A stretch of DNA of 56,153 bases. Origin: Modicisalibacter coralii. Lineage in GTDB: Bacteria; Pseudomonadota; Gammaproteobacteria; Pseudomonadales; Halomonadaceae. Location: NCBI RefSeq assembly GCF_004117855.1, contig NZ_QWBW01000028.1, positions 1 to 56,153 on the forward strand, in the 5' to 3' direction. Below the pieces are notes generated by a model, which was not told the origin of the DNA, ran no database searches, and saw only the letters and a program-made list of their open reading frames with translations. Positions 1 to 56,153 of this stretch are shown here, in pieces. The translations under genes were made by a program, and so were the position numbers. Position 1 is the first letter of the stretch. The number at the start of each line of letters is the position of its first letter.

Positions 1-1040
1 GGGGCCACGCGCGGCATCGCCACCGCCAGGCCCGGCGGCATCATGCGGGCGACCATCGCGTCGCGCAGCGCGTCGGAGGGCGGCTCGGCGAGCAGACGCC
101 GCGACAGGTCGGCGAAGTCGATCACGCCCATCGACTGGATGCGCCCCTCGGCGATGTCGGCGAGCAGTTCGGAGAGCCGCCGCGAGAGGTTCTCGATGGC
201 ATTGAGCACCCGGCCGATGGCGCCGGTGAGCATGCCCAGCTCCCAGCTTTCGCCATGCTCGCGCTCGCGGACCTCGCGCCAGGTATCGAAGCGCTCGCCG
301 AGATCCGGCGTGGCGAGCTGCGAACGCGCGCCGAGCAGGGTGTGCTGAATGGTCGACAGGGCGTTGTGGTAGTGGCGCTCGTTGTCGATGAAGGCACTCA
401 GCTTGCCCTCGCGGGTGGGATTCTCGCGCACCCGGCGCAGTTCCTGGGTCAGCGCGCGGATCGCCATCAGGATCTGGTTGGTGATGTCGGGGATCCGCGC
501 GAAGTCGCCCCGCGCCAGTGCGGCGAGCACCTTGGCGGCGTCGTACTCGGAATACAGCAGGTCCTCGACCTGGCTGGCCAGGGTCACCGCCTGGCGGCCA
601 CTGGGCGTGAGGCGCACCTGGCCGGTCTGGCCCTGCTTCTCGATCAGCGCGGTGCGCTTGGTGCTGCGCGGCAGCCGTGTCTCGGGGTCATCGTTCCCAG
701 CGCACGCGGCCGGTGTCGACGCCGCGTCCCGGAAGTGAATCTCGCTGGGGGTGGCCAGCAGATTGACGACGAACGCCACGTCGTCGGCCGACAGCCGCGG
801 ATAATGCTCGCGCAGATACGCCAGACAGCGGGTCTGGGGCACGAAGGCGCTGTTGGTGGCGAAGTCGACATCGAGCAGGTAATCGAGCAGCAGGCAGCCG
901 AGATCCAGCCAGTAGCCGTCGCGCAGGCCGCGGCGCTGTTCCTGGCTGACCTGGACGGACGGCGTGCCCGGCTCGCGGGCACTGTCGTGCAGGTCGACCA
1001 GCCGCGTGGTGGCGACGAGCAGCTTGCTCCAGGCGGTCAT
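1..1040 (-). CDS. Partial coiled-coil protein of unknown function (possible MukF/MksF-like kleisin)
   Basis: The reading frame starts at the ATG at 1040 and stays open to the left edge, so the C-terminus is missing. The visible part is about 346 residues. Residues 1-110 look like a compact helical or winged-helix region. A wing-like segment (GQVRLTPSGRQAV) follows near residue 140, then long charged amphipathic helices rich in Arg/Glu/Leu that could form coiled coils. There is no signal peptide or membrane segment. An N-terminal winged helix followed by helical bundles is the architecture of MukF, MksF and Wadjet JetA condensin subunits, which are usually followed by their E and B partners; those genes would lie left of the window. 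This link is inferred from architecture only. No family was recognised with certainty. Confidence 0.6.
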   Translation of the reverse strand, partial: MTAWSKLLVATTRLVDLHDSAREPGTPSVQVSQEQRRGLRDGYWLDLGCLLLDYLLDVDFATNSAFVPQTRCLAYLREHYPRLSADDVAFVVNLLATPSEIHFRDAASTPAACAGNDDPETRLPRSTKRTALIEKQGQTGQVRLTPSGRQAVTLASQVEDLLYSEYDAAKVLAALARGDFARIPDITNQILMAIRALTQELRRVRENPTREGKLSAFIDNERHYHNALSTIQHTLLGARSQLATPDLGERFDTWREVREREHGESWELGMLTGAIGRVLNAIENLSRRLSELLADIAEGRIQSMGVIDFADLSRRLLAEPPSDALRDAMVARMMPPGLAVAMPRVA

Positions 1041-1148
1041 TTCCCTCTCCCCGGTGGGCCTTGGGCAAAGGGCGCATTATGCCAACTCCCCCGCGCCGGG
1101 TCATGGCGTCCCACGCCGGGCGGCCCTGGTGGGCGACGATATGCGACA

Positions 1149-3266
<2,118 letters not shown>

Positions 3267-3347
3267 TGGCTGGACGCCGCGGGGCGTCTCGGCATACTAG
3301 CCTAGCTAGAGAGGCCGGATTCGCGGCTCGATCCCGGAGGCATCGCC

Positions 3348-3881
3348 ATGACGACACTCGATCACGTTCGCCTGCTCGCCCGCTACAACGCCTGGATGAA
3401 CGAGCGGCTCTATGCGGCGGCGGCGCGGCTGCCGGCCGAGGCAATGCAACGCGACCGCGGCGCCTTCTTCGGCTCGCTGCTGGGAACGCTCAATCATCTG
3501 GCCGTCGCCGACACCATCTGGCTGCAGCGCTTCGCCACGCATCCCGCCCAGCACGGCGAACTCGAGCCGGTGCGTCGCCTGCCCCGGCCGCGCTCGCTCG
3601 ACGAGACCCTGTATGCCGATCTCGAGGCCCTGGGCGCGTATCGCCACTGGCTCGACACCCTGATCCAGGCCTGGTGTCAGGCGCTCGCCCCCCGGGATCT
3701 CGAGCACGTGCTGCGCTACTCCAACACGCGCGGCATCGCCGCCCACAAGCCCGTCGACCAGCTCCTGCTGCACTTCTTCAATCACCAGACCCACCATCGC
3801 GGCCAGGCCACCACCCTGCTCAACCAGGCCGGCGAGGATGTCGGCGTCACCGACCTGCTGGCCTTGATCGGCGACGTCTGA
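3348..3881 (+). CDS. DinB family protein
   Basis: 177 residues, the normal length for DinB/YfiT-type four-helix-bundle proteins, which are metal-dependent and usually of unknown substrate. The metal triad is visible as a His in LNHL (near residue 49) and two His in NHQTHHRGQ near the C-terminal third. The ATG at 3348 follows a purine-rich stretch (cccggaggc). It lies 81 bp after recQ on the same strand and faces yjdM. Family assignment is secure; any specific reaction would be a guess. Confidence 0.88.
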   Translation: MTTLDHVRLLARYNAWMNERLYAAAARLPAEAMQRDRGAFFGSLLGTLNHLAVADTIWLQRFATHPAQHGELEPVRRLPRPRSLDETLYADLEALGAYRHWLDTLIQAWCQALAPRDLEHVLRYSNTRGIAAHKPVDQLLLHFFNHQTHHRGQATTLLNQAGEDVGVTDLLALIGDV

Positions 3882-3896
3882 CGTCGAACCGGGGCG

Positions 3897-4238
3897 TCAC
3901 ACCTTCTTGACGAACTCCGACTTGAGCTTCATCGCGCCGATGCCATCGATCTTGCAGTCGATGTTGTGATCGCCTTCCACCAGCCGGATGTTCTTGACCT
4001 TGGTCCCCACCTTCACGACCGACGACGAGCCCTTGATCTTGAGGTCCTTGACCACGGTGACGCTGTCGCCGTCCTGCAGCAGGTTGCCGTGGGCGTCGCT
4101 GACCACCGGCGTGTCGTCGTCATTTTCGACCGCGCCGTTGGCGACCCACTCGTGGGCGCACTCCGGGCAGATCAGCAGGTCCTGATCCTGATAGGTGAAC
4201 TCCGATCCGCACTGGGGGCAGGCAGGCAACTGGCTCAT
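3897..4238 (-). CDS. yjdM: YjdM/PhnA family zinc-ribbon protein
   Basis: 113 residues, full length for the YjdM (formerly PhnA) family. The N-terminal zinc ribbon has CPQCGS near residue 8 and CPEC near residue 24. The C-terminal SH3-like beta domain contains the typical segment [16 protein letters not shown]. The name PhnA is historical and the protein is not phosphonoacetate hydrolase; its role is unknown. It is transcribed leftward, convergent with the DinB gene, with 15 bp between the two stop codons. Confidence 0.93.
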
Positions 4239-4342
4239 GAAGGATGTCCGTTAACAGGGATGAAGCGCGCAGTGTAATCGGTCGCGGCGCATTGCCCAAC
4301 CTGGCTGCCCAGCACGAGGCTTTCACCGGGCACGCCGCCCGC

Positions 4343-4441
4343 TCAGCCGGGCCCCGACCCGGCGTCGTCGCCCCACTGCGCCAGCAGCGTCTCGATGAAC
4401 AGCTCGGCGGTGCTCGAAAGGGGATGATCGTTGCGCTGGCG
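4343..4441 (-). pseudogene. C-terminal remnant of a LysR-type regulator
   Basis: On the minus strand a short frame reads ...HPLSSTAELFIETLLAQWGDD... and stops at 4343. This resembles the last 30 residues of LysR regulators (PLSPAAEAFIELL-type ends). No helix-turn-helix or effector domain precedes it; the frame abuts directly on transporter debris read from the other strand. It is read as the tail of a deleted gene. Similarity is from memory of the family. Confidence 0.45.
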
Positions 4442-4442
4442 T

Positions 4443-4586
4443 CGGTGCCATCGGCGTGCTGATCAAGAAGCCAACTGGTCCCGCCCGGCCTCCCTGATCG
4501 GCTTCGTCCTGGCGCCGGGTGCCGAGACCTATTTCTATCAGGCGGTCCAGTTCCAGGGCAGCATCAGGCATGCCGGGAGGAGCTGA
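4443..4586 (+). pseudogene. TctA-type permease C-terminal remnant
   Basis: The sequence encodes VGAIGVLIKK and then, after a small frameshift, WSRPASLIGFVLAPGAETYFYQAVQ, ending at a stop at 4586. This resembles the C-terminal region of TctA, the large membrane subunit of tripartite tricarboxylate transporters (their GLILGPLAEE-type segment). The N-terminal 450 or so residues are absent. Together with the adjacent TctB-like tail and LysR tail it marks the scar of a deleted transporter locus. Confidence 0.45.
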
Positions 4587-4810
4587 TCTGGCTGGCGGGC
4601 TTCTGCGCGCTGATTGCGGCGATCGTCGGGCTGGGCTTCATCAGCACGGCGGCGCTGTTCTGTCTGGCTTTCCTGGTGGGCATCGCCCGACTCAAGCCAT
4701 GGACGGCCGCGGGAATGGCCGTCGGCGTGGTGGTCTTCCTGGTCGGCATGGCGCACTTCCTGACGCTCACCTACCCCAGCGGGGTTCTCGACCCCTGGCT
4801 GTTCGGCTGA
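4568..4810 (+). pseudogene. TctB-type small permease subunit, C-terminal remnant
   Basis: The open frame ending at the TGA at 4808-4810 encodes two hydrophobic helices (ELIWLAGFCALIAAIVGLGF and the stretch from the TAALFCLAFLVG segment onward) and ends in TYPSGVLDPWLFG, in the style of TctB tails. No start codon with a ribosome site precedes it, and a normal TctB is about twice as long. It overlaps the end of the TctA-like remnant, as tctB/tctA pairs often do. Confidence 0.4.
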
Positions 4811-4870
4811 CCCCTCACTCCCCATCCCCTGCCGCCCGGCAACGGCTCGCGGCGGCAGGCCCTCCCCCGA

Positions 4871-6130
4871 TTGTCGATCCCGGCTGAACCCGTAGCCTGC
4901 GAAGGTTATACTCGCGTCACGACGATCCCTTCCCCGATAAGGCCACCGGATGCTCGACCTCGCTGCCCGACCCTCGACTCGCGTGTTCATCGACCGGCAA
5001 CACGGTATCGCCACCGATGTCGAGCCCGCCGCCCGCCAGCCCCGGGGAAGGCTCTGAAAGTCGATCTCGCCTCGCGGGGCCTTCCGGCCCAATGGCTGGC
5101 GCTGATCCTGCTCTCGGCGCTGATCGCCCTGGCGCTGGTGAGTCTGCAGGTCCCCGCCGGGCTGCTGCTGGGGCCGATGGCGGCCGGGGTCCTGGTCGCC
5201 GTGGCTGGCGTGCGCGTCCGTGTGCCGCGCTGGCCCTTCTTTCTCGCCCAGGCGAGCATCGGCTGCATGATCGCCCAGAGCATCACCCTGCCGATCCTCC
5301 ACGAGATCGGTCGCGACTGGCCCACCTTCAGCATCGCGGTGGTGGCGGTGATCGCCGCCAGCAGTCTGCTCGGCTGGCTGCTGGCACGCTGGCAGGTGCT
5401 TCCCGGCACCACGGCGATCTGGGGCTCGGCCCCGGGGGCGGCCACCGCCATGGTGCTGATGGCGGAATCCTTCGGCGCCGACGTGCGCCTGGTCGCCTTC
5501 ATGCAGTACCTGCGGGTGGTGATCGTGACCCTGGTCGCCTCGCTGGTGGCCTCGTTCTTCATGCCCGCCGACACCGCCGCCGCGCCCGCTCGCCAGTGGT
5601 TCGCCGCGGTCGATCCCGTCGCCCTGGCGACGACGCTGGGCGTGATCGGCGTCGGCGCCGTGGCCGGCCGCGTCTCCCGGCTACCCGCCGGCCCGCTGCT
5701 GGTGACCCTGGGCGGTGCCACCCTGTTGCAGGATTTCGCCGGGGTGACCCTCGAGCAGCCCGCACTGCTGCTCGCCGTCAGCTATGCCTTCGTCGGCTGG
5801 AGCATCGGGCTGCGCTTCGACCGCACCATCCTCGCCCACGTCGCCCGCTCGCTGCCCAGCGTGATCGCCTCGATTCTCTGCCTGGTGGCGCTATGCGGCG
5901 GCTTCGCCGCCTTGCTGGTGGTGTTCGCCGGGATCGACCCGCTCACCGCCTATCTCGCCACCAGCCCCGGCGGCGCCGACTCGGTGGCGATCATCGCCTC
6001 CTCGACCCACGTCGACGTGGCCTATGTCATGGCGATGCAGATCGCCCGCTTCGTGCTGGTGCTGCTGTTCGGCCCGCACATCGCCCGGCTGATCGCCCGA
6101 CGTGCGCAGCGTCGTCGGTCCGAGGGCTGA
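4871..6130 (+). CDS. AbrB family membrane protein (putative transporter)
   Basis: A polytopic membrane protein of the AbrB/'ammonia monooxygenase' family, a duplicated transporter fold of unknown substrate. Hydrophobic helices begin near residue 75 (QWLALILLSALIALALVSL). The family repeats GLLLGPMAAG and SAPGAATAMVLMAESFGAD, and in the second half TSPGGADSVAIIASS, are present. The start is unclear. The in-frame TTG at 4871 gives an unlikely polar 65-residue leader, and a TATACT-like promoter element sits at about 4908. A purine-rich site (GGGGAAGG, 5044-5051) precedes the in-frame CTG at 5054, which would give a family-like N-terminus (VDLASRGLPAQWL). The 35-codon frame at 4950-5057 in another phase is probably noise. 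Confidence 0.8.
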   Translation: MSIPAEPVACEGYTRVTTIPSPIRPPDARPRCPTLDSRVHRPATRYRHRCRARRPPAPGKALKVDLASRGLPAQWLALILLSALIALALVSLQVPAGLLLGPMAAGVLVAVAGVRVRVPRWPFFLAQASIGCMIAQSITLPILHEIGRDWPTFSIAVVAVIAASSLLGWLLARWQVLPGTTAIWGSAPGAATAMVLMAESFGADVRLVAFMQYLRVVIVTLVASLVASFFMPADTAAAPARQWFAAVDPVALATTLGVIGVGAVAGRVSRLPAGPLLVTLGGATLLQDFAGVTLEQPALLLAVSYAFVGWSIGLRFDRTILAHVARSLPSVIASILCLVALCGGFAALLVVFAGIDPLTAYLATSPGGADSVAIIASSTHVDVAYVMAMQIARFVLVLLFGPHIARLIARRAQRRRSEG

Positions 6131-6285
6131 ACCGGGGGCATCCACTCACGAGCCATCCTCCGATGCATGAGCGGCATGACACATTCGGAACCCACATGAG
6201 CCCTTACAACGGCTTATGGCGCTCGACTGCCCTGACGTAGACTTGGCGGCGCTTCACTCGCCAACAAGATCAAGGAGTGCAAATC

Positions 6286-7542
6286 GTGGCCACCGACGCA
6301 TCGTCCAAGCCGCCCAATCTCTGGCGCCGCATCCCCCTGTGGCAGAAGATTCTCGCCGGGCTACTGCTCGGCGCCCTGACCGGTGCGCTGATGGGCGAGA
6401 AAGCCGCACTATTCAAGCCGCTGGGCGATATCTTCATCAATGCCATTCGCATGCTCATCGTGCCCCTGGTGTTCTCGACCCTGGTCGTCGGTATCACCGC
6501 CATGCGCGATCCGCAGAAAATGGGCCGTATCGGCCTGCGCACCGTGGCGCTGTATCTGATCACCACGGCCTTCGCGATCGGCATCGGACTACTGGCCTCG
6601 ACCCTGTTTCAGCCGGGTGTGGGCCTCGACATGAGCTTCGAGGCGAGTCAGGAGGCCAAGGAAGCCCCGAGCCTGGTCGAGATCCTGGTCGGCCTGGTTC
6701 CCAGCAATCCCATCGATGCCCTGGCCAATGGCAATATCCTGCAGATCATCGTCTTCGCCATCGGCCTGGGCATCTCGCTGACACTGATCGGTGACAAGGG
6801 CGAGCCGGTCGTTCGGCTGTTCGAGAGTTTCGCCGAGGCGATGTACAAGCTGACGAACATCGTCATGGCCTTTGCCCCCTTCGGCGTCTTCGGGCTGATC
6901 GCCTACGTGTCCGGCAGCTACGGCCTCGAGGTCCTGCTGCCGCTGGCCAAGGTCATCGGCGTCGCCTATCTGGCCAGCCTGGTTCACGTCCTGGTCGTCT
7001 ACTCGGGACTCCTGGCATTCCTGGGTCGCCTCAATCCACTGCGCTACCTGCAAGGCATCATCGACGCCCTGGTCGTGGCCTATTCGTCGGCGTCATCGTC
7101 GGGGACGCTGCCCGTCTCGATTCGCTGCGCCCAGCAGAACCTCGGCGTGTCCAACGGCGTCGCGGGCTTCGTGCTGCCCGTGGGTGCCACCATCAACATG
7201 GATGGCACGGCGATCTATCAGGGGGTGGTCGCCGTCTTCATCGCCCAGTTGGTCGGGGTCGATCTGTCCCTGGCCGATTACGGCATGATCGTGCTGACCG
7301 GCACCCTGGCCTCGATCGGCACCGCCGGGGTGCCCGGCGCCGGGCTGATCATGCTGTCCATCGTCATGAGTCAGGTCGGCCTGCCCCTCGAGGCGATCGC
7401 CGTCATCGCCGGCATCGATCGTATCCTCGACATGGCGCGCACCTGCGTCAACGTGGCCGGCGACCTGATGGTCACCACCCTGGTCGGCAAGAGCGAGGGC
7501 GAACTCGACGAGCGTGTCTACAACGCCACCGCCAAGCAATGA
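6286..7542 (+). CDS. Dicarboxylate/amino acid:cation symporter (DAACS family)
   Basis: A sodium- or proton-coupled importer of C4-dicarboxylates or acidic amino acids in the inner membrane. The GTG at 6286 has GGAG eight bases upstream and gives 418 residues, the usual length. Hallmarks are the serine-rich re-entrant loop SSASSSGTLPVS, the metal/substrate motif NMDGTAIYQ, and the helix DRILDMARTCVNVAGD, whose Asp, Arg, Thr and Asn match the substrate ligands of GltPh. The Arg supports an acidic substrate. It stands alone after the AbrB gene with about 155 bp of its own upstream region. Confidence 0.92.
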   Translation: MATDASSKPPNLWRRIPLWQKILAGLLLGALTGALMGEKAALFKPLGDIFINAIRMLIVPLVFSTLVVGITAMRDPQKMGRIGLRTVALYLITTAFAIGIGLLASTLFQPGVGLDMSFEASQEAKEAPSLVEILVGLVPSNPIDALANGNILQIIVFAIGLGISLTLIGDKGEPVVRLFESFAEAMYKLTNIVMAFAPFGVFGLIAYVSGSYGLEVLLPLAKVIGVAYLASLVHVLVVYSGLLAFLGRLNPLRYLQGIIDALVVAYSSASSSGTLPVSIRCAQQNLGVSNGVAGFVLPVGATINMDGTAIYQGVVAVFIAQLVGVDLSLADYGMIVLTGTLASIGTAGVPGAGLIMLSIVMSQVGLPLEAIAVIAGIDRILDMARTCVNVAGDLMVTTLVGKSEGELDERVYNATAKQ

Positions 7543-7550
7543 CCGAATTG

Positions 7551-7576
7551 CCCTCCCCGGGCGGCCCCGGGGAGGG
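7551..7576. terminator. GC-rich hairpin between convergent genes
   Basis: A perfect 10-bp stem (CCCTCCCCGG with CCGGGGAGGG) and a 6-base loop lie between the convergent symporter and EamA genes. There is no good T-run on either side, so it is only a probable bidirectional terminator. Confidence 0.5.
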
Positions 7577-7587
7577 CGAGTCAGCGC

Positions 7588-8523
7588 TCACCGACTCACC
7601 AGCACGACCCCGGCCAGCAAGGCGCCGCCTCCGATCACGAAGTTGACGGTCAGCGGTTCGTTCAGGAACAGGGCGCCGAAGAGCACGCCGAACACCGGCG
7701 AGAGGAACGAGAACACCCCCAGTTGCGAGGCCCAGTAGCGCCGCAACAGCGCGAACCACAGCAGCAGCGCGCCGAACGAGATCACCAGCGTCTGGAACCC
7801 CAGGCTGGCCAGCGCCGGCAGCGTCGGGCGCATGGCGCCGATGTCACCGAGTAGCAGCGCCGCCGGCAACAGCACCAGGGCGGCGATGGCCAACTGATAG
7901 CACAGCGTCTGCTCGGCCGGCGCTTCGGAAAGTCTCGTGCCGCGCAATACCAGGGTGGTCGCCGCCCACGACAGCCCTGCCAGCAGCCCCAACGCATCCC
8001 CCAGCACGATCGCACCGGCCTCGCCGAGCCCCGCCGTCGGCGTCATGGCGATCGCCATTCCCGCGAACGCCAGGCCCACGCCCCACCACTGGCGCCGAGC
8101 CAGTTGCTCGCCAGGCACCCACAGATGCAGGCCGAGCGCAGCGAACACCGGCGCCGTGTAGAGGAACACCGACATGTGCGAGGCCAGCGTGTAATCGAGC
8201 CCCCGGGCGACGAACACGAACTCGAAGGTGAATCCCAGGCCCACCAGCATCCCGGGCCCCAGGTGAGCGCGAAAATCCGCCGCGCGCAGGCCTCGCCAGC
8301 GCGCCAGGCCGCCCACCAGCAGCAAGGCCCCCAATGAACGCAGCGCGACCTGGGCCAGCGGCGAGACGTCCGCCGCCACCGCCTTGATCGCCACCTGCTG
8401 GAGACCCAGCGCCAGGCAGAAAAGCGTCATCAGCACGCTGGCCGGCATGTCGATGGAGCGCCGAGAGTGTCTATAACTGAGTGTCGAGTCGGCAGCGGAC
8501 GCCGTGTTAGCGGACCCTTTCAT
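7588..8523 (-). CDS. EamA/DMT family transporter
   Basis: 311 residues with about ten hydrophobic helices in two homologous halves, the drug/metabolite exporter fold. Typical signatures are LGLQQVAIKAVAADVSPLAQVALRS near the start and FLSPVFGVLFGALFLNEPLT in the second half. The ATG at 8523 is supported by GGAGGAG seven bases upstream, although the family core begins about 25 residues later (MPASVLMTLF). It is divergent from the LysR gene at 8621 with 97 bp between starts, so that regulator may control it. The substrate cannot be told from sequence. Confidence 0.9.
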   Translation of the reverse strand: MKGSANTASAADSTLSYRHSRRSIDMPASVLMTLFCLALGLQQVAIKAVAADVSPLAQVALRSLGALLLVGGLARWRGLRAADFRAHLGPGMLVGLGFTFEFVFVARGLDYTLASHMSVFLYTAPVFAALGLHLWVPGEQLARRQWWGVGLAFAGMAIAMTPTAGLGEAGAIVLGDALGLLAGLSWAATTLVLRGTRLSEAPAEQTLCYQLAIAALVLLPAALLLGDIGAMRPTLPALASLGFQTLVISFGALLLWFALLRRYWASQLGVFSFLSPVFGVLFGALFLNEPLTVNFVIGGGALLAGVVLVSR

Positions 8524-8620
8524 GGCAGATCTCCTCCGGTTTTATCGCGACCATTGGAGCAACTGACAGACCCGCTCCCAACCGATTACTCTGTCACCCT
8601 AGGCTCAGGAAAAATCATCC

Positions 8621-9583
8621 ATGATCGAAAGACTGCCGCTCAATGCCCTGCGCGCCTTCGCCGAGGCGGCCCGTACCGGCGGCTTCAAGACGGCAGCGGA
8701 ACGCCTCGGCGTGACCCCGGGAGCCGTCAGCCGTCAGATCAAGCAACTCGAGGATCGCCTGGGGGTCGCGCTGTTCGAACGCCATGCCAACGGCGTGCGG
8801 GTCAACGAGGCCGGTCGACGACTGGCCGAGGACATCGATGCCGGCCTGGCGCGCATTGCCGGTGGCGTCCAGGCGGCCCGCGAACGGGCCCGCCCGGTCA
8901 CGACGCTGACGCTGAGTGCACCACCTTCGCTTGCCCAGTTCTGGTTGCTGCCACGCCTGGCGGCGTTCGAGGCCCAGGAGGGGCAGATCGAGATCGCCCT
9001 GGATGCGGACCAGAATCTCACGATGCCGGCCTGGCACGACAACGGCGCGCGTCTCGCCCTGCGTTACGGTCGCGGCCCCTGGACTGGCGTGAAGAGCGTT
9101 CGGCTGTTCGGCGACGCGCTGTTCCCGGTCTGCGCCCCCGTCCTGCGGGAGCGCGGGCGTCTCGAGACGCCCGCCGACCTGCTCGCCCATCCCTTGTTCG
9201 AGGTGACCTGGGAGTCGCGCCAGAACATCGACTTCCCCGGGTGGCGCGAGTGGTTCGACGCCGCCGGCCTGGGCGATGTCGAGGTGCCGATTCGCCACCG
9301 CTTCTCGCTCTACGGCCTGGCCCTCGATCAGGTGATCGCCGGGCGCGGCGTGATGCTCGCCAGCCCCGTCGTGGCTGGCGATCGCCTGGCCAGCGGCGTG
9401 CTGATCCGGCCCTTCGGCAAGCGACAGGTGATCGATTCGCCGTTCACCTACGAGCTGATCCTGCCCGCCACCGGCCGCGCCCCGCCGATGGTTCGGCGCT
9501 TCATCGACTGGCTGATCGCGGAAGCCCAACGCTTCGATAGCGAGGCCGCCTGGGCGACGTCGGACCAGCCGGGCATTGCCTGA
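8621..9583 (+). CDS. LysR-type transcriptional regulator (GcvA-like)
   Basis: 320 residues: an N-terminal helix-turn-helix (residues 5-65, containing GGFKTAAERLGVTPGAVSRQIKQLEDRLGVALFER split by the turn) and a periplasmic-binding-protein-like effector domain. The opening MIERLPLNALRAFAEAARTGG is typical of the GcvA/AmpR subgroup. It is divergent from the EamA exporter, the classical arrangement for a LysR regulator and its target; the 97-bp spacer is the likely binding region. The effector is unknown. Confidence 0.92.
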   Translation: MIERLPLNALRAFAEAARTGGFKTAAERLGVTPGAVSRQIKQLEDRLGVALFERHANGVRVNEAGRRLAEDIDAGLARIAGGVQAARERARPVTTLTLSAPPSLAQFWLLPRLAAFEAQEGQIEIALDADQNLTMPAWHDNGARLALRYGRGPWTGVKSVRLFGDALFPVCAPVLRERGRLETPADLLAHPLFEVTWESRQNIDFPGWREWFDAAGLGDVEVPIRHRFSLYGLALDQVIAGRGVMLASPVVAGDRLASGVLIRPFGKRQVIDSPFTYELILPATGRAPPMVRRFIDWLIAEAQRFDSEAAWATSDQPGIA

Positions 9584-9711
9584 GGCCCGTTGCCGGTGCA
9601 TCGCTGGCCGCAGACATCGAGAACGTCGATACTGACTCGCGGCGTCCGTTCATCGCGGGCGGGCAATAGTCACCCGTTCTGCTTTCCCTACCCACCCCCA
9701 AGAGGCATGAC

Positions 9712-10098
9712 ATGATCGTCATCTATGGCATCAAGGAACACCTGGACCCCATCAAGGCGCGACTCTCCGACGCGATACACGCCAGCATGCAGGCGATCCT
9801 CGGCCTGCCGGACGACAAGCGCGCACACCGGTTCATCCCGCTGGCGGCCGAGGACTTCTACTACCCCGGTGGCCGGTCGCCGGCGTACACGGTCATCGAG
9901 ATCAACATGATGCAGGGACGCGCGGCGGATACTCAGAAGGCGCTGATCAAGGAGCTGTTCCGGCGCGTGGAAGCGGAGGTGGGCATTGCGCCCGTCGACC
10001 TGGAAATCACCCTCAAGGAACAGCCGGCCCATTGCTGGGGCTTTCGTGGCATGACCGGCGACGAGGCCCGCGATCTCAAGTACTCGGTGAACGTCTGA
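9712..10098 (+). CDS. Tautomerase-superfamily protein
   Basis: 128 residues resembling the tautomerase family by the segments YTVIEINMMQGRAADTQKALIKELFRRVE and WGFRGMTGDEARD. The superfamily catalyses keto-enol tautomerisation with an N-terminal Pro as base. Here the protein begins MIVIYG, so Pro-1 is missing, and activity of the classical type is doubtful. The ATG at 9712 follows CCCAAGAGGC. It is a single gene after the LysR regulator. Confidence 0.8.
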   Translation: MIVIYGIKEHLDPIKARLSDAIHASMQAILGLPDDKRAHRFIPLAAEDFYYPGGRSPAYTVIEINMMQGRAADTQKALIKELFRRVEAEVGIAPVDLEITLKEQPAHCWGFRGMTGDEARDLKYSVNV

Positions 10099-10189
10099 CG
10101 CACTGCGCGCCCGCTCGACGCAGCGGGCATGATACGCGCGAGTGGGCCGGACTCGGCCCCGACCGTCCACCGCCAGGGAGTCCCGATCC

Positions 10190-10684
10190 GTGATGGCCAT
10201 CCGCCCCTTCGACGCCGCCGACTGGCCCGCCGTATGGCGTTTTCTGGAACCCGTGCTGCGCGCCGGCGACACCTACAGTTTTCCCCGTGACATCGGCGAG
10301 GATCAGGCCCATCAGGCCTGGTTCAGCACGCCCCGGGCCACCTTCGTTGCGGTGGACGAGGCGGATCGCCCCCTCGGCACCTACTACATCAAGCCCAACC
10401 AGCCCGGTCAGGGCGATCACGTCTGCAACTGCGGCTATGTGGTCGACGCCGCCCAGCGCGGCCGGGGCATCGCCTCGTCACTCTGTGCGCATTCCCTGGC
10501 CACGGCCCGGGAGCTCGGGTTCACGGCGATGCAGTACAATCTGGTGGTCGCCACCAACACCGGTGCCGTGCGCTTGTGGCAGAAGCACGGCTTCGCCATC
10601 GTCGGCACCCTGCCCGGGGCGTTCCGGCATCCCGCGCAAGGGCCGGTCGATGCCCACGTGATGTATCGGCGCCTCGACCGCTGA
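10190..10684 (+). CDS. GNAT family N-acetyltransferase
   Basis: About 165 residues with a GNAT fold: IRPFDAADWPAVWRFLEPV at the N-terminus, the central strand VCNCGYVVDAAQRGRGIASSL with the acetyl-CoA pyrophosphate loop (QRGRGIA), and AVRLWQKHGFAIVGTLPGAF at the C-terminus. It transfers an acetyl group from acetyl-CoA to an unknown amine. Starts at GTG 10190 or ATG 10193 both follow GGGAG. It sits 53 bp before a second, broken acetyltransferase. Confidence 0.9.
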   Translation: MMAIRPFDAADWPAVWRFLEPVLRAGDTYSFPRDIGEDQAHQAWFSTPRATFVAVDEADRPLGTYYIKPNQPGQGDHVCNCGYVVDAAQRGRGIASSLCAHSLATARELGFTAMQYNLVVATNTGAVRLWQKHGFAIVGTLPGAFRHPAQGPVDAHVMYRRLDR

Positions 10685-10737
10685 GCCCGGGCTGCCGGGC
10701 CCGGCGATTGTCGCCACAACCGCGAGAGGACAGGTGC

Positions 10738-11195
10738 ATGGAACTGCAGTACCGCGCGGCCCGCCGCGACGATCTGGAAAGCCTGGTGTCCCTGCTCGCC
10801 GACGACGCGCTCGGCAGCCGGCGGGAAGACACCGCCGTCCCGTTGAATGAGGCCTATATTGCCGCCTTCGAGGCCATCGACCGGGATGCGAACAACCAGC
10901 TGCTGGTCGCGGAGCTGGACGACCGGCTGGTCGGCATGCTCCAGCTGACGTTCATTCCGTACTTGACCCACACCGGCAGCTGGCGCTGCCTCGTCGAGGG
11001 CGTCAGGATCCACGAGGCGTTCCGGGGCCGCGGTCTTGGCGAGCAGATGTTCGCCCACGCCATCCGGGAAGCGCGAGCGAAAGGCTGCAGGGTCATCCAG
11101 TTGACGAGCGACAAGCAGCGCCCCGACACGCCATCAGGTTCTACGAGCGACTGGGCTTCGAGGCCACCCACGAGGGCTTCAAGCTGGCACTATGA
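10738..11195 (+). pseudogene. GNAT acetyltransferase with a single-base frameshift
   Basis: From the ATG at 10738 (after GAGAGGACAG) the frame encodes a GNAT protein with the acetyl-CoA loop EAFRGRGLGEQMFAHAI near residue 100. Near 11127, after SDKQRPDT, the family tail (AIRFYERLGFEATHEGFKL) continues in the next frame and ends at the TGA at 11193. One missing base explains this; the intact product would be 152 residues. As written, the first frame runs on through the following methyltransferase start. It is a recent mutation or a sequencing error, since the rest is undamaged. Confidence 0.8.
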
Positions 11196-11247
11196 ATGCA
11201 CGGGCGGTACGCGAATGCCGGCCACCTCACTGACTTCAGGAGCCCCC

Positions 11248-11823
11248 ATGAACCTCGACGAACTGCTCGCGGAGCTGGAAGAACTGGGCGACCGGCACGA
11301 TGCCACGGCCGAGACGAAGGCGCACAAGTACCTCAACATCACCCGGGAGACCGGCGAGTTCCTGACCGTGCTGATCAAGGCCGGCGCGGTGCGCCATATC
11401 CTCGAGGTGGGCACCTCGAACGGCTATTCCACCTTGTGGCTCGCCGCCGCCCTCCCCGACGGCGGTCATGTCACCACCCTGGAAATCTCCCCGGACAAGG
11501 CCGACCAGGCTCGCGACAATTTCCAGCGCGCCGGGCTGGCGCACCGGATCACGCTGGTCCGCGAGGATGCCTCCCGCTACCTCGAGCGCGCCGCGGGGCC
11601 CTTCGACCTGATCTTCCTCGATGCCGACCGGGCGAGCTACCGGGGGCTGGCGGAGACCATCGTCGCCCTCGTTCGCCCCGGCGGGCTGCTGGTCTGCGAC
11701 AACGCGCTCTCCCACGCCGATGAGATGCGCGCCTTCATCGACTACATCAATGACAGCGGGGCCTTCACGACGACCACGGTGCCTGTCGGCAAGGGCGAGT
11801 TCGTCGCCTGCAAAGATGCCTAG
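11248..11823 (+). CDS. O-methyltransferase, class I SAM-dependent
   Basis: 191 residues. The SAM-binding motif I is ILEVGTSNGYSTLWLA (residues 51-66), followed by VTTLEISPDKADQARDNFQ, the acidic motif FDLIFLDADRASY and RPGGLLVCDNALSH. This order is that of the COMT-like family 3 O-methyltransferases, which methylate small hydroxylated molecules with a divalent metal. The start at 11248 follows CAGGAGCCCCC. Its frame is continuous with the broken acetyltransferase upstream only because of the frameshift there. Confidence 0.9.
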   Translation: MNLDELLAELEELGDRHDATAETKAHKYLNITRETGEFLTVLIKAGAVRHILEVGTSNGYSTLWLAAALPDGGHVTTLEISPDKADQARDNFQRAGLAHRITLVREDASRYLERAAGPFDLIFLDADRASYRGLAETIVALVRPGGLLVCDNALSHADEMRAFIDYINDSGAFTTTTVPVGKGEFVACKDA

Positions 11824-11864
11824 ACCGTTCCGGACAAACCGCCACCAGACGCCCCTTACCTCCA

Positions 11865-12770
11865 TCAGGATGCTTCGACGCGACGCGCCTGGCGCCTTGC
11901 CGCCGTCGCCATCCCGACCACGCTGCCCACCACGATCAGGCATGGCGAGGGCAGCGGAGCGTCGGTCAGCTTGTCGGGCATGTCGGCGAGCGTGCCGGTC
12001 AGCGACCGCTGCTCGGGCAGCGAGGCATTGCTGATCAGCAGGATCGGCCAGTCGTCGGGCAGTCCGGCGCCACGCAGCCCCTCGCAGATCGCCGCGACCT
12101 TGGCCAGTCCCATGTAGAACACCAGCGTCTCGTCGGTGCGGGCCAGCGACTGCCAGTCGGGTGTGCCGCCCTCGCGACACAACTGCGCGGTGATGAAACG
12201 CAACTGCTGGGCGTGGGCGCGGTCGGTGAGCGCCAGGCCCATCGCCGCGGCGGCCCCGGAGGCGGCGGTGATGCCGGGCACGATCGTCGCGGGTACCTCG
12301 GCCGTGGCGAGGGCGGCGAGCTCCTCACCCATGCGGCCGAACACTCCCGGGTCGCCCCCCTTGAGGCGCACCACCGACTTGCCCTCTCTCGCCAGACTGA
12401 CCAGCAAGGTGCCGATCTCGGCCTGCGCCACGCTGTGATGGCCACGCGCCTTGCCGACGTAGTAGCGCTCGCGGCCGGGAGGAATCAACGCCAGGATGTC
12501 GTCGCCGACCAGTCGGTCGTAGACGATGGCGTCGGCCTGGCCGAGCAATCGCGCGGCGCGCAGGGTGAGCAACCCCGCGTCGCCCGGCCCGGCGCCGACC
12601 AGATAGACATGACCGGGGCGGCACTCGCCAGGGACGATGCCCGGCAGCCCGGTGGCGCGCCCCGGGCCGACGATCCGCGACAGGGTTCGCGAGGCGCCCT
12701 CGGCCAGACGCGCCAGCAGCCCGGGACGTTCACAGCGCTTCGCTTGCCAGGGTTTCACGGTCGGCAGCAT
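11865..12770 (-). CDS. cobA: Uroporphyrinogen-III C-methyltransferase (SUMT)
   Basis: Methylates uroporphyrinogen III at C2 and C7 with SAM, giving precorrin-2 for siroheme. A tetrapyrrole methylase of 301 residues: VYLVGAGPGDAGLLTLRA near residue 55, the VVRLKGGDPGVFGRMGEE loop near 135, and VVPGITAASGAAAA-type sequence near 160 (here ATIVPGITAASG). The first 50 residues are an extra, poorly conserved segment. The start overlaps the end of nasA by 41 bp, so the two are co-transcribed. Siroheme is the cofactor of the nitrite reductase NirB encoded nearby, which explains the linkage. Confidence 0.92.
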   Translation of the reverse strand: MLPTVKPWQAKRCERPGLLARLAEGASRTLSRIVGPGRATGLPGIVPGECRPGHVYLVGAGPGDAGLLTLRAARLLGQADAIVYDRLVGDDILALIPPGRERYYVGKARGHHSVAQAEIGTLLVSLAREGKSVVRLKGGDPGVFGRMGEELAALATAEVPATIVPGITAASGAAAAMGLALTDRAHAQQLRFITAQLCREGGTPDWQSLARTDETLVFYMGLAKVAAICEGLRGAGLPDDWPILLISNASLPEQRSLTGTLADMPDKLTDAPLPSPCLIVVGSVVGMATAARRQARRVEAS

Positions 12771-15519
12771 GGGCCGTCTCCTCTTCGATCAGGGATTTCA
12801 ATTCGGGAATGCAGGAACCGCATTGGGTGCCGCAGGCCAGCCGCGCGCCCAGCGCCTCGACGCTGGCGTCGCCGGCACGGATCGCCGTGACGATCGTCTT
12901 CTGGCCGACCCGGTGACAGCTGCACACGATAGGCCCGGCATCGCTCTCGCCGGCATCGCAGCCGGCCAGCAGACGACGGCGCCGCTCGCTGGGCAGCGCC
13001 TCGCCGTTAGCGGCCTCGGCGAAGCGTGCGTCGAGCCAGTCGAGTGCCGGCAGTTCGGCGGGCGGGCCGACCATCAGCCACCAGCACAACCGATCGCCAT
13101 CGAAACCGGCGGCGCGTAACCGCCCGCCGGCGGCGTCCTCGGCCCACAGCGCCGGCTCGCCCGGCAGGTTGGCCCGGGCCCAGGCCAGCCAGTCGCGAGC
13201 GGCTTTCTCCACCCCGCCGCAGGCGCTTCCCGGCTCGCCACCGGCGAGCTGCCAGCGCTGGCAATGGCCCAGGGGGATGCGTGCCCAGTAGGCGCTCTCG
13301 TCGCGCCAGCTCGGCTCGCGCTCGGCGTCACTCCCGGCTTCATTCTCAACGTCGCTGTCGAGCGGATCGGCGACGATCAGCGTCGCCTCCCAGCCCACCG
13401 CCAGCGGGGCGAGACTCACCGCGCCGTGCTTGGACTCGGGCTGACCCGAGAGCGGATCGCGATGGCCGGCCAACAGCCCACCCATGCGTGCCCGACCGCT
13501 GAAGCTGTCGTTCCAGTGCATGGGCACGAATACCTCGCCGCGGCGCATGGCGTGCGAGACGCGCACCCGAGCGCGATACTCGCCATTCGCGCCCTCGAGC
13601 CGAGCAAGCTGCTGGTCGTGCAGACCGTGTTCCCGGGCATCGTCGGGGTGCACCTCGATGAACGGCTCGGCACGATGGTTCATCAGCCGGGGCGCGCGGC
13701 CGGTGCGAGTCATGGTGTGCCACTGATCGCGCACGCGGCCGGTATTGAGCCGCAGTGGCCGCGCCTCGCTGAGCGCCTGGCGTGGGCCCCGGGGCCGCAC
13801 GGCGACCAGCCTGGCGCGGCCGTCCGGGGTGGCGAAGCGACCCGCCGTGAACAACCGCGCCGTGCCCTCGGGGGCACGCTCGTTGACCGGCCACTGGATG
13901 GGCGCCAGGGCGTCGTAGCCGGCGCGGTCGAGCCCGGCGAGCCCGGAGATGTCGAAGCACCGCGCACCTTCGCCCGCGTTCTCGAAGCCGGAGAGCCGGG
14001 CATGCTCGTCGAAGATCTCGCTCGGGTGGCAATACCCGAAGGCCTCGGCGAAGCCCAGCCGCCGGGCCACCTGGGTGATGATCCACCAGTCGTGACGCGC
14101 CTCGCCCGGCGGGGCCAGCAGGCCACGCTGGCGCGAGATGCGCCGCTCGGAATTGGTCACGGTGCCATCCTTCTCGGACCAGCCCGACGCCGGCAGCACG
14201 ATGTCGGCGTATTGCAGGAGGTCGGCATCGGCCATGCACTCCGACACGATCACCAGCGGACAGGCCTCGAGGATGCGCCGTATCCGGTTGGCGTCGGGCA
14301 GGCTGACGCCGGGGTTGGTGGCCATGATCCACAGCGCGCGTATCTCGCCGCGCTCGATGGCATCGAACAGCTCCACCGCCTTGTGACCGGGTCCCTCGGG
14401 CAGGGCCGGGTCCAGCGAGGCGGTGGCCCAGAAGCGCGCGACCCGATCGCGTGCACCGGGCGAGTCGTAGTCCATGTGCGCGGCGAGCTGATTGGCCAGC
14501 CCGCCCACCTCGCGGCCGCCCATGGCGTTGGGCTGGCCGGTGATCGAGAACGGCCCGGCGCCCGGCAGGCCCAGCTTGCCGCCGGCCAGGTGGCAATTGA
14601 TGATGGCGTTGCCCGTGTCGGTGCCGCTGCTCGACTGGTTGACGCCCTGCGAATAGAGGGTCACCACGTGCAGCTGGCTGGCGAACCAGTAGCAGAAGGT
14701 CTCCAGGCGCTCGGGGTCGACGTCGCAGTCGGCGGCGATCGCCTCGATGGTGCAATCGTCCTCGGCCGCCGCGGCCAGCGCGGCCTCGAAGCCCTGGGTG
14801 TGGCGCTCGAGGTAGAGCGAATCGCAACGCCCCTTCGCCGCCATCCACGCCAGCAGACCGGTGAACAGCCGGGCATCGCTGCCCGGGCGCAGGCCCAGGT
14901 AGAGATCGGCGATCTCGCAGGTGTCGGTGACCCGCGGGTCGATCACCACCACCCGCAGCAGGGGATTGCGCTGCTTGGCGCCGCGCAGGCGCTGGTAGAG
15001 CACCGGATGGTTCCAGGCCAGGTTGGAGCCCACCAGCACCACCAGCTCGGCCTCTTCCAGGTCCGCGTAGTTGCCGGGCACGGCGTCGGCGCCGAAGGCG
15101 CGCTTGTAGCCGGCCACCGCCGAGGCCATGCACAGCCGTGAATTGGTATCCAGGTGGGGCGTGCCGAGAAAGCCCTTGAACAGCTTGTTGGCGACGTAGT
15201 AGTCCTCGGTCAGCAACTGGCCGGACAGATAGGCCGCCAGCGAATGGCGGCCATGCGCGGCGCGGGTCGCCTGCAGCCGCGAGGCGACAGCGTCGAGGGC
15301 GGTTTCCCAGCCGACCTCGACGCCGTCGACGCGGGGCCGGGTCAGCCGGCCGCGCCGGCCCAGCGTCTCGGCGAGCGCCGAGCCCTTGACGCACAGCCGC
15401 CCATGGTTGGCCGGATGATCGCGGTCACCCTCGACGCCGGTGACGCGCTCGCCATCGTGGCTGGCGATCACCCCGCAGCCGACGCCGCAATAGGGACACG
15501 TCGTGGATGTCTTGTGCAT
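12730..15519 (-). CDS. nasA: Assimilatory nitrate reductase catalytic subunit
   Basis: Reduces nitrate to nitrite in the cytoplasm using a molybdenum bis-MGD centre. It has 929 residues. The N-terminal CPYCGVGCGV (residues 9-18) with a later Cys (GRLCVKGSAL) binds a 4Fe-4S cluster. The molybdopterin oxidoreductase domain follows (for example YSQGVNQSSSGTDTGNAIIN), then a molydopterin-dinucleotide-binding domain (NTGRVRDQWHTMTRTGR). A C-terminal BFD-like 2Fe-2S domain has CSCHRVGQ and GTQCGSC. Transcribed leftward with cobA, from a leader carrying an ANTAR-type terminator (15547-15651). Confidence 0.96.
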   Translation of the reverse strand: MHKTSTTCPYCGVGCGVIASHDGERVTGVEGDRDHPANHGRLCVKGSALAETLGRRGRLTRPRVDGVEVGWETALDAVASRLQATRAAHGRHSLAAYLSGQLLTEDYYVANKLFKGFLGTPHLDTNSRLCMASAVAGYKRAFGADAVPGNYADLEEAELVVLVGSNLAWNHPVLYQRLRGAKQRNPLLRVVVIDPRVTDTCEIADLYLGLRPGSDARLFTGLLAWMAAKGRCDSLYLERHTQGFEAALAAAAEDDCTIEAIAADCDVDPERLETFCYWFASQLHVVTLYSQGVNQSSSGTDTGNAIINCHLAGGKLGLPGAGPFSITGQPNAMGGREVGGLANQLAAHMDYDSPGARDRVARFWATASLDPALPEGPGHKAVELFDAIERGEIRALWIMATNPGVSLPDANRIRRILEACPLVIVSECMADADLLQYADIVLPASGWSEKDGTVTNSERRISRQRGLLAPPGEARHDWWIITQVARRLGFAEAFGYCHPSEIFDEHARLSGFENAGEGARCFDISGLAGLDRAGYDALAPIQWPVNERAPEGTARLFTAGRFATPDGRARLVAVRPRGPRQALSEARPLRLNTGRVRDQWHTMTRTGRAPRLMNHRAEPFIEVHPDDAREHGLHDQQLARLEGANGEYRARVRVSHAMRRGEVFVPMHWNDSFSGRARMGGLLAGHRDPLSGQPESKHGAVSLAPLAVGWEATLIVADPLDSDVENEAGSDAEREPSWRDESAYWARIPLGHCQRWQLAGGEPGSACGGVEKAARDWLAWARANLPGEPALWAEDAAGGRLRAAGFDGDRLCWWLMVGPPAELPALDWLDARFAEAANGEALPSERRRRLLAGCDAGESDAGPIVCSCHRVGQKTIVTAIRAGDASVEALGARLACGTQCGSCIPELKSLIEEETAHAADRETLASEAL

Positions 15520-15546
15520 GCTGCCTCCCTCGAAGCGCCTAACGAC

Positions 15547-15651
15547 AAAGGGGCCCGACCCGCCATCTGGCGGATCGGGCCCCTTTGCCCGGTGTCATCG
15601 TCTTGTCCGTCGTCGCGTTCTCGTGTGCCGATCTGCCGCCGTTGGCCGACC
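15547..15651 (-). promoter_or_regulatory. nasA leader RNA: ANTAR (NasT-type) dual hexaloop and terminator
   Basis: Read on the minus strand. P1 is GGTCGGCC/GGCAGATC with one mismatch and loop AACGGC (15630-15651). P2 is CGGGC/GCCCG with loop AAAGGG (15576-15591). The right arm of P2 is also part of the left arm of a long terminator hairpin (15547-15587, AAAGGGGCCCG...CGGGCCCCTTT) followed by TTTGTCG. Both loops are hexamers with A at position 1 and G at position 4, the known ANTAR-binding signature. A NasT-type protein should stabilise P2 and block termination when nitrate is present. nasT is not in this window. Confidence 0.8.
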
Positions 15652-15697
15652 GTGAACGCCCGGACGTGGGTCCTTGACCCATTTCTGAAGACGTTTC

Positions 15698-15713
15698 AGC
15701 AACAATCGCGCCC
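15698..15713 (-). promoter_or_regulatory. Candidate sigma-54 promoter of nasA-cobA
   Basis: Minus strand GGGCGCGATTGTTGCT matches the -24/-12 consensus TGGCACG-N4-TTGCW at 9 of 12 fixed positions or better, with GG and GC at the right spacing. Transcription would begin near 15686, about 35 bases before P1 of the leader. Confidence 0.55.
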
Positions 15714-15810
15714 GAACGGGTTTATCGCTTTCAAAACAGCCACCTGAAAAACCTCGGCGGCATCGGGCCCGGCGCGTGGCCGCGAAAGGCCCGGCCCCCG
15801 GCCCACGTCG

Positions 15811-15827
15811 CGCCCCTTGCTGGTGCA
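15811..15827. promoter_or_regulatory. Candidate NtrC binding site
   Basis: CGCCCCTTGCTGGTGCA matches the NtrC consensus TGCACC-N5-GGTGCA at 10 of 12 positions. It lies about 100 bp from each of the two divergent sigma-54-like promoters, a normal enhancer distance for both. Confidence 0.45.
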
Positions 15828-15936
15828 AGCGCGGACCTCATTGCACAGCCAGCGACCGAATCCGCGCCACCCGGGTCGTGACGTGGTCGCCAGAAAAACC
15901 GCCAATCGCCTGACGGCAAAGCGGAAAATCGCCACC

Positions 15937-15952
15937 TGGCACGTCCTTCGCT
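15937..15952 (+). promoter_or_regulatory. Candidate sigma-54 promoter of the nasB-nirB-nirD unit
   Basis: TGGCACGTCCTTCGCT matches TGGCACG-N4-TTGCW at all fixed positions but one. Transcription would start near 15964, just before the P1 hairpin of the leader at 15976. Confidence 0.65.
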
Positions 15953-15975
15953 TCACATGACGCAGCGATGGATAC

Positions 15976-16100
15976 GGATCAGCGTCGATCCCGGGCCACT
16001 GGCTCGTCATCCATTGGACAATCGACACGTCACGAATACAGGCAAAGGCGCCTGGCGCAGTGAGGACGACACCGTCCGCATTGCGTCAGGCGCCTTTTTG
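15976..16100 (+). promoter_or_regulatory. nasB-nirB leader RNA: ANTAR (NasT-type) dual hexaloop and terminator
   Basis: P1 is GGATC/GATCC with loop AGCGTC (15976-15991). P2 is CAGGC/GCCTG with loop AAAGGC (16039-16054). The terminator pairs AAAGGCGCCTGGCGCA (16044-16059) with TGCGTCAGGCGCCTTT (16082-16097), then continues TTTG, so P2 and the terminator exclude one another. Both hexaloops have A1 and G4. The layout is the same as in the oppositely oriented nasA leader, although the sequences differ, which argues that the pairing is selected. Confidence 0.8.
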
Positions 16101-16131
16101 CGTTGGCGCGTCGGCGCCGGGAGGAAGATGC

Positions 16132-17397
16132 ATGACCCCACACGACAGCCCCACGGACGAGCGCTTGCTGATCGTCGGCAACGGCATGGCCGGGCACCGG
16201 CTGCTCGAGGCACTGCTCGCGCGCGAGCCGCGCCCGCAACGGATCACCGTGATCGGCGACGAACACACGCCGGCCTACAACCGCATCCTGCTCTCGCCGC
16301 TGCTGGCCGGCGAGACCGACCGCGAGACGCTGACCCTGCGCGATCACGACTGGTATGCCGAGCAGGGCGTCGAGCTGATCCTCGGCGAGCGCATCGAGAC
16401 GCTCGACCGAGAACGCCGCCTCGCGCTCACCGACACCGGGCGCACTCTCGCCTACGACCGGCTGGTGCTGGCGACCGGCTCACGGCCCGCGATGCCCGAC
16501 GTACCGGGCATTCGCCTGCGCGGCGTCCACGGCTTTCGCGATCTGGACGACGCCGTGGCGCTGACCCGTCTCGCCGAGTCCGCCCGGGCCGGCAGCGATC
16601 GCGCGGTGGTGGTGGGCGGCGGCCTGCTCGGCCTGGAGGCCGCCGAAGGGCTGCGCAAGCGCGGCATGCAGGTCAGCGTGCTGCAACGCGGCACGCACCT
16701 GATGAACCGCCAGCTCGATGTCACCGCCGCCGCCCTGCTGCGCGGCGAGCTCGAGAGCCGGGGCCTCGAGGTGGTCACCGGGACACGCCTGGCGGCCTGC
16801 GACGGCGACCCGCAGGGCCACGTGGCTGCCGTGCGCCTCGAGGACGGCCGACGGCTGCCCGCCGACTGCGTGGTGATCGCCGCCGGGATCACCCCCAATA
16901 CCGAACTCGGCACCCGGAGCGGCCTGACAACCCGGCGCGGGATCGTCGTCGACGCCTGGCTGACCAGCAGCGATCCGCGGATTCACGCGCTGGGCGAATG
17001 CTGCGAATTCGAGGGCCGCACCTACGGCCTGGTCGAGCCGATCTGGCGTCAGGTCGAGGTCCTCGCCGCGCGCCTCTGCGGCGAGCCGGTCGAGGGCTAC
17101 GTGGAGGCGCCGAGCGCCACCCAGCTCAAGGTCAGCGGCGTCTCGCTCTACGCCTTCGGTCCCATCGAGCCCGACGCCGACCACGAGGTCCTCACCTATC
17201 ACGATCCACAGCAGGGTGACTACCGCCGCCTGCTGCTGCGCAACGACCGGCTCGAAGGCGCCGTGCTCTACGGCGACACCGCCTTCGGCCCCTGGTATTT
17301 CGAACGCTCGCTGGCCGGCAGCGATCTCGGCGCCTGTCGCCAGGCGCTGCTGTTCGGTGCCGGCGACGCCACCGCCCTTCTCGAGGAGGCCGCATAA
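16132..17397 (+). CDS. NAD(P)/FAD-dependent oxidoreductase, NasB-like electron donor to nitrate reductase
   Basis: 421 residues of the pyridine nucleotide-disulphide oxidoreductase family, like the N-terminal half of NirB. The FAD motif is LLIVGNGMAGHRLLEALL near residue 11, the NAD motif AVVVGGGLLGLEAAEGLRKRG near 158, and the C-terminal FAD contact HALGECCEFEGRTYGLVEP near 290. The ATG at 16132 follows GGGAGGAAG. It lies directly before nirB (3-bp spacing) and behind the ANTAR leader. The likely role is to pass electrons from NADH to NasA, as in Klebsiella nasC/nasB-type systems. It lacks the siroheme half, so it is not itself a nitrite reductase. Confidence 0.85.
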   Translation: MTPHDSPTDERLLIVGNGMAGHRLLEALLAREPRPQRITVIGDEHTPAYNRILLSPLLAGETDRETLTLRDHDWYAEQGVELILGERIETLDRERRLALTDTGRTLAYDRLVLATGSRPAMPDVPGIRLRGVHGFRDLDDAVALTRLAESARAGSDRAVVVGGGLLGLEAAEGLRKRGMQVSVLQRGTHLMNRQLDVTAAALLRGELESRGLEVVTGTRLAACDGDPQGHVAAVRLEDGRRLPADCVVIAAGITPNTELGTRSGLTTRRGIVVDAWLTSSDPRIHALGECCEFEGRTYGLVEPIWRQVEVLAARLCGEPVEGYVEAPSATQLKVSGVSLYAFGPIEPDADHEVLTYHDPQQGDYRRLLLRNDRLEGAVLYGDTAFGPWYFERSLAGSDLGACRQALLFGAGDATALLEEAA

Positions 17398-17399
17398 CC

Positions 17400-19916
17400 A
17401 TGAACAAGCAACGTCTGATCATCATCGGCAACGGCATGGTCGGCCACCATCTGGTCGAACAGCTGATCGAACGCCATGCCACCGACCGCTTCGACATCCG
17501 CATCTTCGGCGAGGAGCGTCACCCGGCCTACGACCGCGTGCACCTCTCGGAGTACTTCGCCGGGCGCGACGCCCGGTCGCTGGCCATGGGCGAGGTCGGT
17601 TTCTACGACGCCAACCCCGTCACCCTGCACCTCTGTGAGGCGGTGACGGGCATCGATCGCGACAACGGCGAAGTGGTCACCGACCGGGGCCGCTACCCCT
17701 ACGACAGCCTGGTGCTGGCCACCGGCTCCTATCCGTTCGTGCCGCCGATCGCCGGCGCCGAGGCGGGCCAGCCCAACCGGCTGGTCTATCGCACCCTGGA
17801 CGATCTGGACACCATCCGGGCGGCCGCCGCCGATGCCCGCCGCGGCGTGGTCGTGGGCGGCGGTCTGCTCGGCCTGGAAGCCGCCAACGCCCTGAAGTCG
17901 CTGGGGCTCGAGGCGCATGTGGTCGAGTTCGCGCCGCGCCTGATGCCGGTGCAGCTCGACGACCAGGGCGGCACGGCGCTGCGTGACAAGATCGAGAAAC
18001 TCGGCGTGGGCGTGCACCTCGACCGCGCTACCACCGAGATCGTCCCCGGCGAGGACTACCGCTACCGCATGCATTTCAAGGATGGCGAGTCTCTGGAAAC
18101 CGACCTGATCGTGTTCTCCGCCGGTATCCGCCCCCAGGACGCCCTGGCCCGCCAGTGCAAGCTGGAGATCGGCGAGCGCGGCGGCATCGTCATCGACGAC
18201 CAGTGCCGCACCTCCGATCCGGAAATCTTCGCCATCGGCGAATGCGCGCTGTGGTCGAATCGCATCTTCGGCCTGGTCGCCCCCGGCTACACCATGGCAC
18301 GCAACGTCGCCGATGCGCTGTGCAGCGAGGCAGGCGACGAGCAGCCCACCTTCACCGGGGCCGACATGTCCACCAAGCTCAAGCTGCTGGGCGTCGACGT
18401 CGGCTCGATCGGCGACGCCCACGGCGCTACCGAGGGCGCCAGGAGCTATCGCTACAACGACGAGACCACGGGCATCTACCGCCGCCTGGTGGTCTCCGCC
18501 GACGGCAAGCGCGCCATCGGCGCGGTGCTGGTCGGCGACAACGCCGCCTACGACACCCTGCTGCAGTACGTGCAGAACGGCATCGAGCTGCCCGCCGACC
18601 CGGCCTCGCTGATCCTGCCGAGCGTCGAGGGTGCGCCGACGCTGGGTGCCGACGCCCTGCCCGAGACCGCCTCGATCTGCTCGTGCCACAACGTCACCAA
18701 GGGCGCGATCTGCGCGGCGATCGATGCGGGCGCCACCGACCTCGGCGCGGTCAAGGCCGAAACGAAGGCCAGCACCGGCTGCGGCGGCTGCGCGGCGCTG
18801 CTCAAGAGCGTGGTCGACAGCGAGCTCGAGGCCCGCGGTGTCGAAGTCGACCAGTCGATCTGCGAGCACTTCGCCCACACCCGCCAGGCGCTCTATTCGA
18901 TCGTCCGCGTCGAGGGCATCAGGACCTTCAGCGAGCTGATCGAAAAGCATGGTGCTTCACAAGGCCACGGCCTCGGCTGCGACATCTGCAAGCCCGCGGT
19001 GGCGTCGATTCTCGCCTCCTGCTTCAACGAGCCGATCACCGACGCCGCCCACGTGCCGCTGCAGGACACCAACGACACCTTCATGGCCAACATGCAGAAG
19101 AACGGCACCTACTCGGTGGTGCCGCGCATTCCCGGCGGCGAGATCACCCCGGCCAAGCTGCGCGTGCTCGGCGAGGTCGGCGAGAAGTACGGCCTCTACA
19201 CCAAGATCACCGGCGGCCAGCGCGTCGATCTGTTCGGCGCCCGTCTCGAGCAGTTGCCGGACATCTGGAGCGAACTGATCGCCGCCGGCTTCGAGACCGG
19301 CCACGCCTACGGCAAGGCCACGCGCACCGTGAAGTCCTGCGTCGGCAGCACCTGGTGCCGCTACGGCGTGCAGGACAGCGTGGGCATGGCGATCCACCTG
19401 GAGAATCGCTACAAGGGCCTGCGCTCGCCGCACAAGCTCAAGTTCGCCGTCTCCGGCTGCACCCGCGAATGTGCCGAGGCGCAGAGCAAGGACGTCGGCG
19501 TGATCGCCACCGAGCACGGCTGGAACCTCTACGTCTGCGGCAACGGCGGCATGCGCCCGCGCCACGCCGAGCTGTTCGCCACCGACCTCGACGACCAGAC
19601 GTTGATCCGCTACATCGACCGCTTCCTGATGTTCTACGTGCGTACCGCCGACCGCCTGCAGCGCACCTCGGTGTGGCGCGAGAACCTCGAGGGCGGGCTC
19701 GACTATCTCAAGGCCGTGGTGATCGACGACAGCCTGGGTCTGGCCGAGGAACTCGAAAGCCAGATGCGCCACGTCATCGACAGCTACGAATGCGAATGGG
19801 CCAACGCCCTCGACGACCCGGAGAAGCTCAAGCGCTTTCGCAGCTTCGTCAACGACCAGCGGCCGGATCCGGACATTATCGTGACGGAAGAGCGCGGCCA
19901 GCTTCGTCCGGCCTAA
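17400..19916 (+). CDS. nirB: NADH-dependent nitrite reductase large subunit
   Basis: Reduces nitrite to ammonium with six electrons from NADH, in the cytoplasm. 838 residues, full length. The N-terminal FAD/NAD domains have LIIIGNGMVGHHLVEQLI and VVVGGGLLGLEAANALKSLG. The BFD-like 2Fe-2S domain has CSCHNV and STGCGGC near residues 422-460. The sulphite/nitrite reductase domain binds siroheme and 4Fe-4S through CVGSTWC and SGCTREC near residues 645-690. The stop codon lies at the edge of a dispersed repeat that separates it from nirD. Confidence 0.97.
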   Translation: MNKQRLIIIGNGMVGHHLVEQLIERHATDRFDIRIFGEERHPAYDRVHLSEYFAGRDARSLAMGEVGFYDANPVTLHLCEAVTGIDRDNGEVVTDRGRYPYDSLVLATGSYPFVPPIAGAEAGQPNRLVYRTLDDLDTIRAAAADARRGVVVGGGLLGLEAANALKSLGLEAHVVEFAPRLMPVQLDDQGGTALRDKIEKLGVGVHLDRATTEIVPGEDYRYRMHFKDGESLETDLIVFSAGIRPQDALARQCKLEIGERGGIVIDDQCRTSDPEIFAIGECALWSNRIFGLVAPGYTMARNVADALCSEAGDEQPTFTGADMSTKLKLLGVDVGSIGDAHGATEGARSYRYNDETTGIYRRLVVSADGKRAIGAVLVGDNAAYDTLLQYVQNGIELPADPASLILPSVEGAPTLGADALPETASICSCHNVTKGAICAAIDAGATDLGAVKAETKASTGCGGCAALLKSVVDSELEARGVEVDQSICEHFAHTRQALYSIVRVEGIRTFSELIEKHGASQGHGLGCDICKPAVASILASCFNEPITDAAHVPLQDTNDTFMANMQKNGTYSVVPRIPGGEITPAKLRVLGEVGEKYGLYTKITGGQRVDLFGARLEQLPDIWSELIAAGFETGHAYGKATRTVKSCVGSTWCRYGVQDSVGMAIHLENRYKGLRSPHKLKFAVSGCTRECAEAQSKDVGVIATEHGWNLYVCGNGGMRPRHAELFATDLDDQTLIRYIDRFLMFYVRTADRLQRTSVWRENLEGGLDYLKAVVIDDSLGLAEELESQMRHVIDSYECEWANALDDPEKLKRFRSFVNDQRPDPDIIVTEERGQLRPA

Positions 19917-20046
19917 CGAAATGGCTGCGCAAGCGAATCGCTGCGTTGCGCGGTGCTCGAAAACTCGCCTAACAAAACGTTATGTCTCGTTTTCTGTGCG
20001 CCGCGCGCCTTGCGCTTCATCTTGCTCGCCGATTTCTTTGAATTTC
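19916..20046. repeat. Dispersed MITE-like element, copy B (between nirB and nirD)
   Basis: In inverted orientation to copy A at 1190-1321, with conserved blocks GCGAATCGCTGCGTTGCGCG, CTGTGCGCCG and GCGCCTTGCGCTTCATC, and decayed ends (ACGAAATGGC and GATTTCTTTGAAT). Copies A and B align over their whole length with about 70% identity by eye. It stretches the nirB-nirD gap to 147 bp, where the two genes are usually nearly adjacent. Confidence 0.7.
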
Positions 20047-20063
20047 TACAAGGGGTAGAGAGC

Positions 20064-20438
20064 ATGAGCACCGCAACGGCAATCAAGCACGACGTGACCT
20101 GGCAGCCGCTGTGCCACCAGGCGGATCTGGTGGCGTTTTCCGGGGTGGCGGCCTGGCTGGAAACCGCCGAGGGTCCCGCCCAGGTGGCCCTGTTCTACGT
20201 CCCGGGCCACGAGACCGAACTGTTCGCCGTGGACAACCACGATCCGCTGGGCGGGGCCAACGTGATCGCCCGCGGCATCGTCGGCGACGTCAAGGGCGAG
20301 CCGGTGGTCGCCTCGCCGCTCTACAAGCAGCATTTCAGGCTGTGCGATGGGGTCTGTGTCGAAGACCCCGACGCCCGACTGCGTCACTGGCCGGTGCGCA
20401 TCGCCGGCGAGCGGGTGGAGATCGGACTACGCGGGTAA
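20064..20438 (+). CDS. nirD: Nitrite reductase small subunit
   Basis: 124 residues of the Rieske-like NirD family, partner of NirB. Recognisable segments are WQPLCHQADLVAFSGVAAWL, ALFYVPGHETELFAVDNHDPLGGANVIARGIVGDVKG and VVASPLYKQHFRLCDGVCVED. The Cys and His ligands of true Rieske proteins are mostly absent, as is normal for NirD. The ATG at 20064 follows AGGGGTAGAGAGC. The repeat upstream (19916-20046) separates it from nirB, but there is no clear terminator, so co-transcription is likely. Confidence 0.95.
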   Translation: MSTATAIKHDVTWQPLCHQADLVAFSGVAAWLETAEGPAQVALFYVPGHETELFAVDNHDPLGGANVIARGIVGDVKGEPVVASPLYKQHFRLCDGVCVEDPDARLRHWPVRIAGERVEIGLRG

Positions 20439-20457
20439 CGCACCTGGTCGGCACGCG

Positions 20458-22125
20458 TCAGTGACGTGTCTGGCCGGCGCTCATCACCCGGTTGCGACCG
20501 GCACTCTTGGCCCGATACAGGTTCTGGTCGGCCTCGTTGATCAAGCTGCCGACATCGTGATCGTCGCGCATTTCGGTCACCCCGGCACTGAAGGTGCAGG
20601 CAAAACGCTCGCCGTCGGCGCTGAACGTCAGCGCGCTGAAGGCCTCGCGCAGCTCGTCGAGAATCTCGGCGGCCTGGGACTCGGCGCAGTCGTTGAGTAC
20701 CAGCAGGAATTCCTCGCCGCCATAGCGGCCGATCAGATCACTCTCGCGCAGGCGCCGGCGCAACAGATTGGCGAGCGCACGAATCACCTCGTCGCCGACC
20801 AGATGGCCATGGCTGTCGTTGACCCGCTTGAAGTGGTCGATGTCGAGCATCACCGCACACAGCGAGGCCTGGCGACGCCGCGACTGGGCCATCGCCGACA
20901 TCAGCCGCTCCTTGACGTCGGCGTGCTTGAGCAATCCGGTCAGACCATCCCGCGTCAACGCCACGGCCAGGGTCCGCGAGCGCCGCGCCCGCGAGGTCAC
21001 CGCGGCGACCAGCGCCTCGGGAGCGATGGGCTTGGCCATGAAGTCGTCGCCGGCCTTGGTCATCGCCTCGAGCTGCGCGTCGGCGTCGTCGGAGGCCGAG
21101 AGATAGACGATCGGTACCTGCAACCAGCGGCGGTGGAAGCGTACGATCTGCGCCAGTTCGGGGCCGCTGCACCGGGGCATGCGCACGTCCAGCACCAGCA
21201 CGTCGGGGGCGAAGCTGTCCAGGGCGTCGAGGGTCTGTGCGGGGTCGCCGAGGGTCATCACCATGAACCCGACTTCCTCGAGGACCAGGCGGTGATAGGC
21301 GAGCATCGTCTCGTCGTCGTCGACCATCAACACCCGGGGCGGCGGCATGCGATGCTGGCGCAGCTGGGTCTCGAGCATGTCGGCCAGGCGGATCGGTTCG
21401 AGGGGTTGCGAGATGAACCCCACCACCCCGGCACGCACGGCCCGCAACTGGATGTCGAAATCCTGCGATTCGCTGGTGACGAACAGCGGCAGCGGCGCCT
21501 CCAGACGGCTCTGGATCGTCTCGGCGATCGCCAGACCGCTGGCGCCTCCCTGGTTCTCGAGGTGCAGATCGAGGATCAGGGTATCGGGACGCTGTCGGTC
21601 GCAGGCGCGTTCGAGATCGTCGCCGTCGGTGAACAGTTGCGCCCGATAATGGAAGCTCTCGAGCATCTGACAGAGATGCTGACCGGCCTTTTCATCGTCC
21701 TCGAGCACATAGATCAACGGGCGTTCATGGTCGGTCACCACGCCCGAACGGCCGAGCCGGATGGTCTCGAGCGCCCTGAGCGGACGTGTCGGCTGCAGTG
21801 ACTCCGCCTCGCGTCTCAGGTCCTGCAGTTCACGCAGGAAGGCGCTGGCATCGGCCGACGAGGGCGACTCGAGCAGGCGTTCGAGACGGCGTTCGAGCAG
21901 CCGGCAGGCCTCGCCGACCGCCTCGAAACCGAAGGTGCCCGCCGAGCCGGCGAGGCGGTGCAGGCGCTCGCAGACCGGCCGCCAGGCAGCGCCGTCGACC
22001 ACCGGGTTGCTCTGATGGTGCACCTGATCGGCCAGGTCGTTGAGCTCGTTACCCAGCCAGTAGGCGTATTCGCGCCGCATGCGTGCCAGTTTCTTTTGCG
22101 CTTCGGCACTAACGTTCTGATCCAT
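20458..22125 (-). CDS. Hpt-REC-REC-GGDEF response regulator, probable diguanylate cyclase
   Basis: 555 residues. A histidine-phosphotransfer domain lies at the N-terminus (RLHRLAGSAGTFGF, phospho-acceptor His56). Two receiver domains follow (first with LILDLHL, second with LMVDDDETM and LVLDVRMPRCSG). The GGDEF domain has RYGGEEFLLVL, an intact active site, and DIDHFKRVNDSHGH. It should make cyclic-di-GMP in response to phosphorylation. The ATG at 22125 was chosen because it opens the Hpt domain; the preceding receiver gene overlaps it by 17 bp. It is the last gene of a three-gene signalling operon (kinase, receiver, this protein). Confidence 0.9.
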   Translation of the reverse strand: MDQNVSAEAQKKLARMRREYAYWLGNELNDLADQVHHQSNPVVDGAAWRPVCERLHRLAGSAGTFGFEAVGEACRLLERRLERLLESPSSADASAFLRELQDLRREAESLQPTRPLRALETIRLGRSGVVTDHERPLIYVLEDDEKAGQHLCQMLESFHYRAQLFTDGDDLERACDRQRPDTLILDLHLENQGGASGLAIAETIQSRLEAPLPLFVTSESQDFDIQLRAVRAGVVGFISQPLEPIRLADMLETQLRQHRMPPPRVLMVDDDETMLAYHRLVLEEVGFMVMTLGDPAQTLDALDSFAPDVLVLDVRMPRCSGPELAQIVRFHRRWLQVPIVYLSASDDADAQLEAMTKAGDDFMAKPIAPEALVAAVTSRARRSRTLAVALTRDGLTGLLKHADVKERLMSAMAQSRRRQASLCAVMLDIDHFKRVNDSHGHLVGDEVIRALANLLRRRLRESDLIGRYGGEEFLLVLNDCAESQAAEILDELREAFSALTFSADGERFACTFSAGVTEMRDDHDVGSLINEADQNLYRAKSAGRNRVMSAGQTRH

Positions 22126-22504
22126 TGAAACGATTCCAGATCGTCTTGAGTTGATCGGCAAGGGTCATGGGGTCGAAAGGCTTGACCACCACGGCGGCGG
22201 CGCCGAGATCGTAATAGGCGCGGTGATCGTCGCTATTGGCCCTGGCGGTCATGAACACCACGGGGTAGCGCGCCACATCGATCACCTCGGCGAGGCCGGC
22301 CAGGGTCGTGGGGCCGTCCATGTCCGGCATCATCACGTCGAGCAGCAGCAGATCGGGCGCGAACTCGGCCGCCTGCTCGATCGCCTCGCGCCCTCGCGTG
22401 CAACTGAGTACCGTCAGTCCCCCGACCGTTTCCAGCGCCACGCGGGTGATGGTGATGATCGACTCATCGTCCTCGACGTGGAGAATCCGCTGCAGGGTTG
22501 TCAT
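22109..22504 (-). CDS. Single-domain response regulator
   Basis: 131 residues forming one CheY-like receiver: acidic pocket HVEDDES (residues 9-15), phospho-acceptor Asp56 in LLLLDVMMPDMDG, the Thr in VVFMTARAN and the Lys in VVVKPFDP. No output domain. The ATG at 22504 has GGGGAGG seven bases upstream and overlaps the kinase stop codon as ATGA, so translation is coupled. It probably relays phosphate from the kinase upstream to the Hpt domain of the protein downstream. Confidence 0.93.
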   Translation of the reverse strand: MTTLQRILHVEDDESIITITRVALETVGGLTVLSCTRGREAIEQAAEFAPDLLLLDVMMPDMDGPTTLAGLAEVIDVARYPVVFMTARANSDDHRAYYDLGAAAVVVKPFDPMTLADQLKTIWNRFNGSER

Positions 22505-24927
22505 CTTCGAGCCTCCCCACCGTTCTCGAGACGTTCGCCCGAGCGAAGCACCGCCGGCAACCATACCCGAAATACGCTACCCTGCCCCAGCGTCGAGGCG
22601 AAGTCTATGCATCCGTGCATGTGTTCGACCAGTTGCTTGGTGATGGCGAGCCCCAGCCCGGTGCCGCCACGCCGCCGGGTGGTCCCCGCCTCCGCCTGGG
22701 CGAAGTGCTGAAAGACTCGCTCGCGGAACGCCTCGGGGATGCCGTCGCCGTGATCCTCGACCTCGATGCACACGCCCGCATCGTGCCTCCGATAGCGCAC
22801 CGTCACCGTACCGCCGCGGGGCGAGAACTTGATGGCGTTGGAAAGCAGGTTGGCCATGACCTGGGCGAAGCGCAACGCATCGACCTCGACCGCGACCGAC
22901 TCGTCACCCTGCAAGACCAGCACGACACCGAAGCGCTCGGCGTAGCCGAGGTTGCTGTCCAGGGCATCCTCCAGCAACGGTCGCAGCGCGTGGCGTTGCA
23001 GGTCGAAGGCCAGCTTGTCGGCGGCGAGCTTTTCCCAGTCGAGCAGGTCGTCGATCAGTTGCCCGAGTCGCTCGGCATTGCGCTGGGCGACCCTCAGCAT
23101 CTCCTCGACCGACTCTGGCACAGCACCGATGACCCCGCCATTGACCAGGTCCAGAGCCCCCTTGATCGAGGTCAGCGGCGTACGCAGCTCGTGGCTGGCC
23201 ACCGCCACGAATTCGCTCTTCAGACGCTCGAGCTGACGCTGCTCGGTGATGTCCTGGATCTGCGAGACGAAATACTGCGGCCGCCCCTGACCATCCCGCA
23301 CCAGCGACACCGACAGCTGGCAGCACAGCAGGCGCCCGGTGCGGGTGAAATAGCGCTTGGGCATCTGGTAATAGGGGATTTCGCCGCTGATCAGCTGGCC
23401 GACCTGAGTGAGGTCGGCGGCCAGGTCGTCGGGATGCGTCAGGGTCTGAAAATCGGTCTTCAGCAAGACCTCGCGCTCGTACTCCCACATCTCGCAGAGC
23501 GTGCGATTGACCTCGATGAACGCGCCCTCCAGGGAGACCAGCGCCATCCCCTGGGGCGCGGTATCGAAAGCGGTTCGGAACTGCGCCTCGCTGAGCCGCA
23601 GGGCTTCCTCGACGGCATACAAGCGACTCAGATCGAGCGCCATGCCCAGGTACCCGATCGGCTCCCCCGCGTCGTCCTGCATCACGCTGACCACCAGCCG
23701 CACCCGGCGCTGGCCGCCGTCGCGGCGAACATAGGTCCAGTCGCGGTTCTCGGGACGGCCCAGGCGCGGGGTCAGGACGAACAGGTCGAAGCCGTAGACC
23801 GGGCGGTCCAGTTCCCGGGAGAGTTCCGCGGCCCGTTGCTCCAGTTCGTCGGGCCTGTGAAACGCCAGGGGCGTCAGTTGCCCGACGACCTCGTCGGCGG
23901 TATAGCCCAGCAGGCGTTCGGCACCGGGATTGAATAGCGTGATGAGCCCCCGGCGATCGGTGGAGATGATCGCCACCTCGGTGGAGGCATCGATCACCGC
24001 CTGCAGATGGGCGCGGGTCTCGGCGATCTCGCGCTCGGCTCGCTTGCGCTGGGTGATGTCGTGCATCCCCACCACCGCACCGAGTCGTTCGCCGTGATCG
24101 TCGAAGAACGCCCGCCCGTTGCAGGCGACGAACCGCGGTGGCTGGTCGGGAACCCGGATGCAGAGTTCCTGATCGCGCACCGTCTCCCCAGCCCAGGCTC
24201 GCCGCAAGGGGATACGTTCGAGCGGCAATGGCGTCCGGCCATCGGCCTCGAACAGATCGAAGCGTCGCGACCATTGTTCGGGCGGCAGGCGTTCGGGCCC
24301 CGCGCCGTGCCAGGCCCGGGCCCGGGAATTGAAGAAGCTCAACTCGCCCCGGTCGTCGCAGGCGACGACCCCCTCGGGCAGCGCCTCGAGCAGGCTATCG
24401 AGCAGGGCGTGCCGGGTCCGCGCCTCGCGCTTCTGGCGGCGCTGCTCGATCAGGCTAACGGTGAGCCGCGCCAGATCCTCCAGGGAACGCAGTTGCGCTG
24501 GCTCGAGTTCGCGGGGCTGACGATCGATCACGCACAGGGTGCCCAGCCGATGGCCACTCTCCATCTCCAGGGGTATCCCGGCGTAGAAGCGGATATAGGG
24601 GCTATCGACGACCAGCGGATTGTCGGCGAAACGAGAGTCACAACGGGCATCGTGGACGACCAGCGGCTCGCGCTGGCGAATGGCGTGAGCGCAGAAGGCC
24701 AGGCTGCGCGGCGTCTGACAGACGCTCAGGCCCTGCTGGCTCTTGAACCACTGGCGCATCTCGTCGACCAGCGAAATCAGGGCGATCGGCGTGCCGCAGA
24801 GTTGCGAGGCCAGGCGTGTGATGGCGTCGAACTCCGCTTCGGGAGGCGTATCGAGAATGTCGTAGCTGGCCAGCGCCGCCAGACGCTCGGCTTCGTCGCG
24901 ATCGATATCGCCATTCTCCTGGTGCAT
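22501..24927 (-). CDS. GAF-PAS-PAS-PAS sensor histidine kinase
   Basis: 808 residues with no membrane segment. The N-terminal GAF domain (residues 1-160) contains the block FADNPLVVDSPYIRFYAGIPL, also found in the kinase at 28195. Three PAS-like domains follow (RRGLITLFNPGAERLLGYTADEVVG is one). HisKA has VASHELRTPLTS with phospho-accepting His near residue 579, and HATPase_c has NLLSNAIKFSPRGG, GDGIPEAF and GGTGLGLAI. The ATG at 24927 follows GGGGAG at seven bases. It is the first gene of an operon with a receiver and an Hpt-REC-REC-GGDEF protein, so it probably sets cyclic-di-GMP levels. Confidence 0.92.
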   Translation of the reverse strand: MHQENGDIDRDEAERLAALASYDILDTPPEAEFDAITRLASQLCGTPIALISLVDEMRQWFKSQQGLSVCQTPRSLAFCAHAIRQREPLVVHDARCDSRFADNPLVVDSPYIRFYAGIPLEMESGHRLGTLCVIDRQPRELEPAQLRSLEDLARLTVSLIEQRRQKREARTRHALLDSLLEALPEGVVACDDRGELSFFNSRARAWHGAGPERLPPEQWSRRFDLFEADGRTPLPLERIPLRRAWAGETVRDQELCIRVPDQPPRFVACNGRAFFDDHGERLGAVVGMHDITQRKRAEREIAETRAHLQAVIDASTEVAIISTDRRGLITLFNPGAERLLGYTADEVVGQLTPLAFHRPDELEQRAAELSRELDRPVYGFDLFVLTPRLGRPENRDWTYVRRDGGQRRVRLVVSVMQDDAGEPIGYLGMALDLSRLYAVEEALRLSEAQFRTAFDTAPQGMALVSLEGAFIEVNRTLCEMWEYEREVLLKTDFQTLTHPDDLAADLTQVGQLISGEIPYYQMPKRYFTRTGRLLCCQLSVSLVRDGQGRPQYFVSQIQDITEQRQLERLKSEFVAVASHELRTPLTSIKGALDLVNGGVIGAVPESVEEMLRVAQRNAERLGQLIDDLLDWEKLAADKLAFDLQRHALRPLLEDALDSNLGYAERFGVVLVLQGDESVAVEVDALRFAQVMANLLSNAIKFSPRGGTVTVRYRRHDAGVCIEVEDHGDGIPEAFRERVFQHFAQAEAGTTRRRGGTGLGLAITKQLVEHMHGCIDFASTLGQGSVFRVWLPAVLRSGERLENGGEARR

Positions 24928-25092
24928 GCACGGGCTCCCCTGGCAGATCACTGGCGCATTCCGAACGGATTCATGCCGCTCAAGGATATGACAGCCGGCG
25001 ACCGAGTACGACAGCCGCTCGATCACGGTCGCGATTCGTCTACACTCCCCCGTATGACACCGATCCTGCAACGCAACGGCCCGGAGACGACC

Positions 25093-25272
25093 ATGGAAGA
25101 GCGTATCTGCGAATGCCCGCATTGCCAGTGCCCCGTGCCCGGCACGGCCATCCCCGTTAACGGTCACTACTACTGCTGCTCGGCCTGCGCCACGGCTCAT
25201 CCCGACCGCGAGCCCTGCCAGAACCCGGACTGCGACTGCCACCGGCATGGCTGGGGCGGCATCAAGACCTGA
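25093..25272 (+). CDS. Bacterial metallothionein
   Basis: 59 residues with ten cysteines in the order CECPHCQC, YCCSACATAH and CQNPDCDCH, the layout of SmtA/BmtA metallothioneins, which bind several zinc or cadmium ions in the cytoplasm. The start at 25093 was chosen because it gives the family N-terminus directly before the first Cys pair. It is transcribed alone, divergent from the kinase operon. Any metal-responsive repressor is not in view. Confidence 0.92.
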   Translation: MEERICECPHCQCPVPGTAIPVNGHYYCCSACATAHPDREPCQNPDCDCHRHGWGGIKT

Positions 25273-25584
25273 GCCCCGCGCCGGTCGTTCCGCCGACGCC
25301 CGGCGGCGATCGTCCTGTTCTCTGCCGGCCTCGCCCCGCCTATTCCCACTTGCCGAAGTGCGGCGCAAAAACGTGGAATCGTCGACTGGCGTTTCGTCAG
25401 TCGAGGGTTCATCTTGACGATAAGCCCTGACGGGGCCGCGCCATCCACCACCAACCAGGAGAGTCGACGACACCACACCACCCGGGGAGTCATGCCGCCA
25501 CTGTCGCGCCGACGGCTGTAACCGGGGAGCAATCCCCCGCTGTCAGCGTCGATACCGCCGCCAATTTGAGGAGTGCTTCCGCCG
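25273..25584. other. Non-coding gap upstream of the PhoH-type gene
   Basis: No credible gene on either strand. A small inverted repeat lies at about 25382-25404 (CGACTG ... CAGTCG). The 3' part (25515-25559: CTGTAACCGGGGAGC, then a CCCCC arm, GTCAG and ATACCGCC) vaguely recalls the end of a cobalamin riboswitch, but the 5' core and B12 box were not found. Confidence 0.5.
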
Positions 25585-26994
25585 ATGGTACGAATCGACA
25601 AGAAAGCGACCCGCCTTTACGTGCTCGACACCAATGTCCTGATCCACGATCCCGCCGCGCTCTATCAGTTCGAGGAGCACGATGTGGTGATCCCGATGAC
25701 GGTGCTCGAGGAACTCGACAAGCACAAGAACGGCATCCGGGAAATTGCCCGCACCGCCCGCCAGATCAGCCGCACCCTCTCCGAGCTCACCGCCCGGGTT
25801 TCCTTCGACGAGATCCAGCGCGGTATCCCGCTGCCCGGTACCGGCCAGACCGGCCGCCTGCGCTTTCTCTGTTACAACGATGTCCAGCCGATCGACCATC
25901 TGGAGGACAGTCCCGACAACCGCCTGCTCGCCGAGACCTGCCGGCTGCGCGACGAGCGACCCGATGCCTCGGTGATCCTGGTCACCAAGGACATCAACCT
26001 GCGCGTCAAGGCCGCCGCGCTCAACGTGCCGGTCGAGGACTATCTCAACGACCGGGTGTTCAGCGACAGCGACGCGATGATCGAGGGCGCCAAGGTCTAT
26101 GCCCGGGCCGGCAAGGATGGCGTGGGACTGTGGGAGTCGCTCAACGTCGACGTCACCGTCGAGCGGATCGATCATCACACCTTCTACGACCTGCGCGGCA
26201 CGATCCCCGCCGACTGGCATCTGGGGATGCTGGTCTCCGACAGCGAGAACGGCGCCGACTTCGAGGCCATCGTGCGCGAACTGTCGCCGCAGAGCGCGCG
26301 CCTGCAACTGCTGACCAATTACCGCCACCACGCCGGCGTGTGGGGCGTGCATGCCCACGACAGCCGTCAGAACTTCACCCTCAACCTGCTCATGGATCCC
26401 GAGATCGACCTGGTGACCATTGCCGGCACCGCGGGTACCGGCAAAACCTACATGACGCTGGCGGCGGCCTTCCAGCAGACCCTAGACAGCAAGCTCTTCG
26501 AGCGCATCGTCTTCACCCGCGCGCCGATCCCCATGGGCGAGGACATCGGCTTTCTGCCCGGCACCGAGGAGGAGAAGATGTCGCCGTGGATGGGGGCCTT
26601 CCACGACAACATGGACAACCTGCTGCGCGACGAGCACGACGGCACCACCAGCTGGAGCGAGGGCGCCACCCGGCAGTTGATCGGCTCGCGGGTGCAGATC
26701 CGCTCGCCGACCTTCATGCGCGGACGCACGTTGAGCGACACCTTCCTGATCATCGACGAGGCGCAGAACTTCACGCCCAAGCAATTGAAGGGCCTGATCT
26801 CGCGGGCGGGGCGCAACTCCAAGATCGTGCTGCTGGGCAATGTCGGGCAGATCGACACCCCCTACCTGACCGCAAACACCTGCGGCATGGCGGCGGTGGT
26901 CGAGCGCTTCCGCGACTGGCCGCACGCCGGGCACGTCACCCTGAGAAGCGTCGAACGCTCGCGCCTGGCGCTGGCCGCCGAAGAATTGCTCTAA
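25585..26994 (+). CDS. PhoH family protein with PIN domain (YlaK/PhoH2-like)
   Basis: 469 residues. The N-terminal PIN nuclease domain (residues 1-140) has acidic residues in YVLDTNVLIHDP, TVLEELDKHK and VILVTKDINLR. The PhoH ATPase has Walker A GTAGTGKT near residue 280 and Walker B FLIIDEAQNFTP near 388. Proteins of this type act as RNA helicase/RNases. The ATG at 25585 lies ten bases after GAGGAG; an in-frame GTG at 25573 would overlap that site. Length and order are complete. It ends before a good terminator and faces the zinc-ribbon gene. Confidence 0.93.
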   Translation: MVRIDKKATRLYVLDTNVLIHDPAALYQFEEHDVVIPMTVLEELDKHKNGIREIARTARQISRTLSELTARVSFDEIQRGIPLPGTGQTGRLRFLCYNDVQPIDHLEDSPDNRLLAETCRLRDERPDASVILVTKDINLRVKAAALNVPVEDYLNDRVFSDSDAMIEGAKVYARAGKDGVGLWESLNVDVTVERIDHHTFYDLRGTIPADWHLGMLVSDSENGADFEAIVRELSPQSARLQLLTNYRHHAGVWGVHAHDSRQNFTLNLLMDPEIDLVTIAGTAGTGKTYMTLAAAFQQTLDSKLFERIVFTRAPIPMGEDIGFLPGTEEEKMSPWMGAFHDNMDNLLRDEHDGTTSWSEGATRQLIGSRVQIRSPTFMRGRTLSDTFLIIDEAQNFTPKQLKGLISRAGRNSKIVLLGNVGQIDTPYLTANTCGMAAVVERFRDWPHAGHVTLRSVERSRLALAAEELL

Positions 26995-27010
26995 CCCTCT
27001 CGACCACCCA

Positions 27011-27034
27011 AAACGGCACCCTCGGGTGCCGTTT
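27011..27034 (+). terminator. Rho-independent terminator after the PhoH-type gene
   Basis: Perfect stem AAACGGCACC/GGTGCCGTTT with loop CTCG, 17 bp after the stop codon; the flanking A and T runs let it serve both strands between convergent genes. Confidence 0.85.
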
Positions 27035-27054
27035 CTCCGCCGCGCCTCGCCGAC

Positions 27055-27285
27055 TCACTGGCGTGAGGTATTCACGGCCTTTTCCAGCAGCGCTTCGCTC
27101 TCGCTGCCGGGGCCTTTCTTCATGATCTCCTGCGCCTCGTGATAGAGACAGACATAAGCATTGCAGGAGGCACAGAACACCTTGTCGTCCGGGTTGTGGA
27201 CTTCGGAGACGCGCATCAGGTGGCTGCCGCACTTGGGGCAGCCCACGGGCAGGCGAAAGTCTTGCGACAGATCATGATCGGACAT
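27055..27285 (-). CDS. Small zinc-ribbon protein, function unknown
   Basis: 76 residues with two Cys pairs (CPKCGS near residue 16 and CASCNAYVC near residue 38) that should bind one zinc. The rest is polar and helical (EAQEIMKKGPGSESEALLEKAV). The start is either the ATG at 27285 or the GTG at 27291, both after AAGGGAG. It is convergent with the PhoH-type gene. No specific family was recognised. Confidence 0.7.
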   Translation of the reverse strand: MSDHDLSQDFRLPVGCPKCGSHLMRVSEVHNPDDKVFCASCNAYVCLYHEAQEIMKKGPGSESEALLEKAVNTSRQ

Positions 27286-27363
27286 GGGCACTCACTCCCT
27301 TGATGGTGTGCGACAGGCCGTCGTCGGGGCCTGCCTACAGTCTTTGGGTCGCGGCGGGATTTA

Positions 27364-27999
27364 TCAAGCACCTTGTCGACGCAGCAGCACGCTGACGTTG
27401 TTGGCCGGCATGTCGACGACGCGCTCGAGGCTCAGGCCGTTGGCCCCGGCCAGGGTGTTGACCGCGGCCAGCGAGCGAATCCCCCAGCGCGGGTCCCGGC
27501 GGCGCAGATCGTCGTCGAAGGCCAGATTGCTGGGCGCGGTGGGCACGCCATCGCGCAGGAAGGGGCCATAGAGCAGCAACAACCCGCCCTCGGGCAAGCG
27601 CCTTCCCGCTTCGCCCAGCAGTGCCTCGGTCACGCTCCACGGCGCGATGTGCAACAGATTGATGGCGACCAGCGCATCGAAGTCGGTGACCGCCCAGGGG
27701 CGCGCTTCCACGTCCAGCATCAGCGGTTCGGCGAGATTGTCGAGACCGGCCGACTCGCGCCAGGCGGCGATCGAGGCCAGCGCCGACGGGCTGGGATCCG
27801 AGGGCTGCCAGGTCAGCCCCGGCAGCGCCGCGGCGAAGTACGCGGCATGCTCGCCGGTGCCGCTGGCCACCTCGAGTACCCGCGTGGCGCCGCCGAGCGC
27901 CGCTTCGAGCACCTCGAGAAGGGGTTGCCGATTGCGCGCCACCGCGGGGCTGGACAGGCGCCGCTCGGGCCCGTCACTCACGGTGTCCATGCTTTGCAT
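27364..27999 (-). CDS. DUF938 family class I methyltransferase
   Basis: 211 residues with a SAM-binding fold: motif I VLEVASGTGEHAAYFA, the following acidic motif WQPSDPSPSALASI, then NLLHIAPWSVTEALLGEAGRRL and GGLLLLYGPFL. This series (LEVASGTGEH, HIAPW, YGPF) characterises the DUF938 proteins, whose substrate is unknown. The ATG at 27999 has GGAG eight bases upstream. It is transcribed leftward, divergent from the GAF kinase at 28195. Confidence 0.88.
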   Translation of the reverse strand: MQSMDTVSDGPERRLSSPAVARNRQPLLEVLEAALGGATRVLEVASGTGEHAAYFAAALPGLTWQPSDPSPSALASIAAWRESAGLDNLAEPLMLDVEARPWAVTDFDALVAINLLHIAPWSVTEALLGEAGRRLPEGGLLLLYGPFLRDGVPTAPSNLAFDDDLRRRDPRWGIRSLAAVNTLAGANGLSLERVVDMPANNVSVLLRRQGA

Positions 28000-28194
28000 A
28001 CTGACACTCCTTGACTGGATATCGGGGCGTTCCGCGCCGGAAGACGCCCACATCGACCCGGGACGCTCGTCCCATCACCCTCAAGTTCCGCCCCATGCTT
28101 GCCGATAGTCCGGATAGGTGGTGGGCCGTCCCGGGGCGTGACCATCATGCGACCGGCCTTGCGGCCCATCAAGCGCCAGGACAGACCCGTTACC

Positions 28195-30429
28195 ATGCAA
28201 CTGCCCCCCATTCCCGACAACGAAGCGCAGCGTCTCGAGGCGCTGCACCGCCTGGAATTGCTGGACACGCTGCCGGATACGGCGTTCGACCAGTTGACCG
28301 AACTGGCCGCCCGGGTCTTCGACGTCCCCGTGGTGCTGGTGTCGCTGGTCGACACGGCGCGCCAGTGGTTCAAGTCGGCCCACGGCCTGGATTGCCGGGA
28401 GACCACCCGCGACGTCTCCTTCTGCGCGCACGCGGTCACCGCGGACCGCCCGCTGATCGTCGAGGATGCCCACGCCGACAGGCGCTTCGCCGACAATCCG
28501 CTGGTCGTCGACGACCCGCACATCCGCTTCTACGCCGGCCAGCCGTTGCACACGGCCGAGGGTCAGCCGATCGGCACCCTGTGCCTGATCGATCGTCGGC
28601 CGCGCGAACTCGACGCCGGCCAGCGTGAATGTCTGGCATTGCTTGCCGCCCAGGCCGAGGAGTTGATCCGCCTGCATTTGGCACACCTCGCACGACGAGA
28701 CAACGAGCGTCGGCTGCAGCGCAAACGGGCGTTGCTTAAGGTGCTGCATCAGGGCATCACCGACTATCGGGCGCTGATGTCGGGCGAACGCCTCTGGCAC
28801 TTCCTGCTGGAGGCGCTGCGCGAACTGACCCAGAGCGACTACGCGCTGATCGGCGAGGTGCTGTACGACGACAATACGCCGGCGCTCAAGATCCATGCCA
28901 TCACCGACCTGACGTGGAGCGACGAATCGCGCCGCTTGATGGAGCGCCTGCAATCCGGTGACATGCTGCTCGGCAACCCCGATAGCCTGCTGGGCCGGGC
29001 CTTCGCCCACGGCGACACCGTGATCACCGACGATCTGGCCAATCATCCCCGTCGCGGCGGCTTCCCGCCCGGGCACCCGCCGCTGTACAACTATCTGGGC
29101 GTGCCGATCGTCCATGACGGCCGGGTGATCGGCATGTACGCCACCGCCAACAGCGCCGAGGGCTATTCGCCGGAGACCGTGGAGTGGCTGGAGCCGTTCA
29201 ACGCCACCTGTGCGCTGCTGATCAACCTCTACCGGCAATTCTCCGAGCGCGACCGCATCGAGCGCGATATCGCCCAGGCCCGCGACCTGGCGGAGAGCGC
29301 CAGCCGCGCCAAGAGCGAGTTCCTGTCGGCGATGAGCCATGAGTTGCGCACGCCGCTCAACGCCATCCTGGGATTCGCCCAGTTGCTGGCCAGCGGCCGC
29401 CGCGACCCGCTCTCGGCGCGCCAGCAGCGTCAGGTCGCCCAGATCCGCAGCAGCGGCGAGCACCTGCTGACCCTGATCAACGATATCCTCGATCTGGCCC
29501 GTATCGAAGCCGGTCGCATGACGCTGTCGCTCGAGCCGGTTTGCCTCGCGGCCGTCTGTCGCGAGGCCATGGAACTCCTATCGCCGCTGGCCCGGGACGC
29601 CGGCATCGCGCTGCAGGCCCCCGCTCTGCAGGGGCCGACGTTGGTGCGTGCCGATGCCACCCGGCTCAAGCAGGTACTGCTCAACCTGCTGTCCAACGCC
29701 ATCAAGTACAACCGCCCGCAGGGCCGGGTCGCCCTCGCCATCGAGGTACACGCCGATACCGTTCGGCTGAGCGTCGAGGACACCGGCAGCGGCGTCGACG
29801 CAGAGCGCCTCGACGAACTGTTCGAACCCTTCAACCGACTGGGGGCCGAAAGCAGCACCATCGAGGGTACCGGGATCGGCCTGGCGCTGACGCGCCAGCT
29901 GGTCGAACGGATGCACGGGCGGATCGGCGTGGAAAGCGAACCGGGCCGGGGCAGCCGTTTCTGGTTCGAACTGGAGCGCGCCATCGATGACGCCCCGGCC
30001 GCCGACGACGAAGCCTGCACGCCAGCGCCGCTGACTGCCAAGCCGCCGCGACGGGTTCTCTACATCGAGGACAACCCCGCCAACCAGCGGCTGATGGAAG
30101 ATCTCTTCGACGAGTTCGAGGGACTGTCACTGTACTGCGCCCCCACGGCCGAACTGGGCATCGACCTGGCCGCCTCGCTGGGCCCCGACCTGATCCTGAT
30201 GGATATCCACCTACCGGGCATGAACGGTCATGCGGCGTGCAAAGCGCTGGCCTCGCGTCAAACGACCCGCGAGATCCCGGTCATCGCCCTGTCCGCCAAC
30301 GCCATGACCACCGACATCCATCACGGCATGGCCGCCGGATTCCGGGCCTATCTCACCAAGCCCGTGGAGATCGGCGCGTTGCGTGCCGCCATCACTGCCT
30401 GCTTCATGGAGGACGCCAGCAATGCCTGA
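28195..30429 (+). CDS. GAF-GAF hybrid histidine kinase with receiver domain
   Basis: 744 residues, cytoplasmic. The first GAF domain (residues 1-160) shares FADNPLVVDDPHIRFYAGQPL with the kinase at 22501-24927. A second GAF-like domain covers about 190-370. HisKA has AMSHELRTPLNAILG with His382, and HATPase_c has NLLSNAIKYNRPQG and GTGIGLALTRQL. The C-terminal receiver has LYIEDNPAN and phospho-acceptor Asp670 in LILMDIHLPGMNG. The ATG at 28195 gives the family N-terminus; in-frame ATGs at 28147 and 28099 are possible. Overlaps the next gene by 8 bp. Confidence 0.9.
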   Translation: MQLPPIPDNEAQRLEALHRLELLDTLPDTAFDQLTELAARVFDVPVVLVSLVDTARQWFKSAHGLDCRETTRDVSFCAHAVTADRPLIVEDAHADRRFADNPLVVDDPHIRFYAGQPLHTAEGQPIGTLCLIDRRPRELDAGQRECLALLAAQAEELIRLHLAHLARRDNERRLQRKRALLKVLHQGITDYRALMSGERLWHFLLEALRELTQSDYALIGEVLYDDNTPALKIHAITDLTWSDESRRLMERLQSGDMLLGNPDSLLGRAFAHGDTVITDDLANHPRRGGFPPGHPPLYNYLGVPIVHDGRVIGMYATANSAEGYSPETVEWLEPFNATCALLINLYRQFSERDRIERDIAQARDLAESASRAKSEFLSAMSHELRTPLNAILGFAQLLASGRRDPLSARQQRQVAQIRSSGEHLLTLINDILDLARIEAGRMTLSLEPVCLAAVCREAMELLSPLARDAGIALQAPALQGPTLVRADATRLKQVLLNLLSNAIKYNRPQGRVALAIEVHADTVRLSVEDTGSGVDAERLDELFEPFNRLGAESSTIEGTGIGLALTRQLVERMHGRIGVESEPGRGSRFWFELERAIDDAPAADDEACTPAPLTAKPPRRVLYIEDNPANQRLMEDLFDEFEGLSLYCAPTAELGIDLAASLGPDLILMDIHLPGMNGHAACKALASRQTTREIPVIALSANAMTTDIHHGMAAGFRAYLTKPVEIGALRAAITACFMEDASNA

Positions 30430-32209
30430 CAAGGATACGTTATGCGCCAGCCACATCCTGGTCGTCGACGACAACCCCGCCAACATCGCCCTGCTCGAGG
30501 ACCTGCTCGATGATGCCGGCTTCACCCACGTCACCAGCCTCGCCGACCCGCGCCGGGTCCTCGCCTATTGCCGCGAGACACAGCCGGACCTGTTGCTGCT
30601 CGATGTGCGCATGCCGCACATCGACGGCCTGACGCTGCTCGCCGACCTGCAGCGAGCCTGGAAAGACGAGGGGCCGCCGGTGATCGTGCTCACCGCCCAG
30701 ACCGACCGTGATACCCGTAGCCGGGCCCTCGAACTGGGAGCTCGCGACTTCCTGACCAAGCCCTTCGATCATCAGGAAACCCTGCAGCGCGTATCCAATG
30801 CCCTGCAGGCCGGGCGACTCTACCGCCAGCGCCTCGACCAGACGTCGCAGCTCGAAGAACTGATTGCCCAGCGTACCGCCGAGCTCGAGCGCCTGGCGCT
30901 CAGCGAGCCGATCACCGGCCTGCCCAATCGCACCGCGATGATCCAATGGCTGGAGCGTCGCCTCGTCGACGGCGCCTCGCCCTACCTGCTGTTCATCGCC
31001 CTCGATGGCCTCGACGACATCGCGCGGCTGCACGGCTACCCGGCCGCCGACGCCCTGCTGACCCATGCCTGCCGGCTGCTGGAAGACGCCATCCACACCG
31101 GCGACCGCCTGGGATGCTGGGGGGGTGCCGAATTGCTGGTGGTGAGTCACGACGCCCTCGATGACGCGACACTTATCGAACACGCCCAACGATTCCGCGA
31201 CCTGCTCGCCCGCGACCACCGCATCGGCGACCTGCTCATGTCCCTGAGCGCGCGCATCGGCATCAGCCGCGCCGGCGTCGACGCCGAGGCCGCCGACCAG
31301 TTGATTCGTCAGGCTACCCTGGCGTTGCCGACGCTCGGTGAGCGACCGGTGGGCGTGTATTCCGCCGAACTCGAATGCGCCCACCAGCAACGCGCGCGCA
31401 TGCAGCAACTGCTGCGCGAAGCCATCGACCGGGACGAGTTCCAACTGGTCTTCCAGCCCAAGATCGAACTGGCCACCGGCCGCGTGAGCGGCGCCGAGGC
31501 GTTGCTGCGCTGGCACAACGCCGAACTGGGCCACGTCTCGCCCGGCGATTTCATTCCGCTCGCCGAGGCCAGTGGCGATATCCTGGCGATCGGCGACTGG
31601 GTGGCCGGCGAAGCGATCCGCCAGGTGCGCGACTGGCGCGACCGGAATCGAGTCGAGGCGGATTTCAGCATCGCCATCAACGTCGCCACCCGCCAACTGA
31701 TGACCGGCGACTTCAGCCAACGCCTGCTCGCCCGGCTGGACGACGCCGGATTGCCCGCCCACGCCATCCAGGTCGAGGTCACCGAGTCGGGGCTGATGGA
31801 AGACGTGTCGCTGGCGCGGGAGACGCTGCGCCTGCTGGCCGACCAGGGCCTGAAGATCGCCATCGACGACTTCGGTACCGGCTACTCGTCGTTGGCCTAC
31901 CTCAAGACCCTGCCGGTGACCACGCTGAAGATCGACCGCACCTTCATCAACGACATGCTCACCAGCAGCCACGACCGCAACCTGGCCATCACCGTGATCA
32001 CCCTCGCTCACAGCTTCGGCTGCGACGTGGTCGCCGAAGGCATCGAACAGCCTCAGCAGGCCGAGTTGCTGGCCTCGCTGGGCTGCGAGAGCGCTCAGGG
32101 TTACTGGTTCTCGCCGCCACTGCCGGCGGCACGCTTTCTCGACTGGAAGGCCGGCTACGATGAACGGTGTCGGGCGTTTCGCGGCCCCGGCCTGGTCTCG
32201 GGAGCCTGA
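30422..32209 (+). CDS. REC-GGDEF-EAL response regulator, probable cyclic-di-GMP phosphodiesterase
   Basis: 595 residues. The receiver has LVVDDNPAN and phospho-acceptor Asp61 in LLLLDVRMPHIDG. The GGDEF domain is degenerate (CWGGAEL near residue 233 instead of GGDEF), so cyclase activity is unlikely. The EAL domain is complete (AEALLRW near residue 359, VEVTESGLMED, IDDFGTGYSSLAYLK, KIDRTFI). It should hydrolyse cyclic-di-GMP when its receiver is phosphorylated, most likely by the hybrid kinase whose 3' end it overlaps. This opposes the GGDEF protein of the other signalling operon. Confidence 0.92.
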   Translation: MPDKDTLCASHILVVDDNPANIALLEDLLDDAGFTHVTSLADPRRVLAYCRETQPDLLLLDVRMPHIDGLTLLADLQRAWKDEGPPVIVLTAQTDRDTRSRALELGARDFLTKPFDHQETLQRVSNALQAGRLYRQRLDQTSQLEELIAQRTAELERLALSEPITGLPNRTAMIQWLERRLVDGASPYLLFIALDGLDDIARLHGYPAADALLTHACRLLEDAIHTGDRLGCWGGAELLVVSHDALDDATLIEHAQRFRDLLARDHRIGDLLMSLSARIGISRAGVDAEAADQLIRQATLALPTLGERPVGVYSAELECAHQQRARMQQLLREAIDRDEFQLVFQPKIELATGRVSGAEALLRWHNAELGHVSPGDFIPLAEASGDILAIGDWVAGEAIRQVRDWRDRNRVEADFSIAINVATRQLMTGDFSQRLLARLDDAGLPAHAIQVEVTESGLMEDVSLARETLRLLADQGLKIAIDDFGTGYSSLAYLKTLPVTTLKIDRTFINDMLTSSHDRNLAITVITLAHSFGCDVVAEGIEQPQQAELLASLGCESAQGYWFSPPLPAARFLDWKAGYDERCRAFRGPGLVSGA

Positions 32210-32301
32210 GGCCGGATCACGGGCGTTTCCCGGTTCACCCGCAATGCAGCAACCTCACCCCCTGCTGTCGAAACGAGCTCCCTTCCACCTGCGATGCACT
32301 G

Positions 32302-32329
32302 AAAAAAAGGCCCGCCGGGTAGGCGGGCC
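32302..32329 (-). terminator. Terminator of the zwf-pgl-eda operon
   Basis: On the minus strand GGCCCGCC, loop TACCC, GGCGGGCC, then seven T. It lies 48 bp beyond the eda stop codon. Confidence 0.88.
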
Positions 32330-32376
32330 GAACAACAGCCTCGGCTGTCGAGAGAGAATCGTGTCGTCGGTCGTGT

Positions 32377-33039
32377 TCAATGATGGAAGCGCTCGGCGGC
32401 CTCGCGGGCCAGGGCCTTGATACCCTCCCAGTCTTCCGCCTCGATGAGCTTGCCGGGGGTCACCCAGGAACCACCGACGCACATCACGTTGGGCAGCTTG
32501 AGGTAGTCCTCGGCGTTGTCCGGGGTGATACCGCCGGTGGGACAGAAACGCGCCTCGGGGATCGGCCCGCCGAAGGCCTTGATCGCCGCCGCACCGCCGC
32601 TCGCTTCGGCGGGGAAGAACTTGAAGCGCCGATACCCGTACTGCCAGCCGGCCATCAGCTCGGAGACAGTCGCCACCCCCGGCAACATGGGTACCGGGCT
32701 CGACACGCCGTGCCGATACAGGGCATCGGTGGCACCCGGCGTGACCACGAAGTCCACACCCAGCTGTTCGGCCTGGCGGTACTGGGCCGGGGTCAGCACG
32801 GTGCCCGCGCCGATGCTCGCCCCGGGCAAGGCCTCGCGCATGCGGGCGATGGCGTCCAGTGCACAGTCGGTACGCAGGGTGATCTCGAGGACCGGCAGCC
32901 CGCCCTCGACCAGGGCACGGCCCAGCGGCACGGCATCCTCGAGGCGCTCGATGGTCAGCACCGGAATCACCTCGGCCTTCTGGCAGATACTGTCGATCTC
33001 GGTGGTCCGGGTGGAGGGCAGCTGCTTTTCAGTGGACAT
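32377..33039 (-). CDS. eda: 2-dehydro-3-deoxy-phosphogluconate aldolase (KDPG aldolase)
   Basis: Cleaves KDPG to pyruvate and glyceraldehyde 3-phosphate, the last step of the Entner-Doudoroff path. 220 residues. The catalytic Glu lies in VLEITLRTDCA and the Schiff-base Lys in YRRFKFFPAEASGG; phosphate is bound by FCPTGGITPDN. The ATG at 33039 has GGAG seven bases upstream. It is the last gene of zwf-pgl-eda, 21 bp after pgl. Confidence 0.96.
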   Translation of the reverse strand: MSTEKQLPSTRTTEIDSICQKAEVIPVLTIERLEDAVPLGRALVEGGLPVLEITLRTDCALDAIARMREALPGASIGAGTVLTPAQYRQAEQLGVDFVVTPGATDALYRHGVSSPVPMLPGVATVSELMAGWQYGYRRFKFFPAEASGGAAAIKAFGGPIPEARFCPTGGITPDNAEDYLKLPNVMCVGGSWVTPGKLIEAEDWEGIKALAREAAERFHH

Positions 33040-33060
33040 GATTGGCTCCAGCAATTCGGT

Positions 33061-33735
33061 TCAGGGCGCCCAGTAGACGGCCAGCGGACAGGCCAGGAAG
33101 GCGCGGATGGGCAGCTCGCGGGCGTCGTCGCCGGCCATGGCTCGGGCCAGGACCGCGCGCTTGTTGTCGCCGGCGATATGCAGAAAGTGGCGTTCGGCAC
33201 GGTGCAGACAGCCCGCGCTGAGGGTGATTCGCGGCTGTGCCACGCTGGGGGCGCGCACCGCCACGGCAACCTCGTCGGTGGTCAGCGCCAGCCCCAGTTC
33301 GCCGCTGTCGGGAAACAGCGACGCGGTATGGCCATCGCCGCCCATGCCCAGGATCACCGCACTGGCCGGCCAGGGCAGTGCGGCGATGCGGCTCGCCACC
33401 GCGGCGGCGCCCTGCTCGGGCGTGGCGTCGTCGGTGGTCAGGGGGTGAAAGGTCGCGGCCGCGGCCGGCCCCTGGACGAGATGCTCGCGAGCCAGCCGGG
33501 CGTTGCTGTCGGGGTCGTCCTCGCTCACCCAACGCTCGTCGGCCAGGGTCACGTCGATGCGTGACCAGGGCAATGCCATGGCCGCCAGACGCTCGAAGAA
33601 GGGCACCGGCGTCGAACCGCCCGAGACCACCAGCAGGGCCCTGTCACGATGCTCCAGGTCGGCGACGAGCGCCCCGGCCACCGCCTCGGCGAGCTGCGCG
33701 GCCAGGTTCTCACGGGGCGATGTTGCGTCACTCAT
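33061..33735 (-). CDS. pgl: 6-phosphogluconolactonase
   Basis: Hydrolyses 6-phosphogluconolactone to 6-phosphogluconate. 224 residues of the glucosamine-isomerase-like family. Signatures are LLVVSGGSTPVPFFERL near residue 35, DVTLADERWV, and the active-site segment ILGMGGDGHTASLFPDS near residue 130. The ATG at 33735 was chosen over the one at 33753 because GAGG stands eight bases before it. It lies 26 bp downstream of zwf. Confidence 0.94.
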   Translation of the reverse strand: MSDATSPRENLAAQLAEAVAGALVADLEHRDRALLVVSGGSTPVPFFERLAAMALPWSRIDVTLADERWVSEDDPDSNARLAREHLVQGPAAAATFHPLTTDDATPEQGAAAVASRIAALPWPASAVILGMGGDGHTASLFPDSGELGLALTTDEVAVAVRAPSVAQPRITLSAGCLHRAERHFLHIAGDNKRAVLARAMAGDDARELPIRAFLACPLAVYWAP

Positions 33736-33761
33736 GCGTTCTGCCTCATTCACTCACTCGC

Positions 33762-35237
<1,476 letters not shown>

Positions 35238-35310
35238 GCCTCGAACCCCTTCAATCTGGTAATCTTACGCATAAAATATGCCATCAAGGTATCAGCCAGC
35301 AACTTATATC

Positions 35311-35322
35311 GGTAATTTTACC
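35311..35322. promoter_or_regulatory. Palindrome in the zwf upstream region, possible HexR operator
   Basis: GGTAATTTTACC (GGTAA-TT-TTACC), with a related half-palindrome GGTAATCTTAC at 35258-35268 nearer to zwf. Both resemble the HexR consensus TGTAATTAAATTACA only in part. Confidence 0.4.
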
Positions 35323-35394
35323 ACCAAAGATGCACGCCCCTTGGGGTCGCGACTTGGCGCCATTCGGTGCGTCACGCTAGGATGTGGCTATCAA

Positions 35395-35412
35395 TGTAGT
35401 TAAATCACTACA
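35395..35412. promoter_or_regulatory. HexR operator at the hexR promoter
   Basis: TGTAGTTAAATCACTACA is a near-perfect inverted repeat close to the HexR consensus, 29 bp before the hexR ATG. It fits autoregulation relieved by KDPG. Confidence 0.75.
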
Positions 35413-35440
35413 TAATGACATCACGGAGCCTCTTTCCCGC

Positions 35441-36301
35441 ATGGCCAGCCATGATCTTCTCGAACGCATTCGCGCCCGCCTCGACGAACTCAATCGCTCG
35501 GAGCGCAAGGTGGCTGACGTCATCCTCCAGGACCCGGCCACCGCGACCGGGCTGAGCATCGCCACCCTGGCCCAGGCGGCCTCGGTCAGCGAACCCACCG
35601 TCAACCGCTTCTGCCGCAACTTCGACGCCAAGGGTTATCCGGATTTCAAGATCAAGCTGGCCCAGAGCCTGGCCGGCGGCACCCCCTATGTCAGCCGCAG
35701 CGTGGAACGCGAGGACGATGCCGCGCGCTACGGCGACAAGATCTTCGGCGCGACCATCGCCGCCCTCGACGACGCCCGCCGGGCGCTCGACGCCAAGCGC
35801 GTGGAGCGCGCCGTCGACTACCTGATCCAGGCCAAGCAGATCAGCTTCTTCGGCCTCGGCGCCTCGGGGCCGGTCGCCCAGGATGCCCAGCACAAGTTCT
35901 TCCGCTTCAACCTGCCGGTGATGGCCTACGAGGACGTGCTGATGCAGCGCATGGTCGCCGCCGCCAGCCACACCGGCGATGCCATCGTGATCATCTCCTA
36001 TACCGGGCGCACCCGCGAGCTGGTCGAGATCGCACGACTGGCCCGCGAGAACGGCGCCGTGGTGCTGGGCATCACCGCGCCCCATTCGCCGCTCGCCAGG
36101 GAGTGTACCGAGACCCTCGAGGTCATCACCCCCGAGGACACCGACGTCTACATGCCGATGACCTCGCGAATGATCCATCTGGCGCTGATCGACGTGCTGG
36201 CCACCGGCGTGACCCTGCGCCGCGGCGAGGACTTCCAGACCCATCTCAAGAAGATCAAGGACAGCCTCCAGGCCACCCGCTTTCCCGCCACCGAGGAGTA
36301 G
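35441..36301 (+). CDS. hexR: RpiR-family regulator of central carbon metabolism
   Basis: 286 residues. The N-terminal RpiR helix-turn-helix (residues 1-80) contains [20 protein letters not shown] and [22 protein letters not shown]. The SIS sugar-phosphate-binding domain (residues 120-260) has [22 protein letters not shown] and [14 protein letters not shown]. In pseudomonads and shewanellas HexR represses zwf, pgl, eda and edd until KDPG binds. The ATG at 35441 was chosen for its family N-terminus; a GGAG stands 12 bases upstream. Divergent from zwf, with operators between. Confidence 0.94.
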
Positions 36302-36428
36302 GCCGCCCCACATCGCGCAGCGTAGCCGTCGGCGTCCGGCCCGGGCAACGCCTCAGGCCCGGACGGGCTTGCCCCCGTCGCGCCCAGGCACAACAATAGC
36401 GCCCTCCGAACACCAGAGGAGCTCCACC

Positions 36429-37289
36429 ATGCGACGCCTGTTCGCCACCGCCCTGATGCTGCTTGGCCTGGCCCCCGCCGCCCAGGCGCAGGAAACCTTC
36501 CGCTTCACCGCAATTCCCGACGAGGACCAGTCGCGACTGGTCGAGCGCTTCCAGAAGGTCGCCGACTACCTGAGCGACACGCTGGACGTCGAGGTCGAGT
36601 ATGTGCCGGTGAAATCCTACAGCGCGGCGGTGAGCGCGTTCCGCAACGATCAGGTGCAACTGGCCTGGTTCGGCGGACTCTCGGGCGTCCAGGCACGGCG
36701 TCTGGTGCCGGGATCCCGGGCACTGGCCCAGGGCGTCGAGGACGCCGCCTTTCACAGCTATTTCATCGCCAACACCGACACCGGCATCGACCCCCACCAG
36801 GAGCGGATGCCGGATGCCTTCGCGGGCAAGTCGTTCACCTTCGGCGCCAAGACGTCCACCTCCGGCCGGCTGATGCCCGAGTACTACCTGCGCGAGCGTT
36901 TCGACGAAGCGCCCGAGGCGCTGTTCTCGCGGGTCGGCTTCTCCGGCGATCATACCCGCACCATCGCCCTGGTCGAGTCCGGCACCTATGACGTCGGCGC
37001 GGTCAACTACACGGTCTGGGACGCCGCCGTGGCCGATGGCCGCGTCGACACCGACAAGGTCAAGGTGATCTGGGAAACCCCGGCCTACCCCGACTATCAG
37101 TGGACGATCCGCGGCGACGCCGACGCGCGCTTCGGCGACGGCTTCACCGACCGCGTGCGCCAGGCGCTGCTCGACATGGAGGCCCCGGAACTGCTCGAGA
37201 GCTTCCCGCGTCAGGGCTTCATCCCGGTCGACAACGACGCCTATGCGCCGATCGAAGCCGTCGGCGAAGACCTCGGCCTGCTGCGCTGA
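36429..37289 (+). CDS. Phosphonate/selenate-type ABC transporter substrate-binding protein
   Basis: 286 residues with a signal peptide (about 20 residues, ending PAAQAQ), so periplasmic. It belongs to the PhnD/PtxB-like group. FRFTAIPDEDQSRLVERFQKVADYL, QLAWFGGLSGVQARRL and GKSFTFGAKTSTSGRLMP match the subgroup called 'putative selenate ABC transporter substrate-binding protein' as remembered. The ATG at 36429 follows GAGGAG. It is followed 1 bp later by the ATPase and then the permease. The substrate is inferred from the subgroup only; phosphite or phosphonate remain possible. Confidence 0.88.
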   Translation: MRRLFATALMLLGLAPAAQAQETFRFTAIPDEDQSRLVERFQKVADYLSDTLDVEVEYVPVKSYSAAVSAFRNDQVQLAWFGGLSGVQARRLVPGSRALAQGVEDAAFHSYFIANTDTGIDPHQERMPDAFAGKSFTFGAKTSTSGRLMPEYYLRERFDEAPEALFSRVGFSGDHTRTIALVESGTYDVGAVNYTVWDAAVADGRVDTDKVKVIWETPAYPDYQWTIRGDADARFGDGFTDRVRQALLDMEAPELLESFPRQGFIPVDNDAYAPIEAVGEDLGLLR

Positions 37290-37290
37290 C

Positions 37291-37998
37291 ATGGCGCCCG
37301 CGCTGCTGTCGCTGGCCGGCGAGGACGTCGGCCACGGCAACCGGGTCATCCTGCCGCGACTATCGCTGACCCTGCACGCCGGCGAGCGTGTCGCCCTGCT
37401 CGGCCAGAGCGGGGCCGGCAAGTCGACGCTGCTGGCCGCGCTGCGCCGGCGCCTGGCCGGCGAGGTCGCCTGGTGCCCGCAGAGCCACGGGCTGGTCCCG
37501 CAGCTGGCGGTCTATCACAACGTCTACATGGGCCGGCTCGAGCGCCACTCGGCGCTGGCCAATCTGTGGAACCTGGTCCGTCCCGAACGCCGGGCCTGGA
37601 CCGAGATCGGCCAACTGTGCGCGGAACTCGGCCTCGACGGCCTGCTCAAGCGCCCAGTCGCCCGCCTCTCCGGCGGCCAGCGCCAGCGCGTGGCGATCGC
37701 CCGTGCGCTCTATCAGCAGCGCCGCGTCTTCCTCGGCGACGAGCCGGTGGCCAGCGTCGACCCCCACCAGGCGCTGCGCCTGCTGGCGTTGATCGACGCC
37801 CGCCACGCCACCAGCGTCGTCGCCCTGCATCAGCGCGAGCTGGCGCTCTCGCACTTCGATCGCGTGTGGGGGCTGCGCGAGGGCCGGCTGGTGCTCGACG
37901 CCACCACCGACACGCTGACGCTGGCCGACCTCGATCGACTCTACCCCGATGCCGACGTCCCCCCCGACAAGCCGGCCGACGAGGACGCGCATGGCTGA
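37291..37998 (+). CDS. ABC transporter ATP-binding protein (phosphonate/selenate type)
   Basis: 235 residues. Walker A GQSGAGKST (near residue 37), signature LSGGQRQRVAIARAL (near 125), Walker B VFLGDEPVASVDP and H-loop VVALHQRELA. VYHNVYMGRLERHSALANLWNLVRP is typical of PhnC-like ATPases. Starts 1 bp after the binding-protein gene and overlaps the permease start by 8 bp, so the three are one transcription unit. Confidence 0.93.
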   Translation: MAPALLSLAGEDVGHGNRVILPRLSLTLHAGERVALLGQSGAGKSTLLAALRRRLAGEVAWCPQSHGLVPQLAVYHNVYMGRLERHSALANLWNLVRPERRAWTEIGQLCAELGLDGLLKRPVARLSGGQRQRVAIARALYQQRRVFLGDEPVASVDPHQALRLLALIDARHATSVVALHQRELALSHFDRVWGLREGRLVLDATTDTLTLADLDRLYPDADVPPDKPADEDAHG

Positions 37999-39493
37999 AT
38001 CGGCCGCCCCGGGCATCCTGCGCGGCGACTCCCCCGGCCTGCGCCTGGCGCGGCGGTCGCTGGCGCTGATCGCGCTGTGTGCCGTGCTGCTGCCCTTCGC
38101 CGACCTGGCGGTGGTCGCCCACGACCCCTGGGCGGAACTGGGCCGCATGGCCGCGGGCCTGGCGCTGCCGCACTGGCGCGAACTGAGCTCGCCGCTGCAC
38201 GCCATCGGCCTGACGGTGAGCGTGGCCCTGTGGGGCACCCTGCTCGGCGTGCTGCTGGGCTTTCCCCTGGCACTGGTGTTCTTCCGCTCGCGCCTGGTGC
38301 GGGCCGGCTGCGCCTTCGTGCGCGCCATCCACGAACTGTTCTGGGCCCTGCTGTTCCTGCAGGTCTTCGGGCTTTCGGCGGTGACCGCCCTGGCGGCGCT
38401 GGCCGTGCCCTACGCCGGGATCTTCGCCAAGGTCTATGCCGAGATCCTCGAGCAGACCCCGGCGGCGGCGGCCGACAGCCTGCCGCCCGGCGTCGGCCGG
38501 CTGTCACGCTTCGTCTATGCGGAGTTGCCGCTGGTCTGGGAGCGTCTGGCCGCCTATACCCGCTACCGTTTCGAATGCTCGCTGCGGGCCAGCGTGCTGC
38601 TGGGTTTCGTCGGCCTGCCCACCCTGGGTTTCCATCTCGAGAGCGCCTTTCGCGAAGGCCACTATCACGAGGCGGGCGCACTGCTGTGGTTGTTCTACCT
38701 GCTGATCGGCTCGATCGGCCTCTGGGCACATCGCCGCCTGCTGCCGCTGCTGGCCCTGGGCTGCCTGTTCCTGCTGGGCCCCTGGCCCGACGTCGACGCC
38801 GGCCTGCTGTGGCGCTTCGTCAGCCACGACCTGTGGCCGGCGCCGCTGCTGAACGGCGATCCAGCGGGGCTGGTGGCCTGGCTGGGGGCTATTCCCGATC
38901 TGGGCCCGGCGATCGGCAATACTCTGCTGCTGGGTCTCATGGGCACCGTGGGCGCGCTGGTCATCGCCCTGCTGCTGTGGCCGCTGGCCAGCCGCCACTT
39001 CGGCAACCGTGCCTCCCGGCTGGGGGGCAGCGCGTTGCTGATCGGGCTGCGCTCGACGCCGGAACTGATGCTGGCGTTCATCTTCCTGCTGCTGCTCGGG
39101 CCCTCGATGCTGCCCGCCTGGCTCGCCCTGGCGCTGCACAACGGTGCGCTGATCGCCTTTCTCGCCGCGCGCCATGCCGACGGCGTCGAACCCGGCATGC
39201 CCGACCTGACCGCCAGCGGTCGTTACGCCTACGAGTTGCTGCCGCGCATCTACCCCGGCCTGCTCGCCCTGCTCTTCTACCGCGCCGAAGTGATCATTCG
39301 CGAGACCGCCCTGCTGGGCATGCTGGGCGTCGCCACCCTGGGCTTTCACATCGACTCGAGCTTCCAGTACCTGATGTTCGATCAGGCGTTCTTCCTGCTG
39401 CTGGTCACCGCCGGGCTGAACATCGTCGTCGACGCCGTGGCCCGTCGTTACCGGCCTCGCGAGGTGGTGATGGACGACCCGTGCAGTCGCTGA
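37991..39493 (+). CDS. Double-length ABC transporter permease (two fused PhnE-like halves)
   Basis: 500 residues, about twice a normal PhnE. Two permease domains are visible. The first has the coupling-helix region EILEQTPAAAADSLPPGVGR, followed later by LLGFVGLPTLGFHLESAF. The second has YAYELLPRIYPGLLALLFYR and LLGMLGVATLGFHIDSSF. Each ends in the same LGF.GLPTLGFH-type motif, so the gene is a tandem fusion and should form the whole channel alone. The ATG at 37991 overlaps the ATPase gene. It is the last gene of the transporter operon. Confidence 0.92.
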   Translation: MAESAAPGILRGDSPGLRLARRSLALIALCAVLLPFADLAVVAHDPWAELGRMAAGLALPHWRELSSPLHAIGLTVSVALWGTLLGVLLGFPLALVFFRSRLVRAGCAFVRAIHELFWALLFLQVFGLSAVTALAALAVPYAGIFAKVYAEILEQTPAAAADSLPPGVGRLSRFVYAELPLVWERLAAYTRYRFECSLRASVLLGFVGLPTLGFHLESAFREGHYHEAGALLWLFYLLIGSIGLWAHRRLLPLLALGCLFLLGPWPDVDAGLLWRFVSHDLWPAPLLNGDPAGLVAWLGAIPDLGPAIGNTLLLGLMGTVGALVIALLLWPLASRHFGNRASRLGGSALLIGLRSTPELMLAFIFLLLLGPSMLPAWLALALHNGALIAFLAARHADGVEPGMPDLTASGRYAYELLPRIYPGLLALLFYRAEVIIRETALLGMLGVATLGFHIDSSFQYLMFDQAFFLLLVTAGLNIVVDAVARRYRPREVVMDDPCSR

Positions 39494-39842
39494 GAAGGCG
39501 GGTTTAGGTCTCATGCGTACACTTCATGTGCATTCCCCTGGATCTTACCCAGCAGTTAGTGGACACAGATCCAAGCGATCCTCAAGGCCTCGGGGCTGAG
39601 TATTCCGATCGCAGCGCCGAGGCTTTAGAGTGCATTTCCAAACCCTCTGGTGATGGGCGCCGGTAGCAGGGCAAAGCGAGGGGCCTTTGCCATGGCCGGA
39701 AAATGCTCCTTTCCATTCCGGCATTCCCGCCATCCATGGCGGTCAGATAGCAAAGGTAGCGCCCAGGGAGGGATTCACAGCGCCCTCGCGGCGTCCTGCC
39801 ACCGGAGAAGCGCACTTCGTCTACCGGTTGTGAAAGGCGTTT
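39494..39842. other. Non-coding gap between the ABC operon and higBA
   Basis: No credible gene. GC content falls here. An inverted repeat GCCTCGG...CCGAGGC lies at about 39585-39622. The segment TTACCCAGCAGTTAGTGG near 39544 looks like insertion-sequence end debris, but no matching end or transposase was found. Confidence 0.4.
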
Positions 39843-40205
39843 TTAGGCCGGCTCCTCGTCCAGCAAGGTTTCATAGGGAATATGCAGCCCCTTGTGCAGG
39901 TTCCGCACCATGCGCAAGCTCAACCCGCGCCGGCGATTCAGGACCTCCGAAACCCGGCCACTGGAGCCGATGAAACGCTCCAGGTCGCGCGGTGTCAGGC
40001 CCTGCTGCTCCATGCGAAACTTGATAGCCTCGATGGGATCGGAAGGCCCGACAGGATAATGCTCATCCTCATAGCGCTCGACGAGGATCGACAACACTTC
40101 CAACTCGTCGGCCTCTTCACTGCCCTCCTCTGCGTCCCACAGCACCTCCATCCGTGCGAAGGTGCGATCCAGGTCAGCGTCACTGCGAATCGGCTGGATG
40201 TTCAT
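39843..40205 (-). CDS. higA: HigA-type antitoxin with XRE-like helix-turn-helix
   Basis: 120 residues. The N-terminal half is acidic (DAEEGSEEADELEVLSILVERYEDEHYP). The C-terminal helix-turn-helix (LTPRDLERFIGSSGRVSEVLNRRRGLSLRMVRNLHKGL) is typical of HigA antitoxins, which neutralise HigB and repress their operon. It begins directly after the toxin stop codon; the toxin-first order is that of higBA modules. The likely operator is the twin palindrome at 40509-40548. Confidence 0.9.
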   Translation of the reverse strand: MNIQPIRSDADLDRTFARMEVLWDAEEGSEEADELEVLSILVERYEDEHYPVGPSDPIEAIKFRMEQQGLTPRDLERFIGSSGRVSEVLNRRRGLSLRMVRNLHKGLHIPYETLLDEEPA

Positions 40206-40502
40206 CTATATGGTCTCCGCATCTACCTGATCATACTGCTCGTGCGTGCCCACAAAGCGTACCCATGCGATCTGCTGCGAGTAGCGGATCGACACGATGA
40301 CCCGGTACTTGTTGCCGCCGATGTTGAACACCACGCGGCTCCCCTTAAGGATACTTGCCGTGCGAATCTCCGCTTTCAGCGCCTGCGGCGTCGGCCAACT
40401 GGCCTTCGTCATCATGTGATACCACTCCGTCAGCGGTCGCTCGGCATCGGCATAGCCTTTCTCCCAGAACTCCCGCAACGCGCGTTTCGCGATGACTCTC
40501 AC
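40206..40502 (-). CDS. higB: HigB-type toxin (RelE superfamily mRNA interferase)
   Basis: 98 residues from the GTG at 40502: MRVIAKRALREFWEKGYADAERPLTEW at the N-terminus, then SRVVFNIGGNKYRVIVSIRYSQQIAWVRFVGTHEQYDQ, the strand-rich core of HigB/RelE ribosome-dependent mRNA interferases. The GTG follows GGGAGGAGGTT closely. A longer frame to 40562 would read through the operator palindromes, so the short start is preferred. It is translated directly before higA, with no gap. Confidence 0.88.
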   Translation of the reverse strand: MRVIAKRALREFWEKGYADAERPLTEWYHMMTKASWPTPQALKAEIRTASILKGSRVVFNIGGNKYRVIVSIRYSQQIAWVRFVGTHEQYDQVDAETI

Positions 40503-40508
40503 AACCTC

Positions 40509-40548
40509 CTCCCTTTTTGGGAGAACATAAACCCTCCCACTTTGGGAG
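40509..40548. promoter_or_regulatory. Twin palindromic operator of higBA
   Basis: CTCCCTTTTTGGGAG (40509-40523) and CTCCCACTTTGGGAG (40534-40548): two copies of CTCCC-N5-GGGAG with centres 25 bp apart, just upstream of the toxin start. The first also contains the ribosome site, so repressor binding would block the promoter region. It is the expected HigA autoregulatory operator. Confidence 0.7.
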
Positions 40549-40727
40549 TCAAGCCGTGCCACTCATTGACGAAGGCTTGGGGCTGGTACAGCCTCACCCT
40601 TGAGACGGGCGGCAAGCGTCGGCGCATCAACATTACCACCGCCAAGGCATCAGGGTCGGTGAAGATACCGACACGGCCGACGTAGGCAGCCTCTCGGCGC
40701 CCCATGCCGCGCCATTTCAACAAAGAG

Positions 40728-40895
40728 AAGGCCCGTCCTCGTCGAGGCACGGGCCTTCAATCGCTGCGTTTCCTTGCCAGCTCACCACGAGCTTCCTGCT
40801 CGTGCCTCCTTGGTCGTTCGGGCTTCCTGTTCCCGCTCTTCCCTGACAGGCGTCCTTGCCTGGAACCACGATACGCGCCCCTGGCCGCCATCGAG
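40728..40895 (-). ncRNA. Candidate RsmY/RsmZ/CsrB-like regulatory RNA (minus strand)
   Basis: Read on the minus strand there are six GGA motifs: CAAGGACG (40851-40858), CAGGGAAG (40838-40845), CAGGAAG (40823-40829), CAAGGAGG (40805-40812), CAGGAAG (40792-40798) and CAAGGAAA (40769-40776). Three sit in loops: CAGGC/GCCTG with loop AAGGAC (40847-40862), CACGAGC/GCTCGTG with loop AGGAA (40786-40804), and GCTG/CAGC (40763-40781). It ends at a terminator, AAGGCCCGT...ACGGGCCTT (40757-40728) followed by CTCTTTG. This is the design of RNAs that sequester CsrA/RsmA. The 5' end is not defined. Confidence 0.75.
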
Positions 40896-40923
40896 AGATA
40901 ACATGGGTTATTCAAGGTAAAAA

Positions 40924-40941
40924 ATAATCAATCTGGATTAT
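40924..40941. promoter_or_regulatory. Inverted repeat between the RNA gene and the Crp/Fnr gene
   Basis: ATAATC-N6-GATTAT, a perfect 6-bp palindrome in an AT-rich stretch, suited to bind a dimeric regulator of either the minus-strand RNA or the Crp/Fnr gene 125 bp away. It contains ATCAA, half of an FNR site. Confidence 0.4.
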
Positions 40942-41066
40942 CGGGTTTGCCATCGCCGTGATTGAGGTTCAGGGTGAAGGGGACGTTCACCGCTCGGCAT
41001 CGCGACTCAAGGCCTCTGCCTCCTTCGCCTCCCGCAAACCGTGGCCCCACGGCACATAGGCCCCAC

Positions 41067-41834
41067 ATGGCGACAGCACCTCAAGAAGTCTGCCTGACAG
41101 ACAATCTGATGCATTTCATGGCACTGTCCGACACCGACATGCATCTGCTGGCCGAACTGGAGCAGACGCCCCAGCCGGTTTCTCGAGGCCAAACGCTCTG
41201 GAAGGCCGAGGACGTCCCCCGGACCCTGTACACCCTGCGCCGTGGCTGGGCCTACAGCATGCACCGCTCCGAGAGCGGCGAAGGGCAGGTGCTGGATATC
41301 TTCCTGCCCGGCGACCTGATGGGGATTCGCGAACTCACCTTGCCGGCTCATTCGACCGACGTCGTCATGCTGACATCCGGCGTCGTCTGTCCCTTTCCCG
41401 CCGAGCGGCTGCTCGACATATTCCAGCATTCCCCGTCGCTGACCCTGGCCATCCATGCCGCCGCCGCCCGGCAGCAGGTCATCATCAGCAAGCGCCTGGT
41501 CAATATTCTGCGTCATGATGCCCGGGCACGCATCGCCCACTTCGTGCTCGAGCTTTACTATCGCCTCAAGCGCGTGGACGAATCGGTTCACCGAGACTTC
41601 TCGGTGCCGCTACTGCAGAGCGACTTCGGCAAGCTGCTGGGCATGACCAAGGTGCATGTCAGTCGCACCCTGGGCGAAATGGAGAGCCAGGGCCTGTTGC
41701 GCAAGACCCGCAAGGACATTCAGATCCTGGATCTCGAGCGATTGCTGGAGATCTCCGCCTTCGACCCTATGAAGCTGACCGATCAGCTCAACCCCACCCT
41801 GACGGCGGCGCTCTTTCCCTCGGCGCCGACCTGA
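41067..41834 (+). CDS. Crp/Fnr family transcriptional regulator
   Basis: 255 residues. A cyclic-nucleotide-binding-like domain spans residues 20-130 (GEGQVLDIFLPGDLMGIREL), then the dimer helix and a Crp-type winged helix (LLQSDFGKLLGMTKVHVSRTLGEMESQGLL, residues 190-225). There is no N-terminal Cys cluster as in FNR, so it does not sense oxygen through an Fe-S centre. The cAMP Arg/Ser pair is also not evident. The ATG at 41067 was chosen because it begins the domain. It lies between two Rsm-like RNA genes. Confidence 0.9.
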   Translation: MATAPQEVCLTDNLMHFMALSDTDMHLLAELEQTPQPVSRGQTLWKAEDVPRTLYTLRRGWAYSMHRSESGEGQVLDIFLPGDLMGIRELTLPAHSTDVVMLTSGVVCPFPAERLLDIFQHSPSLTLAIHAAAARQQVIISKRLVNILRHDARARIAHFVLELYYRLKRVDESVHRDFSVPLLQSDFGKLLGMTKVHVSRTLGEMESQGLLRKTRKDIQILDLERLLEISAFDPMKLTDQLNPTLTAALFPSAPT

Positions 41835-41854
41835 CCGAACACGGGTCAAAACAA

Positions 41855-41876
41855 GACCCGGCTCGATGACCGGGTC
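41855..41876 (+). terminator. Hairpin after the Crp/Fnr gene
   Basis: GACCCGG/CCGGGTC stem with an 8-base loop, 20 bp after the stop codon. Only a weak T-rich tail follows, so it is a possible terminator. Confidence 0.45.
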
Positions 41877-42115
41877 AATGGTCTTGCGTTCCTGGACAAC
41901 TTCCACCGGCGCCCCTGCCGGTGCTTCCCTGGTCAACGCTCCCTGGATGCCCCTCCCTGGAGGTCATGCCAGCACCAGACTAGTCGAGACACGCCAGGGC
42001 CGTCTTGATCCAACTCAAGGCGCGCGCCGAGAGACACCGGGCCGCAGTGGCGAGACGCAAAAGGCCACCGCATGCGCCACTATGGCGCCGAGATCGGGCA
42101 GCGACGCCCCGGGCG

Positions 42116-42490
42116 TCAGCGGGGAGAAACGGAACGCGTTACCGGCCCATCGGTCGTGGGCGACACGCTGCCGGTTGTCTGGCATAGCCTCTCGCGATTT
42201 GCCTGCGACTCCAGCAATACGAGCGCTTTCTGGTAATAGGTGCTCTTCGTCGCGCTGTTCACGGCAACCGCCGTCAGGCTGGCACGGATATCATGAGCGG
42301 CATTCGTCGCCTGTCGGGCACAGTTGAGACATCGATAGAGATTGCGTGTGCCGAAGACGGGCACCGCCAACGTGCCGCATTTGGCACACGACAGCGACTG
42401 GCTGCGGATGATCTCGACCGTTTTGCGAATGCGGCTCTCGTGAACCTCCCTTGCCCCTGGCGATATTGCTATGGTCACGTCGTGAAGCAC
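42116..42490 (-). CDS. Possible small zinc-ribbon protein
   Basis: Up to 124 residues from a GTG at 42490. The central part, LSCAKCGTLAVPVFGTRNLYRCLNCAR, has two Cys pairs 17 residues apart like a zinc ribbon. It is followed by a helical segment (ASLTAVAVNSATKSTYYQKALVLLE). No family was recognised and no good ribosome site precedes either GTG. Codon use is less GC-rich than in neighbouring genes, so it could be acquired, or it may not be a gene. Confidence 0.4.
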   Translation of the reverse strand: MLHDVTIAISPGAREVHESRIRKTVEIIRSQSLSCAKCGTLAVPVFGTRNLYRCLNCARQATNAAHDIRASLTAVAVNSATKSTYYQKALVLLESQANRERLCQTTGSVSPTTDGPVTRSVSPR

Positions 42491-42779
42491 ACCACTGCCC
42501 TCCGCTACTGGTTCTTTACCTCATCTATCGGCATTGTCGGAATCGACTTGAGGCACCTCGCGCGACCGGAGCATCCGGAACGAGGGCCGAGCGGCCAAGC
42601 TGCCGAAATGGACAGGCATTATTCCTGGCGATCACGTCGCCGCGTGGATTGCACTCCACGCCATCGCCCCGCCCGCGAATCGTCGCTGACACGCTTTCAG
42701 AGTGGCCCATGTCATTCACCGCCACGCTGGAACGCCCCTCTATTAATTATGATTAGTATTTAATCTATGTTATGTAGCC

Positions 42780-42946
42780 AAGCAAATTAAACGTGAGACC
42801 GTGTGTCGCTGAGCAAGGAGGTATCAACCCGGCACCAGACATTCGCCCCAGGGACGGGCCGATGGACCACGGAGGGTTGTTCAAGGAAGCTCACGGGCAG
42901 CAGTGACGCACCGCCCATCAGAACCCGGCCTCGGCCGGGTTCTTTT
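42780..42946 (+). ncRNA. Candidate RsmY/RsmZ-like regulatory RNA (plus strand)
   Basis: Four exact CANGGANG motifs, the CsrA/RsmA-binding signature: CAAGGAGG (42814-42821), CAGGGACG (42849-42856), CACGGAGG (42868-42875) and CAAGGAAG (42882-42889), plus one more GGA at 42864. Two lie in loops: GCCC/GGGC with loop CAGGGAC, and ACC/GGT with loop ACGGAG. A stem CGTGAG (42792)/CTCACG (42890) can close the region. It ends with a perfect terminator (GAACCCGGCC/GGCCGGGTTC, then TCTTTT, 42921-42946). An AT-rich stretch with TATGTT upstream (42750-42775) could hold the promoter. The 5' end is estimated. Confidence 0.75.
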
Positions 42947-43180
42947 CGTTCGCCGGGCGCCTGCGGCGCCAATCGGGAAAAAGTTCCTTCCCACCGAAAT
43001 CTCCATGCGCCCGTGGGCCATCCAGACGGGTTTTGTGGAAGGGAATTCATGTCCATAGCGTTGGCTCAACGTTTCACGCTGATCCGTAATGAACCGACAA
43101 TTTCCGGGCGTCAGCATCAATCAAGAGTATTTCACTAAACTAACCGCAGTTAACTAGTTTATCCGAGGCTATTACACGAT

Positions 43181-43206
43181 TTAACCCTTCCTATCATTCG
43201 GGTTAA
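43181..43206. promoter_or_regulatory. Inverted repeat upstream of the mntP riboswitch
   Basis: TTAACCC-N12-GGGTTAA in an AT-rich promoter-like region immediately before the riboswitch. It may be an operator for a metal regulator; it does not match the usual MntR box. Confidence 0.4.
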
Positions 43207-43227
43207 TGATGTTTTACCATTGCGCTT

Positions 43228-43340
43228 CCTTTGGGGAGTAGCCGACTTCCGACAGCCTCGGAAGTGCCTGCATCAACAAGCTCGACGCGCTGCGTCGTGG
43301 TGCAGGCGACCGTCACCGGTTGGCGAGACCGAAGGTATGT
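43228..43340 (+). promoter_or_regulatory. yybP-ykoY manganese riboswitch
   Basis: The conserved landmarks appear in order: CCTTTGGGGAGTAGCCGACT at the 5' end, CATCAACA in the middle, GGCGACCGTCACCGG, then TTGGCGAGACCGAAGG. They match the yybP-ykoY aptamer as found before mntP in E. coli. An 8-bp hairpin (ACCGGGCA 43353-43360 with TGCCCGGT 43382-43389) follows and ends just before the mntP ribosome site, a plausible expression platform. Manganese binding should raise mntP expression. Confidence 0.9.
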
Positions 43341-43402
43341 CACGCGTTCCAGACCGGGCACGCGAGGCATGCCTTTCTGTCTGCCCGGTACGGAGACGCG
43401 TC

Positions 43403-43975
43403 ATGACCCTGGCTTCCACCCTGTTTCTCGCCTTCGCCATGTCCACGGATGCCTTCGCCGCCGCCGTCGGCAAGGGTGCCGCCCTGGAGCGCCCGCATTT
43501 TCGAGAAGCCCTGCGCACCGGCCTGATCTTCGGCACCATCGAAGCCACCACGCCGGTGATCGGCTGGAGCGTGGGGTTGGCTGCCTCGCGCTATGTCGCC
43601 CAGTGGGACCACTGGATCGCCTTCACCCTGCTGCTGCTGCTCGGCGGCCACATGATCAAGGAGGGCCTTTCCCCCGTCGACCGGGAAACCGCGCAGCGCC
43701 CCCACCAGCACTCCTTCCTGCGACTCGCCATGACCGGTTTCGCCACCAGCATCGATGCCATGGCCGTGGGCATCGGCCTGGCCTTCGTCGACGCCAACAT
43801 CGTCTCCACGGCGCTGTTCATCGGCCTCGCCACGCTGATCATGGTCACCCTGGGCGTCCTGCTGGGCCGGGTCCTGGGGCGCGTGGTGGGCCAGCGGGCC
43901 GAGTGCATCGGCGGCGTGATACTGATCGGCATCGGCTGCCTGATCCTGGTCGAGCACCTGGGTCTGGTCGGTTGA
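43403..43975 (+). CDS. mntP: Manganese efflux pump
   Basis: 190 residues with six hydrophobic helices in two repeats, exporting Mn2+ across the inner membrane. The conserved acidic membrane motifs are [15 protein letters not shown] (residues 13-27) and [17 protein letters not shown] (about 113-129), both characteristic of MntP/YebN. The ATG at 43403 follows CGGAGACGCGTC. Its leader is the yybP-ykoY riboswitch, which independently supports the assignment. Confidence 0.96.
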
Positions 43976-44142
43976 GGGCGTCGACCCGCGCGGGACCGTC
44001 GGACGGCACCGGAAGTGGCCGGGTGGCGCCGACTCGCGTAGGGTAAGACCTGATCGACCCGACGCCAGTCAGCGCCGACCGGGACTCCACGGTCACCCGA
44101 CGGCCCGCTTGCCCCCACCAGGAAACGACGAGAGACCGCACG

Positions 44143-44832
44143 ATGACTCCCGCCTCGCTCTTTGTTCAGGACTGGCGTGCCTGGCTGCCCGATGGCGATG
44201 CCGCCGGCGACACGCACATCTCCACCGAGGCCCGCCCCGCCGGACGCTCGGTGCCGGCGATGCTGCGCCGACGCCTCAGCAACCCGGGGCGAGCGGTGTG
44301 CGACATGCTCGCCGACCTCGACCCCGAAGGCACGACGATCCTGCTGCATGCCTCGCGACACGGCGACGGCGAGCGCACCCTGGAAATGCTCTATTCGCTG
44401 GCCGAAAATGCGCCGCTTTCGCCGGCGCGCTTCGGGCTGTCGGTCCACAACGCCGTACTCGGCGTGCATTCCATCGCCAGCGGCAATCGCCGTTCGCTGC
44501 AGGCGATCTCGGCCAGCGGCGACGAATGGGCCGCCCTGCTCGATGAGGCCTGCGGCTATCTGGCCGAAGGGGCGCCGCGGGTGATCGCCGTGTTCAGCGA
44601 TGCCCCGGTCCCGGCCCGCTTCGCCGCTCATGCCCCGCCGGACCGCGGCAGCGCCGCCGTGGCCGCGGTCCTGTCCCCGGCCGAGGGCAGGGAGATCGTT
44701 CCCGCCCCCGCGTCGGGCGAGGCTCTCTCGGCGCTGGATGCCCTCCAGCCCGTCGATATCATCGACTGGCTACGCCACGGCGGCAGTCTGACCAGCCCGC
44801 TGCGAGGCCGGACCTGGCGGCTCGACGCCTGA
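44143..44832 (+). CDS. Beta-ketoacyl synthase chain-length factor (ApeC-like), aryl polyene synthesis
   Basis: 229 residues of the 'ketoacyl-synthase-like, N-terminal' family found in aryl polyene loci. It resembles the ketosynthase fold (FGLSVHNAVLGVHSIASGNRRSLQAISA) but lacks the catalytic Cys. In the E. coli system ApeC pairs with the ketosynthase ApeO to set polyene length. It overlaps the acyltransferase gene by one base (TGATG) and opens the run of same-strand genes. The promoter should lie in the 167 bp after mntP. Confidence 0.88.
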   Translation: MTPASLFVQDWRAWLPDGDAAGDTHISTEARPAGRSVPAMLRRRLSNPGRAVCDMLADLDPEGTTILLHASRHGDGERTLEMLYSLAENAPLSPARFGLSVHNAVLGVHSIASGNRRSLQAISASGDEWAALLDEACGYLAEGAPRVIAVFSDAPVPARFAAHAPPDRGSAAVAAVLSPAEGREIVPAPASGEALSALDALQPVDIIDWLRHGGSLTSPLRGRTWRLDA

Positions 44833-45674
44833 TGGCAGCCGCTGCGTGGCCGCCGGGCTGGCTGGCCGCCATCGATCGCGGTTGGCGGACCCTCGCCACC
44901 GCCCTGGCCTTCGCGGTCTTCGCGCTCTGCACCCTGCTGATCGGCGAGATCGTCGCGCCGCCACTGCGCCTGGCGAGCCGCGACGCCGCCACCGCCCGGC
45001 GCCGTGTCCGGCGGCTCGTGCAGATGACCTGTCGCGGCTTTCTCGCCACGCTGCGCGGCCTGGGACTGATCGCCTACCGCATCGACCAGGCACAGCGCCT
45101 GAGTCAGCCCGGCCGGCTGCTGCTCGCCAACCATCCCACCCTGATCGACGCCCTGTTCCTGCTGGCCCACACGCCCGACGCCAACTGCATCGTCAAGGGC
45201 CGTCTCGCCGCCCATCCGGTGACACGCGGCGTGATTCGCGCCGCCGGCTACGTCATCGCCAGCGACCCCCGAGCGACGATTGCGGCGGCCCGCCGGGCGC
45301 TGGACAATGGCCAGACACTGATCGTGTTTCCCGAAGGGACACGCTCGACGCCGGGCGCGCCGATCCGGCTGCGGCGCGGCGCGGCGACCATCGCCCTGGG
45401 CGGGCGCACACCGATCCTCCCGGTGCGCATCCGCTGCCGACCCAGCACCCTGACCAAAGGCGAGGCGTGGTATCGTGTACCGTCGCAACGCCCCGGCTTT
45501 CACCTCGAGGTCGGCGATGTCCTGTCACCGCGGGACACCCGGGCCGGCGAGACCGCCGAGGCGATCCGCGAGCTGACACGACGGCTGGAAGCCTATTTCA
45601 ACGACATCGACCGGGACGAGGAAGCCCTGCATGACGACCGAGCTGGAACGCGAGCTCAAGCAGCTGATCATTGA
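44832..45674 (+). CDS. Lysophospholipid-type acyltransferase (ApeD-like)
   Basis: 280 residues of the PlsC family. One N-terminal membrane helix (TALAFAVFALCTLLIGEIV) is followed by the catalytic motif NHPTLID (NHxxxxD) near residue 98 and the substrate motif FPEGTRS near 158. It probably transfers a fatty or polyene acyl group in assembling the lipid anchor. Its 3' end overlaps the ACP gene by 44 bp. Confidence 0.9.
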   Translation: MAAAAWPPGWLAAIDRGWRTLATALAFAVFALCTLLIGEIVAPPLRLASRDAATARRRVRRLVQMTCRGFLATLRGLGLIAYRIDQAQRLSQPGRLLLANHPTLIDALFLLAHTPDANCIVKGRLAAHPVTRGVIRAAGYVIASDPRATIAAARRALDNGQTLIVFPEGTRSTPGAPIRLRRGAATIALGGRTPILPVRIRCRPSTLTKGEAWYRVPSQRPGFHLEVGDVLSPRDTRAGETAEAIRELTRRLEAYFNDIDRDEEALHDDRAGTRAQAADH

Positions 45675-45894
45675 CACCCTGGAACTCGAGGACGTCACCC
45701 CCGAGGACATCGACCCCGACGAGCCGCTGTTCGTCGAGGGGCTCGGCCTGGACTCCATCGACGCCCTGGAACTGGGCCTGGCGCTGCAGAAGACCTACGG
45801 CATCCAGCTGCAAGCCGACAGCGACGACACGCGTCGCCACTTCGCCAACCTCAGGACACTCGCCACCCTGGTCGAGGAACGCCGCGTCAAGTAA
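45631..45894 (+). CDS. Acyl carrier protein (ApeE/ApeF-like)
   Basis: 87 residues, acidic, with the phosphopantetheine-attachment motif GLDSIDALEL (Ser near residue 42). It carries the growing polyene chain. Starts inside the acyltransferase gene. The E. coli locus has two ACPs side by side; only one is present here, so it may serve both roles unless another lies beyond the right edge. Confidence 0.95.
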   Translation: MTTELERELKQLIIDTLELEDVTPEDIDPDEPLFVEGLGLDSIDALELGLALQKTYGIQLQADSDDTRRHFANLRTLATLVEERRVK

Positions 45895-45913
45895 CCGTCT
45901 CCCGCTCGTCACG

Positions 45914-46492
45914 ATGGCTCGATCCCGTCCCACGAACGCTGCTCTCCCGCGCCCGGGCCGCTGGCTCGATCTGCTGCTGGGAGGCCTGACCTTGGGCTGG
46001 CCCTGGCTGGTCGGCCACGCCCCGCTCGGCGAGCGGGGCTGGCCGTGGCTGGCGGGACTGATCCTGCTGGCCGCCTGGCGACTGCCGCGCGGCCGCAAGC
46101 GCTGGGCCTGGCTCGCGGCCTTGCCCGCGGGGCTGATGGCGGCGAGCGGCAACGCCGACACCGCGATTCGGCTGTGGCCGGTGGCGGTCAATGCCGCCCT
46201 GCTGGCGTTGTTCGCCGCCTCGCTCTACCGGCCGCCGACGCTGATCGAACGTCTGGCCCGGCGCCAGACACCGGACCTGCCGGCCAGCGGCGTGCGCTAC
46301 ACGCGCCGCGTGACCTGGCTGTGGTGTGGTTTCTTCGCCGTCAACGGCACCCTGGCGCTGGCCACGGTCATCCACGCCGACCCGGCGCTGTGGACGCTGT
46401 ACAACGGCGGCATCGCCTATGCCGCGATGGCGCTGCTGTTCACCGGCGAGTGGTGCGTGCGCCAACGCGTCAAGCAGAAGAGTTCGTCATGA
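45914..46492 (+). CDS. COG4648-type membrane protein (ApeG-like)
   Basis: 192 residues with about five hydrophobic helices (LLLGGLTLGWPWLVGHA, WLAALPAGLMAASG, VNAALLALFAASLYRPPTLIERLARRQ in sequence) and the conserved loop VRYTRRVTWLWCGFFAVNGTLA. Proteins of this type occur in aryl polyene loci between ACP and ligase genes. Their role is unknown. The ATG at 45914 comes 19 bp after the ACP stop and its end overlaps the ligase start by 4 bp. Confidence 0.85.
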   Translation: MARSRPTNAALPRPGRWLDLLLGGLTLGWPWLVGHAPLGERGWPWLAGLILLAAWRLPRGRKRWAWLAALPAGLMAASGNADTAIRLWPVAVNAALLALFAASLYRPPTLIERLARRQTPDLPASGVRYTRRVTWLWCGFFAVNGTLALATVIHADPALWTLYNGGIAYAAMALLFTGEWCVRQRVKQKSSS

Positions 46493-48219
46493 CCCAGACA
46501 CCCTTGCAATCGGCGCCCTGGCGCGACGACGATCCCGCACGCCGCATCGGCTGGTCACCGGCGGGCCCGGGCACCACCCTGGGCGAGTTCCAGCGCCGCA
46601 TCGTCGCCTGGCAGGCGTTGCTCGACGACCTCGCCGCACCCGGCGCGCACTGGCTGCTCCACGAGCGCGATCCACTGACCTTCGCCGCGGCGTTGATCGC
46701 CCTCTGGGAGCGCGGCGACAGCGCGCTACTGCCCGCCGACGACCGTCCCGAGACGCTCGCCGGGGTGGACCGACTGACCCGTGCCCGGCTCGGCGACGTG
46801 CCCGGCGGCCACCGGCCCGACGCCTCTCGAGACAAGGCTGGCGAGGCCCCGCGCTGGGGGCACTTCGATCCCGAGCGTCGGGCGCTGTCGCTGTACACCT
46901 CGGGCTCGACGGGGGCGCCGCAGCGCCTCGACAAGCGCTTTCGCCAGCTCGACGCCGAACTGGCCACTCATCGCACGCTGTGGCCGCTCGCCGGCGACGT
47001 GACCATCAGCCAGGTCAGTCATCAGCACATCTACGGTCTGCTGTTCGCCATCCTGCGCCCGCTGTGCGAGGCGGCCCCGCTCGCCGAGACCACCTGCCGC
47101 TACCTGGAGACCCTGCACGCCTGGCTCGGCGCCCTCGTCCCGGCCGAGCGGGCACGACTGATCAGTGCACCGCCGCCGCTCGAGCGCCTGCCCGAGAGCC
47201 TGGACTGGGCGGCGGTCGGCGACCGCCTGAGCGCGGTGTACTCCTCCGGCGCGCCCTTGCCGGCCGAGGCCGGTGCCCGGGTGAGGCGCCTGCTCGGCGC
47301 GCCGGTGCGCGAAGTCTACGGCAGCTCGGAAACCGGCGGCATCGCCTGGCGCGACCAGCACGACGGCGATGCCTGGCACCCCTTGCCCGGCATCGGTGTC
47401 CGCGACGATGGCGAGCAGCGACTGTGGCTGCGCTCGCCGTTTCTCGAGACCGCCGACTGGCAGCGCCAGGCCGATCGCATCGAGCCGCTCGCCGACGGCC
47501 GCTTCCGCCTGCTGGGGCGCACCGACCGCATCGCCAAGGTGGGCGGCAAGCGTGTCTCGCTGACCGCCATGGACCGGGCGCTGGCCGCCGATCCACGGGT
47601 GCGCCGGGCGAGCACCCTGACACTACCCCGGCACGCCACCCGCCTGGGGGCGATCGTCCAGCTCGACGCCGCCGACCTGCCCCGCGATCATGCCACGCGG
47701 CGCGCCCTGGTCGCCTCGCTGCGCCGACAGCTGACGGCGGCCTTCGAGACGACGGTGATCCCGCGCTACTGGCGCTTCGTCGCCGCCTGGCCGACCAATG
47801 CCCAGGGCAAGCTGTCCGCCGAGCGTATCGAGCGCTTGTTCCGCGATCTCCACGATCGTCGTCAGCCGCGCTGGCTGGGCGTCGAGACGCCCGCCCCCGA
47901 CGAGTGCCGCATCGCCCTCGAGGTCCCCGAACGGCTGGCCTATCTCGACGGTCACTTCCCCGACCATCCGGTGGTGCCGGGGGTGGTCCTGGTGCAGTGG
48001 GCCTGCGACCTGGCCCGGGAGCACCTGGGGCTGTCGGCCCCGTTCACCGGCATGGAGCGCGTCAAGTTCCCCCTGCTGCTGCTCCCCGGCGAGCGCGTTA
48101 CCCTGTCACTCGCGCTGGCGGCGCACGACGATCACCAGCGACTGATGTTTGCCTTCGACGGCGCGCGCGGCTGCCATGCCAGCGGTCGGGCGCGCTTCGC
48201 CCTCGAGGAGGTCCCATGA
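46489..48219 (+). CDS. Fused acyl/aryl-ACP ligase and hotdog dehydratase (ApeH-ApeI-like)
   Basis: 576 residues. Residues 1-455 form an AMP-binding ligase: P-loop LYTSGSTGAPQ near residue 138, YGSSETGGIAW near 280, GRTDRIAKVGGKRVS near 343. The last 115 residues form a hotdog-fold dehydratase with HFPDHPVVPGVVLVQWA near residue 488, as in ApeI. The ligase should load the aromatic starter acid (probably 4-hydroxybenzoate type) onto the ACP; the second domain dehydrates 3-hydroxyacyl-ACP. In E. coli these are separate proteins. Start overlaps the upstream stop (ATGA). Confidence 0.9.
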   Translation: MTQTPLQSAPWRDDDPARRIGWSPAGPGTTLGEFQRRIVAWQALLDDLAAPGAHWLLHERDPLTFAAALIALWERGDSALLPADDRPETLAGVDRLTRARLGDVPGGHRPDASRDKAGEAPRWGHFDPERRALSLYTSGSTGAPQRLDKRFRQLDAELATHRTLWPLAGDVTISQVSHQHIYGLLFAILRPLCEAAPLAETTCRYLETLHAWLGALVPAERARLISAPPPLERLPESLDWAAVGDRLSAVYSSGAPLPAEAGARVRRLLGAPVREVYGSSETGGIAWRDQHDGDAWHPLPGIGVRDDGEQRLWLRSPFLETADWQRQADRIEPLADGRFRLLGRTDRIAKVGGKRVSLTAMDRALAADPRVRRASTLTLPRHATRLGAIVQLDAADLPRDHATRRALVASLRRQLTAAFETTVIPRYWRFVAAWPTNAQGKLSAERIERLFRDLHDRRQPRWLGVETPAPDECRIALEVPERLAYLDGHFPDHPVVPGVVLVQWACDLAREHLGLSAPFTGMERVKFPLLLLPGERVTLSLALAAHDDHQRLMFAFDGARGCHASGRARFALEEVP

Positions 48220-48983
48220 CGCCGGCGCGCTGCTGTGTGCTGATCCCGGTCTACAACCATGCCGGGGCCATCGCCGCCACCTGCGAAGGGATTCGCCGCG
48301 AACTGGGCGTGCCGCTGCTGCTGGTCGACGACGGCAGCGATGCCGACTGTCGTGCGGTGCTCGAGTCCCTCGCCGAGGCCGACGACATCACCCTGGTTCG
48401 CCTGCCGGTCAATCGTGGCAAGGGCGCGGCGGTCAAGGCCGGCCTTGCCGAGGCCGAGCGCCAGGGTTTCACCCATGCCCTGCAGGTGGATGCCGACGGT
48501 CAGCACGACCCCGCCGACCTGCCCGCCTTTGTCGCCGATCTCGCCGCCGACGACGCGCGCCTGCGCATCGGCTATCCGCGCTTCGACGACAGCGTGCCGC
48601 GCCATCGCTACTATGCCCGGTACCTCACCCACGGCCTGGTCTGGCTCGACACCCTGTCGTTCGCGCTGCGCGACACCATGTGCGGCGTCAAGCTGTTCCC
48701 CGTCGCCGTCACGCGCCGGCTCATCGCGCGTCACCCCTGCGGCGAGCGCATGCAGTTCGACACCGAACTGCCGGTGCGCTGGGTATGGGCCGGACGGGAG
48801 GTGATCAACCTGCCGGTTCGGGTACACTACCCGCTCGACGGGGTCTCGCATTTCGCCATGGGCCGCGACAACGCCCTGCTCGTGCTGATGCACCTCAAGC
48901 TCTTCGCCGGGCTGCTGTGGCGCCTGCCGCGTCTGCTGCGCCGGCGCTTCGCCGGCCAGTCGCCAGGGGGACGATCGACGTGA
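48216..48983 (+). CDS. Glycosyltransferase family 2 (N-terminal ApeJ-like half)
   Basis: 255 residues: the GT2 nucleotide-sugar motif VLIPVYNHAGAIAATCEGI, then LLLVDDGSDADCRAVLE, GKGAAVKAGLAEAERQG and the DXD-like ALQVDADGQHDPADLP. Closest in style to dolichol-phosphate-mannose-synthase-like enzymes of aryl polyene loci. It probably adds a sugar or acts in assembling the glycolipid anchor. Overlaps both neighbours by 4 bp. In E. coli this domain is joined to an acyltransferase; here the two are separate genes. Confidence 0.92.
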   Translation: MTPARCCVLIPVYNHAGAIAATCEGIRRELGVPLLLVDDGSDADCRAVLESLAEADDITLVRLPVNRGKGAAVKAGLAEAERQGFTHALQVDADGQHDPADLPAFVADLAADDARLRIGYPRFDDSVPRHRYYARYLTHGLVWLDTLSFALRDTMCGVKLFPVAVTRRLIARHPCGERMQFDTELPVRWVWAGREVINLPVRVHYPLDGVSHFAMGRDNALLVLMHLKLFAGLLWRLPRLLRRRFAGQSPGGRST

Positions 48984-49924
48984 GTGCCACGGACGAGGCA
49001 CCGCGCCACTGGGCGCGCATCCAGGAATCGGGCAGCGTCGCCGGCATGCGGATCATGGTCTGGATCCGCCGCCGGCTGGGGCCGCTGCCGTTTCGCTTCA
49101 TGCTCGTCTGGGTGATCCTCTACTACTACCTGCGCCGCCCGCTGGCCCGGCGCGCCTCGCAGCGCTATCTACGCCGCATCTGGCCGCTGCACGCCGGCCA
49201 CCCGCCACGGGGCCTGAAGCGGCTGGTGCTGCGCCACTTCTGGGCCTTCGGCCAGTCGTTGATGGACAAGGTCGCCGCCTGGAGCGGCATGCCGCTGGAC
49301 GTGCGCCTCGAGGCCGACCACCGCGCCCGCCTCGACACCGCGATCCGCAGCGGCCGCGGCGGGCTGATGCTGGTCTCGCATCACGGCAATCTCGAGATCT
49401 GCAGCGCCATGAGCGAGACCCGCGACGACTTCCACGTCACCCAGTTGATGCACACCCGCAACGCCGAGAAGTTCAACACCCTGCTGGATCGCTCCACCCA
49501 GCGCCGCGGTCCCGAGATCGTCGAGGTCAGCGAGATCACCCCGGCCACCGCCATGCGCCTGGCCGAGCGCATCAATGCCGGCGGCTTCGTGGTGATCGCC
49601 GCCGACCGCGAGCCGCTCGCCGATACCGGTCGTACCCGCGACATCGACTTCCTGGGCGAGCCCGCGCCCTTCCCGGAAGGGCCCTTCTGGCTGGCCGCGC
49701 TGCTGCGCTGCCCGATCTACACCCTGGGCTGCGTGCGCGAGGGCGGCCACCACCGGGTGACCTTCGAGGCCTTCGACGACACCTCCACCCTCAGGCGCCG
49801 CGACCGCGAACACTGGCGCGAGACCGCCATGCAACGCTACGCCGCCTGGCTCACCGAGCAGTGTCGGCACTACCCACTGCAATGGTTCAACTTCTTTCCC
49901 TTCTGGCACACCGATGATCGCTGA
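48980..49924 (+). CDS. LpxL/HtrB-like acyltransferase (C-terminal ApeJ-like half)
   Basis: 314 residues from the GTG at 48980, which overlaps the glycosyltransferase stop. One N-terminal membrane helix (RFMLVWVILYYYLRR) and the LPLAT catalytic motif HHGNLE (HxxxxE) near residue 134, followed by VVIAADREPLADTGR. It ends QWFNFFPFW, as in lipid-A-type acyltransferases. It should acylate the membrane anchor of the pigment. Confidence 0.92.
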   Translation: MSATDEAPRHWARIQESGSVAGMRIMVWIRRRLGPLPFRFMLVWVILYYYLRRPLARRASQRYLRRIWPLHAGHPPRGLKRLVLRHFWAFGQSLMDKVAAWSGMPLDVRLEADHRARLDTAIRSGRGGLMLVSHHGNLEICSAMSETRDDFHVTQLMHTRNAEKFNTLLDRSTQRRGPEIVEVSEITPATAMRLAERINAGGFVVIAADREPLADTGRTRDIDFLGEPAPFPEGPFWLAALLRCPIYTLGCVREGGHHRVTFEAFDDTSTLRRRDREHWRETAMQRYAAWLTEQCRHYPLQWFNFFPFWHTDDR

Positions 49925-50024
49925 TGCCGCCGCGCTGCCCCGGCTGACGCTCAGAAGCGCCCCGAACCGCCTGCGCGGCTTCCTCGCGGGCAGAATCGCC
50001 AGTGCCACCGACAAGGAGACCGTC

Positions 50025-50585
50025 ATGCGCCTGCTCATCCTGCTGTCATTGCTGTGGGCGATGCCCGCGCTGGCCTTCGACCTCGATGACCTGCAGCACA
50101 GGCTCGCCGCCACCCCCGATCTCCAGGGACGCTTCGTGCAACAGCGCCACCTGGCCGATCTCGACACCGACCTGACCAGCCGCGGACGCTTCCGCTACCA
50201 GCGCGACACCCGGGTGGTGTGGATCCTCGAGCAGCCGGTCGAGGATCGGATGGTCTTCACCCCGGAGGATGCCGGACGGCTCAGCGAGGCCGACGGCGAG
50301 CGCGGCAACGACGACCGCCGCCGCCAGCAGGCCGCCACCCTGCTGATGAACCTGCTCGACGGCGACTGGCAGGCCCTCGAGACACGTTTCGCGATTACTC
50401 TCGACGGCGACGCCGAAGCCTGGCAGGCGACCCTCGAGCCGCGTCAGGACGCACTGCGCCGTTACCTGAGCCGGATTCGTCTCGCCGGGGGTCGCTACGT
50501 CGAGCGTCTGGCCATGCACGCCGCCAACGGCGACGTGCTGACGGTACGCTTCAGCGACCAGCGCCCGCTCGATGACGCCCGCTGA
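50025..50585 (+). CDS. LolA-like outer-membrane lipoprotein carrier (ApeL-like)
   Basis: 186 residues with a signal peptide (MRLLILLSLLWAMPALA), so periplasmic. The mature protein has the LolA-like LQGRFVQQRHLADLDTDLTSRGRFRYQRDTRVVWIL. It probably shuttles the lipidated polyene from the inner to the outer membrane. The ATG at 50025 has AAGGAG upstream. The 100 bp between this gene and the acyltransferase hold no gene; in E. coli a thioesterase gene occupies this place. Overlaps the MMPL gene by 14 bp. Confidence 0.88.
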   Translation: MRLLILLSLLWAMPALAFDLDDLQHRLAATPDLQGRFVQQRHLADLDTDLTSRGRFRYQRDTRVVWILEQPVEDRMVFTPEDAGRLSEADGERGNDDRRRQQAATLLMNLLDGDWQALETRFAITLDGDAEAWQATLEPRQDALRRYLSRIRLAGGRYVERLAMHAANGDVLTVRFSDQRPLDDAR

Positions 50586-52920
50586 TTCCACGGGTCGACG
50601 CCTGGCGCGGCTCTGGGGCGTGGTGCTGCTGATCGCCCTGGGCGTGTTCGTCTGGCAGGTGCGCGACGGCCTGCCCACCGACACCCGACTCACCGCGCTG
50701 CTGCCCCCGGATCGCCAGTCGCCGCTGATCGAGCGTGCCGGCGAGCAGTTGGGCCAGCCCTTCGCGGACCGCTTCGTGCTGCTGGTCAGCGCGCCCGACC
50801 TGGGCGACGCGGCAGGCGCGCTCGCCGAGGCCCTGGGCGCGGCCGACGACGGTCAGCTGGTCGCACGCCTCGACTGGCGTGACGTCGATCTGGCCGATGC
50901 CGATCCCCGCGAGTCGCTGGACCGCTACCGCTATCGCCTGCTGCCCCCGGCGCTGCGCGAGACGATCCACACCGACGGCGGTACCTCGCTGGTCCAGCCG
51001 GCCCTCGAACGGCTGTTCTCGCCGACCGCCTCGCCGCAGCCGGTGGCCGACCCCTTCGGCCTGCTAGACCGCTGGCTGGCAGCGCGGGACGACAGCCCGG
51101 TCACGCCCTGGCACGGCCTGCTCACGGTGCGGGGCGACGACGGCACGCGGCATGCCCTGCTGATCGGCCAGTTGGCCGCCAATCCCTATTCGCTGCCCGC
51201 CCAGCAGGCGCTGACCGAGACCCTCGCGGCCTTCGAATCGGCGCACCCCGAGGCGAGCCTGCTGCACTCGGGGCTGATCTTCCACGCCGCCGCGGGGGCG
51301 CGACAGGCCCGTCACGAGATCACCACCATCGGCCTCGGTGCCTTCGTCGGGCTGATCGCGATCCTGCTCGCGGTGTTCCGCTCGCCGCGCACCCTGGTCT
51401 CGCTGCTGCTGCCGCTGGGCTGCGGGCTGCTCGTCGCCCTGCCGCTGACACTGGCGCTGTTCGGCCGCCTGCACCTAATGACACTGGCCTTCGGCGCCAG
51501 CCTGATCGGCGTGGCCATCGACTACGCCCTGCACCTGCAGTGCGACCGCGCCATCCAGGGCCGGGCCTTTCGCCTGCGCGCCCTGCTGCCGGGGCTGACG
51601 CTGGGCCTGGTGTCGAGTCTCGCCGCCTATCTCGCCCAGGCGCTGACGCCGCTGCCGGGGCTGCGACAGATGGCGGTCTTCGCCGCCGCGGGGCTCGCCG
51701 GCGCCTGGCTCACCGTGGTGCTGTGGCTGCCCCGCCTGCGCCTGCCGGCCCATCCGGCCACGGCACGCATCGCCGAGCGGCTGTGGCGGCTGACCACGCC
51801 CCGGATAAGCCGTTCGCGCGGTGTCGCCGTCATAGCCGTCGGCCTATCCCTGGCGCTGCTCGGGCTGATCGCCGCCCGGCTCACGGTCGACGACAGCCTG
51901 CACCTGCTCAACCCCTCGTCGGCCGAACGGCTGGCCGAGGAGCGCCAGGTCCAGCACCTGTTGGGCAGCGACACCGGCAGTCACTTCCTGCTGGTCACCG
52001 CCCCGGACGAACCCGCCTTGCTGTCGCGCCTCGCCGCGCTCGGCGACGCTCTCGACGCGGCCATCGCCGACGGCCTGTCGATCGGCTACGACGATCTGGC
52101 CGACCGGGTCCCGCCCCCCGCCGTTCAGGACGCCAACCTGGCCGCCGTGACCACGCTCTACGGCGAGCCGCTGGCGACGCTGGTCGAGCGTGCCGGCCTG
52201 CCCGAACGGGTCGTCCGCGAGGCCCGGGCCCGGCTCGATGGCGTGCCCAGGCTCGACGTGGCGAGCTGGCTGGCGATGCCCGCCGGCCAGGGTGACCGGC
52301 GGCTGTGGCTGGGCCGCGTCGCGCAGCACGGCAGCGACACGCTGGCGGCGACGCTGGTGCTCACCGGCCTCGATACCCCCGCCGAGGTGGCACGCATCGA
52401 GGCGATCGCCCATGCTCGGGAGGGGACGATCTACGTCGACCGGGTCGCGCGACTCTCGGGGCTGCTCGGCGAACTGCGCCGGCACATCGCCGTCTGGGTG
52501 GGTGTGGCTCTGGCGGCGCTAACGCTGCTGCTCGTCTGGCGCTACCGGTGGCGCGCCTGGCGGGTCGTCGCGCCGCCACTGGGCGCGCTGCTCGGCGTGC
52601 TCGCGGTCTTCGCCGCCCTGGGCATCCCGCTCAACGTGTTCAGCCAACTGGGGCTCTTGCTGGTCCTGGGCATCGGCCTCGACGCCGGCATCTTCAGCGC
52701 CGAGCATGGCCGCCGCCCGGCCACCTGGCTGGCGATCAGCCTGTCGACGCTGACCAGCGTGCTGGCCTTCGGCCTGCTGGCCTTCAGCGCCACGCCGGCA
52801 CTGCATTATCTGGGCCTGACCTGCCTGATCGGCCTGACGCTGGTCTGGCTGCTGGTCCCCTGGGTACGCCCCGATCCGACCCCCGCCAAGGAGAGTGCGC
52901 ATGGCAACGACCACCCCTGA
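50572..52920 (+). CDS. MMPL family exporter (ApeM-like)
   Basis: 782 residues with two sets of about six membrane helices and large periplasmic loops, the RND/MMPL fold. The helix motif GVAIDYALHLQC (near residue 315) is typical of the first half; the second has LLLVLGIGLDAGIFSAEHG. It should use the proton gradient to move the polyene lipid out of the inner membrane. The start overlaps lolA-like by 14 bp and the 3' end overlaps the halogenase-like gene by 20 bp. Confidence 0.94.
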   Translation: MTPADSTGRRLARLWGVVLLIALGVFVWQVRDGLPTDTRLTALLPPDRQSPLIERAGEQLGQPFADRFVLLVSAPDLGDAAGALAEALGAADDGQLVARLDWRDVDLADADPRESLDRYRYRLLPPALRETIHTDGGTSLVQPALERLFSPTASPQPVADPFGLLDRWLAARDDSPVTPWHGLLTVRGDDGTRHALLIGQLAANPYSLPAQQALTETLAAFESAHPEASLLHSGLIFHAAAGARQARHEITTIGLGAFVGLIAILLAVFRSPRTLVSLLLPLGCGLLVALPLTLALFGRLHLMTLAFGASLIGVAIDYALHLQCDRAIQGRAFRLRALLPGLTLGLVSSLAAYLAQALTPLPGLRQMAVFAAAGLAGAWLTVVLWLPRLRLPAHPATARIAERLWRLTTPRISRSRGVAVIAVGLSLALLGLIAARLTVDDSLHLLNPSSAERLAEERQVQHLLGSDTGSHFLLVTAPDEPALLSRLAALGDALDAAIADGLSIGYDDLADRVPPPAVQDANLAAVTTLYGEPLATLVERAGLPERVVREARARLDGVPRLDVASWLAMPAGQGDRRLWLGRVAQHGSDTLAATLVLTGLDTPAEVARIEAIAHAREGTIYVDRVARLSGLLGELRRHIAVWVGVALAALTLLLVWRYRWRAWRVVAPPLGALLGVLAVFAALGIPLNVFSQLGLLLVLGIGLDAGIFSAEHGRRPATWLAISLSTLTSVLAFGLLAFSATPALHYLGLTCLIGLTLVWLLVPWVRPDPTPAKESAHGNDHP

Positions 52921-54184
52921 TGCCAAAACCCCGACTTCGGCGAGCGACGTGGCAAGCGACGTGGTGGTGATAGGCGCCGGCCCCGCCGGTGCCCTGGCGG
53001 CGGCCAGGCTGGCCACCGCCGGCCACCGCGTGCGGGTCATCGAGCGCGAACGTTTCCCGCGTTTCTCGATCGGCGAGAGCCTGCTGCCCCAGTGCATGGA
53101 ACCTCTCGAGCGCGCCGGGCTGCTCGACGCCGTGCGCGCCGGTCATTACCAACCCAAGAACGGCGCCGCCTTCACGCGCCACGGGCTCGGCACCGTCATC
53201 GACTTCCACGACAAGACCACGCCCGGCTGGAGCGACACCTTCCAGGTCGAGCGCGCCGACTTCGACCAGCGCCTGATCGAGGCCGCCCAAGCGCGCGGCG
53301 CGCGGGTCGACTTCGCCACCACGGTGGAATCGGTCGAGCCCGACGCCCATCGCCCTGCGCTGACGATCCGCGACGAGACCGGCCACACCCAGCGCCTCGA
53401 GACGCGCTTCATCCTCGATGCCAGCGGCTACGGCCGGGTCCTGGCCCGGCAACTGGGGCTGGCCCGCGACCCGCGCCTGGAACCACGCACGGCGCTGTTC
53501 ACCCATGTCGAGATCCTGCTCGACGACGACTTCGACCGCGAGAAGATCCTGATCGGCGTGCATCCCAACGACCCGCAACTGTGGTACTGGCTGATCCCGT
53601 TCCGCGAGGGCCGCGCCTCGGTGGGCGTGGTCGGCGACACGGCGACCCTCGAGGCCGCCGGCAACGATGCCGAGAGCCGCTGGCGGGCGCTGATCGACGC
53701 CGAACCGCGCTTCGCCGAGCTGCTCGCCGACGCCCGTCCGGTACGCCCGATCCAGGCACTCGCCGGCTATTCCGCCGACGTCGAGCGCCTGCACGGGCCG
53801 GGTTACGCCCTGCTGGGCAACGCCGGGGAATTCCTCGACCCGGTGTTCTCCTCCGGGGTGACCATCGCCCTGCGCTCGGCGGACATGGCCACGACACTGC
53901 TCGAGCGCCAGCTCGCCGGCGAGCGCGTCGACTGGGACACCGAGTTCGAGGATCCGCTGCGCGCCGGCGTCGCGACCTTTCGTGCCTTCGTCGATGCCTG
54001 GTACGACGGCCGCCTGCAGACGATCATCTTCCAGCGCGATCCGCCGGCCGAGCTGCGCCGGATGATCAGCGCGGTGCTCGCCGGCTACGCCTGGGACCGG
54101 GACAACCCCTTCGTCAGTGCCAGCCGTCGGCGTCTCGACGTACTCGCCGAGCTGTGCGGTCATCCCATGGGGGGCGCCTCGTGA
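52901..54184 (+). CDS. FAD-dependent halogenase-like oxidoreductase
   Basis: 427 residues. The FAD motif VVVIGAGPAGALAAARLATAG starts near residue 21. FSIGESLLPQCMEPLERAG and QPKNGAAF (with the Lys used by flavin halogenases) follow near 58-87. LWYWLIPFREG near residue 227 fits the halogenase motif WxWxIP, and GNAGEFLDPVFSSGVTIAL near 307 is the family's C-terminal FAD contact. It belongs to the tryptophan-halogenase superfamily, and the motifs suggest real halogenating ability. The ATG at 52901 follows AAGGAG. Placed inside the operon, its substrate is probably the polyene's aryl head while bound to ACP; this is inference. Confidence 0.85.
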   Translation: MATTTPDAKTPTSASDVASDVVVIGAGPAGALAAARLATAGHRVRVIERERFPRFSIGESLLPQCMEPLERAGLLDAVRAGHYQPKNGAAFTRHGLGTVIDFHDKTTPGWSDTFQVERADFDQRLIEAAQARGARVDFATTVESVEPDAHRPALTIRDETGHTQRLETRFILDASGYGRVLARQLGLARDPRLEPRTALFTHVEILLDDDFDREKILIGVHPNDPQLWYWLIPFREGRASVGVVGDTATLEAAGNDAESRWRALIDAEPRFAELLADARPVRPIQALAGYSADVERLHGPGYALLGNAGEFLDPVFSSGVTIALRSADMATTLLERQLAGERVDWDTEFEDPLRAGVATFRAFVDAWYDGRLQTIIFQRDPPAELRRMISAVLAGYAWDRDNPFVSASRRRLDVLAELCGHPMGGAS

Positions 54185-54765
54185 GCCGACCCAAACCCTG
54201 CCGACCGGCGATCCTCCTGCTGCTGGCGCTGTGGCTGACGGGCTGCTCGCTGGCCCCACCGGTGCCACCCGCTCCCGAGCAGCCGGCACTCGCCGACCCG
54301 GCCACCATGAAGCGCCGGCTCACCTTCCAGCCCGACGATCCGACCCGTGATCCGCAGACGCTGATCGCCCTGCTGCGTCTGGACGGCGCGACCCTGCGCG
54401 CGGTGCTGCTCACCCCCTATGGCCAGCGCCTGGTGACCCTGGTCCACGACGCCGACGGCGATCGCTACCAGGCCGGCGACCTGCCCCTCGACACGGTGAC
54501 CGAGCGCCTGCCGCCCGCCGACTGGCTGGCCGCCCGGCTCGTCTGGTGCCTGTGGCCGGTCGAGACGCTGCGCGAGGCGTTCGCCGGCAGCGACTGGTCG
54601 GTGACGGTCGCCGACGGGGCACGGATCATCCGTCATCGCCAGCGCATCATCGCCCGCATCATCCCCGCCGACACCCGGGCCGGACGCGACGACACGGTCT
54701 TGCTCGACGATCGTCAGGGTGGCTATCGTCTGCGCATCGCCCCACTGACGGAGACCGCCCAATGA
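54181..54765 (+). CDS. DUF3261 outer-membrane lipoprotein (ApeN-like)
   Basis: 194 residues from the GTG at 54181. The signal peptide ends in the lipobox LTGC (Cys near residue 22), so the protein is lipid-anchored. The mature part has LRAVLLTPYGQRLVTLVHD and LVWCLWPVETLREAF, matching DUF3261 proteins of aryl polyene loci. It may receive the pigment from the LolA-like carrier. Overlaps both the halogenase-like gene and the ketosynthase gene by 4 bp. Confidence 0.9.
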   Translation: MSRPKPCRPAILLLLALWLTGCSLAPPVPPAPEQPALADPATMKRRLTFQPDDPTRDPQTLIALLRLDGATLRAVLLTPYGQRLVTLVHDADGDRYQAGDLPLDTVTERLPPADWLAARLVWCLWPVETLREAFAGSDWSVTVADGARIIRHRQRIIARIIPADTRAGRDDTVLLDDRQGGYRLRIAPLTETAQ

Positions 54766-55961
54766 GCGCCCACGACTCGCGATTCCCGTGCCGTCTCTCC
54801 GCGCCCGGCGTGGTCTGCAGTCTGGGCAGCGACCCGGCGACGCTGTCCCGGGCGCTGCGCGAGGGACACCGCGGCCTGACGACCAGCGATGCCTTCACCC
54901 CCGGTCGCCCGCTGCCACTGGGCGCCGTCAGCGAGCCGCTGCCCGACACCGCCGACTGGCCGGCCGCCCATCGCAGCCGCAACAACCAGTTGCTGGCGCT
55001 GGCCCTGGAACGCCTGAGCGACGCAATCGAGGCGGTACTGGCACGTTTCGCCCCCGAGCGCATCGGCGTGGTGCTGGGCACCAGTACCTCGGGAATCGGC
55101 GAGACCGAACGGGCCCTCGCCCAGGCCGGCCGCGAAGGGCCGCTGCCCGCGGATTTTCATTACGCGCGCCAGGAACTGGGCGCGCCAGCGCGTTTCGTCG
55201 CCGAACGGCTGGGCCTCGCCGGGCCGGTTCACGTGCTCTCCACCGCCTGCAGCTCCAGCGCCCGGGCCCTGACCAGCGCGCGCCGGCTGCTGCTGGCCGG
55301 CGAGTGCGATGCGGTGATCGCCGGGGGCGCCGACAGCCTGTGCCGGCTGACCGTCAACGGCTTCGCCAGCCTCGAGGCGGTCAGCGATCGCCCCTGCTTG
55401 CCGTTCTCCGCCAACCGCGACGGCATCAACCTGGGCGAGGCGGCGGCGCTGTTCGTGGTCACCCGCGACCCCGGCGGCATCCAGCTCGAAGGCTACGGCG
55501 AGAGCAGCGATGCCTACCATGTCTCGGCACCACGCCCCGACGGCAGCGGTGCGCTCGAGGCGATGCGCGCCGCCCTGACCCGGGCGGGACGCGCCCCCGA
55601 GACGATCGATTACCTCAACCTGCACGGCACCGGCACCGGCCACAACGACAGCATGGAAGCCCGCGCGGTGAGCGCACTGTTCGCCACCCCGCCGCCCTGC
55701 AGCTCGACCAAGGCACTGACCGGGCACACCCTGGGCGCCGCCGGCGCGCTGGAAGCCGCCTTCTGCTGGCTGGCGCTCAGTGAGGGCTTCCTGCCCCGCC
55801 ACGTCCACGACGGGGTCGACGACCCCGAGCTGCCGCGCCTGCCGCTGGCGACCGGCGAGCCCGTCACCGCCGGGCCGCGGGTGGCGCTGTCCAATTCCTT
55901 TGCCTTCGGCGGCAACAACGCCAGCCTGCTGCTGGCCCGCGACGACGGAGAGCGGCCATGA
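54762..55961 (+). CDS. Beta-ketoacyl-ACP synthase (ApeO-like)
   Basis: 399 residues with the complete Cys-His-His triad: Cys in LSTACSSSARAL near residue 167, His in LNLHGTGTGHND near 289, and His in TGHTLGAAG near 325. It extends the polyene by malonyl units, presumably as a dimer with the chain-length factor at the start of the operon. Start and stop both overlap their neighbours as ATGA, so translation is coupled. Confidence 0.95.
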   Translation: MSAHDSRFPCRLSAPGVVCSLGSDPATLSRALREGHRGLTTSDAFTPGRPLPLGAVSEPLPDTADWPAAHRSRNNQLLALALERLSDAIEAVLARFAPERIGVVLGTSTSGIGETERALAQAGREGPLPADFHYARQELGAPARFVAERLGLAGPVHVLSTACSSSARALTSARRLLLAGECDAVIAGGADSLCRLTVNGFASLEAVSDRPCLPFSANRDGINLGEAAALFVVTRDPGGIQLEGYGESSDAYHVSAPRPDGSGALEAMRAALTRAGRAPETIDYLNLHGTGTGHNDSMEARAVSALFATPPPCSSTKALTGHTLGAAGALEAAFCWLALSEGFLPRHVHDGVDDPELPRLPLATGEPVTAGPRVALSNSFAFGGNNASLLLARDDGERP

Positions 55962-56153
55962 CCGAACGATCCGAGCTGCCCTGCCCGATCGCCGGCTACG
56001 TGCCCCAGCGCGGCCCCCTGTGCCTGCTCGACACCTTGCTCGCCGCCGACGAGACGAGTCTCGTCGCCAGTGTGCGCCCCGGCGACAACGCGCTGTTCGT
56101 CAATGAGGCCGGCGTGCCCGGCTGGGTGGGCGTCGAGTGGCTGGCCCAGGCGG
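55958..56153 (+). CDS. 3-hydroxyacyl-ACP dehydratase, partial (ApeP-like)
   Basis: The first 65 residues are visible before the right edge: PIAGYVPQRGPLCLLDTLLAADE and VPGWVGVEWLAQA, the hotdog fold of ApeP-type dehydratases, including the central helix region that carries the catalytic acid. It removes water from the 3-hydroxyacyl chain to form the conjugated double bonds. The ketoreductase and second ketosynthase genes should follow beyond the window. Confidence 0.9.
   Translation, partial: MTERSELPCPIAGYVPQRGPLCLLDTLLAADETSLVASVRPGDNALFVNEAGVPGWVGVEWLAQA

Follow-up and report, generated by a model that had tools for sequence, protein, structure and literature searches.

The RsmX, RsmY and RsmZ RNAs of Pseudomonas and the RsmZ1-7 and RsmY RNAs of Azotobacter are 100-150 nt long, carry about 6-10 GGA motifs, end in a terminator and occur as several paralogues per genome. 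Their hairpin loops contain AGGA, with AAGGA between the hairpins (RsmY alignment), and many copies are preceded by a GacA-type box, given as TGTAAG-N6-CTTACA in the accessible part of one report (PMC4950607). Excerpts of other papers mention eight Rsm RNA copies for A. vinelandii (PMC12923157) and seven for P. syringae (PMC6715622), as well as a duplication of rsmX in P. brassicacearum (PMC7911923). The CsrB and CsrC RNAs of Enterobacteria likewise present many GGA loops. Halomonas anticariensis, which belongs to the same bacterial family as the DNA analysed here, has a GacS/GacA pathway with CsrA, and the sponge RNA of this pathway is tabulated as 'Unknown' in the available section of a 2020 review (PMC7366521). 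CsrA binding has been modelled in Halomonas hydrothermalis, and the available part of that paper names no sponge for this species (PMC12889724). We found no description of a Halomonas sponge RNA in those portions of the open-licence literature that were at hand.

An inspection of a 56,153-base stretch of DNA (the window) indicated a locus, copy A, which we consider with a probability of roughly 90% to be the gene for a regulatory RNA, about 140 nt in length, which acts like CsrB/RsmZ. The functional kind is already known; the Rfam models tried do not recognise this RNA, and the copy number of its family is unusually large. The features of the locus are as follows.

40720..40868, minus strand: candidate CsrB/RsmZ-like sRNA gene (copy A), about 140-150 nt, with a predicted 5' end near 40860-40868
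40899..40910, minus strand: palindrome TAACCCATGTTA (TAAC-N4-GTTA, 8/8) upstream of copy A
40868..40873, minus strand: possible -10 hexamer TATCGT, weak, picked by eye
40847..40862, minus strand: GGA hairpin 1, CAGGC-AAGGAC-GCCTG, in the fold of 40868-40728 and not in the longer fold
40819..40835, minus strand: GGA hairpin 2, CGGG-AACAGGAAG-CCCG, in both folds
40786..40804, minus strand: GGA hairpin 3, CACGAGC-AGGAA-GCTCGTG, the family core, from the fold and from covariation
40763..40781, minus strand: GGA hairpin 4, GCTG-GCAAGGAAACG-CAGC, in both folds, outside the covariance model
40727..40758, minus strand: intrinsic terminator stem-loop, GAAGGCCCGT...ACGGGCCTTC, then TCTTTGTT, from the fold, with a bulged, G+C-strong stem

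The minus strand holds eight GGA motifs within 120 nt (40736-40855), a density matched nowhere else on either strand of the window (mean 1.34, sd 1.19). Seven of them lie within 100 nt, which is equalled at one other site (50177-50283, plus strand). The dense GGA noticed in the sequence-only reading, counted there as six in about 90 bases, is therefore real. The minimum free energy (MFE) fold of 40868-40728 places GGA in four hairpin loops, AAGGAC, AACAGGAAG, AGGAA and GCAAGGAAACG, with an energy z of -2.39 and 5 of 200 shuffles folding as well, a moderate result. When 32 bases upstream and 8 downstream are added, the AAGGAC hairpin disappears from the MFE structure (z -1.89, 10/200 shuffles) and the other three GGA hairpins remain; the AAGGAC loop thus depends on where the RNA starts. 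All three GGA loops of the sequence-only reading are found in the shorter fold, together with AACAGGAAG as a fourth, and the AAGGAC loop among them does not survive in the longer one. Since the shuffle control on the single sequence is moderate and the 5' hairpin is lost in the longer fold, the case rests on relatives. The terminator placed at the end of the stretch by the same reading is borne out by a strong G+C stem at 40758-40727 that runs into TCTTTGTT. A simple terminator scan did not report it, supposedly because the stem has a bulge.

A protein-coding reading of copy A was rejected. The overlapping ORFs encode 40-52 aa on the minus strand and, in one case, 65 aa on the plus strand. All three frames of the sRNA strand hold a stop in copy A and in its orthologue L003, and one sense frame is open over 154 nt in the orthologue L004; antisense frames are partly open in all three, differently in each. 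As had been anticipated from the single sequence, no open frame is common to them.

Copy A matches DNA in 10 of the 58 genomes searched, its own included. A paralogue (L002/L069) on contig C6 of its own genome shows 81% identity across 130 nt of the query. The two orthologues, L003 in M. tunisiensis LIT2 (G003, contig C1) and L004 in a second genome (G002), are syntenic and adjoin the same divergent regulator gene.

41067..41834, plus strand: Crp/FNR-family regulator gene, divergent from copy A, with PF13545 and PF00027 above cut-off

The best NCBIfam match of this regulator is the Fnr model, at 82.9 bits and below the cut-off of 228, and tblastn finds it kept beside L003 (89% identity) and L004 (79%). 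GGA bases are identical to those of copy A at 23/24 positions in L003 and 22/24 in L004, compared with 110/132 and 95/132 of the remaining columns (one-sided Fisher p 0.09 and 0.03). Hairpin 1 has the same stem with an ATGGAT loop in L003 (by eye), and the counterpart in L069 is CAGCGA-AGGAA-TCGCTG. The palindrome scores 8/8 in L004 and 7/8 in L003. The loss of GGA loops from relatives with conserved flanks, which the sequence-only reading had named as evidence against an RNA gene of the CsrB/RsmZ kind, did not occur in the two syntenic relatives found; the Crp/FNR flank and the GGA bases are both kept, which supports that reading.

Covariance model R1 was built from 15 matches and run on 58 genomes, and a second model, R2, was built from 89 matches. 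Copy A scores 122.8 bits with R1 over 40720-40846 (it is part of the R1 seed) and 107.9 bits with R2. In 87 distinct sequences, all six modelled pairs of hairpin 3, the core GGA hairpin, change on both sides and 97.7% of its cells are paired; in the family terminator helix 10 of 12 modelled pairs change on both sides, with 93.3% of cells paired. The alignment behind these pair counts was fitted to the structure and so favours it somewhat. The covariation score is 0.452, compared with 0.222 for shuffled columns (0/500 reach 0.452) and at most 0.122 when the partner is slid. In 15 aligned members, the invariant positions are mainly the GGA in loops and between hairpins. For the fold and promoter counts we used 90 member rows, from which one long array (L071) was dropped and in which second matches inside two arrays (L090, L116) are included. 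These rows hold 620 GGA, 6.9 each, a richness that is partly selected because the seeds of R1 and R2 were GGA-rich matches to copy A. Of these GGA, 40.8% fall in MFE hairpin loops, compared with 12.7% in 900 dinucleotide shuffles (4.5 GGA each).

Copy A very probably belongs to a so far uncatalogued RNA family, of which a single genome of Halomonas-type bacteria can carry as many as about 17 copies. With R1, 25 of the 58 genomes have a match at E 0.01 (the E-values of both models are rough). Matches below 40 bits were not counted, and at 40 bits or more there are 89 distinct loci in the 13 genomes whose loci were fetched, a set that leaves out such matches in G004, G008, G016 and G018. They are distributed as 17 in G005, 13 each in G001 (Halomonas sp. 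McH1-25) and G010, 9 in G027, 8 in G035, 7 in G009, 6 in G003, 4 each in the genome of the window (G000) and in G002, 3 in G007, 2 each in G014 and G023, and 1 in G025. In its own genome, copy A is one of at least four candidate sponge-RNA loci. No match above 24.1 bits was found with R1 in 21 genomes of other families. Within the family of the window, R2, at the similarly rough E of 1e-5 or better, finds matches in 105 of 201 genomes and 10 of 24 genera, with 16 in G005, 14 in G010 and 13 in G001; this survey uses strict filters that lose weak matches, and one array can give two matches. In a sample of the class, six of 184 other genomes have R2 matches, at 26-38 bits, and the three of these that were inspected were unconvincing.

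Some candidates were set aside. L137 (R1 29.7 bits) has no GGA within the match and was not counted, and L158-L160, from outside the family, hold 2-4 GGA in the match and are by eye unconvincing, lacking the GGA hairpin pattern. Three long GGA-rich RNAs with weak R1 scores of 37-43 bits (L033-L035, in G008, G004 and G012) probably represent another branch of the sponge family, judged by eye. Such longer GGA-rich RNAs exist in some genomes whose R1 scores are only weak, so that copy numbers there may be lower bounds. In G010 (L112; contig C30, 4900-8700), four family members lie on one strand within about 3 kb. The genome of the window has an array (L071; contig C35, about 29276-29688, minus strand) that contains 31 GGA, spans about 412 nt and is, as we take it, CsrB-like in size, and the sequence upstream of it resembles by eye that of two short copies, L013 (G002) and L016 (G003). 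A subclass of members (L068, L072, L076, L078) has a core loop AGGGG or GAGGG instead of AGGA; by eye, these have no palindrome and share a TAGYCT element before the GGAs instead.

The Rfam comparison proposed with the sequence-only reading was negative. With Rfam 15 at gathering thresholds, copy A has no CsrB/Rsm match, and the sole match in the window is a manganese riboswitch; at relaxed thresholds over 40650-41000, RsmY scores best among the models of the CsrB/Rsm kind, with 14 bits where the cut-off is 57 (E 0.31). As all 20 family loci tried are also without a CsrB/Rsm match at gathering thresholds, these models fail to reach this lineage. The family is similar to the Pseudomonas and Azotobacter RNAs in length, GGA number, terminator and paralogy, in having AGGA in hairpin loops and AAGGA between them, and in the GacA-type box on many copies. 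It differs from them in lacking an Rfam match at threshold, in an additional palindrome (TAAC-N4-GTTA), in the missing GacA box of copy A, in that some copies face an extra csrA gene, and in copy number, with up to 17 loci per genome compared with the eight and seven given in the excerpts cited above for A. vinelandii and P. syringae. The many GGA loops are shared with CsrB and CsrC of Enterobacteria, whereas most family members are short, and neither copy A nor the C35 array has an Rfam match to CsrB or CsrC.

In family members, the palindrome TAAC-N4-GTTA is usually located 60-70 nt upstream of the start of the model. It was discovered and counted on the same member set, in which it is complete (8/8) in 36 of 90 upstream regions (shuffles 0.0006) and scores at least 7/8 in 59 of 90 within 150 nt (shuffles about 0.047), or in 60 rows within 170 nt. 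A GacA-type box at 11/12 or 12/12 is present in 42 of the 90 regions (shuffles 0.0022), as counted with the pattern TGTMRG-N6-CYTACA, loosened after some members had been viewed. Both elements occur in 30 rows, the palindrome alone in 30, the box alone in 12 and neither in 18, and the gap from box to palindrome is exactly 8 bp in 22 of the 30 rows with both. The presence of a GacA-type box in many family promoters, usually 8 bp upstream of the palindrome, suggests that GacS/GacA probably controls the RNA family in general. No recognisable GacA box precedes copy A (best 7/12 with the loosened pattern), and among the three copies of its genome that were scored only the one on C7 has a good box (11/12). 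Copy A is probably driven mainly by a putative protein that binds TAAC-N4-GTTA, or by a diverged box. The promoter scan did not report its TATCGT hexamer.

Putative protein partners are encoded in the same genome. A csrA gene is found in all 58 genomes, including that of the window, where the protein itself was read, and the GacA of the latter scores 290 bits against a cut-off of 280. GacA (at least 190 bits) is present in all 17 family genomes with R1 matches of at least 40 bits and in 13 of the 20 others (Fisher p 0.009 over 37 family genomes, a statistic that ignores phylogeny). Two genomes, G020 and G029, speak against a strict link: they have no strong GacA, yet contain GGA-bearing R1 matches of about 32 bits, and G020 is also among the family genomes matched by R2. 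In each of G001, G005 and G010, a member and an additional csrA gene face each other, with the match edges 177-183 nt apart, and in G009 a member and gacA are arranged divergently at a distance of about 420 nt. At two loci, L082 (G005, contig C12) and L096 (G001, contig C23), two csrA genes stand in tandem with the sponge RNA divergent from the first; it is possible that this arrangement is a regulator-sponge module. The copy A RNA, if transcribed, would present several GGA-bearing hairpin loops to which CsrA dimers would bind, and the resulting titration of CsrA would free CsrA-repressed mRNAs.

Further features were found on both sides of the Crp/FNR gene and of copy A.

41845..41985, minus strand: copy B, a diverged second member, R2 45.4 bits (rough E 1.1e-10 in the window), R1 35.8 bits, upper end set by eye
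42805..42951, plus strand: copy C, a tentative, decayed third member, R2 29.7 bits (rough E 1.4e-6 in the window)
43228-43402, plus strand: yybP-ykoY manganese riboswitch (47.4 bits), directly upstream of mntP
43397-43975, plus strand: mntP (233 bits)
39843-40562, minus strand: HigB-like toxin gene (PF09907), then an ORF without a Pfam match

Copy B passes 40 bits with R2 and fails to do so with R1. It has five GGA, its own terminator and a hairpin-3 loop AGGGG instead of AGGA, and its orthologue L072 lies beside the same crp gene in G003 (R1 30.6 bits); folded alone, copy B is no better than its shuffles (z -0.55). Copy C is only tentative because its score is below the 40-bit standard, and this score falls within the range of the matches in the six other class-sample genomes. 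It has five GGA, a terminator at 42920-42943, a palindrome TAATCTATGTTA at 42761-42772 (7/8) and a fold z of -1.01, and a DNA search of 18 other genomes found no relative of it except a 34-nt match at the terminator. The next R2 matches in the window score 13.5 bits (the terminator of copy C on the other strand) and 10.8 bits. The pairing of the riboswitch with mntP is expected, and the ORF next to the HigB-like gene is likely its antitoxin, by position.

The position of copy A upstream of the HigB-like toxin gene (domain PF09907), on the same strand and with the terminator in between, would also suit a cis-acting leader or attenuator of this gene and its neighbour (40562-39843, minus strand), with CsrA acting on the operon. 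We rejected this reading and regard it as extremely improbable because the two genes are not kept with the orthologues: neither ORF was found in the 3-kb loci of L003, L004, the paralogue L002 and four further loci, where the sRNA is kept. Other family copies, moreover, lie in many different places. The absence of a GacA box, the weak -10 element and the divergence of the neighbouring copies B and C would fit a decaying, unexpressed paralogue. Such decay appears very improbable, as almost all GGAs are retained in two orthologues together with the stems and the palindrome, and copy A has the top R1 score listed, though as a member of the R1 seed.

That Rfam does not assign copy A would be compatible with a real structured sRNA whose main partner is not CsrA, for example one that acts by base pairing or that titrates another protein. 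Several observations speak against this and make it very improbable in our view: the invariant part consists chiefly of GGA located in loops and between hairpins, with covarying stems, many promoters carry GacA-type boxes, and in three genomes a member and an additional csrA gene face each other. All the above leaves the CsrB/RsmZ-like sponge RNA as our preferred reading of copy A.

The RNA arm that is missing from the Gac/Csr pathway of halophiles has a candidate in the family of copy A, whose members are obvious candidates for the sponge RNA of H. anticariensis. The covariance model finds this family where the Rfam models failed in the loci tried, and it reveals an unusually large paralogue expansion. 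Bioplastics and exopolysaccharides are made with Halomonas strains, and outputs of this type are elsewhere controlled by Csr/Rsm systems. We tentatively propose, as an idea that is somewhat less likely to hold than to fail, that Halomonadaceae turned one or a few Csr sponges into a dispersed gene family, with up to 17 members per genome, a cluster of four copies in about 3 kb, an array of 31 GGA and modules in which extra csrA genes are faced by a sponge. The promoter classes (box and palindrome, palindrome only, box only, neither) would bring in different signals, one of them through a putative palindrome-binding activator, which would be summed on the pool of free CsrA; copy A would then be a palindrome-only, Gac-independent input. 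The question of why a titration system should have more than ten sponge genes, and whether these might serve as separate signal inputs, is thereby made testable.
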